Positions 1 through 50,019 of a stretch of DNA of 50,019 bases are shown piece after piece. How positions within the stretch are numbered: position 1 is the stretch's first letter; each line of letters starts with the position of its first letter. Made by a program: the position numbers and the translations under genes. Under the pieces are notes generated by a model, which did not search any database, was not told where the DNA came from, and worked only from the letters and a program-made list of their open reading frames with translations. Location of the stretch: positions 1-50,019 of the forward strand of contig JAVCDA010000072.1 of the NCBI GenBank assembly GCA_030765145.1, given 5' to 3'. Origin of the DNA: Candidatus Saelkia tenebricola. Its GTDB lineage: Bacteria; Omnitrophota; Gorgyraeia; Kaelpiales; Kaelpiaceae.

Positions 1-1
1 A

Positions 2-75
2 TGGGCGATAGAGGACTTGAACCTCCGACTTCCACGATGTGAACGTGGCGCTCTAGCCAGCTGAGCTAATCGCCC
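2..75 (-). tRNA. tRNA-Val (anticodon CAC)
   Basis: The reverse complement folds as a full cloverleaf: a 7-bp acceptor stem GGGCGAT/ATCGCCC, a D arm GCTC/GAGC, an anticodon stem CCACG/CGTGG around the loop TTCACAT, and a T arm with TTCAAGT. The anticodon is CAC, which reads the Val codon GUG. The discriminator base is A. No CCA is encoded, because the next base in the transcript is T. It follows tRNA-Ile2/Met by two bases and is probably co-transcribed with it. Confidence 0.93.
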
Positions 76-77
76 GC

Positions 78-151
78 TGGTCCCGCCAGGACTTGAACCT
101 GGAACCAACTGATTATGAGTCAGCTGCTCTAACCATTTGAGCTACGGGACC
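78..151 (-). tRNA. tRNA with anticodon CAT, probably Ile2 (lysidine type)
   Basis: The reverse complement gives acceptor GGTCCCG/CGGGACC, D arm GCTC/GAGC, anticodon stem GCTGA/TCAGT, loop CTCATAA and T arm CCAGG/CCTGG. The anticodon is CAT, which fits either elongator Met or AUA-reading Ile2, whose C34 is converted to lysidine by TilS. Consecutive C4-G69 and C5-G68 pairs, A37, A38 and C13-G22 favour Ile2, because these are known TilS recognition features in E. coli. It is not an initiator: there is no run of three G-C pairs in the anticodon stem. The Ile2 identity is inferred. Confidence 0.88.
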
Positions 152-163
152 GATTAAGATAAA

Positions 164-191
164 AGTCTAACACAATCTCAGAAAAAATCAA
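164..191 (-). promoter_or_regulatory. Putative sigma70-type promoter of the tRNA pair
   Basis: On the minus strand TTGATT (186-191) and TAGACT (164-169) are separated by 16 bases and lie just upstream of the tRNA that starts at 151. Placement and hexamers fit a housekeeping promoter for the two tRNAs. The call rests on pattern only. Confidence 0.5.
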
Positions 192-197
192 TGTTGC

Positions 198-218
198 AAA
201 TAAAACCTTGTTACAAGG
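198..218 (-). terminator. Short hairpin with T-tract at the suhB stop codon
   Basis: The minus strand reads CCTTG-TAA-CAAGG followed by TTTTATTT. The TAA of suhB is the three-base loop of the hairpin. A 5-bp stem is weak for an intrinsic terminator, but its place between suhB and the tRNA promoter is suitable. Confidence 0.45.
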
Positions 219-987
219 AAAGGATTTCAAGTATTTTCTGATGTATAATTCCATTGGAAGCAGCTATATCAGAATGAAAAGGATCGTATACATCTCCATC
301 TAATTTTGTCAAACATCCTCCCGCTTCTCTAACAAGCAACAACCCTGCAGCAGTATCCCATGGATTTAGACCTAGCTCCCAAAAACCATCTAAACGGCCT
401 GACGCCACATATGCCAAGTCAAGCGCTGCAGCTCCACATCTCCTTATACCTTGGGCATGATGGATAAAGTTAATGAAATGCTCAATATTCGTATCAGTCT
501 GTTCTTTAAATTCGTAATAAAATCCCGTTGCCAACAATGAACGACTGATAATGTCTATTTTAGATACCGATATTTTTTTACGATTCAAATAAGCACCTTC
601 TCCCTTAATGGAATAAAAAAGCTCATCTCTTGTGGGATCATATATAACGCCAATTAGAGGCTCTTTATCTTTCATGAGCGCAATAGATGTGCAGAAAACA
701 GGAAAGCTGTGAGAAAAATTATTAGTGCCATCTATAGGGTCTACCAACCAGTAATACTCGCTATTGATATCTCCTCCAAATTCTTCGCCTAAGAATTCAA
801 AATTCGGAAAATGTTTCTTTAAATATGCTTTTATTATTTTCTCAGATTTTTTATCTATCTCTGTAACAATATTACGTTCACCTTTAAATTCCAACTTACC
901 TGCCTTACCAAGCTTGCTAAGAATAAATCCTCCAGCCTTTTTGGCTATCTTTTGAGTTATTTTTAAAATTTTGTGCAAATCAATCAT
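211..987 (-). CDS. suhB: Inositol monophosphatase family phosphatase (SuhB-like)
   Basis: This 258-residue protein is a normal-length member of the Mg2+-dependent inositol monophosphatase family, which removes phosphate from inositol-1-phosphate or related sugar phosphates in the cytoplasm. The metal-binding signature is complete: the Glu pair at residues 68-69 (GEEFGG), DPIDGTNNF at 83-91 with Asp83, Asp86 and Thr88, and the C-terminal NPWDTAAG with Asp211. The family motif RRCGAAALDLAY is at 182-193. Substrate cannot be read from sequence; bacterial homologues also act as SuhB or as bisphosphate phosphatases. The ATG at 985-987 overlaps the stop of an upstream 29-codon ORF by 8 bases, so translational coupling is likely. 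The stop codon lies in a terminator-like hairpin. Confidence 0.92.
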   Translation of the reverse strand: MIDLHKILKITQKIAKKAGGFILSKLGKAGKLEFKGERNIVTEIDKKSEKIIKAYLKKHFPNFEFLGEEFGGDINSEYYWLVDPIDGTNNFSHSFPVFCTSIALMKDKEPLIGVIYDPTRDELFYSIKGEGAYLNRKKISVSKIDIISRSLLATGFYYEFKEQTDTNIEHFINFIHHAQGIRRCGAAALDLAYVASGRLDGFWELGLNPWDTAAGLLLVREAGGCLTKLDGDVYDPFHSDIAASNGIIHQKILEILSL

Positions 988-1069
988 TCTTTTTCTTCTT
1001 ATTAGGCTTACCTGACATCCTCTTCTTTCTTCTTTTGTTTTTGAGACCTCGGGGTAATTTTTTACTCAT
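980..1069 (-). CDS. 29-residue Lys/Arg-rich peptide, unknown function
   Basis: This ORF begins with ATG at 1067-1069, preceded by the strong Shine-Dalgarno GGAGGATGATA. It encodes 29 residues starting MSKKLPRGLKNKRRKKR, of which more than half are Lys or Arg. It ends with TGA at 980-982, overlapping the suhB start. The composition is like that of tiny ribosome-associated proteins such as bTHX, but I see no real match. A putative promoter lies about 50 bases upstream. It could be a genuine basic microprotein, or a leader ORF whose translation couples to suhB. The good ribosome site makes translation likely; the function is unknown. Confidence 0.6.
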   Translation of the reverse strand: MSKKLPRGLKNKRRKKRMSGKPNKKKKND

Positions 1070-1118
1070 TATCATCCTCCTTAAATAAAATTTTAACTTT
1101 TATCAAAAAACCTATAGT

Positions 1119-1147
1119 AATCTAACAGTTATGTAGAGAAAAATCAA
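1119..1147 (-). promoter_or_regulatory. Putative sigma70-type promoter of the 29-residue ORF and suhB
   Basis: The minus strand has TTGATT (1142-1147), a 17-base spacer and TAGATT (1119-1124), about 50 bases before the ribosome site of the 29-codon ORF. The region 1070-1192 holds no other gene that I can see. Confidence 0.45.
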
Positions 1148-1192
1148 CAGGACTTTTATTTAAAAACGAAAACTAACTATAGCTCTGATTGT

Positions 1193-1372
1193 TTATAACG
1201 ACTTGTCTCTTTTTGAAAAAAGGACTCTTTCTATTGCAATACGCATCTTATTCAGCATTTCCCTGGGTAAAATAAATTGAGATTTCATAAACGGAGTAAT
1301 AATAACAAACTCAAACATGTTAGGACTATCTTTGACTCGACGAATCGCTACCTTAATAACTGGTTTTACCAT
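1193..1372 (-). CDS. Short hypothetical protein, 59 residues
   Basis: From the ATG at 1370-1372 the frame encodes 59 residues beginning MVKPVIKVAIRRVKDS. The sequence alternates short beta-like stretches (FEFVIITPFM, SQFILP) with a predicted helix (EMLNKMRIAIERVLF), so it looks like a small folded protein. I do not recognise the family. The frame stays open upstream into tRNA-Asp, but a start there would place the coding region inside the tRNA, so I use the first ATG after it. There is no clear Shine-Dalgarno, which weakens the call. It sits 28 bases after tRNA-Asp and may share its transcript. Confidence 0.45.
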   Translation of the reverse strand: MVKPVIKVAIRRVKDSPNMFEFVIITPFMKSQFILPREMLNKMRIAIERVLFSKRDKSL

Positions 1373-1400
1373 CTGAGATTTAACACTAAGAAAATATTGG

Positions 1401-1475
1401 CGGGGACGACGGGAGTTGAACCCGCGATCACTGGATCGACAGTCCAGGGTCTTATCCAGGCTAGACGACGTCCCC
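1401..1475 (-). tRNA. tRNA-Asp (anticodon GTC)
   Basis: The reverse complement folds with acceptor GGGGACG/CGTCCCC, anticodon stem CTGGA/TCCAG, loop CTGTCGA and T arm GCGGG/CCCGT. The anticodon GTC reads Asp codons. The discriminator is G73, the standard Asp identity base. No CCA is encoded. A promoter with consensus -35 and 17-base spacing lies just upstream, so the gene need not depend on proS transcription. Confidence 0.95.
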
Positions 1476-1504
1476 AATTCATATTTTTAAAATTACGAAT
1501 CCAA

Positions 1505-1533
1505 ATAGTAATAGATTTTCCTATTAATGTCAA
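1505..1533 (-). promoter_or_regulatory. Sigma70-type promoter of tRNA-Asp
   Basis: The minus strand carries a perfect TTGACA (1528-1533), a 17-base spacer and TACTAT (1505-1510), 30 bases before the tRNA start, in the short gap after proS. It is one of the best promoter matches in the window. Confidence 0.72.
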
Positions 1534-1539
1534 CAGAAA

Positions 1540-3228
1540 CTATTTTAAATATTGAAGCAGTTGTTCTTCTTTGTTTAAATCAACTAAAATCTCTTTATTT
1601 CGACTTCTAAATTCCATCTTCTTTTCTTTTAAATATTTTGTACCTATTACAACCTGATAAGAAATCCCGATTAAATCCGCATCATTAAACTTTGCCCCAG
1701 CCCGTAATAACCTGTCATCATATAAAACTTCTATGCCCTCTTGAAGCAGATATTTATAAACTTGCTCCGCTTTTTTTGCGATTGTTTCATCCTCAATATT
1801 AGTAGCAATAACAACTACTTCAAAAGGCGCAATTCCTTTACTCCATATTATACCTTTTTGATCATAGTTTTGTTCAATATAAGCAGCTATAATCCTGTTA
1901 ACACCTATACCGTAACACCCCATGATCATATTGCGTTCTTTTCCATTATCATCTACAAAAACTGCTCCTAAGGGATCGCTATATCTTGTCCCAAGCTTAA
2001 AAACATGTCCTATCTCTATAGCATTGCTTATCTTTAATTCTGATTTACACTTAAAACACAGATCACCTTCTTCAACCTGCCTTAGATCAGCAAAATCTTC
2101 AACCTTAAAATCTCTGCCCTCATTTACATTAATAAGATGGTAATCGGTCCTATTGGCACCCGTAACACAATTTTTGATTCCTTTAACATCGTAGTCAGCG
2201 AATATTTTTATTTTAAGTCCTACCGGACCTGAAAATCCAACACCTGAGGAAGTGACATGCTTTATTTCCTCTGGGGAAGACATTCTTAACTCTTTGACTC
2301 CTAGATATTTGCGTAATTTATTTTCATTAACCTCGTTACCTCCTCTTAAAATAACAGCAATAAACTCAGAATCTGCTTTATAGATTATTGTCTTAAGTAA
2401 TTTTTGAGGAGAAATTTTAAAAAACTTTGACACTTCACTAACACTCGTAATTTCAGGCGTATAGACTTCCTTTACATCCTGTTCTTTTTCATCTATTTGA
2501 TTTGAATCTTCTGCTCTTTGAGCAACATCTTTACTAGCTAAATAATTACATTTTTCACATACAACAACCTTGTCTTCTCCGAACTCGGAAATAGCCATGA
2601 ACTCATGAGAAACATCCCCGCCCATAATCCCGGGATCAGCTTCTACAGCCAAAAAATCTACCCCGCATCTTTCAAATATTCTGCAATAAGCATGATACAT
2701 CTTTTTATAACTCTCATCCAAAGACTCCCAGCTTTCGTTAAAACTGTAAGCATCTTTCATAATAAACTCACACGTTCTAACAACCCCGAATCGAGGACGA
2801 GGCTCATCTCTGAATTTAGTTTGTATTTGATAAAGAACCTGAGGAAGCTGCTTATAAGATTTTACATCTTGAGTTAAAAGCCAGGTTATTATTTCTTCAT
2901 GTGTAGGGCCTAATACCATGGATTTATCAGACCTGTTCTTAAACTTGATCATATCATCGCCTAAAACTGCAAACCTACCTGTTTTCTCCCACAGCTCTTG
3001 AGGATGAATTGCAGGAAGAAGAACTTCCTGAGCACCTTCAGCATTCATTTCCTCCCGGATAATAGTCATGACTTTTAACATAACACGCCAGCCTAAAGGT
3101 AAATAACAATATAATCCTGAGGCAAGCCTTCTTATCATACCGCTCCTTAGCATTAATCTATGACTTAGGGCTTCTGCTTCCTTAGGAATCTCTTTCAATG
3201 TAGGTATCAACATCTTTGTGAATCTCAT
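1540..3228 (-). CDS. proS: Prolyl-tRNA synthetase, bacterial type with INS editing domain
   Basis: This class II aminoacyl-tRNA synthetase charges tRNA-Pro in the cytoplasm. It has 562 residues, the usual length for the bacterial type. The catalytic core shows the GPTHEE motif at 107-112, motif 2 (RDEPRPRFGVVRTCEF) at 140-155, and motif 3 with CYGIGVNRIIAAYIEQ near residue 430. Between motifs 2 and 3 there is a stretch of about 170 residues that matches the YbaK-like insertion (INS) domain, which clears mischarged Ala-tRNA-Pro. The C-terminus is the anticodon-binding fold. The ATG has GGAGAGGTGAT upstream and follows ispG by one base, so proS is the last protein gene of the uppS-cdsA-dxr-rseP-ispG-proS operon. 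Confidence 0.97.
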   Translation of the reverse strand: MRFTKMLIPTLKEIPKEAEALSHRLMLRSGMIRRLASGLYCYLPLGWRVMLKVMTIIREEMNAEGAQEVLLPAIHPQELWEKTGRFAVLGDDMIKFKNRSDKSMVLGPTHEEIITWLLTQDVKSYKQLPQVLYQIQTKFRDEPRPRFGVVRTCEFIMKDAYSFNESWESLDESYKKMYHAYCRIFERCGVDFLAVEADPGIMGGDVSHEFMAISEFGEDKVVVCEKCNYLASKDVAQRAEDSNQIDEKEQDVKEVYTPEITSVSEVSKFFKISPQKLLKTIIYKADSEFIAVILRGGNEVNENKLRKYLGVKELRMSSPEEIKHVTSSGVGFSGPVGLKIKIFADYDVKGIKNCVTGANRTDYHLINVNEGRDFKVEDFADLRQVEEGDLCFKCKSELKISNAIEIGHVFKLGTRYSDPLGAVFVDDNGKERNMIMGCYGIGVNRIIAAYIEQNYDQKGIIWSKGIAPFEVVVIATNIEDETIAKKAEQVYKYLLQEGIEVLYDDRLLRAGAKFNDADLIGISYQVVIGTKYLKEKKMEFRSRNKEILVDLNKEEQLLQYLK

Positions 3229-3229
3229 A

Positions 3230-4282
3230 TCACCTCTCCTCTGCCATATCCTTAACCTCCTTCATTAAAACAGAAATAATATTCGCATCTGATACTTTTT
3301 TAACTATTTTACCCTTTTTGAATAAAATAGCACAGTTTTTTCCTCCTGCAATCCCAATATCTGCATCCTCTGCTTCTCCCGGACCGTTAACCTCACAGCC
3401 CATAATTGCAATTTTTAAAGGTTTACTTATAGACATTTTGTTAATTGCTGATTGAGCCTCCCGGGCAAGCTTTATAACATCTATCCCCAATCTGCTGCAG
3501 CCAGGACAAGATATAATTTCAGGAGCAAACTTTCTTAAATTTACAGCAGAAAGAATCATTTTAGCTGTCCTTACTTCTTCAAGTGGAGAACCTGTATATG
3601 AAACCCGAATAGTATCCCCTATACCCTGAAGAAGAAGAGCACCAATTCCTACGCTGGATTTTATGATAGATGTTGTCCCCAAACCCGTAGCAGTAACACC
3701 GAGATGAATAGGGTAATTAAAGAGCGATGCAACTTTCATATTGGCATAATATGTATCTCTAACTGAATTGGATTTCAAAGAAAGCATAATATCTTTGAAA
3801 TTCTGTTTTTGAAAATATTCCAGATACTCTTTCATCAAACAAACCATTCCACTTACCGCATTAGATTTGTTTTTATATTTAGCAGGAATTGAACCTGAAT
3901 TAACACCTACTCTAATAGGAACAGAATATGCCTTGGCTACATCAATCAAATTTTTTAACTCCTGTTTCCTAACATTGCCCGGATTAATCCTTACAGCATC
4001 AGCACCGAATTTAATCGCATCAATAGCAAGATTAGATGCAAAATGTATGTCAACTTCAACTGGAAGTAAACTTTCTTTAAGTATAGATTTTACGAATTTA
4101 GCTTCTTTTTCTTCCTTGTAGGCAACTCTTATGATTTCGCAACCTTCTTTTTTTAATTTAGAAATGGTATTTAATACAAATCCGACTTTTTTAAGAGGAG
4201 TTTTAATCATGGATTGAATTATAACAGGATTGTTACCCCCTATTTTTAGATCAGCAACTCTTACAATCCGTGTTTTCTTCAT
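3230..4282 (-). CDS. ispG: 4-hydroxy-3-methylbut-2-en-1-yl diphosphate synthase (GcpE)
   Basis: IspG is the penultimate enzyme of the MEP isoprenoid pathway; it reductively converts cyclic MEcPP to HMBPP using a [4Fe-4S] cluster. The 350-residue length is that of the short bacterial form, without the insertion seen in plant and chlamydial enzymes. The N-terminal TIM barrel includes EVDIHFASNLA and GADAVRINPGN. The C-terminal Fe-S domain has the cysteines in ISCPGCSRLG and MGCEVNGPGEAEDADIGIAG, giving the three Cys plus Glu cluster ligands of the family. The start overlaps the end of rseP by 4 bases. Dxr two genes upstream supports a complete MEP route in this organism. Confidence 0.97.
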   Translation of the reverse strand: MKKTRIVRVADLKIGGNNPVIIQSMIKTPLKKVGFVLNTISKLKKEGCEIIRVAYKEEKEAKFVKSILKESLLPVEVDIHFASNLAIDAIKFGADAVRINPGNVRKQELKNLIDVAKAYSVPIRVGVNSGSIPAKYKNKSNAVSGMVCLMKEYLEYFQKQNFKDIMLSLKSNSVRDTYYANMKVASLFNYPIHLGVTATGLGTTSIIKSSVGIGALLLQGIGDTIRVSYTGSPLEEVRTAKMILSAVNLRKFAPEIISCPGCSRLGIDVIKLAREAQSAINKMSISKPLKIAIMGCEVNGPGEAEDADIGIAGGKNCAILFKKGKIVKKVSDANIISVLMKEVKDMAEER

Positions 4283-5364
4283 TTTAAGAAAAATTTCCCA
4301 ATATCAAAATACGTAATAGAAATAATTAGTAATAGCAACAATGCCATCCCTACTTGCGTACATTTCTCCTGAATACGAACAGAAACAGGTTTGCCTCTCA
4401 GCTTCTCTATAGCCATAAAAAAAAGATGTCCACCATCTAAAACAGGAATTGGCAGGAGATTAACAAGCGCTAAACTTATACTAATAACAGCCATAAAACT
4501 GATGAAATATAACATTCCTATTTTAGCTATTTGATATGAATAATAAAATATCCCTATTGGTCCCGAAGCCGATTCTTTTAACGATGTTTTTTTCATCAAG
4601 AGATTACCTATCCCGATGAAAAACATTTTGGTAATAAAAAAAGTTTTTTGAGATGCCTTTGAAGCAGCTTTAAAAAATCCGTATCTTTGTGTAAAAATAT
4701 TTTCCGGATCAGGAGCTATGCCAATCAAACCTACGGTCTTCTTTTTCCCTGTTATATACGGAATTTCTTTTTCTGATGTTGTTAACTCAATATCGAATTT
4801 TTCTCCATCCCTCTCTATCGTAACAGTAATCTGCGTATTCCGTAAAGGATGCACATGTTCTGTGAGCTCGTCAAAGCTACTTATATTTTTTCCATTTATT
4901 GCTTTAACAGTATCTCCTACACATAAGCCAGCTTTTTCTGCCGGGTACCCTTCTAAAATTTTGCCTATTTTTGTTCCTAAAGTAGGCATGCCTGCAATAA
5001 ATAAAAACATAAAAAGCAAGAATCCAAGGATATAGTTACCCAGAGGCCCTGCCATAACAATCCCTGCTCTCTTACCAACAGGTTGAGAAAGAAACTCATT
5101 CTTACTTCCGAGCCTATTTTCTTTAGGATCTTCGCCTGCCATTTTTACATATCCGCCTAAAGGAACAATTGATATCCTGTACTCAGTCTCATTCTTCTTC
5201 CATGAAAAAATCTTTGCTCCAAAACCTAAAGAAAACACTTCGACATACACCCCTGCTCTTTTAGCTGTTAAGAAATGAGCGAGTTCATGAATAAATACAA
5301 TTATACCAAACGCACAACCAACTTTTAAAATATTCCAAAACATATACATTACTCCTGTAGCCAT
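4279..5364 (-). CDS. rseP: RseP-family site-2 intramembrane zinc metalloprotease
   Basis: This inner-membrane S2P protease cleaves single-pass membrane proteins such as anti-sigma factors or remnant signal peptides. The first membrane segment holds the zinc motif HELAH near residues 25-29. A PDZ domain spans roughly 120-200 (GYPAEKAGLCVGDTVKAING). The last conserved motif, NLLPIPVLDGGHL, near residue 305 supplies the third ligand. The length of 361 residues is typical for enzymes with one PDZ. The ATG at 5364 has AAAGGAG 12 bases upstream; an internal ATG at 5343 preceded by AGGAG would give a shorter protein that also fits the family. Its position between dxr and ispG is common in many bacteria. 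Confidence 0.95.
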   Translation of the reverse strand: MATGVMYMFWNILKVGCAFGIIVFIHELAHFLTAKRAGVYVEVFSLGFGAKIFSWKKNETEYRISIVPLGGYVKMAGEDPKENRLGSKNEFLSQPVGKRAGIVMAGPLGNYILGFLLFMFLFIAGMPTLGTKIGKILEGYPAEKAGLCVGDTVKAINGKNISSFDELTEHVHPLRNTQITVTIERDGEKFDIELTTSEKEIPYITGKKKTVGLIGIAPDPENIFTQRYGFFKAASKASQKTFFITKMFFIGIGNLLMKKTSLKESASGPIGIFYYSYQIAKIGMLYFISFMAVISISLALVNLLPIPVLDGGHLFFMAIEKLRGKPVSVRIQEKCTQVGMALLLLLIISITYFDIGKFFLK

Positions 5365-5367
5365 TTT

Positions 5368-6516
5368 CTACTTATCTCCTTTTAGAATTTGTTTCGTTAT
5401 TTTTTCAGCATCCTTAAACACTAATTCTATTTTTTCCAAACTATCAACTTTAACCGGCTGATGCAAGCTAACTGCTCTTTGGATCATTTCCGTAATATTG
5501 GTAAACCTAATTTTACCTTCAAAAAACGCCTCTACTAATATTTCATCTGCTTTCACTAAAAAAGCTGGGTAACTCTCTCCTAACTCTAGACATTGATAAG
5601 CTATTTTTAACGCTATGAGTTTCTCTTTATCAGGGATCTCAAAATGGAGTTTTCTCATATTATGCCAGTCCAATCTAAGCCCGGAATCAATTCTGTCGGG
5701 AAATCCTAAAGCATAGGCAATAGGCATTTTCATATCAGTTGGAGCAAGTTCTGCCATAACTGTACCGTCTTTAAATTCAATAAGTCCATGTATAAGCGCC
5801 TCAGGATGAAGCAAAACTTCTATTTCAGAAACAGCAACCTGAAATAGATAGTAAGCCTCTATCACTTCAAACCCTTTATTCATAAGTGTTGCAGAATCTA
5901 TGGTAATTTTTCTGCCCATATCCCATCGGGGATGAGACAAAGCCATTTCAGGTGTCACCTCTACAAGCTCTTCTGGAGAAGAATTAAAAAAAGGACCTCC
6001 AGAACAAGTCAAAATAATTTTAGCAATATCCTTCTTTTTGTTACCATCCAATAGCTGGTATAAAGCATTGTGCTCACTATCAAGAGGAATTATAGAAGAT
6101 TTACTGTTCATTAATTTATTATTAACTATCTCCCCGCAGGCTATAATCGCTTCTTTATTCGCAAGAGCTACATCAATACCGCGCTCTATTGCGTATATTA
6201 AAGGGTAGACTGCGTCTGTTCCGGACATTGCAAGCACAAGCTGGTCTATATCTTCGTCTAAAAGACTAAACAAACCTTTCCGAGAATTAAAAACCTGAAT
6301 ACCTTCGGACGCAAACTTTTCAGATTCATCAATAGAAGGGCAATCTTTTAAGAAAACTTTTTTTACACCAAATTCTTTCGCCTGATTAAAAAGCAAATTA
6401 CAGTTACGTTTTGCTCCTAGACTTAAGATTTGAAAATCACTTTTATGTTGAGAGATTACCTCTAAAGTTTGTTGGCCAACACTACCGGTAGAACCCAGAA
6501 TAACTATTTTTTTCAT
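5368..6516 (-). CDS. dxr: 1-deoxy-D-xylulose 5-phosphate reductoisomerase
   Basis: Dxr makes MEP from DXP with NADPH, the first committed step of the MEP pathway. The N-terminus has the NADPH-binding loop GSTGSVGQQTLE. Metal and substrate motifs are present: PLDSEHNALYQ with the acidic metal ligands, HPRWDMGRKITIDSATLMNKG, and HPEALIHGLIEF further on. The 382-residue length is normal. The start overlaps cdsA by 4 bases and rseP follows after 3 bases, so expression is coupled within the envelope-lipid operon. Confidence 0.97.
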   Translation of the reverse strand: MKKIVILGSTGSVGQQTLEVISQHKSDFQILSLGAKRNCNLLFNQAKEFGVKKVFLKDCPSIDESEKFASEGIQVFNSRKGLFSLLDEDIDQLVLAMSGTDAVYPLIYAIERGIDVALANKEAIIACGEIVNNKLMNSKSSIIPLDSEHNALYQLLDGNKKKDIAKIILTCSGGPFFNSSPEELVEVTPEMALSHPRWDMGRKITIDSATLMNKGFEVIEAYYLFQVAVSEIEVLLHPEALIHGLIEFKDGTVMAELAPTDMKMPIAYALGFPDRIDSGLRLDWHNMRKLHFEIPDKEKLIALKIAYQCLELGESYPAFLVKADEILVEAFFEGKIRFTNITEMIQRAVSLHQPVKVDSLEKIELVFKDAEKITKQILKGDK

Positions 6517-7337
6517 TTGGAAACAAAAGTATAAAGATACAGATAATAAAACGGTAATGAAATAAGAAGACTGTCGATCAAATCCAAAACCCCGCCTAAA
6601 CCAGGAATAGTTCTTCCAGAATCTTTAACTCCTGCATCGCGTTTCAACACCGACTCAGCTAAATCTCCAAACTGAGCACAAACACCTAAAATAAGACCTA
6701 TTGCCGGAATATGCTTTAAGGATATTATCGGAACATATTTAGAACCTATATAAGCAGCCGTAAAAGAAAAAAGTAGTCCTCCAATAAAACCCTCAACAGA
6801 TTTTTTAGGACTGATTCGAGGAACTAAAGGATGCTTCCCGAACTTAGTACCTATAAGATATGCACCTACATCAGTAGCCTTAGAAACAAATACAAAATAA
6901 GCAATCAAATGTGTGCCAAAGTTTAATGTCCTTATTTTGATAAAAAACAAACATGGTATAGTAATATATATCAACCCTAAAATTGTTAAACTTAAACAGA
7001 GAGCAGCATCTTTATTAGTTTTTCGAAAAAATTGATATAAGAAGAGTAGTATCAAAGATAAGCTCAACGGATAAATAAAATATTCTAACCCTAATCTCTT
7101 ATCCCAGGAAAAAAATAATAATAAAAAAGATATAGCATAACCGATACTAGGGTATATTCCACCATATTTCTTTTCAATTATCCTGTAAAATTCTCTAAGT
7201 GCCAACACCGCAATAGCTGCTGCTACTAACACATAGATATAAAAACCTGCAAAAAAGAATACCCAGAATATAAAAAGAGTTAACATAAGTGAACTCACAA
7301 CCCTTTTTATGAAGTTTTTTCTTTTAAACAGAACCAA
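6513..7337 (-). CDS. cdsA: Phosphatidate cytidylyltransferase (CDP-diglyceride synthase)
   Basis: CdsA makes CDP-diacylglycerol from phosphatidic acid and CTP, the branch point of phospholipid synthesis, in the inner membrane. The protein has 274 residues with about seven or eight hydrophobic segments. It carries ISPKKSVEGFIGG and the C-terminal signature, here GDLAESVLKRDAGVKDSGR followed by PGLGGVLDLIDSLL, with the acidic residues that bind Mg2+. The ATG lies inside the last codons of uppS (14-base overlap), and the stop overlaps dxr. The uppS-cdsA-dxr-rseP order is one of the most conserved bacterial gene strings. Confidence 0.96.
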   Translation of the reverse strand: MVLFKRKNFIKRVVSSLMLTLFIFWVFFFAGFYIYVLVAAAIAVLALREFYRIIEKKYGGIYPSIGYAISFLLLFFSWDKRLGLEYFIYPLSLSLILLFLYQFFRKTNKDAALCLSLTILGLIYITIPCLFFIKIRTLNFGTHLIAYFVFVSKATDVGAYLIGTKFGKHPLVPRISPKKSVEGFIGGLLFSFTAAYIGSKYVPIISLKHIPAIGLILGVCAQFGDLAESVLKRDAGVKDSGRTIPGLGGVLDLIDSLLISLPFYYLYLYTFVSK

Positions 7338-8025
7338 ATCTTCTCTCCCTATTCTGAAAATCGTTCATAGCTTCCATTAAATCAGATTTACCAAAATCCG
7401 GCCAAAGCTTTTTTGTAACATAAATTTCAGCATATGCCATTTGCCAGAGCAAAAAATTGCTTATCCTGTACTCTCCGGCAGTACGAATAAGTAAATCCGG
7501 ATCCGGAATTTCAGGGGCATAGAGATATTTTTGTAAAAACTCCTCGCTAATTACATTTTTTGTATTAATCGTTTTAGAATCCTTGATTATTGCTCCTATA
7601 GCATCCAGAATTTCTTTTCTACCGCCGTAATTAATAGCTAGCGTTAAATTCAAACCTTCATGTTTTGCAGTATCATCTATAATAGACTGAATCTTAGAAG
7701 GCAATCCATACGGTAATTCATGCCATCTACCAATAACTCTGACTCTAACTTTTTCATGCTCTGGCAACTCAGTTTTACTTGCCGTTATGTATTTTAAAAA
7801 AAGATTCATGATGATTTTAATTTCCCTTGGCGGTCTTTTCCAGTTTTCAGTTGAAAAAGCATATAATGTTAAGTATCTTACACCTAAATCTACGCATGAC
7901 TTTATTATCCTTTGAGCAGACTTTACCCCCTGTCTATGACCAATCCCCCTGGGCAATTTCCTGTTTTTAGCCCAACGGCCATTACCATCCATTATTACTG
8001 CAATATGTCTGGGGATAATTGACAT
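7324..8025 (-). CDS. uppS: Undecaprenyl (di-trans, poly-cis) diphosphate synthase
   Basis: UppS condenses isopentenyl diphosphate onto farnesyl diphosphate to make the C55 lipid carrier for peptidoglycan and O-antigen. It has 233 residues. The N-terminal signature MDGNGRWAKNRKLPRGIGHR includes the catalytic Asp and the phosphate-binding Gly-Arg. Other family motifs are LTLYAFSTENWKRP, LAINYGGR and the C-terminal IRTAGEYRISNFLLWQ. No good Shine-Dalgarno precedes the ATG; it lies 14 bases after the coiled-coil gene, so it may rely on coupling. Confidence 0.97.
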   Translation of the reverse strand: MSIIPRHIAVIMDGNGRWAKNRKLPRGIGHRQGVKSAQRIIKSCVDLGVRYLTLYAFSTENWKRPPREIKIIMNLFLKYITASKTELPEHEKVRVRVIGRWHELPYGLPSKIQSIIDDTAKHEGLNLTLAINYGGRKEILDAIGAIIKDSKTINTKNVISEEFLQKYLYAPEIPDPDLLIRTAGEYRISNFLLWQMAYAEIYVTKKLWPDFGKSDLMEAMNDFQNRERRFGSV

Positions 8026-8039
8026 CGTATGAGAAAAAT

Positions 8040-8411
8040 TTATTCCTCTTGAGGTAAAATCATTTCTTCTTGAAAACCCACCAGAATTTCTTCTAATCTA
8101 TTTAGCTTTTCTTTAAGCTGGATTATGGTTTCATCAGCTTCCTGATTATCTTTTTTTAAAGAAGAAATATAATCATCTCTGGCAATCCCAACTCCAAACA
8201 ATTCATCTTTTTCTTTAGTAATAATAAATATTTTATTTTCAAAACTTTTGATTTTATCTTCTAAAAAATCGTTGTCTTTTCTTTCTTTAAAATATTCTGT
8301 TTCCAATTTTTCTACCTTTCGTGAAAAGTTGTTTTTCGATTTTCTTTCATACATAGCCCAGGTTAAAGTTGCCAAAAAGAAAACTAGAAATATAACATTC
8401 ATTCTCTTCAT
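8040..8411 (-). CDS. Membrane-anchored coiled-coil protein, unknown function
   Basis: This 123-residue protein has one hydrophobic N-terminal segment (residues 5-20, NVIFLVFFLATLTWAM), followed by a charged region with heptad-like spacing that should form a long coiled coil (about 30-115). It most resembles small bitopic proteins with a periplasmic or cytoplasmic coiled coil, in the manner of division or septum-associated proteins. I recognise no family. The start has GGAGG at good distance. It lies 12 bases after the OmpA-like lipoprotein, so a role in envelope structure is a reasonable guess but is only inferred. Confidence 0.72.
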   Translation of the reverse strand: MKRMNVIFLVFFLATLTWAMYERKSKNNFSRKVEKLETEYFKERKDNDFLEDKIKSFENKIFIITKEKDELFGVGIARDDYISSLKKDNQEADETIIQLKEKLNRLEEILVGFQEEMILPQEE

Positions 8412-8423
8412 GAAAATCCTCCT

Positions 8424-9143
8424 TTATTTCGCGTACTCTCGGATTCTCCTCTCTCTTTCTTCAAGCACCTTTCCTAAATCATCTAAAAACCCTTCTCTTA
8501 TTTTAGTTAATTTTTTGGGTAAAATAACAATTTCAACTCTCCTGTTTTTCTGTTTGCCTTCTGGAACGCTATTGGATGCAATAGGCTGATATTCTCCGAA
8601 TCCAGTAGCCTGAACTCTTTTAGAATCAACTTTTTTCTCATCTACTAAATAATACAGAACGCTTATAGCTCTTGCTGCGGACAACTCCCAGTTAGAGGTC
8701 CATCCAGAGTATTTAATAGGATCATCGTCAGTATGACCTTCAATAGATACATCTCTTCCAGGAACGTCTTTTGTCAAGAACTTAGCAACTTTATTAAGCA
8801 TAGGATATGCTTCTTCTCTCAACTCTGCTTTTCCGGAATCAAAAAACACCTCGGCTACAAATCTCAATACCAACCCTTTCTCCTCCAGAGACAGTTTTAA
8901 ATCTTTATCCTCTATTTCCTTTTGAAACCTTCTTGCCAACCTGTCTCTTGCCTCTTCTAACTCCCTCACTTCTTCTGACTTCTCAGATTTAATTCTCTCC
9001 ACCTCAATCCTCAAACGCTGAAGCTCTTTTTTCATAAGTTGCATTTTTTCAATCTCTTCCGGGGGGGTTTTTTTAAAAGTAACTGCACAACCAGACATTA
9101 AAATTGATGAAGCAACTAAAAACATCCAAATTCTACCTTTCAT
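8424..9143 (-). CDS. OmpA-family peptidoglycan-binding lipoprotein
   Basis: The 239-residue product begins with a lipoprotein signal peptide ending in the lipobox LMSGC (Cys19). A coiled-coil stretch follows (about 30-80). The C-terminal OmpA/MotB domain shows the peptidoglycan-binding motifs IEGHTDDDPI, NWELSAARAISVLYYL and GFGEYQPIASN, then KNRRVEIVI. The design is that of Pal/YiaD-type lipoproteins that tie the outer membrane to the cell wall, but the coiled coil makes it longer than Pal. The ATG has AGGAGGTGGAAG directly upstream. A promoter at 9351-9379 and a leader of about 200 bases with a duplicated 30-bp element precede it. Confidence 0.9.
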   Translation of the reverse strand: MKGRIWMFLVASSILMSGCAVTFKKTPPEEIEKMQLMKKELQRLRIEVERIKSEKSEEVRELEEARDRLARRFQKEIEDKDLKLSLEEKGLVLRFVAEVFFDSGKAELREEAYPMLNKVAKFLTKDVPGRDVSIEGHTDDDPIKYSGWTSNWELSAARAISVLYYLVDEKKVDSKRVQATGFGEYQPIASNSVPEGKQKNRRVEIVILPKKLTKIREGFLDDLGKVLEERERRIREYAK

Positions 9144-9156
9144 CTTCCACCTCCTA

Positions 9157-9186
9157 ATGAACAGTAAATTTTTAACATTTCCTCAA
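9157..9186. repeat. 30-bp direct repeat, copy 1
   Basis: This copy is identical over 30 bases to 9222-9251 (plus strand begins ATGAACAGTAAATT and ends TTTCCTCAA). It lies directly in front of the ribosome site of the OmpA-like gene. Confidence 0.9.
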
Positions 9187-9210
9187 GGCTGAAAATTTTA
9201 GGCATCAGCC
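9187..9210. repeat. Inverted repeat between the two 30-bp copies
   Basis: GGCTGA (9187-9192) pairs with TCAGCC (9205-9210) around a 12-base AT-rich loop. In the predicted mRNA leader it would form a small hairpin flanked by the direct repeats. It lacks a T-tract on the minus strand, so it is not a standard terminator. Confidence 0.55.
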
Positions 9211-9221
9211 GTCTGCGAATT

Positions 9222-9251
9222 ATGAACAGTAAATTTTTAACATTTCCTCAA
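9222..9251. repeat. 30-bp direct repeat, copy 2
   Basis: This is the second identical copy, offset 65 bases from the first. The region 9144-9375 holds no gene that I can support: only the promoter near hppA, these repeats and the hairpin. Confidence 0.9.
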
Positions 9252-9350
9252 AGCGATAACATTAATCCATATAATGAACATTAGACATCAAACATACAAC
9301 AGGAACACATATCCATGCTCCCAATAGGGAACACCACACTACACTTTTAG

Positions 9351-9375
9351 ATATTAACACCCCTAAATCCTTGCG

Positions 9376-9379
<4 letters not shown>
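9351..9379 (-). promoter_or_regulatory. Sigma70-type promoter of the ompA-to-proS operon
   Basis: The minus strand has TTGACG (9374-9379), a 17-base spacer and TAATAT (9351-9356). The -35 box overlaps the stop codon of hppA. It predicts a transcript starting near 9344 with a leader of about 200 bases before the OmpA-like gene. Confidence 0.65.
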
Positions 9380-12776
<3,397 letters not shown>

Positions 12777-12813
12777 TTATTTAATTTGGGTTTTATAAGT
12801 TAACTATCTTTAA

Positions 12814-14055
12814 CTACGCTACCATAGTAAGAATCTTTTTTGTAATCTCAGGATATTTGGCAATAAAAAGCAACTCATCCCCTACCAGAGGCTTTTGTTT
12901 ATGTACATTAGCAAACCTGGCAAGTTCCAGTATGTTTTTGGCCTCTTCCTCATCCTTAAACTCTACTTCCAGCTTTTCATATACGTTTCTAAATCCTTTT
13001 ATACCGCTGTATTCTCCGACTGTAATCTGTCTACCGGTTTCGATTATTACAGGCTCTCCCCTTCCTACATCTTCATAATGATAAAGTTCATAATTCCTGG
13101 AATCTTTTAAAGCCCCATCAGCATGAATTCCTGATTCATGAGCAAACATGTTGGCTCCCACTCCAGGCTGATTAATCGGTATCGGCACTTTAAAAGCAAA
13201 AGACCCATACCTGGCAATCTTCCATGCTTTGCTTAAATCAACCTTTTCATCCAAAAGATATTTCCCCGTAAAACCGCTAGAGTACTTAATAGCCAAAATA
13301 GTAGCTAATAAATCTGCATTCCCGGCACGTTCCCCCATACCGTTTATAGTTGTGTTGATATAAGCATCAACTCCGGCATCATTGGCAGCTTTTGCCCCTG
13401 CAATTGAAGTTGCAACAGCCATTCCTAAATCATTATGACAATGCACTTCAATCGGCATATCAACTTTTTTAGCCAGCTCATAGATTCTTTTATAAATCGT
13501 AAAAGGATCATCATATCCCAAGGTATCACAATAACGTAGTCTATCAGCACCATTGTCCTTGGCAGCTTTAGCAAACTGATACAGATAATCATCATCTGTA
13601 CGTGATGCATCTTCGGCATTAACTCCTACAATGTTTACTTTATTTTCTTTTGCCATCTTTACAGCTTCAACCATCATGCTAATTACATCTTCCTTAGAAT
13701 ATTTACCTTTAAACTTGCTGTCAATCATCTGCTTTGATGTCGATATAGAAAGGTTCAGATTCTTTATATTCGTCTGCCTACATGCTATTTCAACATCAGC
13801 TGCTATTGCTCTTACCCAACCGCTTAAAACAAGAGGGCTTAAAACTCCCAAATCAAAAAGCTCTACGTTGGCATTGATATAATTAATTTCATGGTTGGTT
13901 ACAGGAAATCCCATTTCACTCTGAAATACACCCATTTCATTCAAAAACATGTTGACCATTGTTTTCTCAAGCTTGGAGAGACTTAAACGCGAAGTCTGAA
14001 CTCCATCTCTATTAGTAACATCAACAAGATATATCTTAGGTTGTTTTTTATCCAT
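12814..14055 (-). CDS. DRE-TIM acyl transferase: homocitrate synthase-like or Re-citrate synthase
   Basis: The 413-residue protein belongs to the DRE-TIM metallolyase family that includes isopropylmalate, homocitrate and Re-citrate synthases. The N-terminal VTNRDGVQ supplies the catalytic Arg-Asp pair, HCHNDLGMAVA the divalent-metal His pair, and INGMGERAGN the glycine-rich loop. The partner motif HESGIHADG is also present. It lacks the C-terminal regulatory domain of LeuA. No other Lys or Leu pathway gene is nearby; it precedes purA and follows serA. Deltaproteobacterial and clostridial proteins of this kind act as Re-citrate synthase, so that is a serious alternative to homocitrate synthase. 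The family is sure; the substrate is not. Confidence 0.85.
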   Translation of the reverse strand: MDKKQPKIYLVDVTNRDGVQTSRLSLSKLEKTMVNMFLNEMGVFQSEMGFPVTNHEINYINANVELFDLGVLSPLVLSGWVRAIAADVEIACRQTNIKNLNLSISTSKQMIDSKFKGKYSKEDVISMMVEAVKMAKENKVNIVGVNAEDASRTDDDYLYQFAKAAKDNGADRLRYCDTLGYDDPFTIYKRIYELAKKVDMPIEVHCHNDLGMAVATSIAGAKAANDAGVDAYINTTINGMGERAGNADLLATILAIKYSSGFTGKYLLDEKVDLSKAWKIARYGSFAFKVPIPINQPGVGANMFAHESGIHADGALKDSRNYELYHYEDVGRGEPVIIETGRQITVGEYSGIKGFRNVYEKLEVEFKDEEEAKNILELARFANVHKQKPLVGDELLFIAKYPEITKKILTMVA

Positions 14056-14074
14056 TTTAAATCCTCCTTAATAT

Positions 14075-15655
14075 TTATAAATTTATCGGCTTTATTGCTT
14101 TAATGTAATCTGAAGAAAGCAACTTCTTTATAAACTCCTCATCCAAAGCAGAATCAATATTTAAAACTGTCAATGCATCTCCTCCTTCTATTGACCTGCC
14201 AAATGACATCCCTGAAATATTGATACCCTTTTTACCTAAAGTTGTTCCGATATGTCCTATTACACCAGGTTTATCCTGGTTATAAATAATCAACATACAC
14301 CCTTCAGGTATTGCTTCAACATAAAAACCATCTACATTAACTAAACGGGGATTCTCTTTGGAAAATAAAGTACCTGCTACTTTCTTTTCACCTTTACTGG
14401 TTTCCACCGTAACCTGAATCAAATTGGTAAAATTTTTAACTTCCGTTGACTTGATCTCCTCTACCTTAATTCCTCTTTCTTTAGCAATAACTTGAGCATT
14501 AACATAGTTTACAGATTCCATAAGTATTGGTGAGAGAAATCCTTTCAATAAAGCCGATGTAACCGGATTTACATTATGGCTTAAGATTTCACCGCTGTAT
14601 TTTACCTCAATATTTTTTACCTGCCCCTCTATCATCTGTCCCAATAAAGATCCAAGTTTCTCAGCCAAATTCAAATAAGGACTGATTGCTTCTAAAACCT
14701 CAGGGTCTATGGAAGGTAAATTAACCGCATTCCTTATTGACTTATTTCCTAAAGCATCTCTGACCTGTTCTGCAATTTCAATTGCCACATTAACCTGCGC
14801 TTCTTCAGTTGAAGCTCCTAAATGAGGAGTCAATCCTATATTATCAAGCTTAACCAAAGGGCTGTCTTTGAGCGGCTCGTTTTCATAGACATCCAAAGCC
14901 GCACCTGCAATTTTGTTATCTAAAAGAGCCTTATAAAGAGCATCCTCATCTACCACTCCGCCGCGGGAGCAATTTATAACTCTGGCTGTACTTTTCAGCA
15001 AACCGATCTCTTTCTCTCCAAGCACATGATAAGTACTGTCTGTCATAGGAACATGGAAAGTTATATAATCTGAGTTTTTCAAAAGATATTCGTATTCGAC
15101 AGATTCGATTTCCATTTTTTTCGCCATATCTTCAGAAAGATAGGGGTCATATGCAATAACTTTCATACCAAACCCCATTGCGCGTTTGGCAACCTCACGA
15201 CCTATACGACCTAAACCGACTATGCCCAAAACTTTTCCGTAAAGTTCTATGCCCATAAATTTCTTCCGTTCCCACTTACCCTCTTTCATCGAAGCATGTG
15301 CCTTAAGGACATTGCGTGAAAGAGCAAGCATTAAAGTCATGGTGTGTTCTGCAGTCGATATAGTGTTGCCTAAGGGGGTATTCATAACAATGATCCCTTT
15401 TTTAGTAGCAACATCTAAATCTACATTATCAAGACCAACACCAGCACGCCCGATAATTTTCAGATTATCTGCTTCTTTGATTATATCAGCAGTCAGCTTT
15501 GTAGCACTACGTATTACTATACCATCATAAGATTTAATCTCTTCTTTAAGCTCATCAGGTTTTAGCCCTGTCTTTACCACAACATCTAAACCAGCATCTT
15601 TTAAAATTTCAATACCTTCAGGAGCCAGATTATCGCTAATTAAAACTTTTGCCAT
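14075..15655 (-). CDS. serA: D-3-phosphoglycerate dehydrogenase, long form with ACT domain
   Basis: SerA oxidises 3-phosphoglycerate to 3-phosphohydroxypyruvate with NAD+, opening serine synthesis. The 526-residue length is that of the long bacterial type: substrate domain, NAD domain with GLGRIGREVAKRAMGFG at about 146-162, catalytic INCSRGGVVDEDAL and TPHLGASTEEAQ, then an allosteric substrate-binding domain and a C-terminal ACT domain (from about 450, NQDKPGVIGHIGTTLGKKGI) that usually senses serine. The start has AAAAGGAGATTTAAA upstream. It follows the class V aminotransferase gene by one base, which supplies the likely next step. Confidence 0.96.
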   Translation of the reverse strand: MAKVLISDNLAPEGIEILKDAGLDVVVKTGLKPDELKEEIKSYDGIVIRSATKLTADIIKEADNLKIIGRAGVGLDNVDLDVATKKGIIVMNTPLGNTISTAEHTMTLMLALSRNVLKAHASMKEGKWERKKFMGIELYGKVLGIVGLGRIGREVAKRAMGFGMKVIAYDPYLSEDMAKKMEIESVEYEYLLKNSDYITFHVPMTDSTYHVLGEKEIGLLKSTARVINCSRGGVVDEDALYKALLDNKIAGAALDVYENEPLKDSPLVKLDNIGLTPHLGASTEEAQVNVAIEIAEQVRDALGNKSIRNAVNLPSIDPEVLEAISPYLNLAEKLGSLLGQMIEGQVKNIEVKYSGEILSHNVNPVTSALLKGFLSPILMESVNYVNAQVIAKERGIKVEEIKSTEVKNFTNLIQVTVETSKGEKKVAGTLFSKENPRLVNVDGFYVEAIPEGCMLIIYNQDKPGVIGHIGTTLGKKGINISGMSFGRSIEGGDALTVLNIDSALDEEFIKKLLSSDYIKAIKPINL

Positions 15656-15656
15656 T

Positions 15657-16820
15657 TTAAATCTCCTTTTTATACTCTTTTAAGAATTCTTCCTCCAGTT
15701 TAAGTATTCCTTTACCAAGGCTGAATTTATACCCAAAATTATGCAAAGCAAATTCAATAGCTGCTATACCGACTAAAAGGTCAAAAATATTCATATATCC
15801 TAAATGAGCAATTCTAAATATCTTGCCTTTTAAAGCCCCTTGGCCTCCTGCAATACTTATTCCAAATTCATTTCTGATAAATTTGACAAACTCTGCACTA
15901 TCAATACTATCAGGCATCATTACGCTAGTAACTGCGCTGGACGGATTCTGAGCAAAAAGCTTAAGCCCCAAACCCTCGATAGCCTGCCTGCATGTTGCAG
16001 CAAGAAAATTGTGTCTCTTCCAAACATTTTCTATTTTTTCCTCTTTTATCAACTCTAATGCTTTCCTCAAACCTATTACTAAGCTAACCGCAGGAGTCCA
16101 GGGAGTATCATACTTTTCACCGGAACTCATAGCTTTTTTAAGGTTGAAATAATATGCCTGCGGTTTAGATTTGTCAACATATTCCCAAGCTCTACCTGAA
16201 AGACTGATAAAAGATAATCCTGGCGGCAACATTAACCCCTTTTGAGAACCTGCAATCGCAATATCTATACCCCAGTCATCCATCCTAAACTCATCTGCTA
16301 AAAGTCCGCTTATGGCATCCACAACAACTAAAGCATCGTATTTCTTAGCAATTTTGGCAATAGCCTTAACATCATAAACAGATCCCGTTGAAGTCTCACA
16401 CAGTGTTGTTAAAATTACTTTTATAGCTTTATCACCGCTAAGTTTTGTTTCTATATCTTTAGTATCTGGAGACTGCCCCCATTTAACTTCCAACACTTCA
16501 CAATCAGCACCAAATGCTTTACAAATTTCTGTCCATCTTTCTCCAAATTTTCCACCCATAACAGATAAAAATTTTATGCCATCTTGTTTTAAATTTGCCA
16601 CTGCTGATTCCATAGCTCCCGTCCCTGAGGATGAAAACACCAAGACAGGATTTTTGGTTTGAAAAACATACTTCAACCCCTCTGATACTTCTGTAAAAAT
16701 CTTTTTAAACTCCGGAGTTCTGTGATGGATTATAGGTTCAGCTTGAGTTAAAAGAATCTCTTCCGGTACCGGAGTTGGACCGGGAGTTAACAAATATTTT
16801 TTACGTGGAGTAACTCTCAT
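15657..16820 (-). CDS. Class V aminotransferase, probable phosphoserine aminotransferase role
   Basis: This PLP enzyme of 387 residues resembles the alanine-glyoxylate or serine-pyruvate aminotransferase group. It opens with LTPGPTPVPEEIL and IIHHRTPEF, typical of that group, has the Asp-containing VVVDAISGLLADEF, and the PLP lysine in AGSQKGLMLPPGL. It is not the classic SerC type. Archaea and several bacteria use such a class V enzyme with SerA for the phosphohydroxypyruvate-to-phosphoserine step, and it lies directly before serA here, so I infer that role. The SD is AAGGAG. It follows clpP by one base. Confidence 0.88.
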   Translation of the reverse strand: MRVTPRKKYLLTPGPTPVPEEILLTQAEPIIHHRTPEFKKIFTEVSEGLKYVFQTKNPVLVFSSSGTGAMESAVANLKQDGIKFLSVMGGKFGERWTEICKAFGADCEVLEVKWGQSPDTKDIETKLSGDKAIKVILTTLCETSTGSVYDVKAIAKIAKKYDALVVVDAISGLLADEFRMDDWGIDIAIAGSQKGLMLPPGLSFISLSGRAWEYVDKSKPQAYYFNLKKAMSSGEKYDTPWTPAVSLVIGLRKALELIKEEKIENVWKRHNFLAATCRQAIEGLGLKLFAQNPSSAVTSVMMPDSIDSAEFVKFIRNEFGISIAGGQGALKGKIFRIAHLGYMNIFDLLVGIAAIEFALHNFGYKFSLGKGILKLEEEFLKEYKKEI

Positions 16821-16821
16821 A

Positions 16822-17439
16822 TCAATTCTCCTTTACTTTTTTTTCTTGAGGGTAAACAACAGTATCTATTATACCATAGCTCTTCGCTTCCTCAGTATTC
16901 ATAAAATAATCTCTGTCAGTATCTTTTTTAACCTGAGATAATGACTTGCCTGTATGCTTAGATAAAAGCTCATTTATTTTATCACGTAGTCTTAATATCT
17001 CCTGAGCCTGGATATGAATATCTTCGGCTTGCCCCTGAACACCACCCCAGGGCTGATGAATCATTATCCGGGCATGCGGAAGAGCAAATCTTTTCCCTTT
17101 GGCCCCGGCAGTTAATAACAATGCTCCCATACTTGCAGCCTGCCCTACGCAATAAGCACATATATCGGGTTTTACAAACTGCATAGTATCATAAATTGCT
17201 AAACCGCTGGTAACAGACCCCCCGGGAGAGTTAATATAAACATTTATATCTTTTTCCGAATCCTCAGATTGCAGAAATAAAATCTGAGCGATAATAAGAT
17301 TGGCCACATTATCGTCAATAGGCGTACCTATGAAAACAATTCTATCCTTAAGAAGCCTGGAATAAATATCAAAAGCACGTTCACCTCTACCAGTTTTTTC
17401 TACCACCATCGGGACAAGAGTTTGGCATTTTATATCCAT
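16822..17439 (-). CDS. clpP: ATP-dependent Clp protease proteolytic subunit
   Basis: ClpP forms the barrel-shaped peptidase that works with ClpX or ClpA in cytoplasmic protein turnover. The 205-residue sequence has [18 protein letters not shown], the nucleophile Ser103 in [10 protein letters not shown], His128 in [10 protein letters not shown] and Asp177 in DRDYFM, the complete triad. The start has GGGAGGTG. It follows the trigger factor gene, a common partner, but the usual next gene clpX is absent; a class V aminotransferase follows instead. Confidence 0.97.
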
Positions 17440-17469
17440 TCTTACACCTCCCTGATTTAAAATTGTTAA

Positions 17470-18741
17470 TTAACCAGTTACTATTTCAGAAGTTTGTTTT
17501 ACATACTCAATTACCTTCTGACGCCTTAAATCTTCTCTTAAACTCTCCAATTCACCCTCTTTTTCAAATTTAGCTTTAAACTCCTCTACGGAAAGTTTAT
17601 GCTGCTGAGCTAATTTTTCAACATAAGCTTGAAAATCTTCATCTGAAGCTATGATGCCCTCTTTCTCGGCAATCTCCTGTAAAATAAAATGAACCTTCAA
17701 TTGTTTCTCAGCTTCTAATTGTGCTTCTTTTAAAATAACATCTGTCTGTTTCTCAACTTCTTCGCGAGGCACACCTCTATAAAATAACCGTAAAGCCATA
17801 TCTTGAGCAACCTTTTTTGTCTGCCTATCCAAAAGCTGGGGAGGAATTTCCACATCAGTTTCGGATATCAACTTTTCAAACATTGCTCCTTCTAATTCCA
17901 TCTCTACCTGTTTTTCCTTATAATTTCCTAACTCATCTTTAATTGTGTTTTTCAAATCTTCTAAAGTTTCTTTTTTCCCCACCTCTTTAGCAAAATCATC
18001 ATTTAAAACAGGGGATTTCTTTTCCCTAACAGCTTTAACTGTAATCGCAAACAAACATTTTTTGCCTGCAATTTTTTTATCAACAAAATCATCCGGAACA
18101 ACAAGTTCAAATTCTTTACTGTCATCTTTCCTTAAACCCAAAAGATTATTTAGCAAATCGGAGAATAAATTTTTCTCATCTAAAAAAGTAGATTTATTTT
18201 CTTTTTTATCTACGACTTTACCATCTAAACTAACTTGCCAATCTATAATCAAAAAATCACCCTTTAAAGATTCTCTTTCTACATCTAACAACTGTGATCT
18301 CTCTTTTTTCATGTTTTCCAGAACGTCGTTAACTTCATCATCTGTTACAGCATGAGACTTCTTCTTGAGCTTTAAGTTCTTATATTTGGAAATTTTAACT
18401 TTAGGAACTTCTTCCGTTTTCATTTTAAAAACATATCCGCCATCAAAAGTAAGTTCTGATTCCAACATTAAAGGTGCAGATATCGGAACTATTTTTGCCT
18501 CTTGAAGTACTGTCTTATAAAATAATGATGCAATATGTTCCTTGAGATCATTGTTTATTTCATTGCTATACTTTTTTATAACCAACTCCAGAGGAGCTTT
18601 ACCCTTCCTGTATCCCGGAACTTCAACTTTTTGCTGCCACCTGGAATAAACATTGTTTCTAACAGATTGGATCTCTCTTTCAGAAAGATTTACCTCTAAT
18701 TCTTTTTCAACAGAATTAATTTTTTTCACTTTAATCTTCAA
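17470..18741 (-). CDS. tig: Trigger factor, ribosome-associated chaperone and prolyl isomerase
   Basis: Trigger factor binds nascent chains at the ribosome exit. I place the start at TTG (18739-18741), which has a GGAGG exactly 6 bases upstream and gives an N-terminus MKIKVKKINSVEKELEV of family form, for 423 residues. An ATG-started longer frame to 18819 would only run into hpf coding sequence. The N-terminal ribosome-binding region has GYRKGKAPLELV (family signature GFRxGK), followed by an FKBP-like domain (about 150-240) and the C-terminal helical chaperone arms. The start overlaps the hpf stop by 11 bases, so the two may be coupled. The FKBP region is divergent and its isomerase activity is uncertain. 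Confidence 0.94.
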   Translation of the reverse strand: MKIKVKKINSVEKELEVNLSEREIQSVRNNVYSRWQQKVEVPGYRKGKAPLELVIKKYSNEINNDLKEHIASLFYKTVLQEAKIVPISAPLMLESELTFDGGYVFKMKTEEVPKVKISKYKNLKLKKKSHAVTDDEVNDVLENMKKERSQLLDVERESLKGDFLIIDWQVSLDGKVVDKKENKSTFLDEKNLFSDLLNNLLGLRKDDSKEFELVVPDDFVDKKIAGKKCLFAITVKAVREKKSPVLNDDFAKEVGKKETLEDLKNTIKDELGNYKEKQVEMELEGAMFEKLISETDVEIPPQLLDRQTKKVAQDMALRLFYRGVPREEVEKQTDVILKEAQLEAEKQLKVHFILQEIAEKEGIIASDEDFQAYVEKLAQQHKLSVEEFKAKFEKEGELESLREDLRRQKVIEYVKQTSEIVTG

Positions 18742-19051
18742 CTGGTTCCTCCACTTTTCTGTGTCTATGATCTTTTCGCTTATCTGCATACCTGATAATT
18801 TTATTTTTAAGCACATCAAACGATTTATCTATTGCTGCGTACATATCTAAATTACATTCTTTCACATTGATATTGTTCTTTTTGAGACGCATATTCACCT
18901 CAACAACAGCATCGTGTTTTTCCATCTGTAGAATCACTTTGGCATCTATTATATCCTTAGCATATTTATCCAACCGTGACATCTTCTCTTCCAAATAAGA
19001 TTTTATAGCTTGAGTAACTGTAAAATGTCTTCCTGTAACAACTAATTTCAC
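18731..19051 (-). CDS. hpf: Ribosome hibernation promoting factor, short form
   Basis: Hpf binds the 30S subunit in slow growth and inactivates ribosomes. The 106-residue protein matches the short form (N-terminal domain only): VTGRHFTVTQAIKSYLEEKM, then DAKVILQMEKHDAVVEVNM and DMYAAIDKSFDVLKNKI. It starts at GTG (19049-19051) with AAGGGGG upstream. Order lptCA-lptB-hpf resembles the proteobacterial lptA-lptB-rpoN-hpf string, but rpoN is missing here. The end overlaps the TTG start of tig by 11 bases. Confidence 0.94.
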   Translation of the reverse strand: MKLVVTGRHFTVTQAIKSYLEEKMSRLDKYAKDIIDAKVILQMEKHDAVVEVNMRLKKNNINVKECNLDMYAAIDKSFDVLKNKIIRYADKRKDHRHRKVEEPVED

Positions 19052-19074
19052 TTGTTTCCCCCTTTCATTGTTTT

Positions 19075-19791
19075 CTATAGTTTAAATCTTTCTCCAAGAT
19101 AAACTTTCCTTGCCTGGTCATCCTCAATTAACTGCTGAGCATTACCTGCAAGCAAAATATTACCTTCTGAGATAAGATATGCCCTATCTGTAATTGCCAG
19201 TGTTTCTCTGACATTATGATCAGTAAGCAAAATCCCTATACCTTTCTTTTTTAATTCCATAATTATATCCTGGCATTCTGCAACTGCAATGGGATCTATT
19301 CCGCTAAACGGTTCATCTAACAAAAGAAATGATGGATTAATGGATAAAGCTCTTGTAATCTCCAATCTTCTTCTTTCACCTCCAGAGAGTGTGTAAGCCT
19401 TGCTTTTCCCCAGATAAGAAATTCTCAGTTCTTCCAACAGCATTTTTAATCTTAATTTTCTCTCTTGAGGATGTAAATTCAATGTTTCCAATATTGCCAT
19501 AATATTCTCTTCAACAGTCAAGTTACCGAATATTGCCGGCTCCTGCGATAGATAACCAAGACCTAAAGCAGCTCTTTTATGCATCGGCAAATCTGTTATA
19601 TCATTATCTTTAAAATATACATTTCCCCTATAAGGCGCAATTAATCCTACAATCATGTAAAATGTCGTGGTTTTACCTGCACCGTTAGGACCCAATAGCC
19701 CTACAATCTCAGAGCTACTTACTTCTAAGCTAATTCCGTTAACAACACGTCTATTCCTGTATTCTTTAATCAGAGAAGAAACTTTTAGCAT
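19075..19791 (-). CDS. lptB: LPS export ABC transporter ATPase
   Basis: LptB powers LPS extraction from the inner membrane by LptFG. The 238-residue protein is a typical single-domain ABC ATPase: Walker A GPNGAGKTTTF near residue 34, Q-loop GLGYLSQEP, signature LSGGERRRLEITRAL, Walker B LLLDEPFSGIDP and switch His in LLTDHNVRE. The LptB-specific SLSQEPAIF-like stretch is seen as YLSQEPAIFGNLTVEENI. It follows the LptC-LptA gene by 6 bases. LptF, LptG and LptD lie outside the window. Confidence 0.96.
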   Translation of the reverse strand: MLKVSSLIKEYRNRRVVNGISLEVSSSEIVGLLGPNGAGKTTTFYMIVGLIAPYRGNVYFKDNDITDLPMHKRAALGLGYLSQEPAIFGNLTVEENIMAILETLNLHPQERKLRLKMLLEELRISYLGKSKAYTLSGGERRRLEITRALSINPSFLLLDEPFSGIDPIAVAECQDIIMELKKKGIGILLTDHNVRETLAITDRAYLISEGNILLAGNAQQLIEDDQARKVYLGERFKL

Positions 19792-19797
19792 TTTATT

Positions 19798-20562
19798 TTA
19801 TTGGGGATAAATTTCCAATTTAGGCCTTCCTAGAAGACTCACCTTTCCTTCTTTAACATCATATATAGCTTCTTTGGAATAAGTCCAGGATTGACCTCTT
19901 CTTAAACTAACATTACCTTTAGCATGCGCTTTTATAATGCTCTTTTCTTCAGCATCAAAATAAACAATTAGAGTATCACAAAAAAGTTCTCCTCTTCTAT
20001 CTACAATATGAACATCTTCCTTAAAAACAGCGACATTTTCAATATAATCAACTTCCAATGGTCCACTTGAAGTTATAATAGTCTGCGGTATTAACTTCAA
20101 TTGAACATCCTTTTGTATTACAGCTTTTCTAAATTGCGTATCTATCTTCGCACCAGTTCCAACTATTTCATTTTCATCCTTCACTAATTTAAGAAAAACA
20201 TCAGTCCAGACAATATCTTTTTCCTGGTCCCAATTTAGCATCTCTGTATAAAGAACAGCTCCTTTAGAATCTTTTAGCACTACATTTTCTTTTAAAGAGA
20301 CATTTCTGCTGCTTTTATTTATGTACCCTTTATCTGCTTCAATATCGATCACCTGATTATCTTCGTAAACCTTTGCTTGTACAGTAGTTAAAAACACATC
20401 TTGATTGGAAATATTTGCATTGTCGCCTTTCATCTCCCATTTCTTTTTATTATCTTCATCATAACCTGTAAGAATAAAACTTTTCAGGGATTCTTCTGTA
20501 GCAAAAGAATTCAAACTAAAACTCACCAATATTAAAAAAATTGTAGTTATTTTCATCATCAA
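19798..20562 (-). CDS. LptC-LptA fusion protein, periplasmic LPS transport
   Basis: The 254-residue product has a short signal peptide (about 1-21) and two regions in tandem. Residues about 25-155 match LptC: LTGYDEDNKKKWEMKGDNA, then repeated short beta-strands with DIEADKGYINKS and LNWDQEKDIVWTDV. Residues about 160-254 match an OstA/LptA jellyroll: PLEVDYIENVAVFKEDVHI, DTLIVYFDAEEKSI and AIYDVKEGKVSLLGRPKLE. The usual separate LptC and LptA appear joined in one chain. The frame can open at TTG 20562 or ATG 20559 or 20556. A promoter -10 lies only 8-14 bases upstream, so the mRNA may be leaderless. Confidence 0.88.
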   Translation of the reverse strand: MMMKITTIFLILVSFSLNSFATEESLKSFILTGYDEDNKKKWEMKGDNANISNQDVFLTTVQAKVYEDNQVIDIEADKGYINKSSRNVSLKENVVLKDSKGAVLYTEMLNWDQEKDIVWTDVFLKLVKDENEIVGTGAKIDTQFRKAVIQKDVQLKLIPQTIITSSGPLEVDYIENVAVFKEDVHIVDRRGELFCDTLIVYFDAEEKSIIKAHAKGNVSLRRGQSWTYSKEAIYDVKEGKVSLLGRPKLEIYPQ

Positions 20563-20570
20563 ACTTGATT

Positions 20571-20599
20571 ATCCTAACATGGGTTTCTCATTTAGTCAA
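20571..20599 (-). promoter_or_regulatory. Sigma70-type promoter of the lptCA operon, leaderless layout
   Basis: The minus strand has TTGACT (20594-20599), a 17-base spacer and TAGGAT (20571-20576). Transcription would begin near 20564, 2-8 bases before the candidate start codons, with no Shine-Dalgarno. Confidence 0.65.
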
Positions 20600-20690
20600 G
20601 ACGGATACTATTTAGAATAAACTGCCTATAAACACAATTTTGAAGACCGTAACCAGTTATCTAATATAGAATTACAAAACTCTCACACTT

Positions 20691-20708
20691 CTCCTTTACC
20701 TTAAGGAG
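20691..20708. repeat. Short perfect inverted repeat in the intergenic region
   Basis: CTCCTT (20691-20696) and AAGGAG (20703-20708) are complementary with a 6-base loop. No T-tract follows on the minus strand. The region 20563-20743 otherwise holds only the promoter of lptCA; I see no gene in it. Confidence 0.45.
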
Positions 20709-20743
20709 TCAATATGTCGGCAATTACTAAAAACAGCAGACAA

Positions 20744-20974
20744 CTAATCTAAAATCAAATTTGTAATTGTTTTTGTGATACCTTCGATAAGACGCAATTC
20801 CGAAACAACAAAGCTCATCAATTCCTCATAATTAGCAGCTTCAACAAGAGCAACTATATCCTGTTCACCAGAAGTTAAATCCGCTTGTAGAACATCTTCA
20901 CGAGATAAGAGTTGTTTTTTGATGTCTCTTTCCTGACCAGGCTCGACATTGATTTTTAAATAAGCTTTCGCCAT
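20744..20974 (-). CDS. Stand-alone Lrp/AsnC-type ligand-binding (RAM) domain protein
   Basis: The 76-residue protein matches only the C-terminal alpha-beta ACT-like (RAM) domain of Lrp/AsnC regulators, with the strand-helix pattern KINVEPGQERDIKKQLLS, GEQDIVALVEAANYEELMSFV and GITKTITNLIL. It has no helix-turn-helix, so it cannot bind DNA alone. Small domains of this type bind amino acids or pair with other proteins; its exact job is unknown. The start has AAAGGAGG. It is the last gene of a cluster of small genes running from aroB; no gene follows for about 180 bases. Confidence 0.82.
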   Translation of the reverse strand: MAKAYLKINVEPGQERDIKKQLLSREDVLQADLTSGEQDIVALVEAANYEELMSFVVSELRLIEGITKTITNLILD

Positions 20975-21002
20975 TGTTACACCTCCTTTATCAAGTTAAA
21001 TT

Positions 21003-21272
21003 TTATGAACTTTCTATACATTTAAACACTCTGTCATGAATCCTAACACGCTCTTTGACTTTCAATCCTAATATCTGTCCGGGCAATACTTCTTCAACTA
21101 AAGAATGCTCAATTTGCATGGAATTAACAACCATATCAAAATCTGTAGTATGTCCTTTAATTTTAATTTTATCTCCTACTTTTAAATTTTTAGCTGTAAT
21201 CTCTATTATCGCCGCAGAAGGTTTAGCATAAAAACTTGTTACAATCCCAATCTCAATCAATTCTTCAGACAT
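21003..21272 (-). CDS. Small translation-elongation-factor-like beta-barrel protein
   Basis: The 89-residue protein looks like an isolated domain 2 of translation GTPases, with the pattern GIVTSFYAKPSAAIIEI, LKVGDKIKIKGHTTDF, VNSMQIE and LPGQILGLKVKERVRIHD. Proteins of this type are annotated as EF-Tu-like but have no GTPase domain. Its function is not known. The start has AGGAGG in good position and follows the YjbQ gene by 11 bases. Confidence 0.78.
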   Translation of the reverse strand: MSEELIEIGIVTSFYAKPSAAIIEITAKNLKVGDKIKIKGHTTDFDMVVNSMQIEHSLVEEVLPGQILGLKVKERVRIHDRVFKCIESS

Positions 21273-21283
21273 TTCACACCTCC

Positions 21284-21676
21284 TTAGCTTTTAGATAGTT
21301 TTATCCAAATCTCTCTATTCCTTGGCCCATCAAATTCTGCAAAAAGCACTCCTTGCCAAGGACCTAATAAAAGTTTGTTATCATCAATCACTAAAACCAT
21401 ACTGTTACCAAGAAGCATTGATTTGATATGCGCATCTGAATTACCTTCGCTATGTAAATAATTACCATTTTCTGTCACTCTACTATTCAGCCAATTTAAA
21501 ATATCATGCTTAACAGAAGGGTCATAGTTCTCATTTACCAAAATACCTGCAGTTGTATGTGGAATATAAACCGTACAAACTCCATTTTCCATACCATTCT
21601 CTTTAATTAAAGAATTGATTGAAGAGGTAATGTCTATAAGCTCAGTTCTCTTATTAGTTTTTAATTCAATCTTCAT
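21284..21676 (-). CDS. YjbQ/UPF0047 family protein
   Basis: The 130-residue protein carries the conserved histidine motif HTTAGILVNEN at about 40-50 and the C-terminal HSEGNSDAHIKSMLLG and GPWQGVLFAEFDGPRNRE stretches of YjbQ. Some members have a weak thiamine phosphate synthase-like activity, but most have no proven role. It lies between aroB and small genes. The start has GAAGG closely upstream. Thiamine genes are about 10 kb away, so no functional link is suggested by position. Confidence 0.9.
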   Translation of the reverse strand: MKIELKTNKRTELIDITSSINSLIKENGMENGVCTVYIPHTTAGILVNENYDPSVKHDILNWLNSRVTENGNYLHSEGNSDAHIKSMLLGNSMVLVIDDNKLLLGPWQGVLFAEFDGPRNREIWIKLSKS

Positions 21677-21715
21677 ATGCCTTCTATTCAGTCCAACTGT
21701 TGCAGATTTTAAGTG

Positions 21716-22810
21716 CTAAAGATATTCTAAAGCATCTTTAATAGAAGACTCTATGATCTTCTCATCTAACCCCGTAACAATTTTGACCCCTCCTATTTTA
21801 GAAGGAACTACCAATCTGGACTGACCAAATTTATTTTTTTTATCATACGGAAGATAGCTGACGATATCTGCTATTTTGATTGTTTTTCTCACAATAGGAA
21901 GACACTTTAAATCTACAATCAAACTAATTATTCTATCCAAATTTTTTCGACTTAAAATACCTATTTTGTTCGATATTATGCTTTCTGCTATCAGCCCAAG
22001 AGCTATGCCTTCTCCGTGAGTAATCATTGCGTATTTAAATGCTGATTCCATTGCATGTCCAATAGTATGTCCTAAATTTAAAGCTATTCTTATATCCTTA
22101 GAATCAAATTCATCTTTCTCCACAATAGCAGCTTTTAACTGAGCGCACTTCTTAATAATTTTCAACATCTTAGGAGAAGAAACATCAAGAATTGAACTTC
22201 TATTGGCTTCTAATAAAGAAAATAATTCGCCATCTATTATTCCACATTTGATTATCTCTGAGAAACCATTTCTTATTTCCCTGGTTGGCAACGTATTTAA
22301 AAACCCTATCTCTGAGATTACAATCTTAGGCTGATAAAATGCACCTATAAGATTTTTACCCCAACTCAAATCAACCGCTACTTTTCCTCCGATACCGGAA
22401 TCAACCTGCGCCAGAAGCGTGGTAGGCAACTGGATATAGGGAATCCCGCGCTTATAAATTGCCGCCACAAAACCTGTCAAATCTCCAACCACCCCTCCGC
22501 CTAAAGCTACTAAAAATATGTTTTTGCCTTTATCAAAACTCACTATTGTTTTTAAAACATTAAAAAGCACTTGCCATGATTTAGCTTTTTCTGAATCAGG
22601 AACTTTTATAAATGACAGTTGAGAATGACTCTTAAATTGCTTTTTTAAAAAATTCCCATAAAGCTTATAAATCACTTCATTGGTTACAACAACCGGTTGG
22701 TATTTTGAAAGATGCAACTTTTCCAACCTGTTGGATAAACTTGATATTACATTCTCTCCTATTATGATATCGTAACTACACAATCCTAAATTCACGTTTA
22801 TCTTTGCCAT
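21716..22810 (-). CDS. aroB: 3-dehydroquinate synthase
   Basis: AroB closes DAHP to 3-dehydroquinate, an early step of the shikimate pathway. The true N-terminus is probably MAKINVNLG at ATG 22808-22810; an upstream ATG at 22840 would overlap the preceding gene. The start lies 1 base after that gene's TGA. The 364-residue protein shows ALGGGVVGDLTGFVAAIYKR at about 98-117 (NAD), PTTLLAQVDSGIGGKVAVD, the Zn ligand motif LNLGHTIGHAMESAF and THGEGIALG. Length is normal. AroQ, which acts next, is at 40839-41294, so the pathway genes are scattered. Confidence 0.95.
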   Translation of the reverse strand: MAKINVNLGLCSYDIIIGENVISSLSNRLEKLHLSKYQPVVVTNEVIYKLYGNFLKKQFKSHSQLSFIKVPDSEKAKSWQVLFNVLKTIVSFDKGKNIFLVALGGGVVGDLTGFVAAIYKRGIPYIQLPTTLLAQVDSGIGGKVAVDLSWGKNLIGAFYQPKIVISEIGFLNTLPTREIRNGFSEIIKCGIIDGELFSLLEANRSSILDVSSPKMLKIIKKCAQLKAAIVEKDEFDSKDIRIALNLGHTIGHAMESAFKYAMITHGEGIALGLIAESIISNKIGILSRKNLDRIISLIVDLKCLPIVRKTIKIADIVSYLPYDKKNKFGQSRLVVPSKIGGVKIVTGLDEKIIESSIKDALEYL

Positions 22811-22811
22811 T

Positions 22812-23615
22812 TCAAAATATCCTGATAATTTCAATAACATCCTTTGCTATTAATTCCCCTTCTATTGTTACTTCCTGCCCCAAATATACAGTAATTCCGG
22901 AATCAAAACCTATTAGATAATATTTTTTACCTTCTGGAGTAATGAGCTTATATTTAGACTTTCGATAAAACAACCTTCCTACATCTTCCACCGTACCTCT
23001 AAAAACATCATCTGATGAAACCTCTTTAGGTTCCACCACAGGAGTTATCACCTGCGTTATTTCCTCTATTAAATCCTCTTTCTGAGCATTCTCCATAACA
23101 ACAGGAACAGACTTAGATACCGTTTCTTCAATATCTGCTAAATAGCTGCCTAAATATTCAGTTTTCGCCCAACCTGTAAAACCTTTCGGTGAAACTATTT
23201 CGACCCATCCAGGATGAACTCCAACAATGCTAACCGTATCTCCTTTACTCATCTGCCCTATGACAGTAGCTTTCAATGTTGGACAGACTCTTACATTAAC
23301 CCTATCAGAATCTATAATACCAATAGAATCTTTGAGAGAAACATAATCATCTGATACATACAAACTCACATCTGTAGACAGTTCGACTTCAGTCCAACCA
23401 TATTTTTCAGAAACTTTTTTTAAGATCTCTCCTTTCTTTAGTTTTTTTAAAACTTCAAAATTTTGATTCGGACCTGCCCTTAGATATAAAATATCCATAT
23501 CGACTATTAAGCCATCAAAACTCATAGCCCGATATTGCACAGTAAAAACTAAAGTTAGGATTAATAAAATCTTAAGCTTTCCCACCACCAGTCTCTTCTT
23601 TGCTTTGAACATCAC
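22812..23615 (-). CDS. Exported protein with two bacterial SH3 domains
   Basis: The 267-residue protein has an N-terminal hydrophobic segment (about 14-28, LKILLILTLVFTV), likely a signal peptide. Two SH3b domains follow: the first at about 36-90 (LYLRAGPNQNFEVLKKLKKGE) and the second at 99-155 (VNVRVCPTLKATVIGQMSKGD, WVEIVSPKGFTGWAKTEYL). After an acidic linker the C-terminus (about 205-267) is a small beta-rich domain of unknown type. Bacterial SH3 domains bind cell-wall peptides, so a periplasmic wall role is likely. Its start lies 44 bases inside the preceding small basic protein gene. Confidence 0.84.
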   Translation of the reverse strand: MMFKAKKRLVVGKLKILLILTLVFTVQYRAMSFDGLIVDMDILYLRAGPNQNFEVLKKLKKGEILKKVSEKYGWTEVELSTDVSLYVSDDYVSLKDSIGIIDSDRVNVRVCPTLKATVIGQMSKGDTVSIVGVHPGWVEIVSPKGFTGWAKTEYLGSYLADIEETVSKSVPVVMENAQKEDLIEEITQVITPVVEPKEVSSDDVFRGTVEDVGRLFYRKSKYKLITPEGKKYYLIGFDSGITVYLGQEVTIEGELIAKDVIEIIRIF

Positions 23616-23820
23616 TTACATTCTCTACTGAAGCCTCTTCTTTCTTGACTTCCTTCTCTAAACCTTTGACTCTCTTTCTTTTAAATTTCGGCAATTTAAA
23701 TACAGTTAGACTTTCTTCGCCGGACTTCTTGAGAAACATGGTAATTCTTTCAAATCTTTTAAGAACATTCCTGTGTTGTAAATCTGTGTCCTTAATTTTT
23801 AAACTCGGGTGTCTTGCCAT
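23572..23820 (-). CDS. Small basic protein of the PVC superphylum (TIGR04137-like)
   Basis: The first 50 residues match the small basic protein family found in Verrucomicrobia, Chlamydiae and relatives: ARHPSLKIKD, HRNVLKRFERI and a Lys/Arg-rich tail around residues 45-58. Family members are about 50 residues; here there is an extra acidic C-terminal tail (EEASVENVSDVQSKEETGG) that is encoded in the region overlapping the SH3 gene. The function is unknown; a ribosome-related role has been guessed from co-occurrence. The start has GGAGGTAACTG. This protein is my main evidence for PVC affiliation. Confidence 0.85.
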   Translation of the reverse strand: MARHPSLKIKDTDLQHRNVLKRFERITMFLKKSGEESLTVFKLPKFKRKRVKGLEKEVKKEEASVENVSDVQSKEETGGGKA

Positions 23821-24377
23821 CAGTTACCTCCTTTAATTTTTTTTATAAAAGCATCTTTATAAGTTTCTTTCAATTTACTTAAAGATTTTTTTGCATCCTT
23901 TTCATTTCCATATTTACCTACATAAACAATTTTATATCTCCCCTGTTCAGAGATATATGCAGAATATCCAAGTTCTGTAAGTTTTCTTTTCTCCGCATCA
24001 GCATAAGATAAATTTTTATACGCTACTAGCTGTAGAGTATATTTTGCATCAACTTCTCCTACATTCTGAAACAAAGCTTTACTATCAACATCCTCCAACA
24101 GAGTTGTTTCTTGGGGAGTTGATTTTACTACAATATTTGAGAAAACTACCTCGGGTGAAAGTTCCTCAGGGTGCAATCTTCCTCTTTTGTACCCCAAAAC
24201 GTAAATTGAAACCAGAGAAAATAAAAAAATCAAAAGAAAAAGAGCAATTCTCTCTTCACTAAGATTATAGTGTTTCTTCCTAATAAATGGGAAATTTCTA
24301 TGCTTCTTTCTTTTATATGGTGTCTTACTACTATCACCTTTAAACTCAGGAAACAATACTTCTTTATATTCCGCCAT
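23820..24377 (-). CDS. Single-pass membrane protein with SPOR domain
   Basis: The 185-residue protein has a basic N-terminal tail, one membrane helix at about 44-63 (IALFLLIFLFSLVSIYVLGY) and a C-terminal SPOR domain (about 112-183: YTLQLVAYKNLSYADAEKRK, YKIVYVGKYGNEKDAKKS). SPOR domains bind denuded peptidoglycan strands at the division septum, so it is probably a septal envelope protein like FtsN or DamX. Spacing to neighbours is tight: the lipoprotein gene ends 12 bases before, and its stop overlaps the start of the small basic protein gene. Confidence 0.88.
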   Translation of the reverse strand: MAEYKEVLFPEFKGDSSKTPYKRKKHRNFPFIRKKHYNLSEERIALFLLIFLFSLVSIYVLGYKRGRLHPEELSPEVVFSNIVVKSTPQETTLLEDVDSKALFQNVGEVDAKYTLQLVAYKNLSYADAEKRKLTELGYSAYISEQGRYKIVYVGKYGNEKDAKKSLSKLKETYKDAFIKKIKGGN

Positions 24378-24389
24378 AATTCATTACTT

Positions 24390-25094
24390 TCACTCACGAT
24401 TAAAACTAAATGTAAAATCGATACTTTCCAACGCTTCATCATTAACGTCAAATGTAGTCTTTATGTTAGAAAAAACCAACTTCATATCCCGAGCATCAGG
24501 GATAGGTCTCAGAAAAGCAACAAAACCGTCATAAACAACACCGGGATAAACATACCCCCCAGTTAACTCGATTGATTTAAGCAAAGCCAATATTTTATTT
24601 AATCCTCTCCCTGCTACCTTAGGTGTCAAATCAACAGGTGTTAAAGAAAAAGTAGATTTAGCAAAAGAATAAAGAGATCTTTTTGATTTATAAAGGTCTA
24701 CTATGTGATCCGGATTAATATAGAGATACTGTGTCCCTAATTCATCTAAAATAACAAGATTATCAGGATTGATAAAAATCCTGGATTCTGATTTATTTTC
24801 TATTCTTACCTTAAAAACTATAAGCTCTTTAAGATACGGATTTTTACCTGCATATATTCCGTAAGTTTTTTTATCAGTAAAAAGCATATTTAATTCTTGA
24901 TGGCTCATATGTTGGACTAATATTTCAATGTTTTCTTGTTCCTGCGTCTGCTCGATAGGTATTAATTGATAACCTTCAGCTTTAGTACGTGCATGGGGTT
25001 CTAATCGCCCTTTTGTCTTCTTACCATAAACATATTCACCTGCACATCCAGATAACATAACGATAACAATACATAGTAAAATTTGCTTATGCAT
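24390..25094 (-). CDS. Lipoprotein of unknown function
   Basis: The 234-residue protein has a lipoprotein signal peptide with lipobox LSGC at residues 14-17. The mature part contains a beta-rich region (about 50-180, e.g. VFKVRIENKSESRIFINPDNLVI) reminiscent of DUF-type immunoglobulin-like domains, then a C-terminal beta-rich part ending in FTFSFNRE. I do not recognise a family. Order wHTH - lipoprotein - SPOR protein suggests an envelope-related operon. The start overlaps the stop of the preceding small gene by 8 bases. Confidence 0.72.
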   Translation of the reverse strand: MHKQILLCIVIVMLSGCAGEYVYGKKTKGRLEPHARTKAEGYQLIPIEQTQEQENIEILVQHMSHQELNMLFTDKKTYGIYAGKNPYLKELIVFKVRIENKSESRIFINPDNLVILDELGTQYLYINPDHIVDLYKSKRSLYSFAKSTFSLTPVDLTPKVAGRGLNKILALLKSIELTGGYVYPGVVYDGFVAFLRPIPDARDMKLVFSNIKTTFDVNDEALESIDFTFSFNRE

Positions 25095-25362
25095 TTCCTA
25101 ATTCCTCCAAGAAGTCGGCAATCTTTAAAATCTGGTCTTTATCCTGAGTAAAAGAATATCCCGCTGCGGCATAGGTAGAATCTTTATTCATAATTTTATG
25201 CTCAACTAAAAAATCTAATCCCTTCTCAATAGGCTCCTTTTCCTCTTCAATCCAATCTGCGATATTGTCTATTGTATCTATACACGTAGGGTTTTCGTAA
25301 AAAAAACGGATTATTTTTATCAGCATTCTATCCTCTTTCAGCATTTCAAATAATTCTTTCAT
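25087..25362 (-). CDS. Small winged-helix-like protein
   Basis: The 91-residue protein is almost wholly helical: MLIKIIRFFYENPTCIDTI, DNIADWIEEEKEPIEKGLDFLVEHKIM and a C-terminal helix. This is the shape of a compact winged helix, in which residues 35-55 would form the recognition helix. It could be a DNA-binding or protein-protein adapter; nothing specific is seen. The start overlaps the HD-GYP stop by 4 bases, so it is coupled to that gene. Confidence 0.7.
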   Translation of the reverse strand: MKELFEMLKEDRMLIKIIRFFYENPTCIDTIDNIADWIEEEKEPIEKGLDFLVEHKIMNKDSTYAAAGYSFTQDKDQILKIADFLEELGNA

Positions 25363-26876
25363 TTAATCTTTTTTATTTCAGCTCTCATACAATAATAAAT
25401 TTTCTGCATCTTACCTTTTTTAACAGCTCTTCTAAAAGCATCTACAACAACAGGATCAAATTGTTCTCCGCTATATTTTTCGATTTCCGCAACTGCTGTT
25501 TTAAAATTTACACTCTTTTTATATGGTCTGTGACAAATCATTGCCTCAAAAGTATCTGCAACAGCAAGAATTCGTGCCCCTAAAGGAATCTTTGCACCTT
25601 TTAACCCCCGAGGATAACCTTTACCATCAAAACGCTCATGATGATGTAATATTATCGGCACAACAGGCTTTAATGTTTTGATTGATTTAATAATCTCTGC
25701 ACTTTTAAGAGGATGTTCTTTAATAGAACTATACTCTTCTTCTGTAAGCAAGTCAGCCTTTTTCAATATCGTTTCGGATACTGCAAGTTTACCTGTATCT
25801 AGTAATAAGGTAGCATACTTAATATGCTCCCGTTCCTCAGCAGACACACCGTATTCATCTGCAATTGATAGCACTAAATCCACAAAGCTTCTTGGATGAG
25901 TATAGGTTTTAGGAGATTTAACATCCAGAGCTTTAGATAGAGATTTTAAACTCTCCAATAGGATTTTGCTTTGCATTTCATACAGCTGAGCGTTCTTTAT
26001 AGCTACAACCGCCTGTTCGGCAAGAACTGACAATATTTCGCGGTCATTTGAATCAAACGCTTTACCGTTTTGTTTTCCCCGCAAACAAATCGCGCCAATA
26101 ATATCTTCTTCAATTAATGGAACCCAAAGCACATTGCGATTAAGAATAATATTTCCTTTTTCTAAAGTCTTACCAATTCTACTATTAAAAATTGGTATTT
26201 TTGCCGGATTACGATTAGAATTAAAAGAAACAACTGCTTGTGGTTTTAAATAATTTTTGTTTCTAATATAAATCGTACACATTTTTGATCTTGTAACTTG
26301 GGTACAAAGACGCGCTAATCGAGGCAATAGTTCGTCCATGTTAAGAGTCGAAGATATCAATCTATGCACGGTATGAACAGAAGATAATGCAATGGCACGA
26401 GGGCGCAATGTACCGTGAACCTTAATAAGCTCCAGCTCTTTTAATGCTTTCTCCAGAGATATAGATAAATAATCATCAATAAAATCAAGCATCTCTTTTG
26501 AAAAAGTCCCTTTCTCAATAATAATACAAAGATAGCCGTAAGTAAGGCCTCCGTGCATCAGTGGAAAAATCCAAGCACTACGTGCAAACTTACATCTTAC
26601 CTCCTCAAAATATCCGCTTTTTGAAGACCTTCCCATTTTATTCTTAATTCTTTCTACAGATATTTTTTCCACTTTAGTTTTTATGCCGCACTCTTTAACT
26701 ATTTTTTTTATTTTTAACAACAAAGATTCTATCGGATATTTGGCTTCAGGACGGGAAAAAAGAATTAAAACTGAATTAGAATCGGAAATTCTATCCAGAT
26801 GGAATTTAAGCCTTTCTAAATCTCCACCCTTATCTATTGTTTCAACAACTTTTTTTTCCAAACTTATCTTGTCCAT
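25359..26876 (-). CDS. GAF-domain protein with degenerate HD-GYP domain
   Basis: The 505-residue protein has an N-terminal sensory region, a GAF domain (about 170-300: TQVTRSKMCTIYIRNK, VPLIEEDIIGAICLRGKQNG, ILSVLAEQAVVAIKNAQLYE) and a C-terminal HD-GYP domain. HHHERFDGKGYP, which carries the GYP signature and metal ligands, and VADTFEAM are intact, but the HD dyad reads LLLDTGK, so the His is replaced by Leu. HD-GYP enzymes degrade cyclic di-GMP; the missing His could reduce or change activity. I start at ATG 26874-26876, because a frame-open ATG at 26888 lies in the -10 box of the promoter. The transcript would be leaderless. Confidence 0.86.
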   Translation of the reverse strand: MDKISLEKKVVETIDKGGDLERLKFHLDRISDSNSVLILFSRPEAKYPIESLLLKIKKIVKECGIKTKVEKISVERIKNKMGRSSKSGYFEEVRCKFARSAWIFPLMHGGLTYGYLCIIIEKGTFSKEMLDFIDDYLSISLEKALKELELIKVHGTLRPRAIALSSVHTVHRLISSTLNMDELLPRLARLCTQVTRSKMCTIYIRNKNYLKPQAVVSFNSNRNPAKIPIFNSRIGKTLEKGNIILNRNVLWVPLIEEDIIGAICLRGKQNGKAFDSNDREILSVLAEQAVVAIKNAQLYEMQSKILLESLKSLSKALDVKSPKTYTHPRSFVDLVLSIADEYGVSAEEREHIKYATLLLDTGKLAVSETILKKADLLTEEEYSSIKEHPLKSAEIIKSIKTLKPVVPIILHHHERFDGKGYPRGLKGAKIPLGARILAVADTFEAMICHRPYKKSVNFKTAVAEIEKYSGEQFDPVVVDAFRRAVKKGKMQKIYYCMRAEIKKIK

Positions 26877-26886
26877 ATTGGTAACC

Positions 26887-26915
26887 ATTGTACATCAACA
26901 ACAGATGTTTTTCAA
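26887..26915 (-). promoter_or_regulatory. Sigma70-type promoter of the HD-GYP gene, leaderless layout
   Basis: TTGAAA (26910-26915) and TACAAT (26887-26892) on the minus strand are 17 bases apart. The ATG at 26876 follows the -10 box by only 10 bases, so transcription should begin a few bases before it. No Shine-Dalgarno is visible. Confidence 0.68.
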
Positions 26916-26963
26916 CACCGGTCTATTTTTAACTACAACTCATTATATAATAAAGAGTTAACG

Positions 26964-28148
26964 TCAAACTCTTTCCAAAGGGTCAAATAGCATTTTATAT
27001 TCATTCTGAGCAAAACTATCTGTCATAGAAGCAATATAATCACAAATTGTTCTTTTTAATCCTTCTTGGACAATATTTTGCTGAATTTTAGCCGGCAATT
27101 GAGCAGGTTTATTCATATAAACAGTAAAAAGGTCTTTTATTATTCTTTTAGCCTTATCAGACATTCTTATAACTCTATGGTGATGATACAGTTCGGATAA
27201 TAAAAAATCTCTTAAAGGTCTCCTTTTCTCCTGCATTTGCTTACTAAAAGCTATTAACCTAAAAGATGCAGATTTAACATCTTTTACCGAATTTATAGAT
27301 TTTAAATTCTGCAAAGAAAATGTGATAACATCTTTTACATCCATATCTATCAAAATTCTTATTATCTGATGTTTTTTAAATTCTGCAGATAAAACAGGAT
27401 ATTTATTATCAACTAAATACTCAGCCTCACTCCAAAGAGGTATTTTTTTTAAATCTTCCTCGGATATTAATCCGGATGTAATGCCATCATCTAAGTCATG
27501 ATTATCATAGGCAATTTCATCAGCTACGTCGACAACCTGGGCTTCTAAAGTAGGCTGCATTGAGTTGTTGAATTCAGCCAGGTCTAAGTTCCCATATTTT
27601 GACGGCAAGAGCCCTGTTTTTTCGCTGCATACATCATCGTATCGCGTAGAATGTTTTATCAACCCCTCTCTTACCTCATAAGTTAAATTCAAACCACAAA
27701 AATCAGGATACCTCTTCTCCAGGCAATCAACCACTCTTAATCCCTGAAGATTATGGTCAAAACCTTCACTACCCATAAGGTCTCTTAATAGCTCTTCCCC
27801 TGAATGTCCAAAAGGAGTATGTCCAACATCATGACCTAAAGCAATGGCTTCAACTAAATCCGCATTTAACCCTAAAACTCTGGCAATAGAACGGGCAATC
27901 TGTGCAACTTCTAAGCTGTGCGTAAGACGAGTCCTATAATAATCACCTTCATGAATAACAAACACTTGAGTTTTATACTCCAGACGACGAAAAGCTGTGG
28001 AATGAATTATTCTATCTCTATCCCTTTGGAAACATGTCCTGAATTCATGTTCATCCTCTTTATACCTTCTGCCTGCTGAAACAATGCTTTTTAACGCATA
28101 AGGAGCTAAAAAATTCTGTTCAAAATTTTGATATTCTTGCCGATTCAT
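26964..28148 (-). CDS. dgt: Deoxyguanosinetriphosphate triphosphohydrolase-like protein
   Basis: Dgt-type enzymes hydrolyse dNTPs to deoxynucleosides and triphosphate, in nucleotide pool control. The start is set at ATG 28146-28148, which gives an N-terminus MNRQEYQNFEQNFLAPYA of family form and overlaps the HIT gene's stop in the string TAATG; a longer frame to 28241 is inside that gene. The 394-residue protein has FQRDRDRIIHSTAFRRLEYKTQVF, the HD motif with THSLEVAQIARSIARVLG and ALGHDVGHTPFGHSGEELL. All metal ligands appear intact. It is the type-2 bacterial form. Confidence 0.93.
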   Translation of the reverse strand: MNRQEYQNFEQNFLAPYALKSIVSAGRRYKEDEHEFRTCFQRDRDRIIHSTAFRRLEYKTQVFVIHEGDYYRTRLTHSLEVAQIARSIARVLGLNADLVEAIALGHDVGHTPFGHSGEELLRDLMGSEGFDHNLQGLRVVDCLEKRYPDFCGLNLTYEVREGLIKHSTRYDDVCSEKTGLLPSKYGNLDLAEFNNSMQPTLEAQVVDVADEIAYDNHDLDDGITSGLISEEDLKKIPLWSEAEYLVDNKYPVLSAEFKKHQIIRILIDMDVKDVITFSLQNLKSINSVKDVKSASFRLIAFSKQMQEKRRPLRDFLLSELYHHHRVIRMSDKAKRIIKDLFTVYMNKPAQLPAKIQQNIVQEGLKRTICDYIASMTDSFAQNEYKMLFDPLERV

Positions 28149-28618
28149 TATGTTTTTAAAAGTTGATATAATTCTTTTAACGACTGAGATATCACCCTGG
28201 TATCGGATACCACAGGCATAAAGTTTGTATCTCCGCCCCAACGGGGCACTAAATGCATATGAAGATGTTTTTCCATTCCAGCCCCAGCAGCTTTACCTAT
28301 GTTAATACCGATATTGAAACCATCAGGAGAAAGAATTGACTTAATTTTTATCTCTGATTCTTTAATCAGCTTGAACATTTCTAATAACTCTTGGTCTTTA
28401 AGACATGTAATATCTGCAATATGCCTATACGGAGCAACCATTATATGCCCGTTATTATAGGGATAGATATTCAAAAGCGAAAAACAATATTGTCCTCTAA
28501 AAATCACTAGATTCTCTCTATCTTTTTTCTGCTGCGACTTTTTACAAAAAACACATTCCTTATCCTTGTTATTATTTGTTACATACTTAACCCGCCAAGG
28601 CGCCCAAAGTCTTTCCAT
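28148..28618 (-). CDS. HIT-family hydrolase or Ap4A phosphorylase-like protein
   Basis: This HIT protein has 156 residues. It shows the N-terminal RLWAPWRVKYV, a zinc Cys pair in ECVFCKK, and the histidine triad HLHMHLVPRWGG at about 117-128. The RLWAPWR form resembles actinobacterial Ap4A phosphorylases and related nucleotide hydrolases; substrate is uncertain. The stop overlaps the dgt start, so both may help in nucleotide housekeeping. It lies 4 bases after the Ca2+ exchanger gene and has no independent promoter that I can see. Confidence 0.9.
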   Translation of the reverse strand: MERLWAPWRVKYVTNNNKDKECVFCKKSQQKKDRENLVIFRGQYCFSLLNIYPYNNGHIMVAPYRHIADITCLKDQELLEMFKLIKESEIKIKSILSPDGFNIGINIGKAAGAGMEKHLHMHLVPRWGGDTNFMPVVSDTRVISQSLKELYQLLKT

Positions 28619-28622
28619 TTTT

Positions 28623-29600
28623 TTAAAAAATAACCAATAAAGGAACTATTAAAAGTAAAATAATAAAAACCTCATATAGTTTGACAAATTTTTTAGCTCT
28701 TATCAAGATGAATAAAAGTATAACCGCGATTTCCAAAAAACAAACACTAACAACATGTGTTGTTGAGACCATGGATAATATTGGAGCATGTGCAGTCAAT
28801 ATCTCCAAAATAGGGACTATTGCTACATCCAAAGCATTGCTCCCGAGAATATTGCCAACAGCCATTGCCCAGGACCCATTGAAAATTGCAGAAACAGTTA
28901 CTACCAGCTCCGGCAATGACGTTACAAAACCTAAAAAAAGTGTTCCAAAAAAAACATCATTCAAACCGCTTTTTTCAACTATTATTTTTGATTCAGAAAC
29001 CATCAATCGTCCAAAAACAGCAATCGCACACAAAAACACAACAAAAACAGTCCATCTAAATATATGCTTTGTTACCTTTTCTTGATTTTCAGACTTTGAA
29101 TCATCAAGATCAGAAATAGACCTTTCTCTCTTTAAGAAGAGAAAATAAAATAAAATGATTAAGAAATTTTCAAAACCAAAACTAAAAAACTCCATTCCAA
29201 CATTTAAAAAACCTCGCATAAAAATTGCAGCCAAAAGAATAAATTGTAAAATAAATACCAACACCAGATTACCTGATAAAAGCTCTTTTTTTAAAAAACT
29301 TCTTCTACAGAATAAATCTAAAACTATCAATATGAACAGATTTATTAAAAGAGACCCGCAAATATCCCCTATTGCAAGATCAAAAGAACCACTACTAACA
29401 GCTACACTTGCAGTAATTATTTCAGGAGCAGAGGTGGCAATAGCCAGGAAAAAAACCCCCATAAATCCTGCCGACATGCGGCTTTTTTTAACAATGACAG
29501 AAGCATATTTACAAGAAAAATATCCAAAGAAAAGCAGGCCTAAAGAATAAACCGAAAACCTACTCCATGCACCCAGCATTGAAAATCCCTGAAGTTCCAT
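28623..29600 (-). CDS. Cation/Ca2+ exchanger family (CaCA) membrane protein
   Basis: The 325-residue protein has about ten membrane segments in two repeat halves. The alpha-repeat signatures are visible in each: ATSAPEIITASVAVSSGSFD in the first and TSLPELVVTVSAIFNGSW with GNILGSNALD in the second. It should exchange Na+ or H+ for Ca2+ or a similar cation. The two halves are linked by a charged loop around 150-175 that is lysine- and serine-rich. Its 5' end overlaps the upstream ATPase gene by 41 bases, which implies coupled expression. If the Na+-type PPase at 9376-11475 makes a sodium gradient, this exchanger could use it; that link is inferred. Confidence 0.92.
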   Translation of the reverse strand: MELQGFSMLGAWSRFSVYSLGLLFFGYFSCKYASVIVKKSRMSAGFMGVFFLAIATSAPEIITASVAVSSGSFDLAIGDICGSLLINLFILIVLDLFCRRSFLKKELLSGNLVLVFILQFILLAAIFMRGFLNVGMEFFSFGFENFLIILFYFLFLKRERSISDLDDSKSENQEKVTKHIFRWTVFVVFLCAIAVFGRLMVSESKIIVEKSGLNDVFFGTLFLGFVTSLPELVVTVSAIFNGSWAMAVGNILGSNALDVAIVPILEILTAHAPILSMVSTTHVVSVCFLEIAVILLFILIRAKKFVKLYEVFIILLLIVPLLVIF

Positions 29601-31185
29601 AAAATTCCAATAACTTAGTTACAAACAGAGAATCCCAAATCCAGAACCCCTTTGTTTTTAACATACTTTGAGTATTATCATCTATATCTGAAATCAAAAT
29701 ACCTACTTTTTGACTATAACAATTTAAATCTTCTTTTAAGCTCGAAAGCAGCTTATAAACAGAAGGCTCCTCTATCTTGGAATGAAACAACACAATTAAC
29801 CATTTCCCTCCTTTTAGCTTACTACCCTCCAAAATTAAATATTCTTCATTCTCGGACTTTACCTCAATGGAAGCAAACTTGGGCAAAAGTTTTCTTCTTC
29901 CTTGCAGCTCTATAAATTCATTTTCAAATTTTAAAAATAATTTCTCAATTATAGCATTCAAACTGTTTTTTAAACTACGTATCCTAAAACCGCTAAAACC
30001 ATTATTCAATTTTTCTATTTCTTCTGAAATAAAGTCTATTCTATCCTCTAATCCTAGTTTTAATCCCATTAAATCAGGCTTGTAAGCATACAGCAACCAA
30101 ATTCTAAAAAGAGGATCTTTAATTCTATAAAAACTGCCATTTTTTTCCAAAAACCCGTTCATAGAATAATTATATTCCGCATAAGAGAAATTCTTTTTCT
30201 TTAAATTTTTCTTCTTGGTATTACCCCGAGCAACTTCCATTACAAACGGCAAAAACTCCTGGAACCTCTCCATCCCCGGACTTAAATCCAATTTTTCCTG
30301 AAAATAGCGATAAAGAAAACCTTTATTATCCAACAGATTCTCCTTTATGGTCAACATAAGTCCTTCTCGGTCTAAAACAGAAAGATTATCCCTCATCCAA
30401 TTAGTTAAAAGATCCAGATACAAAGGCATTCCATGGGTAAGAAAAAGAAGATCATCCAAGACTTTTTCTTCTTTCTTGATTCCACCTATACGTTTTTTTG
30501 CAAAATCCAAAGACTCATTGCAAGAGAACCTGTTCAACTCTATAATTTCAAAATTTCCAAATAACAAAGAAAATTCTGAATTAAGCATCGCTTTTGATTT
30601 TTCCGTATCAGAACTTATCAAGACAAAAAGAGCATGTTTATCCAGCATAATATGTTCTCTTAAAACTTTAGGCCAAGACCTCACTTTGCATTTCTCAAAA
30701 CCGAAAAATTCATCGATAACAAAAAGACAATTTTTGTCAAAATTATCTTTTATAGCTTTAGGCATGTTAAAAATTGCTTTCAAAATAATTTCATAATTAC
30801 CATTCTTTTGAGCTGTCTCTATATTACGAACTAATGACCCAAGAAACGGAAATTCTGATTCTATTATTTTTCCCACATCAATAACGTTAGTAAAGTGTGT
30901 CGCTTCAATTTTAGCAAGTCTACGCAAAGAGAATAATAAGAAACCCAAAAAACTTTCTTTTAAAAATCCTTCTTCAAGATTGAGGTAAATTGGAAACAAT
31001 TCTTCTCCCACCCCCTGATGAATATACTTAAGCACCAATGAAGTCTTACCGATACCCCAGTCTCCAATAATAGCCAGATTTCTCCTGTACCCCTTAATAT
31101 AATCAGATTCTATCTTTCCAAGCCTCTTAAGCTCTGATGACCTGCCTAAGAACTTTTCTAAACTTACTGGTCCAATTTTTATCAT
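29560..31185 (-). CDS. Archaeal-type ATPase with DUF234-like C-terminal domain
   Basis: The 541-residue protein belongs to the AAA/STAND-like ATPases of the archaeal-ATPase family. It begins with the family lead-in FLGRSSELKRL, followed by a Walker A at GDWGIGKTS (about 42-50) and a Walker B at LFVIDEFFGF (about 156-165). A winged-helix region with FYRIKDPLFRIWLLYAYK is at about 350. The C-terminus (about 420-530) has the IEVKSENEEYLILEGSK and WLIVLFHSKI stretch typical of the restriction-endonuclease-like DUF234 domain. The role is unknown; such proteins are common in archaea and scattered bacteria. It overlaps the CaCA gene by 41 bases. Confidence 0.82.
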   Translation of the reverse strand: MIKIGPVSLEKFLGRSSELKRLGKIESDYIKGYRRNLAIIGDWGIGKTSLVLKYIHQGVGEELFPIYLNLEEGFLKESFLGFLLFSLRRLAKIEATHFTNVIDVGKIIESEFPFLGSLVRNIETAQKNGNYEIILKAIFNMPKAIKDNFDKNCLFVIDEFFGFEKCKVRSWPKVLREHIMLDKHALFVLISSDTEKSKAMLNSEFSLLFGNFEIIELNRFSCNESLDFAKKRIGGIKKEEKVLDDLLFLTHGMPLYLDLLTNWMRDNLSVLDREGLMLTIKENLLDNKGFLYRYFQEKLDLSPGMERFQEFLPFVMEVARGNTKKKNLKKKNFSYAEYNYSMNGFLEKNGSFYRIKDPLFRIWLLYAYKPDLMGLKLGLEDRIDFISEEIEKLNNGFSGFRIRSLKNSLNAIIEKLFLKFENEFIELQGRRKLLPKFASIEVKSENEEYLILEGSKLKGGKWLIVLFHSKIEEPSVYKLLSSLKEDLNCYSQKVGILISDIDDNTQSMLKTKGFWIWDSLFVTKLLEFYGTSGIFNAGCME

Positions 31186-31197
31186 TTCAAAATTATA

Positions 31198-31851
31198 TTA
31201 TAAAAAATTTAAAGGATTTAATGTTTTATGTTTCTGCCTGATCTCAAAATGCAATAGAGGATTCTCTTTTGCTAAAACAGCAATACTATCACCTTGGGTA
31301 ACAAAATTACCCTTGTTCACCAGAAGAGTTTCATTGTAAGCATAAAGAGTATAGATATCTTTACCATGATCTATTATTATCATTTTTCCGTACCCCTTGA
31401 CATCTTCACCAGTATAACAAATGCTACCGCTCCCAGCAGCTTTAACTGTTAGGTCTCCTCGAGAGCGAATATCTATACCGCGATTAGCACCCTTGAAAGT
31501 ATTATCCCCGTAAGAAGAAACTACCTCTCCCTTAATCGGCCAAATAAAATTCGTTTCCCTATATTTGCTTTTAAAATCTGTTTCAGGAATATACAGAAGC
31601 TGCCCCTCTTTTATCAAAGAAGGATTTGTTATTCTATTTACCTCTATAATCTTTGCTATTTCAATATCATAAGCTCGAGATATTTTATATAAAGTTTCAC
31701 CTTTTTCGACATTGTGATAAGTGCCTTTTGTTTCCTTTTTCTCAAAAACAGGAGATATTCTTGATGCCGGAATAACTTTTATATTGGAGTTTTTCACGGC
31801 ACAACCAACAACAATCAAAGATATTAAAACACTTAAACATCTCATAATCAT
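31198..31851 (-). CDS. NlpD-like lipoprotein with LysM and degenerate LytM domain
   Basis: The 217-residue protein has a lipoprotein signal with lipobox VVGC at residues 14-17, a LysM domain (about 45-90: VEKGETLYKISRAYDIEIAK, NPSLIKEGQLLYIPE) and a C-terminal LytM/M23 domain. In the M23 domain the first zinc His is Asn-Arg (GANRGIDI) and the HxH motif reads HFEIR, so the zinc site is incomplete. This is the pattern of NlpD and EnvC, which do not cut peptidoglycan but activate amidases at the septum. It follows tRNA-Gly by 39 bases. An inactive, activator role is inferred. Confidence 0.88.
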   Translation of the reverse strand: MIMRCLSVLISLIVVGCAVKNSNIKVIPASRISPVFEKKETKGTYHNVEKGETLYKISRAYDIEIAKIIEVNRITNPSLIKEGQLLYIPETDFKSKYRETNFIWPIKGEVVSSYGDNTFKGANRGIDIRSRGDLTVKAAGSGSICYTGEDVKGYGKMIIIDHGKDIYTLYAYNETLLVNKGNFVTQGDSIAVLAKENPLLHFEIRQKHKTLNPLNFL

Positions 31852-31890
31852 ATTAAAACTCCAGGGTATTTACCCCTTTTTTAACAATAG

Positions 31891-31962
31891 AGCGAGCGAG
31901 GGGAATCGAACCCCCGACATCCAGCTTGGGAAGCTAGTGTTCTACCGCTGAACTACGCTCGC
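31891..31962 (-). tRNA. tRNA-Gly (anticodon CCC), overlapping the 3' end of thiC
   Basis: The reverse complement folds as acceptor GCGAGCG/CGCTCGC, D arm GTTC/GAAC, anticodon stem CTAGC/GCTGG, loop TTCCCAA and T arm CGGGG/CCCCT. The anticodon CCC reads the Gly codon GGG. The discriminator is T, as in Gly tRNAs. The 5' 29 bases are also the last codons of thiC on the same strand; no CCA is encoded. Confidence 0.95.
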
Positions 31963-33259
31963 AATCTTCATTCCCCTTCTTTGTAAGGAATGCTTCTACA
32001 ATTTTAATGGAACAATATTCTCCGCACATAGAACAAGTATCCGTTATGCCCGGTGGTATTTTATTTCTATATTCGGATGCCTTATCGCTGTCAAGTGCAA
32101 GTTGAATCTGTTTTGTCCAATTTCTTTCTTTCCTTGCTTTACTAATTTGATATTCTCTTTCTAAATATTTACGCTTACCCCGTGCTACATTAACAGCCTG
32201 GGCAGCTATTTTAAAAGCCATAATACCGTCTCTCACATCCTCTAAATCCGGAAGACAAAGATGTTCTGCAGGAGTAAGATAACAAAGAAAATCAGCTCCA
32301 GTATAACCCGCAACTGCTGCACCTATTGCTGCATTTATATGATCATATCCTGCTGCAGAATCTATAACAAGAGGTCCTAAAACATAGAGAGGTGCATTAT
32401 TTATAATTTCTTTTATCGATTTAATCTCATGCTCTACTTTGTGTAAAGGAACGTGTCCAGGACCTTCAACCATAACCTGAACATCTGCTTCTTTTGCCCG
32501 CTTAAGAAGATCAGCTATAATAAAAGTTTCATGATATTGCAAAACATCCCCGGCATCGAATATTGACCCCGGGCGCAAGGCATCCCCCAAGCTAATAGTA
32601 ACACCATACTTCTTGGTTATATCAAGCACACGGTCGAAATACTGATAATAAGGATTTTCTTTTTGGTTGACAATCATCCATTCTAAAAGCAGCGCTCCTC
32701 CTCTGCTAACTACATCTAGTATCCTAATATCTTTCTTCAATTTTTCAATAGCTTCTAAATCGATCCCCGAATGAATAGTAAAAAAATCTACTCCATCTTT
32801 GGCCTGATTTTCTAAAACTGTGAAAAAATCATCCACCTTAAGATTGGTAATATTTCCACCACATTGGGCCCCATGTACTGCAGCTTCATAAATGGGGACC
32901 GTACCAAACGGCATTGGAGATTTAGAAATTAGCTCTCTTCGTATACGGACCAAATCTCTCCCCACTGATAAATCCATAATCGCATCAGCCCCAAGCTTAT
33001 CCGCTAAATCAATCTTTTTCTTCTCCAGCTCGATATCTTCCTTATCAAAAGAGGCCCCTATATTAACGTTGATTTTAATAGCCATCCCAGCCCCTATTGC
33101 AACAGGCTTTTGAGGAGAATGGATAAAATTATACGGTACAACAACTTCACCATTTAGAATCTTTTCTACCAAAACAGCAGATGGAATTTCTTCGTCTTCT
33201 GCTATACGATGCAGGAATTCGGGAATTTCGCCTTTTTTAATTTTTTCTATCAATGTCAT
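31934..33259 (-). CDS. thiC: Phosphomethylpyrimidine synthase
   Basis: ThiC is a radical SAM enzyme that rearranges AIR to HMP phosphate for thiamine. The 441-residue protein has PYNFIHSPQKPVAIGAGMAI, VEGPGHVPLHKVEHE, the VLGPLVIDSAAGYDHI stretch and the C-terminal cluster motif CSMCGEYCSIKI (CxxCxxxxC). It is the short bacterial form. The start overlaps thiE by 23 bases. The last ten codons, including the TAG, lie in tRNA-Gly, so the tail CERSSAVEH reflects the tRNA sequence rather than family conservation. No TPP riboswitch is visible upstream; the gene is fed by thiD2-thiE. Confidence 0.96.
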   Translation of the reverse strand: MTLIEKIKKGEIPEFLHRIAEDEEIPSAVLVEKILNGEVVVPYNFIHSPQKPVAIGAGMAIKINVNIGASFDKEDIELEKKKIDLADKLGADAIMDLSVGRDLVRIRRELISKSPMPFGTVPIYEAAVHGAQCGGNITNLKVDDFFTVLENQAKDGVDFFTIHSGIDLEAIEKLKKDIRILDVVSRGGALLLEWMIVNQKENPYYQYFDRVLDITKKYGVTISLGDALRPGSIFDAGDVLQYHETFIIADLLKRAKEADVQVMVEGPGHVPLHKVEHEIKSIKEIINNAPLYVLGPLVIDSAAGYDHINAAIGAAVAGYTGADFLCYLTPAEHLCLPDLEDVRDGIMAFKIAAQAVNVARGKRKYLEREYQISKARKERNWTKQIQLALDSDKASEYRNKIPPGITDTCSMCGEYCSIKIVEAFLTKKGNEDCERSSAVEH

Positions 33260-33869
33260 TGTTCAGCACCTTTCTAATTTTTGAAATTAATTTTTTTTTA
33301 TCCTTACTATCTGCCAAAGCTTGAATCATTGCCACATTCTTAAACCCCATATTCTTTACATGCTCAATACTTTCTAGAGCTATTCCTCCAATAGCAACCT
33401 GAGGCAAGTTTATCTCGTTTCTAATCAATACTACTTCATCATATGCAATCGGCCTAAGTCCTTTCTTGATTGAAGTTTCAAAAATTGGTCCTACACTTAT
33501 ATAGTCTGCGCCTTTTATTTTAGCTTCTTCCGCCTCTTTAAAATTATGAGACGTAACACCTAATATTTTTCCGTCTCCAAGAATTTTTCTTGCCGAATCA
33601 ATCGGCAAATCACTTTTGCCCAGATGAACACCATCCGCATCCACAGCAAGAGCTATCTCTACACGATCATTGATAATAAAACTTTTCTCATAAATACTGG
33701 TTAATCTTTTAAGCTCAAAGGCTAACTCATAAAACTCTTTATCTGATAAGCCTTTATCTCTAAGCTGAATTAAATCCACCCCTGAGGTTAAAAGCTCCCT
33801 AAAATATACCTTATGATCAAATCCGGTATCTGAAATAGCATAAATATTCACCCCTTCTAAAACAATCAT
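33237..33869 (-). CDS. thiE: Thiamine-phosphate synthase
   Basis: ThiE joins HMP-PP and thiazole phosphate to thiamine phosphate. The 210-residue TIM barrel has LIQLRDKGLSDKEFYE at about 35-50, FIINDRVEIALAVDADGVHL and the phosphate-binding DYISVGPIFETSIKKG and VAIGGIALES. All are family motifs. The start overlaps thiD2 by 4 bases and the end overlaps thiC, so the three genes are translationally coupled. Thiazole synthesis genes (thiG, thiH, thiS) are not in the window. Confidence 0.95.
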   Translation of the reverse strand: MIVLEGVNIYAISDTGFDHKVYFRELLTSGVDLIQLRDKGLSDKEFYELAFELKRLTSIYEKSFIINDRVEIALAVDADGVHLGKSDLPIDSARKILGDGKILGVTSHNFKEAEEAKIKGADYISVGPIFETSIKKGLRPIAYDEVVLIRNEINLPQVAIGGIALESIEHVKNMGFKNVAMIQALADSKDKKKLISKIRKVLNNDIDRKN

Positions 33870-34270
33870 AGCCTCCTGAAAGCATCTTTTTCTATAGCAT
33901 AAATTTTAAAACGTAATTTCATAAATTTCGGTTTTAACATGGGGTCTAAAACCTGTGAAACTTCTTCTAAAACTCTTAAAGATTCTGTTGCACGCTGAAA
34001 ATTTCTTCTCAACAAATCTTGGGATGAAATTTTTGATTTTTCATTACTATATTTAAATTTACAATCATCCGTTTTTACGTTTCTGGCATCAAGTAGTTTT
34101 TTAACGTCAAAAACACTTACTAAACGAGCTAAAGACCTTCTTGTATTTTTCAAACACACAGCATGTGCAGCGTCATTAATGACAAAACGCAAGATATCCT
34201 CAGATACCCTTAACCCCTCACGAGACCTATTGTAATTTGCATCTATGATGCGTAAAAACTTTTTTTCCAT
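33866..34270 (-). CDS. thiD2: ThiD2-family protein, probable HMP-phosphate kinase
   Basis: The 134-residue protein opens with RIIDANYNRSREGLRVSEDI, the signature of the ThiD2 family, which phosphorylates HMP-P to HMP-PP in lineages without normal ThiD. The same block appears as an N-terminal domain fused to ThiE in Aquifex and others. Further helix motifs are LLRRNFQRATESLRVLEE and the C-terminal KLRFKIYAIEKDA. Here it is a separate gene, immediately before thiE. The start lies 28 bases inside the preceding hldC gene, without a strong Shine-Dalgarno. The HMP-kinase role rests on published family work and position. Confidence 0.86.
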   Translation of the reverse strand: MEKKFLRIIDANYNRSREGLRVSEDILRFVINDAAHAVCLKNTRRSLARLVSVFDVKKLLDARNVKTDDCKFKYSNEKSKISSQDLLRRNFQRATESLRVLEEVSQVLDPMLKPKFMKLRFKIYAIEKDAFRRL

Positions 34271-34728
34271 ATCTTCTTTAATAACTTAGTTGTACTGTAT
34301 TCTTCCAAATACGGAATTGATATTACTTTTCCACCATATGATTCGACAATATCCCGACCAACTACTTCATTAAGTTTCCAATCAGCACCTTTAAATAAAT
34401 ATTTAGGCTTAATGACATTAATCAACTCATAAGGGGTTTCTTCATCAAAAATCACAACATAATCCACCATTTCAAGAGCCGACAGCACCCTTGCTCTATC
34501 AATTTCGGTTACTACCGGCCGTGATTTACCCTTAATCTTTCTGACAGATTTATCAGAATTAAGCCCCAAAACCAGGATATCAACATAACGCTTGATGTTT
34601 TCCAGATATTCAATATGGCCGGGATGCAAAATGTCAAAACACCCGTTGGTAAAACCTATTGTTTTACCTTCCGACTTAAGCTTCCTTAAGACTCTCAATA
34701 TAGAACCAACTGTCCTTATTTTTTTCAT
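34243..34728 (-). CDS. hldC: Heptose 1-phosphate adenylyltransferase (HldE C-terminal type)
   Basis: This cytidylyltransferase-fold enzyme adenylates D-glycero-beta-D-manno-heptose 1-phosphate for the ADP-heptose of the LPS core. The 161-residue protein has the class motif TNGCFDILHPGHIEYLENIK (about 25-44), the GLNSDKSVRKIKG loop and the VDYVVIFDEETPYELI and LFKGADWK segments. It corresponds to the C-terminal half of the bifunctional HldE; the kinase half is not in the window. It follows gmhA by about 20 bases, and gmhA does the earlier step. Confidence 0.92.
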   Translation of the reverse strand: MKKIRTVGSILRVLRKLKSEGKTIGFTNGCFDILHPGHIEYLENIKRYVDILVLGLNSDKSVRKIKGKSRPVVTEIDRARVLSALEMVDYVVIFDEETPYELINVIKPKYLFKGADWKLNEVVGRDIVESYGGKVISIPYLEEYSTTKLLKKIWKKSFYAS

Positions 34729-34749
34729 CTTGAAAAAGATAATTTCGGT

Positions 34750-35316
34750 TTAATACAAACTTTCTTCAACTAAAAGACAGAGTAGATGCGCCAGAGTAAT
34801 GTGGACTTCCTGAATTATAGATACCTCATCAGAGGCAACTACAAAGCTTATATCCGAAATACTTACAATCCGTCCTCCTTCACAACCTGTAAGTGAAATA
34901 ACAAAACCTCCCATTGCCTTCGTGAACTCAACTGCCTTAATAACATTTGCAGAGTTTCCGCTTGTAGAAATTGCCATGACGCAATCTCCCGGTTTTAAAA
35001 ATGCCTCAATTTGCTTTAAAAACACATCCTCGTAAGCATAATCATTGGCTACTGCAGTTAAAATTGATGTATTTGTAGTTAAAGCCAAAACAGGTAAAGC
35101 CCTGCGTTCTTTTCTGAATCTACCCACAAGTTCTGCTGCTATATGCTGACTATCTGCAGCACTGCCGCCATTACCGAAAACCAGCATTTTTCCGCCGCTT
35201 TGAAAGATAGATATTAATTTCTCTGCTGCTTGTTCAATTTTATCTATATGTTGCTTTAGAAAATCTTTTTTGACATTAATACTATTTTGAAAATAATTAT
35301 TTATTACTTCTTTCAT
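34750..35316 (-). CDS. gmhA: Sedoheptulose-7-phosphate isomerase
   Basis: GmhA opens the LPS heptose pathway by converting sedoheptulose 7-phosphate to D-glycero-D-manno-heptose 7-phosphate. The 188-residue SIS-domain protein has FGNGGSAADSQHIAAELVG at about 46-64, the STSGNSANV phosphate loop and the C-terminal IIQEVHITLAHLLC, including the Gln-Glu and His residues used for zinc and catalysis. It follows the phosphofructokinase gene directly (stop and start abut at 35316). With hldC next, it forms a two-gene heptose unit. Confidence 0.94.
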   Translation of the reverse strand: MKEVINNYFQNSINVKKDFLKQHIDKIEQAAEKLISIFQSGGKMLVFGNGGSAADSQHIAAELVGRFRKERRALPVLALTTNTSILTAVANDYAYEDVFLKQIEAFLKPGDCVMAISTSGNSANVIKAVEFTKAMGGFVISLTGCEGGRIVSISDISFVVASDEVSIIQEVHITLAHLLCLLVEESLY

Positions 35317-36347
35317 TATCCAAAAAATGTTGATGCTATATTATACATAGCATCATCAACAGTCTTAATCTTTCCCAAAACTTCTTCAATCGGTATTGCC
35401 ACAATATTGTTACCTTGTAAAGCCACAACGCATCCAAATTTATTTTCCATAACAAGCTCTATAGCTTTTATTCCATATCGTGTTCCAAGCACCCTATCAT
35501 AAGCTGTAGGAGAACCTCCTCTTTGGATATGTCCTAAAACAGCTACTCTGGTTTCGTATCCAGTTGTATTTTCTATCGCTTTTGCCAAAATCTGACCTAT
35601 ACCACCCAATTTCACATGTCCAAATGAATCAAGCTCTTCAGACTGTATAATATCCGAACCTTTTTTCATTTTGGCTCCTTCAGCTACAACTACGACACTA
35701 AAGCTTTTGCCCCTTGAATGCCTCTTTTTTATCAATGCAGCTACCTCATCTTTGTCTATAGGCTTCTCGGGTATTAGAATAGCATCCGCCCCACCTGCAA
35801 GACCTGAATATAAAGCAATCCAACCAGCATGCCTGCCCATAACCTCAACAACCATAACCCTGTTATGGCTCTCTGCAGTTGTATGCAGCCTGTCAATACA
35901 ATCCATAGCAATATTAACAGCCGTATCAAAACCAAAAGTAAAATCTGTTCCTGAAATATCATTATCTATCGTCTTAGGAACACCGACAACAGGCAACTTA
36001 AAATCCCGATATAATTTTGCAGCAACCCCTAGCGTATCCTCTCCTCCTATAGGAATCAACGCTTTAAGGCCTAATTTTTTAAAATTAGCAACAACTTTTT
36101 TAACATCCTCTTCTTTCTTGTAGGGATTGGTACGTGAAGTATGTAAAATGGTACCTCCCCTGTGAAGAATTCCTGAAACAGCATCTAAATCCAGTTTAAT
36201 AATATCCTCCTCAATCATACCTTTCCAACCATTCTTGATGCCTAAAATTTCATAATCATTCTGCAATGCCTTCCTTACAATTGCCCGGATAACGGAATTT
36301 AATCCCGGACAATCTCCACCGCCAGTTAAAATTCCGATTTTTTCCAT
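35316..36347 (-). CDS. 6-phosphofructokinase of PPi-dependent type
   Basis: The 343-residue protein phosphorylates fructose 6-phosphate in glycolysis. It begins GILTGGGDCPGLNSVIRAI and shows GHIQRGGSPTAYDR near the C-terminus. Position 104 is Asp in IGGEDTLG (residues 100-107) and position 125 is Lys in VPKTIDND, with TFGFDTAV and VEVMGRHAGW following. Family work with Amycolatopsis and relatives shows that Asp104 and Lys at this site mark PPi-dependent enzymes, while ATP enzymes have Gly104. So I read it as PPi-using; the reaction would then be reversible. The SD is AAAGGAG. Confidence 0.88.
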   Translation of the reverse strand: MEKIGILTGGGDCPGLNSVIRAIVRKALQNDYEILGIKNGWKGMIEEDIIKLDLDAVSGILHRGGTILHTSRTNPYKKEEDVKKVVANFKKLGLKALIPIGGEDTLGVAAKLYRDFKLPVVGVPKTIDNDISGTDFTFGFDTAVNIAMDCIDRLHTTAESHNRVMVVEVMGRHAGWIALYSGLAGGADAILIPEKPIDKDEVAALIKKRHSRGKSFSVVVVAEGAKMKKGSDIIQSEELDSFGHVKLGGIGQILAKAIENTTGYETRVAVLGHIQRGGSPTAYDRVLGTRYGIKAIELVMENKFGCVVALQGNNIVAIPIEEVLGKIKTVDDAMYNIASTFFG

Positions 36348-36368
36348 CTATTTCTCCTTTCGTTATAA

Positions 36369-36977
36369 TTAAAATTCCCTATAGGGAGGAAGCATCTCTT
36401 CCGTTATTTCTTTTATATCTTTGACTTTTTTCTTTTTCTCTTTTTCCTTTTCTCCGATTTTTGAAATATAAACCTTTACAACAATCGGCTCTTCCATACC
36501 TAGCATTTCCTGAACCTTAGACCTCAATTGACTTTGAATTCTCTCTGTTATAGTCGGAATATTAATTTCTGAAAGCATCACTGCTTTTAATAGGACAATT
36601 AAGCCTTTCTTCCTGACACTAACCTTAGTTCTAATATCCTTTATATCCGGCTCTTCTCTAAGAATCTTCCTGATGTAATCCTCAATAGCTGAAAGAGAAA
36701 CTAATACATCCCCGTATTCTGTTTTAAAAGCAATGTTTCTCTCTGCTTCCACCCCTGACCAGACAAAATTAAGCAGTGTCACAACCAAAACTATCAACAC
36801 CCCTCCTGCAATACCGACTAAAATATCCAAAGGTATAAGCATATTCAGTTTATCTGCAACAACTTTAAACTCACTCGCACCAATAACACCGGCTGAATAC
36901 ATTATCATGATAACCCCGATTATCAAATAAAGAAGTCCAAAAAACATAAGTACAAACTTAGCTCTAAATTTCATCAC
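36369..36977 (-). CDS. AmaP-like membrane protein of the Asp23 family
   Basis: The 202-residue protein has two hydrophobic segments (about 7-30 and 50-72) followed by an Asp23-like domain (about 80-170: NIAFKTEYGDVLVSLSAIED, KVSVRKKGLIVLLKAVM and VQEMLGMEEPIVVKVYISKI), and ends in a Lys/Glu-rich tail. The layout resembles AmaP, which anchors Asp23 to the membrane in Firmicutes. Here the Asp23 gene directly precedes it (14-base overlap). A role in envelope stress is inferred from that pairing. Confidence 0.85.
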   Translation of the reverse strand: MMKFRAKFVLMFFGLLYLIIGVIMIMYSAGVIGASEFKVVADKLNMLIPLDILVGIAGGVLIVLVVTLLNFVWSGVEAERNIAFKTEYGDVLVSLSAIEDYIRKILREEPDIKDIRTKVSVRKKGLIVLLKAVMLSEINIPTITERIQSQLRSKVQEMLGMEEPIVVKVYISKIGEKEKEKKKKVKDIKEITEEMLPPYREF

Positions 36978-37380
36978 ATCCTCCCTGATTTTTAATAGAC
37001 TGGATTTCCTCTATGACAGTTTCTGTATCTTTTTCCTGTACAACTTTTTCTACTTCGATATTAATTTCTAAAGGCATAATCCCCGACATTTGCTCAAGCA
37101 TTTTTTTAACATTCACTTGAACCTTATTAACCACTTCAGGAATATTTATCCCGAATAAAACTACAATAGAAATCGTAACTTTTACATCCCCTTCTTTTGA
37201 TCTCTCCAAAATAACACCTCTAGAGAACCTTTTATGCCCTAAGAACGAAAGAAACCCCTTTTTAAAACCACTGGCAATCTTCTCAACTCCGTCAATCTCT
37301 ATTGCAGCACGACGTACAATAGCAATGATAACTTCATTATGTATTTTAATTTCCCCATATTCTCCTCTATTAAACTCCAC
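36964..37380 (-). CDS. Asp23/Gls24 family envelope stress protein
   Basis: The 138-residue protein shows the family pattern GEIKIHNEVIIAIVRRAAIE, VEKIASGF and DVKVTISIVVLFGINIPEVV, VQVNVKKMLEQMSG. It starts at GTG (37378-37380) with AGGAGGAG upstream. The acidic C-terminal tail overlaps the start of the AmaP-like gene by 14 bases. Asp23 proteins gather at the membrane in alkaline or cell-wall stress; a similar job here is inferred. It follows accC by about 50 bases. Confidence 0.9.
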   Translation of the reverse strand: MEFNRGEYGEIKIHNEVIIAIVRRAAIEIDGVEKIASGFKKGFLSFLGHKRFSRGVILERSKEGDVKVTISIVVLFGINIPEVVNKVQVNVKKMLEQMSGIMPLEINIEVEKVVQEKDTETVIEEIQSIKNQGGCDEI

Positions 37381-37431
37381 AACTCCTCCTGATTTTGTGT
37401 AAATCTATCGATTATTAATTATTATGTAAAA

Positions 37432-38784
37432 TCACTTCTCTTCCTTCTGTAAAAATCGTTCGATGAAATCTGTGAAATAAGTTCCTTTAGCAAACCTGTC
37501 ATCTGCAACAATTTCGTTAAGAAAAGATGCTGTTGTCTTAATTGGCATTAGGAGTAGTTCATCCAATGAACGCCTCATAACAGATATAGCTTCTTCTCTC
37601 GTTTCACCGTGAGTAATAAGTTTTGCAATCAAAGAATCATAAAACGGTGGTATTGAATATCCTGAATAAACATGAGTATCGACTCTGACTCCATATCCTC
37701 CTGGTAAATAAATTTGCTCTATTTTACCCGGGGAAGGCAAAAATCCATTATAAGGATCCTCTGCATTTATACGGCACTCCAATGCCCAGCCTTTTATTTT
37801 AACATCCGACTGTGATATAGAAAGTTTCTCTCCAGCTGCACTTTTAATTTGCTCATTTAAAAGGTTTATTCCCGTTACCATCTCAGTCACAGGATGCTCC
37901 ACCTGAATTCTTGTATTCATTTCCAAAAAGTAAAATTTACCTTTTTCATCCATGATAAATTCCACAGTTCCAGCACTATGGTAATTAATCGCTTTAACCA
38001 GTTTTAAAGCCGTTTCGCCTAATTTCTTTCTCATCTTAGGTGTTACTACAGGAGAAGGGCTTTCTTCAATAAGTTTTTGGAATCTTCTTTGAATAGTGCA
38101 ATCCCTTTCTCCTAGATGAATAGCGTTACCGTGTTTATCTGCCATAACTTGAATTTCTATATGCCTGACATTAGACATAAACTTCTCAATATATAAAGCC
38201 TTATTCCCAAAAGCTTCTTCAGCTTCTCTTTGAGCAGTGATATAGGCCGAAACAAGACGAACATCATTATGGCAGATTCTCATACCCTTCCCTCCGCCAC
38301 CACCTACAGCTTTTATAACTACCGGATAACCAATCTTTTTAGCAACCTTTAGAGCCTCTTCTTTATTTTCTACAGTATGAGTGCTACCGGGAATAATCGG
38401 CACACCAGCTTTCTTTGCACTAAGACGGGCTTCTAATTTATCCCCCATCAATTTCAGGTGTTCAGAATCCGGACCGATAAACTCTATCTGACATGATTTG
38501 CATATTTCGGCAAAATGATAATCTTCTGCCAAAAAACCATATCCAGGATGTATTGCTTCCACATCAGTAATTTCTGCGGCACTTATTATGGCAGGGATAT
38601 TAAGATAGCTGAGTTTAGAAGATGCAGGACCGATACAAAGCGCCTCATCTGCGAATTTAACATGCAGGCAATCCTCATCAGCCTCGGAATAAACCGCTAC
38701 TGTTTTTATGCCTAAATCCTTACATGCACGTATTACTCTAACCGCAATTTCCCCTCTATTAGCAATGAGAATTTTTTCAAACAT
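37432..38784 (-). CDS. accC: Acetyl-CoA carboxylase, biotin carboxylase subunit
   Basis: AccC carboxylates the biotin on AccB with ATP and bicarbonate, the first step of fatty acid synthesis. The 450-residue ATP-grasp protein has KILIANRGEIAVRVIRACKD, the Gly-rich VIKAVGGGGGKGMRICHN near residue 157, HIEIQVMADKHGNAIHLGER and the catalytic EMNTRIQVEHPVTEMVTG at about 288-305. Length and motifs are standard. It follows accB by 5 bases. AccA and AccD, needed for the transferase half, are not in the window. Confidence 0.97.
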   Translation of the reverse strand: MFEKILIANRGEIAVRVIRACKDLGIKTVAVYSEADEDCLHVKFADEALCIGPASSKLSYLNIPAIISAAEITDVEAIHPGYGFLAEDYHFAEICKSCQIEFIGPDSEHLKLMGDKLEARLSAKKAGVPIIPGSTHTVENKEEALKVAKKIGYPVVIKAVGGGGGKGMRICHNDVRLVSAYITAQREAEEAFGNKALYIEKFMSNVRHIEIQVMADKHGNAIHLGERDCTIQRRFQKLIEESPSPVVTPKMRKKLGETALKLVKAINYHSAGTVEFIMDEKGKFYFLEMNTRIQVEHPVTEMVTGINLLNEQIKSAAGEKLSISQSDVKIKGWALECRINAEDPYNGFLPSPGKIEQIYLPGGYGVRVDTHVYSGYSIPPFYDSLIAKLITHGETREEAISVMRRSLDELLLMPIKTTASFLNEIVADDRFAKGTYFTDFIERFLQKEEK

Positions 38785-38789
38785 TATTT

Positions 38790-39224
38790 TTAAGCTTTTG
38801 ATGCGATTTTAAAAATAGGCTGTCCGAAATCCACAGGGTCACCGTTTTCAACCAATATTTCAACTATTTTTCCCTTTACTTCAGACTTAATTTCATTCAT
38901 CAGTTTCATAGCTTCAATAATGCAAACTGTCTTACCTTGTACAATAACATCTCCGACCTCAACAAAAGAATCTGAATCTGGAGCTGAAGCCTTATAGAAC
39001 GTACCTACCATAGGAGCATTGATATATACACATCCATCATCAACACCGCTTTCCTTAGATTCCAAAGAAACAGCAGTAGGCGCAAATCTCGGAGCTATCT
39101 CTGTTATGATATTTTCCTGGCGTTTTTTTAATTTAACACGCTTCCCTTCCTCTTCAATCTCAACCTCAAGTAGATCTTCATCGTTCATCAACTGGATAAT
39201 TTCTTTAATCTTTTCTAAATCCAT
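38790..39224 (-). CDS. accB: Acetyl-CoA carboxylase, biotin carboxyl carrier protein
   Basis: The 144-residue protein carries biotin on the Lys of CIIEAMKLMNEIKSE (the EAMKLM motif, about residue 111). Its N-terminal region (KEIIQLMNDEDLLEVEIEEE) and the linker ahead of the biotinyl domain are typical. The biotinyl domain (about 66-144) is complete. It lies between efp and accC, the order efp-accB-accC found in many bacteria. Confidence 0.96.
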   Translation of the reverse strand: MDLEKIKEIIQLMNDEDLLEVEIEEEGKRVKLKKRQENIITEIAPRFAPTAVSLESKESGVDDGCVYINAPMVGTFYKASAPDSDSFVEVGDVIVQGKTVCIIEAMKLMNEIKSEVKGKIVEILVENGDPVDFGQPIFKIASKA

Positions 39225-39226
39225 AA

Positions 39227-39784
39227 TTATACCCTCTCCACATATTCTTGAATTCTGGTATCAATCTTTATCACATCACCGTTATCTATAAATAAAGGAA
39301 CCTGAATAACCGCGCCTGTTTCCATCTTTGCGGGTTTTGTCCCTGACTTAACAGTATCACCTTTAAAACCGGGATCTGTTTCTACAACCTTAAGCTCTAC
39401 GAACATATTGTTGACCAACGCGATTATTTTACCATCATGCAAAGTCACAGATACATAATCATTCTCTTTAAGAAAAAGCCTTATATCCCCCAGATCATCT
39501 TCTGTCAAAGATACTTGCTCATAAGTCTCATCATCCATAAAATGAAAACCGCTTCCGTCTCTATACAAATATGTCAATTTTTTCTCTTCCATATAAGCAT
39601 TATCAACCTTATCATCTGTAGAGATAGTTCTTTCCATAGTCTGACCAGTTGAGATATCTTTCAGCTTCAATCTTAGAAAAGCTCCTCCTTTACCGGGTTT
39701 AGTATGAGTATAGCTCACAACAGCAAGAAGCCTGTTCTCTAATTTTATTACCATACCAGGTTTAATTTGATTTACTGAAATCAT
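39227..39784 (-). CDS. efp: Elongation factor P
   Basis: EF-P rescues ribosomes stalled at polyproline. The 185-residue protein has the N-terminal KOW-like domain with the loop THTKPGKGGAFLRLKL, which places Lys at the tip, followed by two OB domains (DETYEQVSLTEDDLGD and the C-terminal KTDPGFKGDT-like stretch, here VVETDPGFKGDT, ending DNGDVIKIDTRIQEYVERV). A tip Lys can be modified by EpmA-type enzymes or stay plain; no modification gene is visible in the window. It follows the proline peptidase gene without gap, a common pairing. Confidence 0.97.
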   Translation of the reverse strand: MISVNQIKPGMVIKLENRLLAVVSYTHTKPGKGGAFLRLKLKDISTGQTMERTISTDDKVDNAYMEEKKLTYLYRDGSGFHFMDDETYEQVSLTEDDLGDIRLFLKENDYVSVTLHDGKIIALVNNMFVELKVVETDPGFKGDTVKSGTKPAKMETGAVIQVPLFIDNGDVIKIDTRIQEYVERV

Positions 39785-40834
39785 TTAAAGCACTATTCCT
39801 TTATTTTTATCAACCAATACAACATCCTCTATCCTTACCCCGCCAATCCCGGGGAAATACAACCCCGGCTCAATCGTTATAACCATTCCCTTCTTTAAAA
39901 TCTCCTTAGAACTCCTGCTCAAAACCGGCCCCTCATGAACATTAATACCTACTCCATGCCCAAGCCCATGAGCTATATTATTCTTAAAACCGTTTTTTTC
40001 GATAAAACCCTCTACTTCAAGAACAAGCCTACTTACCCTAACACCATCCGAAACCAATGAAACCGCTAACTTTTGAGCTTCCTGTATCAGTCGATAAGCA
40101 TCTTTAATTACTTTTGGAATTCTATCCCAAAAATACATCCGTGTCAAGTCAGCACAGTAACCGTTAAACTTTGCTCCACAATCGATAAGGATAAATCCGT
40201 CTTTTTTCCTGAAAATATGTTCATTAGGTACTGCATGAGGAAAGCTGGACTTTACCCCGCTTGCCACAATAGAGGGGAATGCCACACCATACCCCCCGCG
40301 TTTTCTAAACTCAAACTCCAACATTGCCTGTATATTTAGTTCTGTTTTCGAAAGAATATTGCTTCTTATTATTCTTAAAGTTTTTTTCGTAATTCCCACT
40401 GCCTTCCTGATATTTTCAATCTCCCGAGTATCTTTAATCATTCTTAATCTTTCTGTTAAAGGAAGTACTTTTAACCTTACATTGTTAATTTTTTTTTGAA
40501 TTTTAAAATATAACCTTAGAGGTAAATCCTGTTCTAAAGAAACTGTTTTTTTTCTACCTGTGGAATTAAATGTTTTTGTTAATTCATCCAGCCAACTCTT
40601 TTTCCAGACACAAGTTTTAAGATTTCTATTTTCAAGATTTTGAAGTTCTAATCCATATCTGGCATCAGTTATAAATGTGCACTTACAATTACCTTGAGGA
40701 ATCAGCAAGAAGCCTTCTATATTGGAACCTAAAAAGTAGAATAAATTTTCAGGAGTTATAAAAAGAGAAAAATCCACTTTTTCACGAAACATTTCTCTGC
40801 GGAGTTTATTGATTCTGGTAAGATTAAGAGACAT
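39785..40834 (-). CDS. pepP: Xaa-Pro aminopeptidase/dipeptidase, M24 family
   Basis: The 349-residue protein has the N-terminal creatinase-like domain and a C-terminal pita-bread peptidase domain. Metal ligands are seen in FILIDCGAKFNGYCADLTRMY (the two Asp), GLGHGVGINVHEGP (His) and VITIEPGLYFPGIGGVRIED (the two Glu), all in family order. It cleaves X-Pro or related peptides in the cytoplasm. Whether it is PepP or PepQ-like cannot be decided. It lies between aroQ and efp. Confidence 0.92.
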   Translation of the reverse strand: MSLNLTRINKLRREMFREKVDFSLFITPENLFYFLGSNIEGFLLIPQGNCKCTFITDARYGLELQNLENRNLKTCVWKKSWLDELTKTFNSTGRKKTVSLEQDLPLRLYFKIQKKINNVRLKVLPLTERLRMIKDTREIENIRKAVGITKKTLRIIRSNILSKTELNIQAMLEFEFRKRGGYGVAFPSIVASGVKSSFPHAVPNEHIFRKKDGFILIDCGAKFNGYCADLTRMYFWDRIPKVIKDAYRLIQEAQKLAVSLVSDGVRVSRLVLEVEGFIEKNGFKNNIAHGLGHGVGINVHEGPVLSRSSKEILKKGMVITIEPGLYFPGIGGVRIEDVVLVDKNKGIVL

Positions 40835-40838
40835 TTTA

Positions 40839-41294
40839 TTAGAGAGATGCTGATTTTATAATCTCAAGTGCTGCCTGAAATGCCAGAACATAGCTATTCT
40901 TTCCGAACCCCGAAACCTGCCCTACACATACAGGGGCAATGAGAGATTTATTTCTAAACTCCTCTCTGTTGTAAATATTAGAAAGATGCACTTCAATGGT
41001 ATCAATCCCAGCTGCTTCAACCGCATCTCTGATTGCAATACTGGTATGAGTATAACCTGCGGGGTTAATTATAATAACATCATATTTATTTTTGGCCTGA
41101 CCGACTTTAGATACAATTTCGCCTTCGGAATCAGATTGTAAAAAATCAATTTCTATATCTGCCTGTTTAGCTAAAAACTCTAATTCACTATTTATGTCAT
41201 CTAATGTATATTTACCATAAATTTCAGGTTTTCTTTCACCCAGCAAACCCAAATTAGGTCCATGAATCACAAAAACTTTAGCCACTTTGCTCAT
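40839..41294 (-). CDS. aroQ: 3-dehydroquinate dehydratase, type II
   Basis: AroQ dehydrates 3-dehydroquinate in the shikimate pathway. I choose the ATG at 41292-41294, giving MSKVAKVFVIHGPNLGLLG; two further in-frame ATGs upstream (to 41318) lie inside the Trm112-like gene. The 151-residue protein has HGPNLGLLGERKPEIYG, INPAGYTHTSIAIRDAV and EVHLSNIYNREEFR with catalytic Tyr and His. It is the type II dodecameric form. The start overlaps the upstream gene by 17 bases, so coupling is likely. Confidence 0.95.
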   Translation of the reverse strand: MSKVAKVFVIHGPNLGLLGERKPEIYGKYTLDDINSELEFLAKQADIEIDFLQSDSEGEIVSKVGQAKNKYDVIIINPAGYTHTSIAIRDAVEAAGIDTIEVHLSNIYNREEFRNKSLIAPVCVGQVSGFGKNSYVLAFQAALEIIKSASL

Positions 41295-41454
41295 CCTCAT
41301 AAAAAACAGCTTCATCAATTAGCATAACAGGGATATCATCTCTAATCGGATACAATAACTTGCAATTTTTACATAAAAGCCCTTTTCCTTCGAGCAAAGC
41401 AATATCTCCTTTACATTTAGGGCAGGCTAAGATTTTAAGCAGTTCCTGATCCAT
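41278..41454 (-). CDS. Trm112-family small zinc protein
   Basis: From ATG 41452-41454 the frame encodes 58 residues: MDQELLKILACPKCKGDI, then LCKNCKLLYPIRDDIPVML. This is the Trm112/YcaR family pattern (ILACPxCKG and CxxCxxxYPIxxGIPxML), a small zinc protein that, in eukaryotes, activates methyltransferases. The first 20 bases overlap the end of the DUF1844 gene and the last 17 overlap the start of aroQ. The bacterial role is not settled. Confidence 0.88.
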   Translation of the reverse strand: MDQELLKILACPKCKGDIALLEGKGLLCKNCKLLYPIRDDIPVMLIDEAVFYEDEQSG

Positions 41455-41896
41455 CTTCTTTCTTCTCTTTCACTTCTTCCTGAGGCTTCTCTTTTATATC
41501 TTCACTCTGACTATCCGCAATTACTTCCTTTTCTTTTCCCTCTTTATGAGGTTCCTCTTTTATGTCTTTACCCTGACTATCTACAATTGTTTTCTTTTCT
41601 TCTGTTTCTTTTTGAGATTCTTCTTTTGTGTCTTTATCCTGACTTTGGACATAAAGCATCTTAAGATAAACCACCAGCTCTTCTAAAAACTTTTCTTCTT
41701 CAGAGGTTAAATTACCCTTGGTCTTTTCTTTAATCATATCCAGGGTATCGACAATATAACGCACCTGTTTAGGATTAAGCTCTTTCTTCTTCGTAAGCGG
41801 ATTCTCTATCTTCCCAAGCGCTACGAGGCACTCCAGCCCCAAACCGTTGGCAAAATTCGTAAAATCCACCTGCCAAACATCTTTATTTTCTTCCAT
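41435..41896 (-). CDS. DUF1844-family protein with acidic repeat tail
   Basis: The 153-residue protein has an N-terminal DUF1844 domain (about 8-84): DFTNFANGLGLECLVALGKI, PKQVRYIVDTLDMIKEKTKG and NLTSEEEKFLEELVVYLKMLY. The rest is three degenerate 22-residue repeats, SQxKDxKEE..., rich in Lys and Glu, at residues 85-148. The DUF1844 function is unknown. No Shine-Dalgarno precedes the ATG, but a -10-like TAAAAT lies 9 bases upstream, so the gene may be transcribed leaderless. It overlaps the Trm112 gene by 20 bases. Confidence 0.86.
   Translation of the reverse strand: MEENKDVWQVDFTNFANGLGLECLVALGKIENPLTKKKELNPKQVRYIVDTLDMIKEKTKGNLTSEEEKFLEELVVYLKMLYVQSQDKDTKEESQKETEEKKTIVDSQGKDIKEEPHKEGKEKEVIADSQSEDIKEKPQEEVKEKKEDGSGTA
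41453..41644. repeat. Three 66-bp degenerate repeats in the DUF1844 gene
   Basis: The C-terminal coding part repeats every 22 codons: residues 85-106, 107-128 and 129-148, each beginning SQ and continuing K/E-D-x-K-E-E/K. The copies differ at several positions, so the expansion is not recent. Confidence 0.8.
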
Positions 41897-41905
41897 AGCG
41901 TGATT

Positions 41906-41911
41906 ATTTTA
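41906..41911 (-). promoter_or_regulatory. Possible -10 box of a leaderless transcript
   Basis: TAAAAT on the minus strand ends 9 bases before the ATG of the DUF1844 gene, with no Shine-Dalgarno between. No convincing -35 box is found at 16-18 bases, so this is weaker than the other two examples. Confidence 0.32.
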
Positions 41912-41941
41912 CAACCATTAGATAATTTTTACCACAAAATA

Positions 41942-44419
41942 TTATATATTACCCACTTCAACGATAACAGCCTTTTCAGGATTAAGATACTTCTTTATAA
42001 ATTCAACCAAGCTATTTTTAGTAAGACCACCTATCTCATCTAAATATTTCTCAACCTCCTGATATCCAAGGCCTAAACTCTCGTTAACAGCTAAACGAAA
42101 AGAATAAGAAGAATTAGCAATTATATCTCTGTGATAGCGAGTCCTAAGCATAGCCTTGGCATCCTCTATTTCTTCCTCTGTTATATTTCCATCTCCTAAA
42201 TCATTCAGAATGGCAACCATCTTATCCAAAACCTGGTCTTTTTTATCAGGGGTTGTAGCAACATAAAAACTCATAACACCCGGCTCAGGCCCCAAGAACA
42301 TACTCCCGCCTAAAGCATATGCACCCCCTATCTCACGCCTAATTCTATTAAAAAATAACGAACCCTGACCAGAAACCAAGGCCTGTATTAGATCCAAATG
42401 ATACCTGGTATTTGAAGTAACTTCAGGAACCATAAACCCCATTTCCACCACCACCTCCTGCTGGGGAATTTTTCTGCTGACAGTTATTTGAGATTCAGGA
42501 TAAGAATCCTGCTGAAGCAGAATTTGGAATTCTTCACCTTTCCAATTGCCAAGCAGTTTTTTCACATCCTCTTTGACTTCACTTCCATCAATATCCCCTG
42601 CAATAGAAATAACACAATTAGAAGGTGTAAAAAACTTATCAGTGAAACCATTTAAATCTTCTACCTTTAAGCCCGAGAGCGATTCTATCGTACCTTGAGA
42701 CATTAATCTATATGGATGTTTTTTATACATCGATGCACGAATAATTTCTAATGCCTGATAAAAAAGATCTATTTGGGAATCTCTGATTTTTCCTATTTGA
42801 ATGTTTTTCTGAATATCTAATTCATCTGCCTGAAAAACAGGATTAATTAACAAACCGGGGATTTCCTTAAGAACTTCTTTGAATCCAGATTGGACAACTT
42901 CAACTGTAAATCCAATACTATTATTTCCACTTACAGGGCTTATCTTACCGCCCAGTTCTTCAAACCTCTTTTGAATATCTGCTGTAATCAAAACACGGGG
43001 AATAATTTCTGAAATTCCGTTTATCTTTTCATTTTCAGCCCTAACCCCACCCTCAAAAAGCACGGTAACTGCTGTTAAAGCTGAAGAATCATCATTAGAA
43101 AGAACCAATTTAAGCCCATTCGGATATTCTATTTTTTCAAGTTTTCTATCAATTTTTTTATTTAGAATATTTTTTTTCTCTTCTTTTTCGGGGACAAGCA
43201 AAACCTCAGTAGATATATCAATTTTGAGATATTTTTTGGCAATTCTCTGTAAGTCCTCGCTATTCAATTGGAGATATTTCCTTAAATATTCTGCGTTAAA
43301 TTTATAATTCCCTGTTAACCCTTCATTACGGGAAAGACTTTGTGCAATATCTAAAGGCATCTCCTGGTCCTTTAAAAAATCAAAAGACGCTCTTTTCTTC
43401 AGCCTCTCTATTCGAGAATCATTGAATTGACCATTTTTAATCTGCTCTAAAATCTGTTTAAGCTCATCCTGAAATAAATCAACATTTTTTTCATCTAAAA
43501 CAGCAAGAAATCCAAAAATACCTTGAGAATGAGGAGTATAGTTAAGAGATGAAACACTATAACAAATTCCAGACTCAATAAATCTTTCGTAAAGAGGAGC
43601 ATCCTTACCCCAGCTTAAGTAATCAGACAATAAATCCAGCGCTTCTGAATCAGCATCAAAGAGAGAAACCCCAGATAAAGAAATAAAAGAATACACCAGA
43701 TTGCCAGGATAATTTTGAGTATATTGAGTATGAAAATTCTTTTTTTCTTTGGCAAAACTCCCCTTCCGTATACATCTCGGTAAAAATTCAGATCCATAAG
43801 AAGCTATTACCTCTTTTACATGACTATAATCCACACCGCCTACCACCGAGACAACAGCATTATTAGGCACATAATTTTCTCCGTGAAACTCGTTGATGTC
43901 TCCAAGCGTAAGCTGTTTAAGTAATGCTGATTCACCTAAAATAGGATATTTATAAGGATGACTAACATAAGATTTTTCAAATCCTATTTTAACAACAAGC
44001 GAGGAGGGATTATCATCTCTGAATTTCTCCTCTTTTAAGACCACCTCTCTTTCCCTTTCAAAAACATCCTCTTCTAAAGAAGGGTTAAATATAGCAGATA
44101 AGAAAATCTCTATGGATTTTTTAAAATTTTCTTTCGGGACTTCAAAATAATACAACGTATGATCCAGCGTCGTATATGCATTAGATATAGCACCTAATTT
44201 TCTCAACTCCTCCTCTAAATCTTTTCTGCCTTCAAAAACCAGGTGTTCCATCAGATGCGATATTCCGGATCCGATAAATTGCTCTTCATCTGCACTACCT
44301 GTGCCTATAAATATGGACACACCTACAATCTCACCAGGATAATATTTATAGAGCACCCCCAAACCATTATCAAGCTCGGTAAACTTTACATCTTTATAAA
44401 AACTATTCATTTTTTCCAT
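41942..44419 (-). CDS. M16-family zinc metallopeptidase (two-domain)
   Basis: I start at ATG 44417-44419, which has AAGGAG 6 bases upstream; a longer in-frame GTG at 44536 would add 39 residues that look like a signal peptide but lie over a terminator-like hairpin. The 825-residue protein has two M16 halves. The first has the inverted zinc motif HLMEH at residues 55-59 and a downstream Glu-rich motif; the second (from about 430) lacks it, as in other M16 dimers such as the processing peptidases. It cleaves peptides in a closed chamber; the substrate is unknown. Whether it is cytoplasmic or exported depends on the start chosen. Confidence 0.88.
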   Translation of the reverse strand: MEKMNSFYKDVKFTELDNGLGVLYKYYPGEIVGVSIFIGTGSADEEQFIGSGISHLMEHLVFEGRKDLEEELRKLGAISNAYTTLDHTLYYFEVPKENFKKSIEIFLSAIFNPSLEEDVFEREREVVLKEEKFRDDNPSSLVVKIGFEKSYVSHPYKYPILGESALLKQLTLGDINEFHGENYVPNNAVVSVVGGVDYSHVKEVIASYGSEFLPRCIRKGSFAKEKKNFHTQYTQNYPGNLVYSFISLSGVSLFDADSEALDLLSDYLSWGKDAPLYERFIESGICYSVSSLNYTPHSQGIFGFLAVLDEKNVDLFQDELKQILEQIKNGQFNDSRIERLKKRASFDFLKDQEMPLDIAQSLSRNEGLTGNYKFNAEYLRKYLQLNSEDLQRIAKKYLKIDISTEVLLVPEKEEKKNILNKKIDRKLEKIEYPNGLKLVLSNDDSSALTAVTVLFEGGVRAENEKINGISEIIPRVLITADIQKRFEELGGKISPVSGNNSIGFTVEVVQSGFKEVLKEIPGLLINPVFQADELDIQKNIQIGKIRDSQIDLFYQALEIIRASMYKKHPYRLMSQGTIESLSGLKVEDLNGFTDKFFTPSNCVISIAGDIDGSEVKEDVKKLLGNWKGEEFQILLQQDSYPESQITVSRKIPQQEVVVEMGFMVPEVTSNTRYHLDLIQALVSGQGSLFFNRIRREIGGAYALGGSMFLGPEPGVMSFYVATTPDKKDQVLDKMVAILNDLGDGNITEEEIEDAKAMLRTRYHRDIIANSSYSFRLAVNESLGLGYQEVEKYLDEIGGLTKNSLVEFIKKYLNPEKAVIVEVGNI

Positions 44420-44470
44420 AATACTCTCCTTGAATGAAATAAAATTATTGCCTGGAGAAAAAAGAGAACC

Positions 44471-44519
44471 AAAAATAAAAAGCGAACAGCATACGCTAAA
44501 AGAAATATTTCTGCTTCGC
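44471..44519 (-). terminator. Attenuator or terminator after rpsU
   Basis: On the minus strand GCGAAGCAG (44511-44519) pairs with CTGTTCGC (44482-44489), one bulged base, and is followed by TTTTTATTTTT (44471-44481). A palindrome AGAAATATTTCT sits in the loop and could form a competing fold. It precedes the M16 ribosome site. Confidence 0.55.
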
Positions 44520-44552
44520 TTACGTAAACTGTTCACTATTCACTATGTAGTA

Positions 44553-44735
44553 TTATTTTACAGGACTCTTTTTACGCTGTTTCTTAAGGTGTTTTCTTCT
44601 TTTAATCTCACTGGGCTTTTCATAATGCCTAAGAGCCCTAAGTGCTTTCATAAGCCCTTCCTGCTCTACTTTTCTTTTGAACCTCCGTAATGCCTGATCC
44701 AAACCTTCGCCAGGCCGTACATCAACTTTCGCCAC
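44553..44735 (-). CDS. rpsU: Ribosomal protein S21
   Basis: S21 is a small 30S protein near the anti-Shine-Dalgarno region of 16S rRNA. The 60-residue protein begins MAKVDVRPGEGLDQALRRFK and continues RALRHYEKPSEIKRRKHLKK, the family pattern, with a basic tail. The start is GTG (44733-44735), with AAGGA about 11 bases upstream. A consensus promoter lies just upstream, and an attenuator-like hairpin follows the stop, so rpsU output can differ from that of the M16 gene. Confidence 0.96.
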   Translation of the reverse strand: MAKVDVRPGEGLDQALRRFKRKVEQEGLMKALRALRHYEKPSEIKRRKHLKKQRKKSPVK

Positions 44736-44769
44736 TTTTTATCACATCCTTTTTTTATAAATTTTATAG

Positions 44770-44798
44770 ATTATATTTTGCATCATGGAAAATGTCAA
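44770..44798 (-). promoter_or_regulatory. Consensus sigma70-type promoter of rpsU
   Basis: The minus strand carries perfect TTGACA (44793-44798) and TATAAT (44770-44775) boxes with a 17-base spacer, the strongest promoter match in the window. The predicted start is about 28 bases before the GTG of rpsU. Confidence 0.88.
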
Positions 44799-44828
44799 GA
44801 TGAAACGGGAATTATTCTAAAGATAAGA

Positions 44829-46931
44829 CTATTTTACAATAACTTTAACTCCAGTAATATCTAAATCTCTTTCTGTAAGCACAATCAATTTAACTCGATA
44901 TGTTCTCGAATTATTATAAACATGGGTAGGATTAGCTTGAAATGAAAACGGATTCTCACTATCATCAAATACCCAGAAATACGTATAACCAACAGGGCCT
45001 GTAGAATCATCTCCGTAAAACCGCACTGTTTCTCCTGTAGCTACCTCTATTTCCGTACTTCCTTTCTCTCCAACCCATGCCACTGCTTCAACACCGGTAT
45101 TAACAGCCAAATTAAAATCAACACTCTTGCTTTCACCTGCTTTAACATAAACTGTTTTTACTTCTTTTTTATATCCCTGTTTCCAAGCAGACAATGTTAG
45201 CTTAGAATTAAATTCCGTTATTTCAAAACGATAATTTCCGTTTTTATCACTAATAACACTCTTCAAAGAAGATAACCCGGATATTATTTTTACTTCTGCA
45301 CCCCCCAATAGACCACCTTCTTTATCCTTAACCTTACCTGATATAATCGTTTTATCCGGTGAAGGGTTATCCCCGCCTACAATAACAGTAACTTTATCAA
45401 CATCCAAATCACTCTCTGTAAAAGCAAAAAGAGTCACAGTATATTCCCCAGCTTTACTATAAGTATGCGCAGGGTTAATCAGGTTTGAAAATGGCTCTTT
45501 AGCATCACCAAAAACCCAGAAATATTGCAATTTAACATTCTCAGGACCTGTTGAATCATCACCGTAGAATTTGACTTCCTGCCCCACATTAACTTCGACT
45601 TCCTTCTGGTTTCTTTCTCCTGCCCATGCTACTGCATTAACATCATTCTCTATAGGAGGCTCTACTATCTCCCCTGCTTCATAAATAGCCTCGAATGCAT
45701 TGACACGGCCACGACCAATATCTTTTTGAGAATTTTCGTTAACTATAGGATCTGCTGTATCCTCAATTATTCCTTTAACTTCATCAGGCGTAAGCTCTGG
45801 ATTTTTAGATATCAAAAGCGCTGCAATTCCGGAAACAAACGCAGCTGCCATAGATGTTCCATCCATATAACCGTAAGAATCCCCAGATAAAGTAGAATAA
45901 ATATCAACCCCAGGAGCTGCAACACTGTAATACTCTTTACCTGAAGGGTTATAATTCGTACCTTTTGTAGGCAACAGCGGAGAAAAAACATAACAAGGCT
46001 CATCACCTCTATCAGTTGCTGTGACACCGATTACTTCATCGTAACCTGCAGGAATATATTTTAAACTACTCCTGTCATTACCCGCTGCAGCAACAAGAAC
46101 TATCCCTTTTTCATGCGCTTTTCTTACTGCTGTTTGAACAGATTGAGAAAAATAAGGTCCTCCCAGACTCATATTAATTACTTTTACCCCATTGATATTC
46201 CTCGCCCTATAAATAGCAGTTGCAAGGTCACCCATTGAAATATCACCATTTGAATCTGCTACTTTTATAATGACTATCTTGGGCTTCCACGTTGCACCTG
46301 CAACACCGATTCCGTTATCAGATGCAGCACCTATTATTCCCGCAATATGAGTACCATGGCCGCTAGATGAATCATCGGCAGCTGATTTAGAAGGATTTAA
46401 TATATTATACGAATTTTCTTGATCTATTCTTGCCTTTAAATCAGGATGATTTAAATCGCAGCCTGTATCAAGAATTGCAATTTTTACACTACTGCTGCCC
46501 TGCTCCTCACTCCAAGTTTTAGGCAATTGAACTTGACGCAACCCCCATTGTAAAAAAAAACCCGCATCATCCGGAGACACAGCATCAACAGCAGATGTAC
46601 CCAAATTTATGGAAGAACTTCCTTCTATTTTAAAGCGATAATTAAATTCTACATATTCTATCGATTCCAAAGACTCTAACGACTTTTTAACTTCATCAAT
46701 GTTCGCATCTTTTGGAAATTTCAATTTAAACACACCTGGTATAATTGCTCCTTCTATGATTTCCCCGTTGTATGAATTCATGATTTGGAAAACATCCTGA
46801 GGTAAATTATCCAGTTCTTCTGTGAGACCTACCAATAATACCCCTTCTTCGTACGGAATACCTTCAAATGCAGAAGCACTGCCCATAAGACAGTATAAAA
46901 ACAATATTGAACCAGAAAGTATTTTCTTCAT
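44829..46931 (-). CDS. Secreted subtilisin-like serine protease with PKD and regulatory-like domains
   Basis: The 700-residue protein has a signal peptide (about 1-21), a propeptide-like region (about 22-105) and an S8 catalytic domain (about 125-415). The triad is Asp155 (AILDTGCDL), His192 (SSGHGTHIAG) and Ser360 (DGTSMAAAFVSG), with Asn285 in AAAGNDRSS. Two PKD domains (about 430-520 and 610-700) share VKFYGDDSTGP and VRFYGDDSTGP cores; between them lies a carboxypeptidase regulatory-like beta domain (about 525-605, ISGKVKDKEGGLLGGAEVKI). It ends an operon with two acidic proteins, so those may be its partners or substrates (inferred). Exported location fits. Confidence 0.93.
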   Translation of the reverse strand: MKKILSGSILFLYCLMGSASAFEGIPYEEGVLLVGLTEELDNLPQDVFQIMNSYNGEIIEGAIIPGVFKLKFPKDANIDEVKKSLESLESIEYVEFNYRFKIEGSSSINLGTSAVDAVSPDDAGFFLQWGLRQVQLPKTWSEEQGSSSVKIAILDTGCDLNHPDLKARIDQENSYNILNPSKSAADDSSSGHGTHIAGIIGAASDNGIGVAGATWKPKIVIIKVADSNGDISMGDLATAIYRARNINGVKVINMSLGGPYFSQSVQTAVRKAHEKGIVLVAAAGNDRSSLKYIPAGYDEVIGVTATDRGDEPCYVFSPLLPTKGTNYNPSGKEYYSVAAPGVDIYSTLSGDSYGYMDGTSMAAAFVSGIAALLISKNPELTPDEVKGIIEDTADPIVNENSQKDIGRGRVNAFEAIYEAGEIVEPPIENDVNAVAWAGERNQKEVEVNVGQEVKFYGDDSTGPENVKLQYFWVFGDAKEPFSNLINPAHTYSKAGEYTVTLFAFTESDLDVDKVTVIVGGDNPSPDKTIISGKVKDKEGGLLGGAEVKIISGLSSLKSVISDKNGNYRFEITEFNSKLTLSAWKQGYKKEVKTVYVKAGESKSVDFNLAVNTGVEAVAWVGEKGSTEIEVATGETVRFYGDDSTGPVGYTYFWVFDDSENPFSFQANPTHVYNNSRTYRVKLIVLTERDLDITGVKVIVK

Positions 46932-46941
46932 CTTTTTCTAC

Positions 46942-48672
46942 CTATTTTTCCGACTCCGTCTCCACTGCTCTTTCGTTTATCTCATCAGTTATCGCTTTAA
47001 GTGCTTCATCCAAATTCTCTAATATTATGTCTCCCATATAAAGCCCGGCAATAATCCTATCCTTTACAATGTCTATATCTTCAGCTCCCAGCTCATAATT
47101 CTCGAAAAACTCATTTATGCTTCCTATAACCTCATCCAGATAATCGCTGGGTAGTTCCTCAACCGAGCCATCATCATTGAGGATATAACCTGCAATAAGT
47201 TGAGAAGTAAATTGGTCTAAGTTTATCTCATCTATTAAATACTGAATTCTTTCAGCAGGCTCCATATCCGAATCCGAAATAATTGCAGAATAATTACCAA
47301 GCCAGCTTAAGGTAGTAAGTACAGACTCTGCCTTTTCTACTGATTCTTCCTCAGTAAAACCTAAAGATACATAATAATCCTTAAGGTGATTAAACTTCTC
47401 TTCTTTTGTCTCTAAAGCATTGAATACTGCTAATTCGTCTTTATCAAAACCTATTGAGTTTAACAGTTTATTTTTGGCAGCTTGCGGTTCATTCTTAGCA
47501 AGATTTATAATTTCCTCAAAATCATCATGAGAAATCTCTAATCCATTCATTGAGTCACTTATGACATCATTTACACGATTTTCCAATGAGCTTTTCTGTC
47601 TTAAGTTATGCTCTCTATTGACCCCACTTCCGACAGAACTGCTGTAAGAAGACTGGACACCGCTACTGGGATTATCTCCTTCTTCTCCACCATATCCACC
47701 TTCTGGTTGCTGTTGTCTTGGAGGATAAGTTCCTAATGTTAGACCATTTTCATCTTTAAAAGTAATCCTAGTTATTTCTCCTGTCTCTGGATTCTTGATA
47801 TAACTAATACCATCTACACTAGCAGAGTCTATCTCAAGATGCTGGATAAGAGCAGCAGTTGTAACTGCACTATCGACACCATCTATTTCTATAGTAAGTG
47901 GGAAACTACCTGTAATGTTTTCTCCATCTCCATTATAAATCTGCATACCTTCTGAAGATTCTATTTCCCATTTACCTTCACTTGTTACGCTATCTACAAT
48001 ATCAGGCTCCGTTACTAAAAGCATCGGTTCATCATTATCAGATCCAACGGAATATTTCTGACCTCCTCGTTGCTCAGAATCATAATCATCTTCATCATAT
48101 ATAGAAACATCCCTTTGAGCACGGTTATTAACCTCATCAACCTTTTCAATATCACTGTAAAGCATCATTAATTCGTCTGCATCGTTCTGTCGCAAAAGAT
48201 AAAAATCATTTTCAGTTTGAACAACGATATCTCCGACTTCCACTACAGGTAAATTGTTATGAGTGATTCCGGAATCTACAAGCGCATTGTGGAAAGCCCC
48301 GTTATCAGTCGTAAAAGTATCAGCTATATGACTATTGAAAACATCGTCATCTTCATCTGTAACTACAACTACGTTTGTTTCTTCATCATCGAAATCAACA
48401 TCACCGCCACTTGCATTTATAACATCTTCAACTTCAGCTAAAGTCTCTTGATCATCTACTTCCTGATGTTCTGTCTCACCTTGAGTTACATCAGTCTCAA
48501 CACCTGCTGGCAGTAACTGTGAAGCATCATTTTCTGGTGGAATTGTCTCATCTCCCGGATCGAAACACCATCCCTCATCCACATAAGCTAAAGCATTCTC
48601 TCCATTAAAAACCATACAAAATATAGCAAAAGTGAACACTAAAATTGTAACTTCTCCAAATATTTTATTCAT
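46942..48672 (-). CDS. Acidic exported protein with novel helical module
   Basis: The 576-residue protein has a signal peptide (about 1-29) and a very acidic region (about 40-200, with DDEETN and DEDDD runs). A beta-rich middle (about 225-315) follows, then a Gly/Ser/Gln linker (320-350). The C-terminal helical region (384-566) is shared with the upstream protein: for example ERIQYLIDEINLDQF versus ARIDYLMNECGLDEW. I recognise no known family. The SD is GGAGG. It lies 46 bases after the upstream gene and 10 bases before the subtilase, so it is likely a cargo, chaperone or substrate of that protease; this is inferred. Confidence 0.78.
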   Translation of the reverse strand: MNKIFGEVTILVFTFAIFCMVFNGENALAYVDEGWCFDPGDETIPPENDASQLLPAGVETDVTQGETEHQEVDDQETLAEVEDVINASGGDVDFDDEETNVVVVTDEDDDVFNSHIADTFTTDNGAFHNALVDSGITHNNLPVVEVGDIVVQTENDFYLLRQNDADELMMLYSDIEKVDEVNNRAQRDVSIYDEDDYDSEQRGGQKYSVGSDNDEPMLLVTEPDIVDSVTSEGKWEIESSEGMQIYNGDGENITGSFPLTIEIDGVDSAVTTAALIQHLEIDSASVDGISYIKNPETGEITRITFKDENGLTLGTYPPRQQQPEGGYGGEEGDNPSSGVQSSYSSSVGSGVNREHNLRQKSSLENRVNDVISDSMNGLEISHDDFEEIINLAKNEPQAAKNKLLNSIGFDKDELAVFNALETKEEKFNHLKDYYVSLGFTEEESVEKAESVLTTLSWLGNYSAIISDSDMEPAERIQYLIDEINLDQFTSQLIAGYILNDDGSVEELPSDYLDEVIGSINEFFENYELGAEDIDIVKDRIIAGLYMGDIILENLDEALKAITDEINERAVETESEK

Positions 48673-48717
48673 CTTTTTGCCTCCTTCAATTAACTAAAAA
48701 TATTTTAAAAGAACAAT

Positions 48718-50019
48718 TTACTGTTGATTCATATATTCCAGATACCATTCCTGATATCTCTTCAAGCCTTCTTCTTCTCCATGTGTTTCTATAAGTATTA
48801 ACCTATATTGATCCGCAAAGATAGAGGTATCGTCATCCATGCCTTGACTTGCAACTCCAGTAGTAGTAACGTAATTACTCTCATCATTAACCACATCGCC
48901 AACTAAACTCGATGATGGAGCATCTTGAGCATCTTCATTACCCACATCAATTGCTGTAGCTCCCGCAACTTCAGAAATAATTGCTTTTGCTACGTCATAG
49001 GCATTGTCAGGATTCATATCTCCTAGCAAAAGTGCAATCAATACTTTTTCAACAATGGCTTCTGTTTCAGCATCACTAAATCCAGGCGCTTCTGAGCTCC
49101 TGACATCTGTAGCTGCACCTGGCTGTGAAACAATCTGCTCTCTACTGGAGAACTGAGAATCACCTACTTCAGTTGTGTATTCATCATACGGCTGTTGCAC
49201 ATCTTGCACTTGAGCTTCTGTGTCTGTTACAACGTCTTTAGCTATTGCTTCGGCTTCTTGTTTGCCATAGCCTAAATCTTCTGCAGCTTTCACTATTGCA
49301 TCATACACATCCTCAAGGTAACTAGAATAACTTATCCTCTTCAAGCTTCCATCTTCCTGCAATTCTTTACCCACCCAGAGCGCAGCAGACCATTCATCTA
49401 AACCGCACTCATTCATCAAATAATCAATTCTGGCATGATCAACTGTTTTACCGAAGAATTCCGTTGCCTGTTCCTCAGTTAACCCCATTTCCATCAATCT
49501 CTGCTTCTGCTGGTACGTATTAAGATCTGCTATTTCTTCCATAAATGTATCCAGCCAATCTTCTTTCTGCAATTCTGACCAATTCTCACTAAGATAGGTC
49601 GCAATAGCATCCTCGCTTTCAAACGTATTTAAATCAGAAATAATCTCAGCTGCCCTTTCGGTCGCCGTGGCATAGTCCATACCTTTTTCCTCAGCTAAAT
49701 ACGTAATCAACTTTTCTAACTTCTCGCTGTCTGAAAGAGCAATGAAATCTTCAATGCTCTCAATACCTTCTATATCCAAAATATCGATATTTTTATCCGC
49801 AATATACTGTTCCAACTCATCTGGATTCATGCTTAAAATATTCTCAATTTCAGCTTCATCTTCAATTCCAAACACATCCTTAAGGTATTGTTTGGTTTCA
49901 TCCTGCATCTCAAAATAAGCTGTGATTTCCTCATCCGTATATCCTTCCTCCTTCAACTTATCTTCTGCATCCTCTTTGCTCATGCCAAGCAATTCTTCAA
50001 TCAAATCCTCATCAGTAAT
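48718..50019 (-). CDS. Acidic protein with repeated helical motifs, 5'-truncated at the window edge
   Basis: The frame is open from the window edge; no convincing start is visible (a TTG at 50004 is only the first possible). At least 428 residues are present. It is rich in Asp and Glu and almost wholly helical. Short motifs recur at roughly 40-60 residue intervals, such as LGMSKEDAED, KGMDYATATE, MGLTEEQATE and LGYGKQEAEA, each a Gly-hydrophobic pair followed by an acidic, Ala-containing helix. Residues 51-123, 187-247 and 313-348 align in order with the downstream protein. Residues 265-312 are a polar linker without counterpart. Family unknown; it may be part of a much larger protein. Confidence 0.75.
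   Translation of the reverse strand: MTDEDLIEELLGMSKEDAEDKLKEEGYTDEEITAYFEMQDETKQYLKDVFGIEDEAEIENILSMNPDELEQYIADKNIDILDIEGIESIEDFIALSDSEKLEKLITYLAEEKGMDYATATERAAEIISDLNTFESEDAIATYLSENWSELQKEDWLDTFMEEIADLNTYQQKQRLMEMGLTEEQATEFFGKTVDHARIDYLMNECGLDEWSAALWVGKELQEDGSLKRISYSSYLEDVYDAIVKAAEDLGYGKQEAEAIAKDVVTDTEAQVQDVQQPYDEYTTEVGDSQFSSREQIVSQPGAATDVRSSEAPGFSDAETEAIVEKVLIALLLGDMNPDNAYDVAKAIISEVAGATAIDVGNEDAQDAPSSSLVGDVVNDESNYVTTTGVASQGMDDDTSIFADQYRLILIETHGEEEGLKRYQEWYLEYMNQQ

Follow-up and report, generated by a model that had tools for sequence, protein, structure and literature searches.

We report that two neighbouring genes of Candidatus Saelkia tenebricola (Omnitrophota) encode acidic proteins that share a C-terminal helical module, which, judged from its sequence, is a real but narrow and previously unclassified family. 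The module is kept at the same spot in close relatives without the subtilisin-like protease gene found beside it here, which argues for the reality of the family and leaves a partnership with the protease unsupported.

The window, i.e. the whole stretch of 50,019 nt that was analysed, belongs to a genome of 1.63 Mb in 88 contigs (G000). The ORFs of a large acidic protein, of a smaller acidic protein (p576) and of a subtilase are all located on the minus strand, separated by gaps of 45 bp and 10 bp (Table 1). As stated in the initial annotation, both neighbouring proteins are acidic, with 23-25% D+E compared to 5-7% K+R. Hydrophobic N-terminal leaders, read by eye, were recognized on both acidic proteins and on the subtilase, and these predicted signal peptides support the export of all three. 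Because a perfect match to a sigma-70-type promoter occurs between the subtilase gene and rpsU, the acidic genes and the following housekeeping run are probably transcribed separately, with rpsU, the M16 peptidase gene and the DUF1844 gene probably forming a transcription unit apart from the acidic genes.

Table 1. Features of the module locus in the window (positions on the 50,019-nt stretch).
Feature	Position	Strand	Basis or remark
C-terminal 433 residues of the 2215-aa ORF: acidic helical repeat domain, insertions, C-terminal tail	48718..50019	(-)	contig overlap
Helix-turn-helix repeat units (residues 1797-1849 of the 2215-aa protein)	49819..49977	(-)	motif and unit alignment
Last repeat unit (residues 1950-1977 of the 2215-aa protein)	49435..49518	(-)	motif and unit alignment
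C-terminal block B of the 2215-aa protein (ARIDYLMNECGLDEWSA...)	49294..49437	(-)	alignment, shuffle test
C-terminal block C of the 2215-aa protein (...ALLLGDMNPDNAYDVAKAIISEV)	48976..49071	(-)	alignment, shuffle test
p576, 576-aa exported acidic protein: signal peptide, domain conserved in G001/G003, linker, helical module	46942..48672	(-)	
p576 middle domain (residues 63-323)	47704..48486	(-)	orthologous in the G001 586-aa and G003 550-aa proteins
p576, two repeat units (residues 397-454)	47311..47484	(-)	modelled as helices, pLDDT about 70-93
p576 block B (RIQYLIDEINLDQF...)	47116..47253	(-)	alignment, shuffle test
p576 block C (DRIIAGLYMGDIILENLDEALKAITDEI)	46978..47067	(-)	alignment, shuffle test
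S8 subtilase, 700 aa: signal peptide, fervidolysin-type prodomain, catalytic domain, PKD, CarboxypepD_reg, PKD	44829..46931	(-)	
Sigma-70-type promoter match, TTGACA-17-TATAAT, perfect	44770..44798	(-)	between subtilase and rpsU
rpsU	44553..44735	(-)	GTG start; constant neighbour; read by eye as ribosomal protein S21
M16 peptidase	41942..44536	(-)	constant neighbour; Pfam; 50-56% identical in relatives

The ORF of the large protein has 433 codons inside the window and is open at the contig end. The first 42 residues of this truncated protein recur with 100% identity at the end of another contig of the same genome (C42), and the two contig ends overlap by an exact 127 bp, in frame; 127 bp is a typical length of an assembler's largest k-mer. 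The joined ORF comprises 2215 codons (6.6 kb) and starts at L007:101 in contig C42, while the true start of the protein is likely Met31 (MKVTKILLLSFLLIIPLNFAYS), with a predicted signal peptide. Next come about 1,550 residues in which no domain was recognised, then a Gly/Pro/Asn linker and finally the acidic C-terminus. The contig break is located inside the repeat array, which leaves the repeat-unit count at the junction uncertain. No Pfam domain was found above cut-off in the large protein, its N-terminal region gave no match even within the same family, and the middle domain of p576 was not detected in it.

Three ordered blocks had initially been described as shared between the two proteins. 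Two of them beat composition-preserving shuffles: block 2 (residues 187-247 of the truncated protein and 472-529 of p576; block B in Table 1) scored 82 versus 22.7 (sd 4.5), with 0 of 3000 shuffles as high (P<1/3000), and block 3 (313-348 and 532-566; block C) scored 41 versus 21.1 (sd 4.4; P=0.003, 3000 shuffles). Of the two quoted sequence pairs, one was located at residue 196 of the truncated protein and residue 474 of p576, the other at residue 329 of the truncated protein and residue 542 of p576. The pairing of block 1 (51-123 with 384-451) reached a score of only 26 versus 27.3 (P=0.58, 3000 shuffles) and hence does not hold as described; for p576 residues ~394-458, the true counterpart is located mostly outside the window, in contig C42. 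With the large protein completed, BLASTP aligned it to p576 at E=5e-6 over 68 aa.

Acidic helices easily score against one another, and one of the three claimed blocks was at chance level, so that convergence of acidic amphipathic helices has to be weighed against homology. We regard convergence as very improbable, since blocks B and C exceed the shuffles, reversed sequences gave chance-level scores, and a protein from a relative in another genus of the same family (G004) bridges both window proteins (BLASTP 7.5e-10 and 3e-5; shuffle P about 1e-6 and 2e-6). For the module similarity taken whole, these sequence comparisons rule out a chance origin.

The unit of the module is helical, degenerate and roughly 28 residues long, with the core G-[ILFYM]-[ST]-[DE]-[DE]. 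We counted the motif G-[ILVFYM]-[STDE]-[DEK]-[DEK] flanked by predicted helices and took the expectation from shuffles. In the C-terminal domains it occurred 8 times versus 0.3 expected in the large protein, 2 versus 0.09 in p576, 3 versus 0.10 in the G004 protein and 4 versus 0.17 in a more distant relative from G061, whereas the N-terminal regions of the same proteins were at background (1 versus 0.55 expected in the large protein). This contrast outweighs the P values, as the motif was picked after viewing these sequences. The spacing of most aligned 28-residue units is roughly 23-31, with a few larger gaps, and more repeat units of the large protein are present in contig C42 (residues 1684-1798). 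Motif enrichment and unit spacing together indicate that the blocks noted earlier are parts of a predicted degenerate helical repeat array that is closed by two conserved C-terminal blocks. Module length ranges from 220 to 580 aa, the C-terminal domain covering residues 356-576 of p576 and 1633-2215 of the large protein. The order of linker followed by module is common to the large protein, p576 and the proteins of G001, G004 and G061.

The statement that the acidic module belongs to no recognised family held in the sequence databases searched: both acidic proteins yielded sub-threshold matches or none against Pfam, NCBIfam, PHROGs, PADLOC and PDB sequences. The weak Pfam matches to PASTA (E=0.027, 14.8 bits versus a cut-off of 23.2), RuvA_C (E=0.22, 12.5 bits versus 24) and UBA_HYPK (E=0.5, 10.2 bits versus 27) fall short of family membership. 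PASTA and the helical hairpins of the UBA-like and RuvA_C type resemble the module in the short Gly-hydrophobic-[ST]-acidic turns between its helices, but the likeness stops at the turn motif, and all are far under the curated cut-offs. AlphaFold2, with three sequences as input, modelled helices throughout, with a mean pLDDT of only 48 and 61 for the two models but about 70-93 for the helices of p576 residues 382-459. A Foldseek comparison of both low-confidence models with the PDB gave no match at E<0.001.

The same locus in relatives was located via the M16 peptidase gene, and the comparison covered G001, G003 and G004 (the contig of G002 ends too early). A module protein is encoded upstream of rpsU and the M16 peptidase gene in four genomes of a single Omnitrophota family (G000, G001, G003 and G004). 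The run accC-accB-efp-pepP-aroQ-DUF1844-M16-rpsU (some gene names were assigned by eye) is preserved in G003 and also in the visible parts of G001 and G004. Directly upstream of rpsU lies the gene for the module protein, of 586 aa in G001, 550 aa in G003 and 397 aa in G004, the latter two cut by the contig end. Over the middle domain, p576 is orthologous to the proteins of G001 and G003, whose modules are weakly similar to those in the window (shuffle P 0.0005-0.04).

A search for further copies of the module in the full genome had been suggested; the profile matched only the two adjacent carriers in G000. Across 384 genomes of the class, the profile yielded one further carrier, in another family (G061). 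This divergent relative, encoded by a 2015-aa ORF, has a leader and a linker rich in Gly and ends in a C-terminus of the same type (profile E=1.2e-4; BLAST about 1e-7 when two sequences were compared). No second copy was found in the order of G061 (3 genomes), and two relatives there are without the module. The phylum-wide profile search (384 genomes) gave weak matches only, which were taken as chance after inspection. Weak profile matches in G153, G256, G397 (in a frame of 39,033 codons), G150, G189 and G060 were treated in this way: judging by the ORFs at or around them, they represent an operon of T4P type, unrelated small ORFs, a giant helical protein, a phosphoglucose isomerase and an enzyme fusion, and the scanned ORFs contained no convincing repeat units.

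Some loci encountered in these genomes deserve mention in their own right. In G060 (contig C11, L142:682-10338), an ORF of 3218 aa, whose beginning resembles a signal peptide, combines transketolase, transaldolase and phosphofructokinase domains in a single protein (Pfam). In G061, a cluster of central-metabolism enzymes (L143/L144, G061:C1:48815-84870; Pfam) lies mostly on one strand and comprises PGI, glucosamine-6-P isomerase/6PGL, PRPP synthetase N, GAPDH, class II aldolase, PFK, an aminotransferase and the N-terminal domain of PPDK, certain domains being partial or diverged. Each enzyme has a hydrophobic leader, usually with an R-R motif at about residue 28-54, and the cluster looks like an exported glycolysis-type gene set; a literature search on such a set found nothing.

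The protease beside the acidic genes was correctly recognized as an S8 enzyme with PKD domains (PF00082, 187.9 bits versus a cut-off of 21.8). It has the catalytic residues D155, H192 and S360 and the oxyanion residue N285 in canonical contexts. With its fervidolysin-type prodomain, PKD and CarboxypepD_reg domains it is an ordinary complete member of peptidase family S8; nothing about it is unusual compared to other S8 enzymes, and the unclassified part of the locus consists of its neighbours alone. PADLOC matches to IetS/subtilase would allow a defence-system reading, which we rejected because the enzyme has a leader, a prodomain and PKD domains.

A protease-substrate system, in which the subtilase matures or sheds both module proteins at the cell surface, draws on the short intergenic gaps, which suggest one operon, and on the completeness of the enzyme, with its catalytic residues and prodomain. 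It was also the proposal of the initial annotation, which had named the lack of a subtilase neighbour in relatives as evidence that would refute it. The comparison with relatives does speak against it: no S8 gene occurs between the module protein and rpsU in G001, G003 and G004, and the PKD subtilase is missing from the slot in three of three relatives. Moreover, the window genome has eight S8 matches (none to three in the family relatives), so that one S8 neighbour is weak evidence. G001 does encode an S8-family protein about 4.5 kb upstream of its p576 orthologue, but it is compact and of a different kind. In G061, a stand-alone subtilase prodomain lipoprotein is encoded about 1 kb downstream of the 2015-aa relative. 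In G000:C18, moreover, two large secreted proteins are followed by an S8 gene, as is one in G004:C165. Because of these nearby S8 and prodomain genes, a looser link of module proteins to subtilase-type proteins is possible, while we consider processing by the adjacent enzyme unlikely.

Regarding these additional subtilase-type genes, the compact S8-family proteins (L040:9707-10663 in G001, 318 aa; L158:498-1427 in G003, 309 aa) appear to have only a few residues between the motifs of the catalytic Asp and His (IDSTYNGHG), and the G001 protein contains GTSFSSPHVAG further on; in G003 the gene order around the orthologue is the same, but on a contig of its own. The G061 lipoprotein (L141:10819-11238) combines a fervidolysin-type prodomain (PF22148, 2.3e-16) with a lipoprotein-like leader and may be a secreted protease inhibitor. 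The G000:C18 operon (L159:206-8650) encodes large secreted proteins without Pfam domains, of 1256 and 998 aa, and then the S8 protein; the arrangement in G004:C165 (L160) is similar but partial. More large secreted subtilases are encoded in the window genome on contigs C51 (L046), C33 (L045), C14 (L047) and C38 (L048), and the copy on C14 seems to be divided between two frames.

We tentatively favour the reading that both acidic proteins are exported envelope or extracellular proteins, attached or assembled by the shared C-terminal helical repeat domain, with the subtilase as an accessory neighbour. Both would be exported by the Sec pathway via their leaders and might then pass through a secretin-based system. 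Secretins were found in five of five genomes tested, and contig C51 of G000 carries T2SS/T4P-type ATPase, platform and pilin-like genes as well as other subtilases. Each protein would consist of a signal peptide, a fast-evolving, probably beta-rich region, a flexible Gly/Pro/Asn linker and the acidic C-terminal domain. The variable N-terminal regions would be displayed facing outward, while the linker and the C-terminal array would attach the proteins or couple them, either with one another or with an envelope partner that they share, a module function that we infer. The subtilase would be an independently acquired, lineage-specific accessory exoenzyme in the shared operon.

That the only two genomic copies are adjacent and co-oriented suggests that the modules work with one another or with a partner common to both, and fits partners rather than a general sorting signal. 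A C-terminal export or sorting signal read by a dedicated secretion system would account for a module that in every case follows a linker and lies close to the C-terminus of exported proteins which are otherwise unlike. We consider it quite improbable, as the profile matches two adjacent carriers only despite the many other large exported proteins and subtilases in G000, and 220-580 aa is long for a signal. Comparably improbable are ligand- or cation-binding acidic helical arrays (e.g. for metal or calcium capture at the surface) instead of assembly domains: the C-terminal domains of both window proteins contain 24% D+E, but those of G001 and G004 are less acidic (18-19%), the N-terminal region of p576 is equally acidic, and the alignments contain no conserved D/E cluster.

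A more specific form of the attachment reading, which we place on the unlikely side, would make the new repeat-domain family a paired C-terminal coupling domain, linking a smaller protein encoded alongside to a giant exported stalk protein on the surface of a nanobacterium that may be host-associated. The scope of that family so far is one Omnitrophota family plus one divergent relative, and the module is missing from most Omnitrophota, which argues against a general role. Large domain-less exported Omnitrophota proteins are hard to compare because of their fast divergence. The C-terminal domain, recognisable across genera and faintly across families, provides a starting point for delimiting one such protein family and, at 200-300 residues, a fragment that could be expressed for structural and binding work.

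The nearest described kind are the poorly conserved giant proteins of Omnitrophota, while the repeat domain itself matches no described family in the databases searched. In their description (PMC10066038, Nat Microbiol 2023), giant ORFs are defined as >20 kb, adhesion or a cell coat is proposed for some, and large domain-less exported proteins are attributed a role in how Omnitrophota contact other cells. A 39,678-aa protein is reported for Velamenicoccus archaeovorus, and the open frame on G397:C47 (L150), with 39,033 codons, is of similar size. The proteins analysed here are likewise large, poorly conserved, exported-looking and without recognised domains, from the same phylum, and the 2215-aa protein shares with giant ORFs the paucity of domains and the poor conservation. 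They differ in size, since 6.6 kb for the 2215-aa protein and 1.7 kb for its partner are below the >20 kb limit, and in the shared C-terminal repeat domain, which the available part of that account does not mention and which is a feature of the pair described here.
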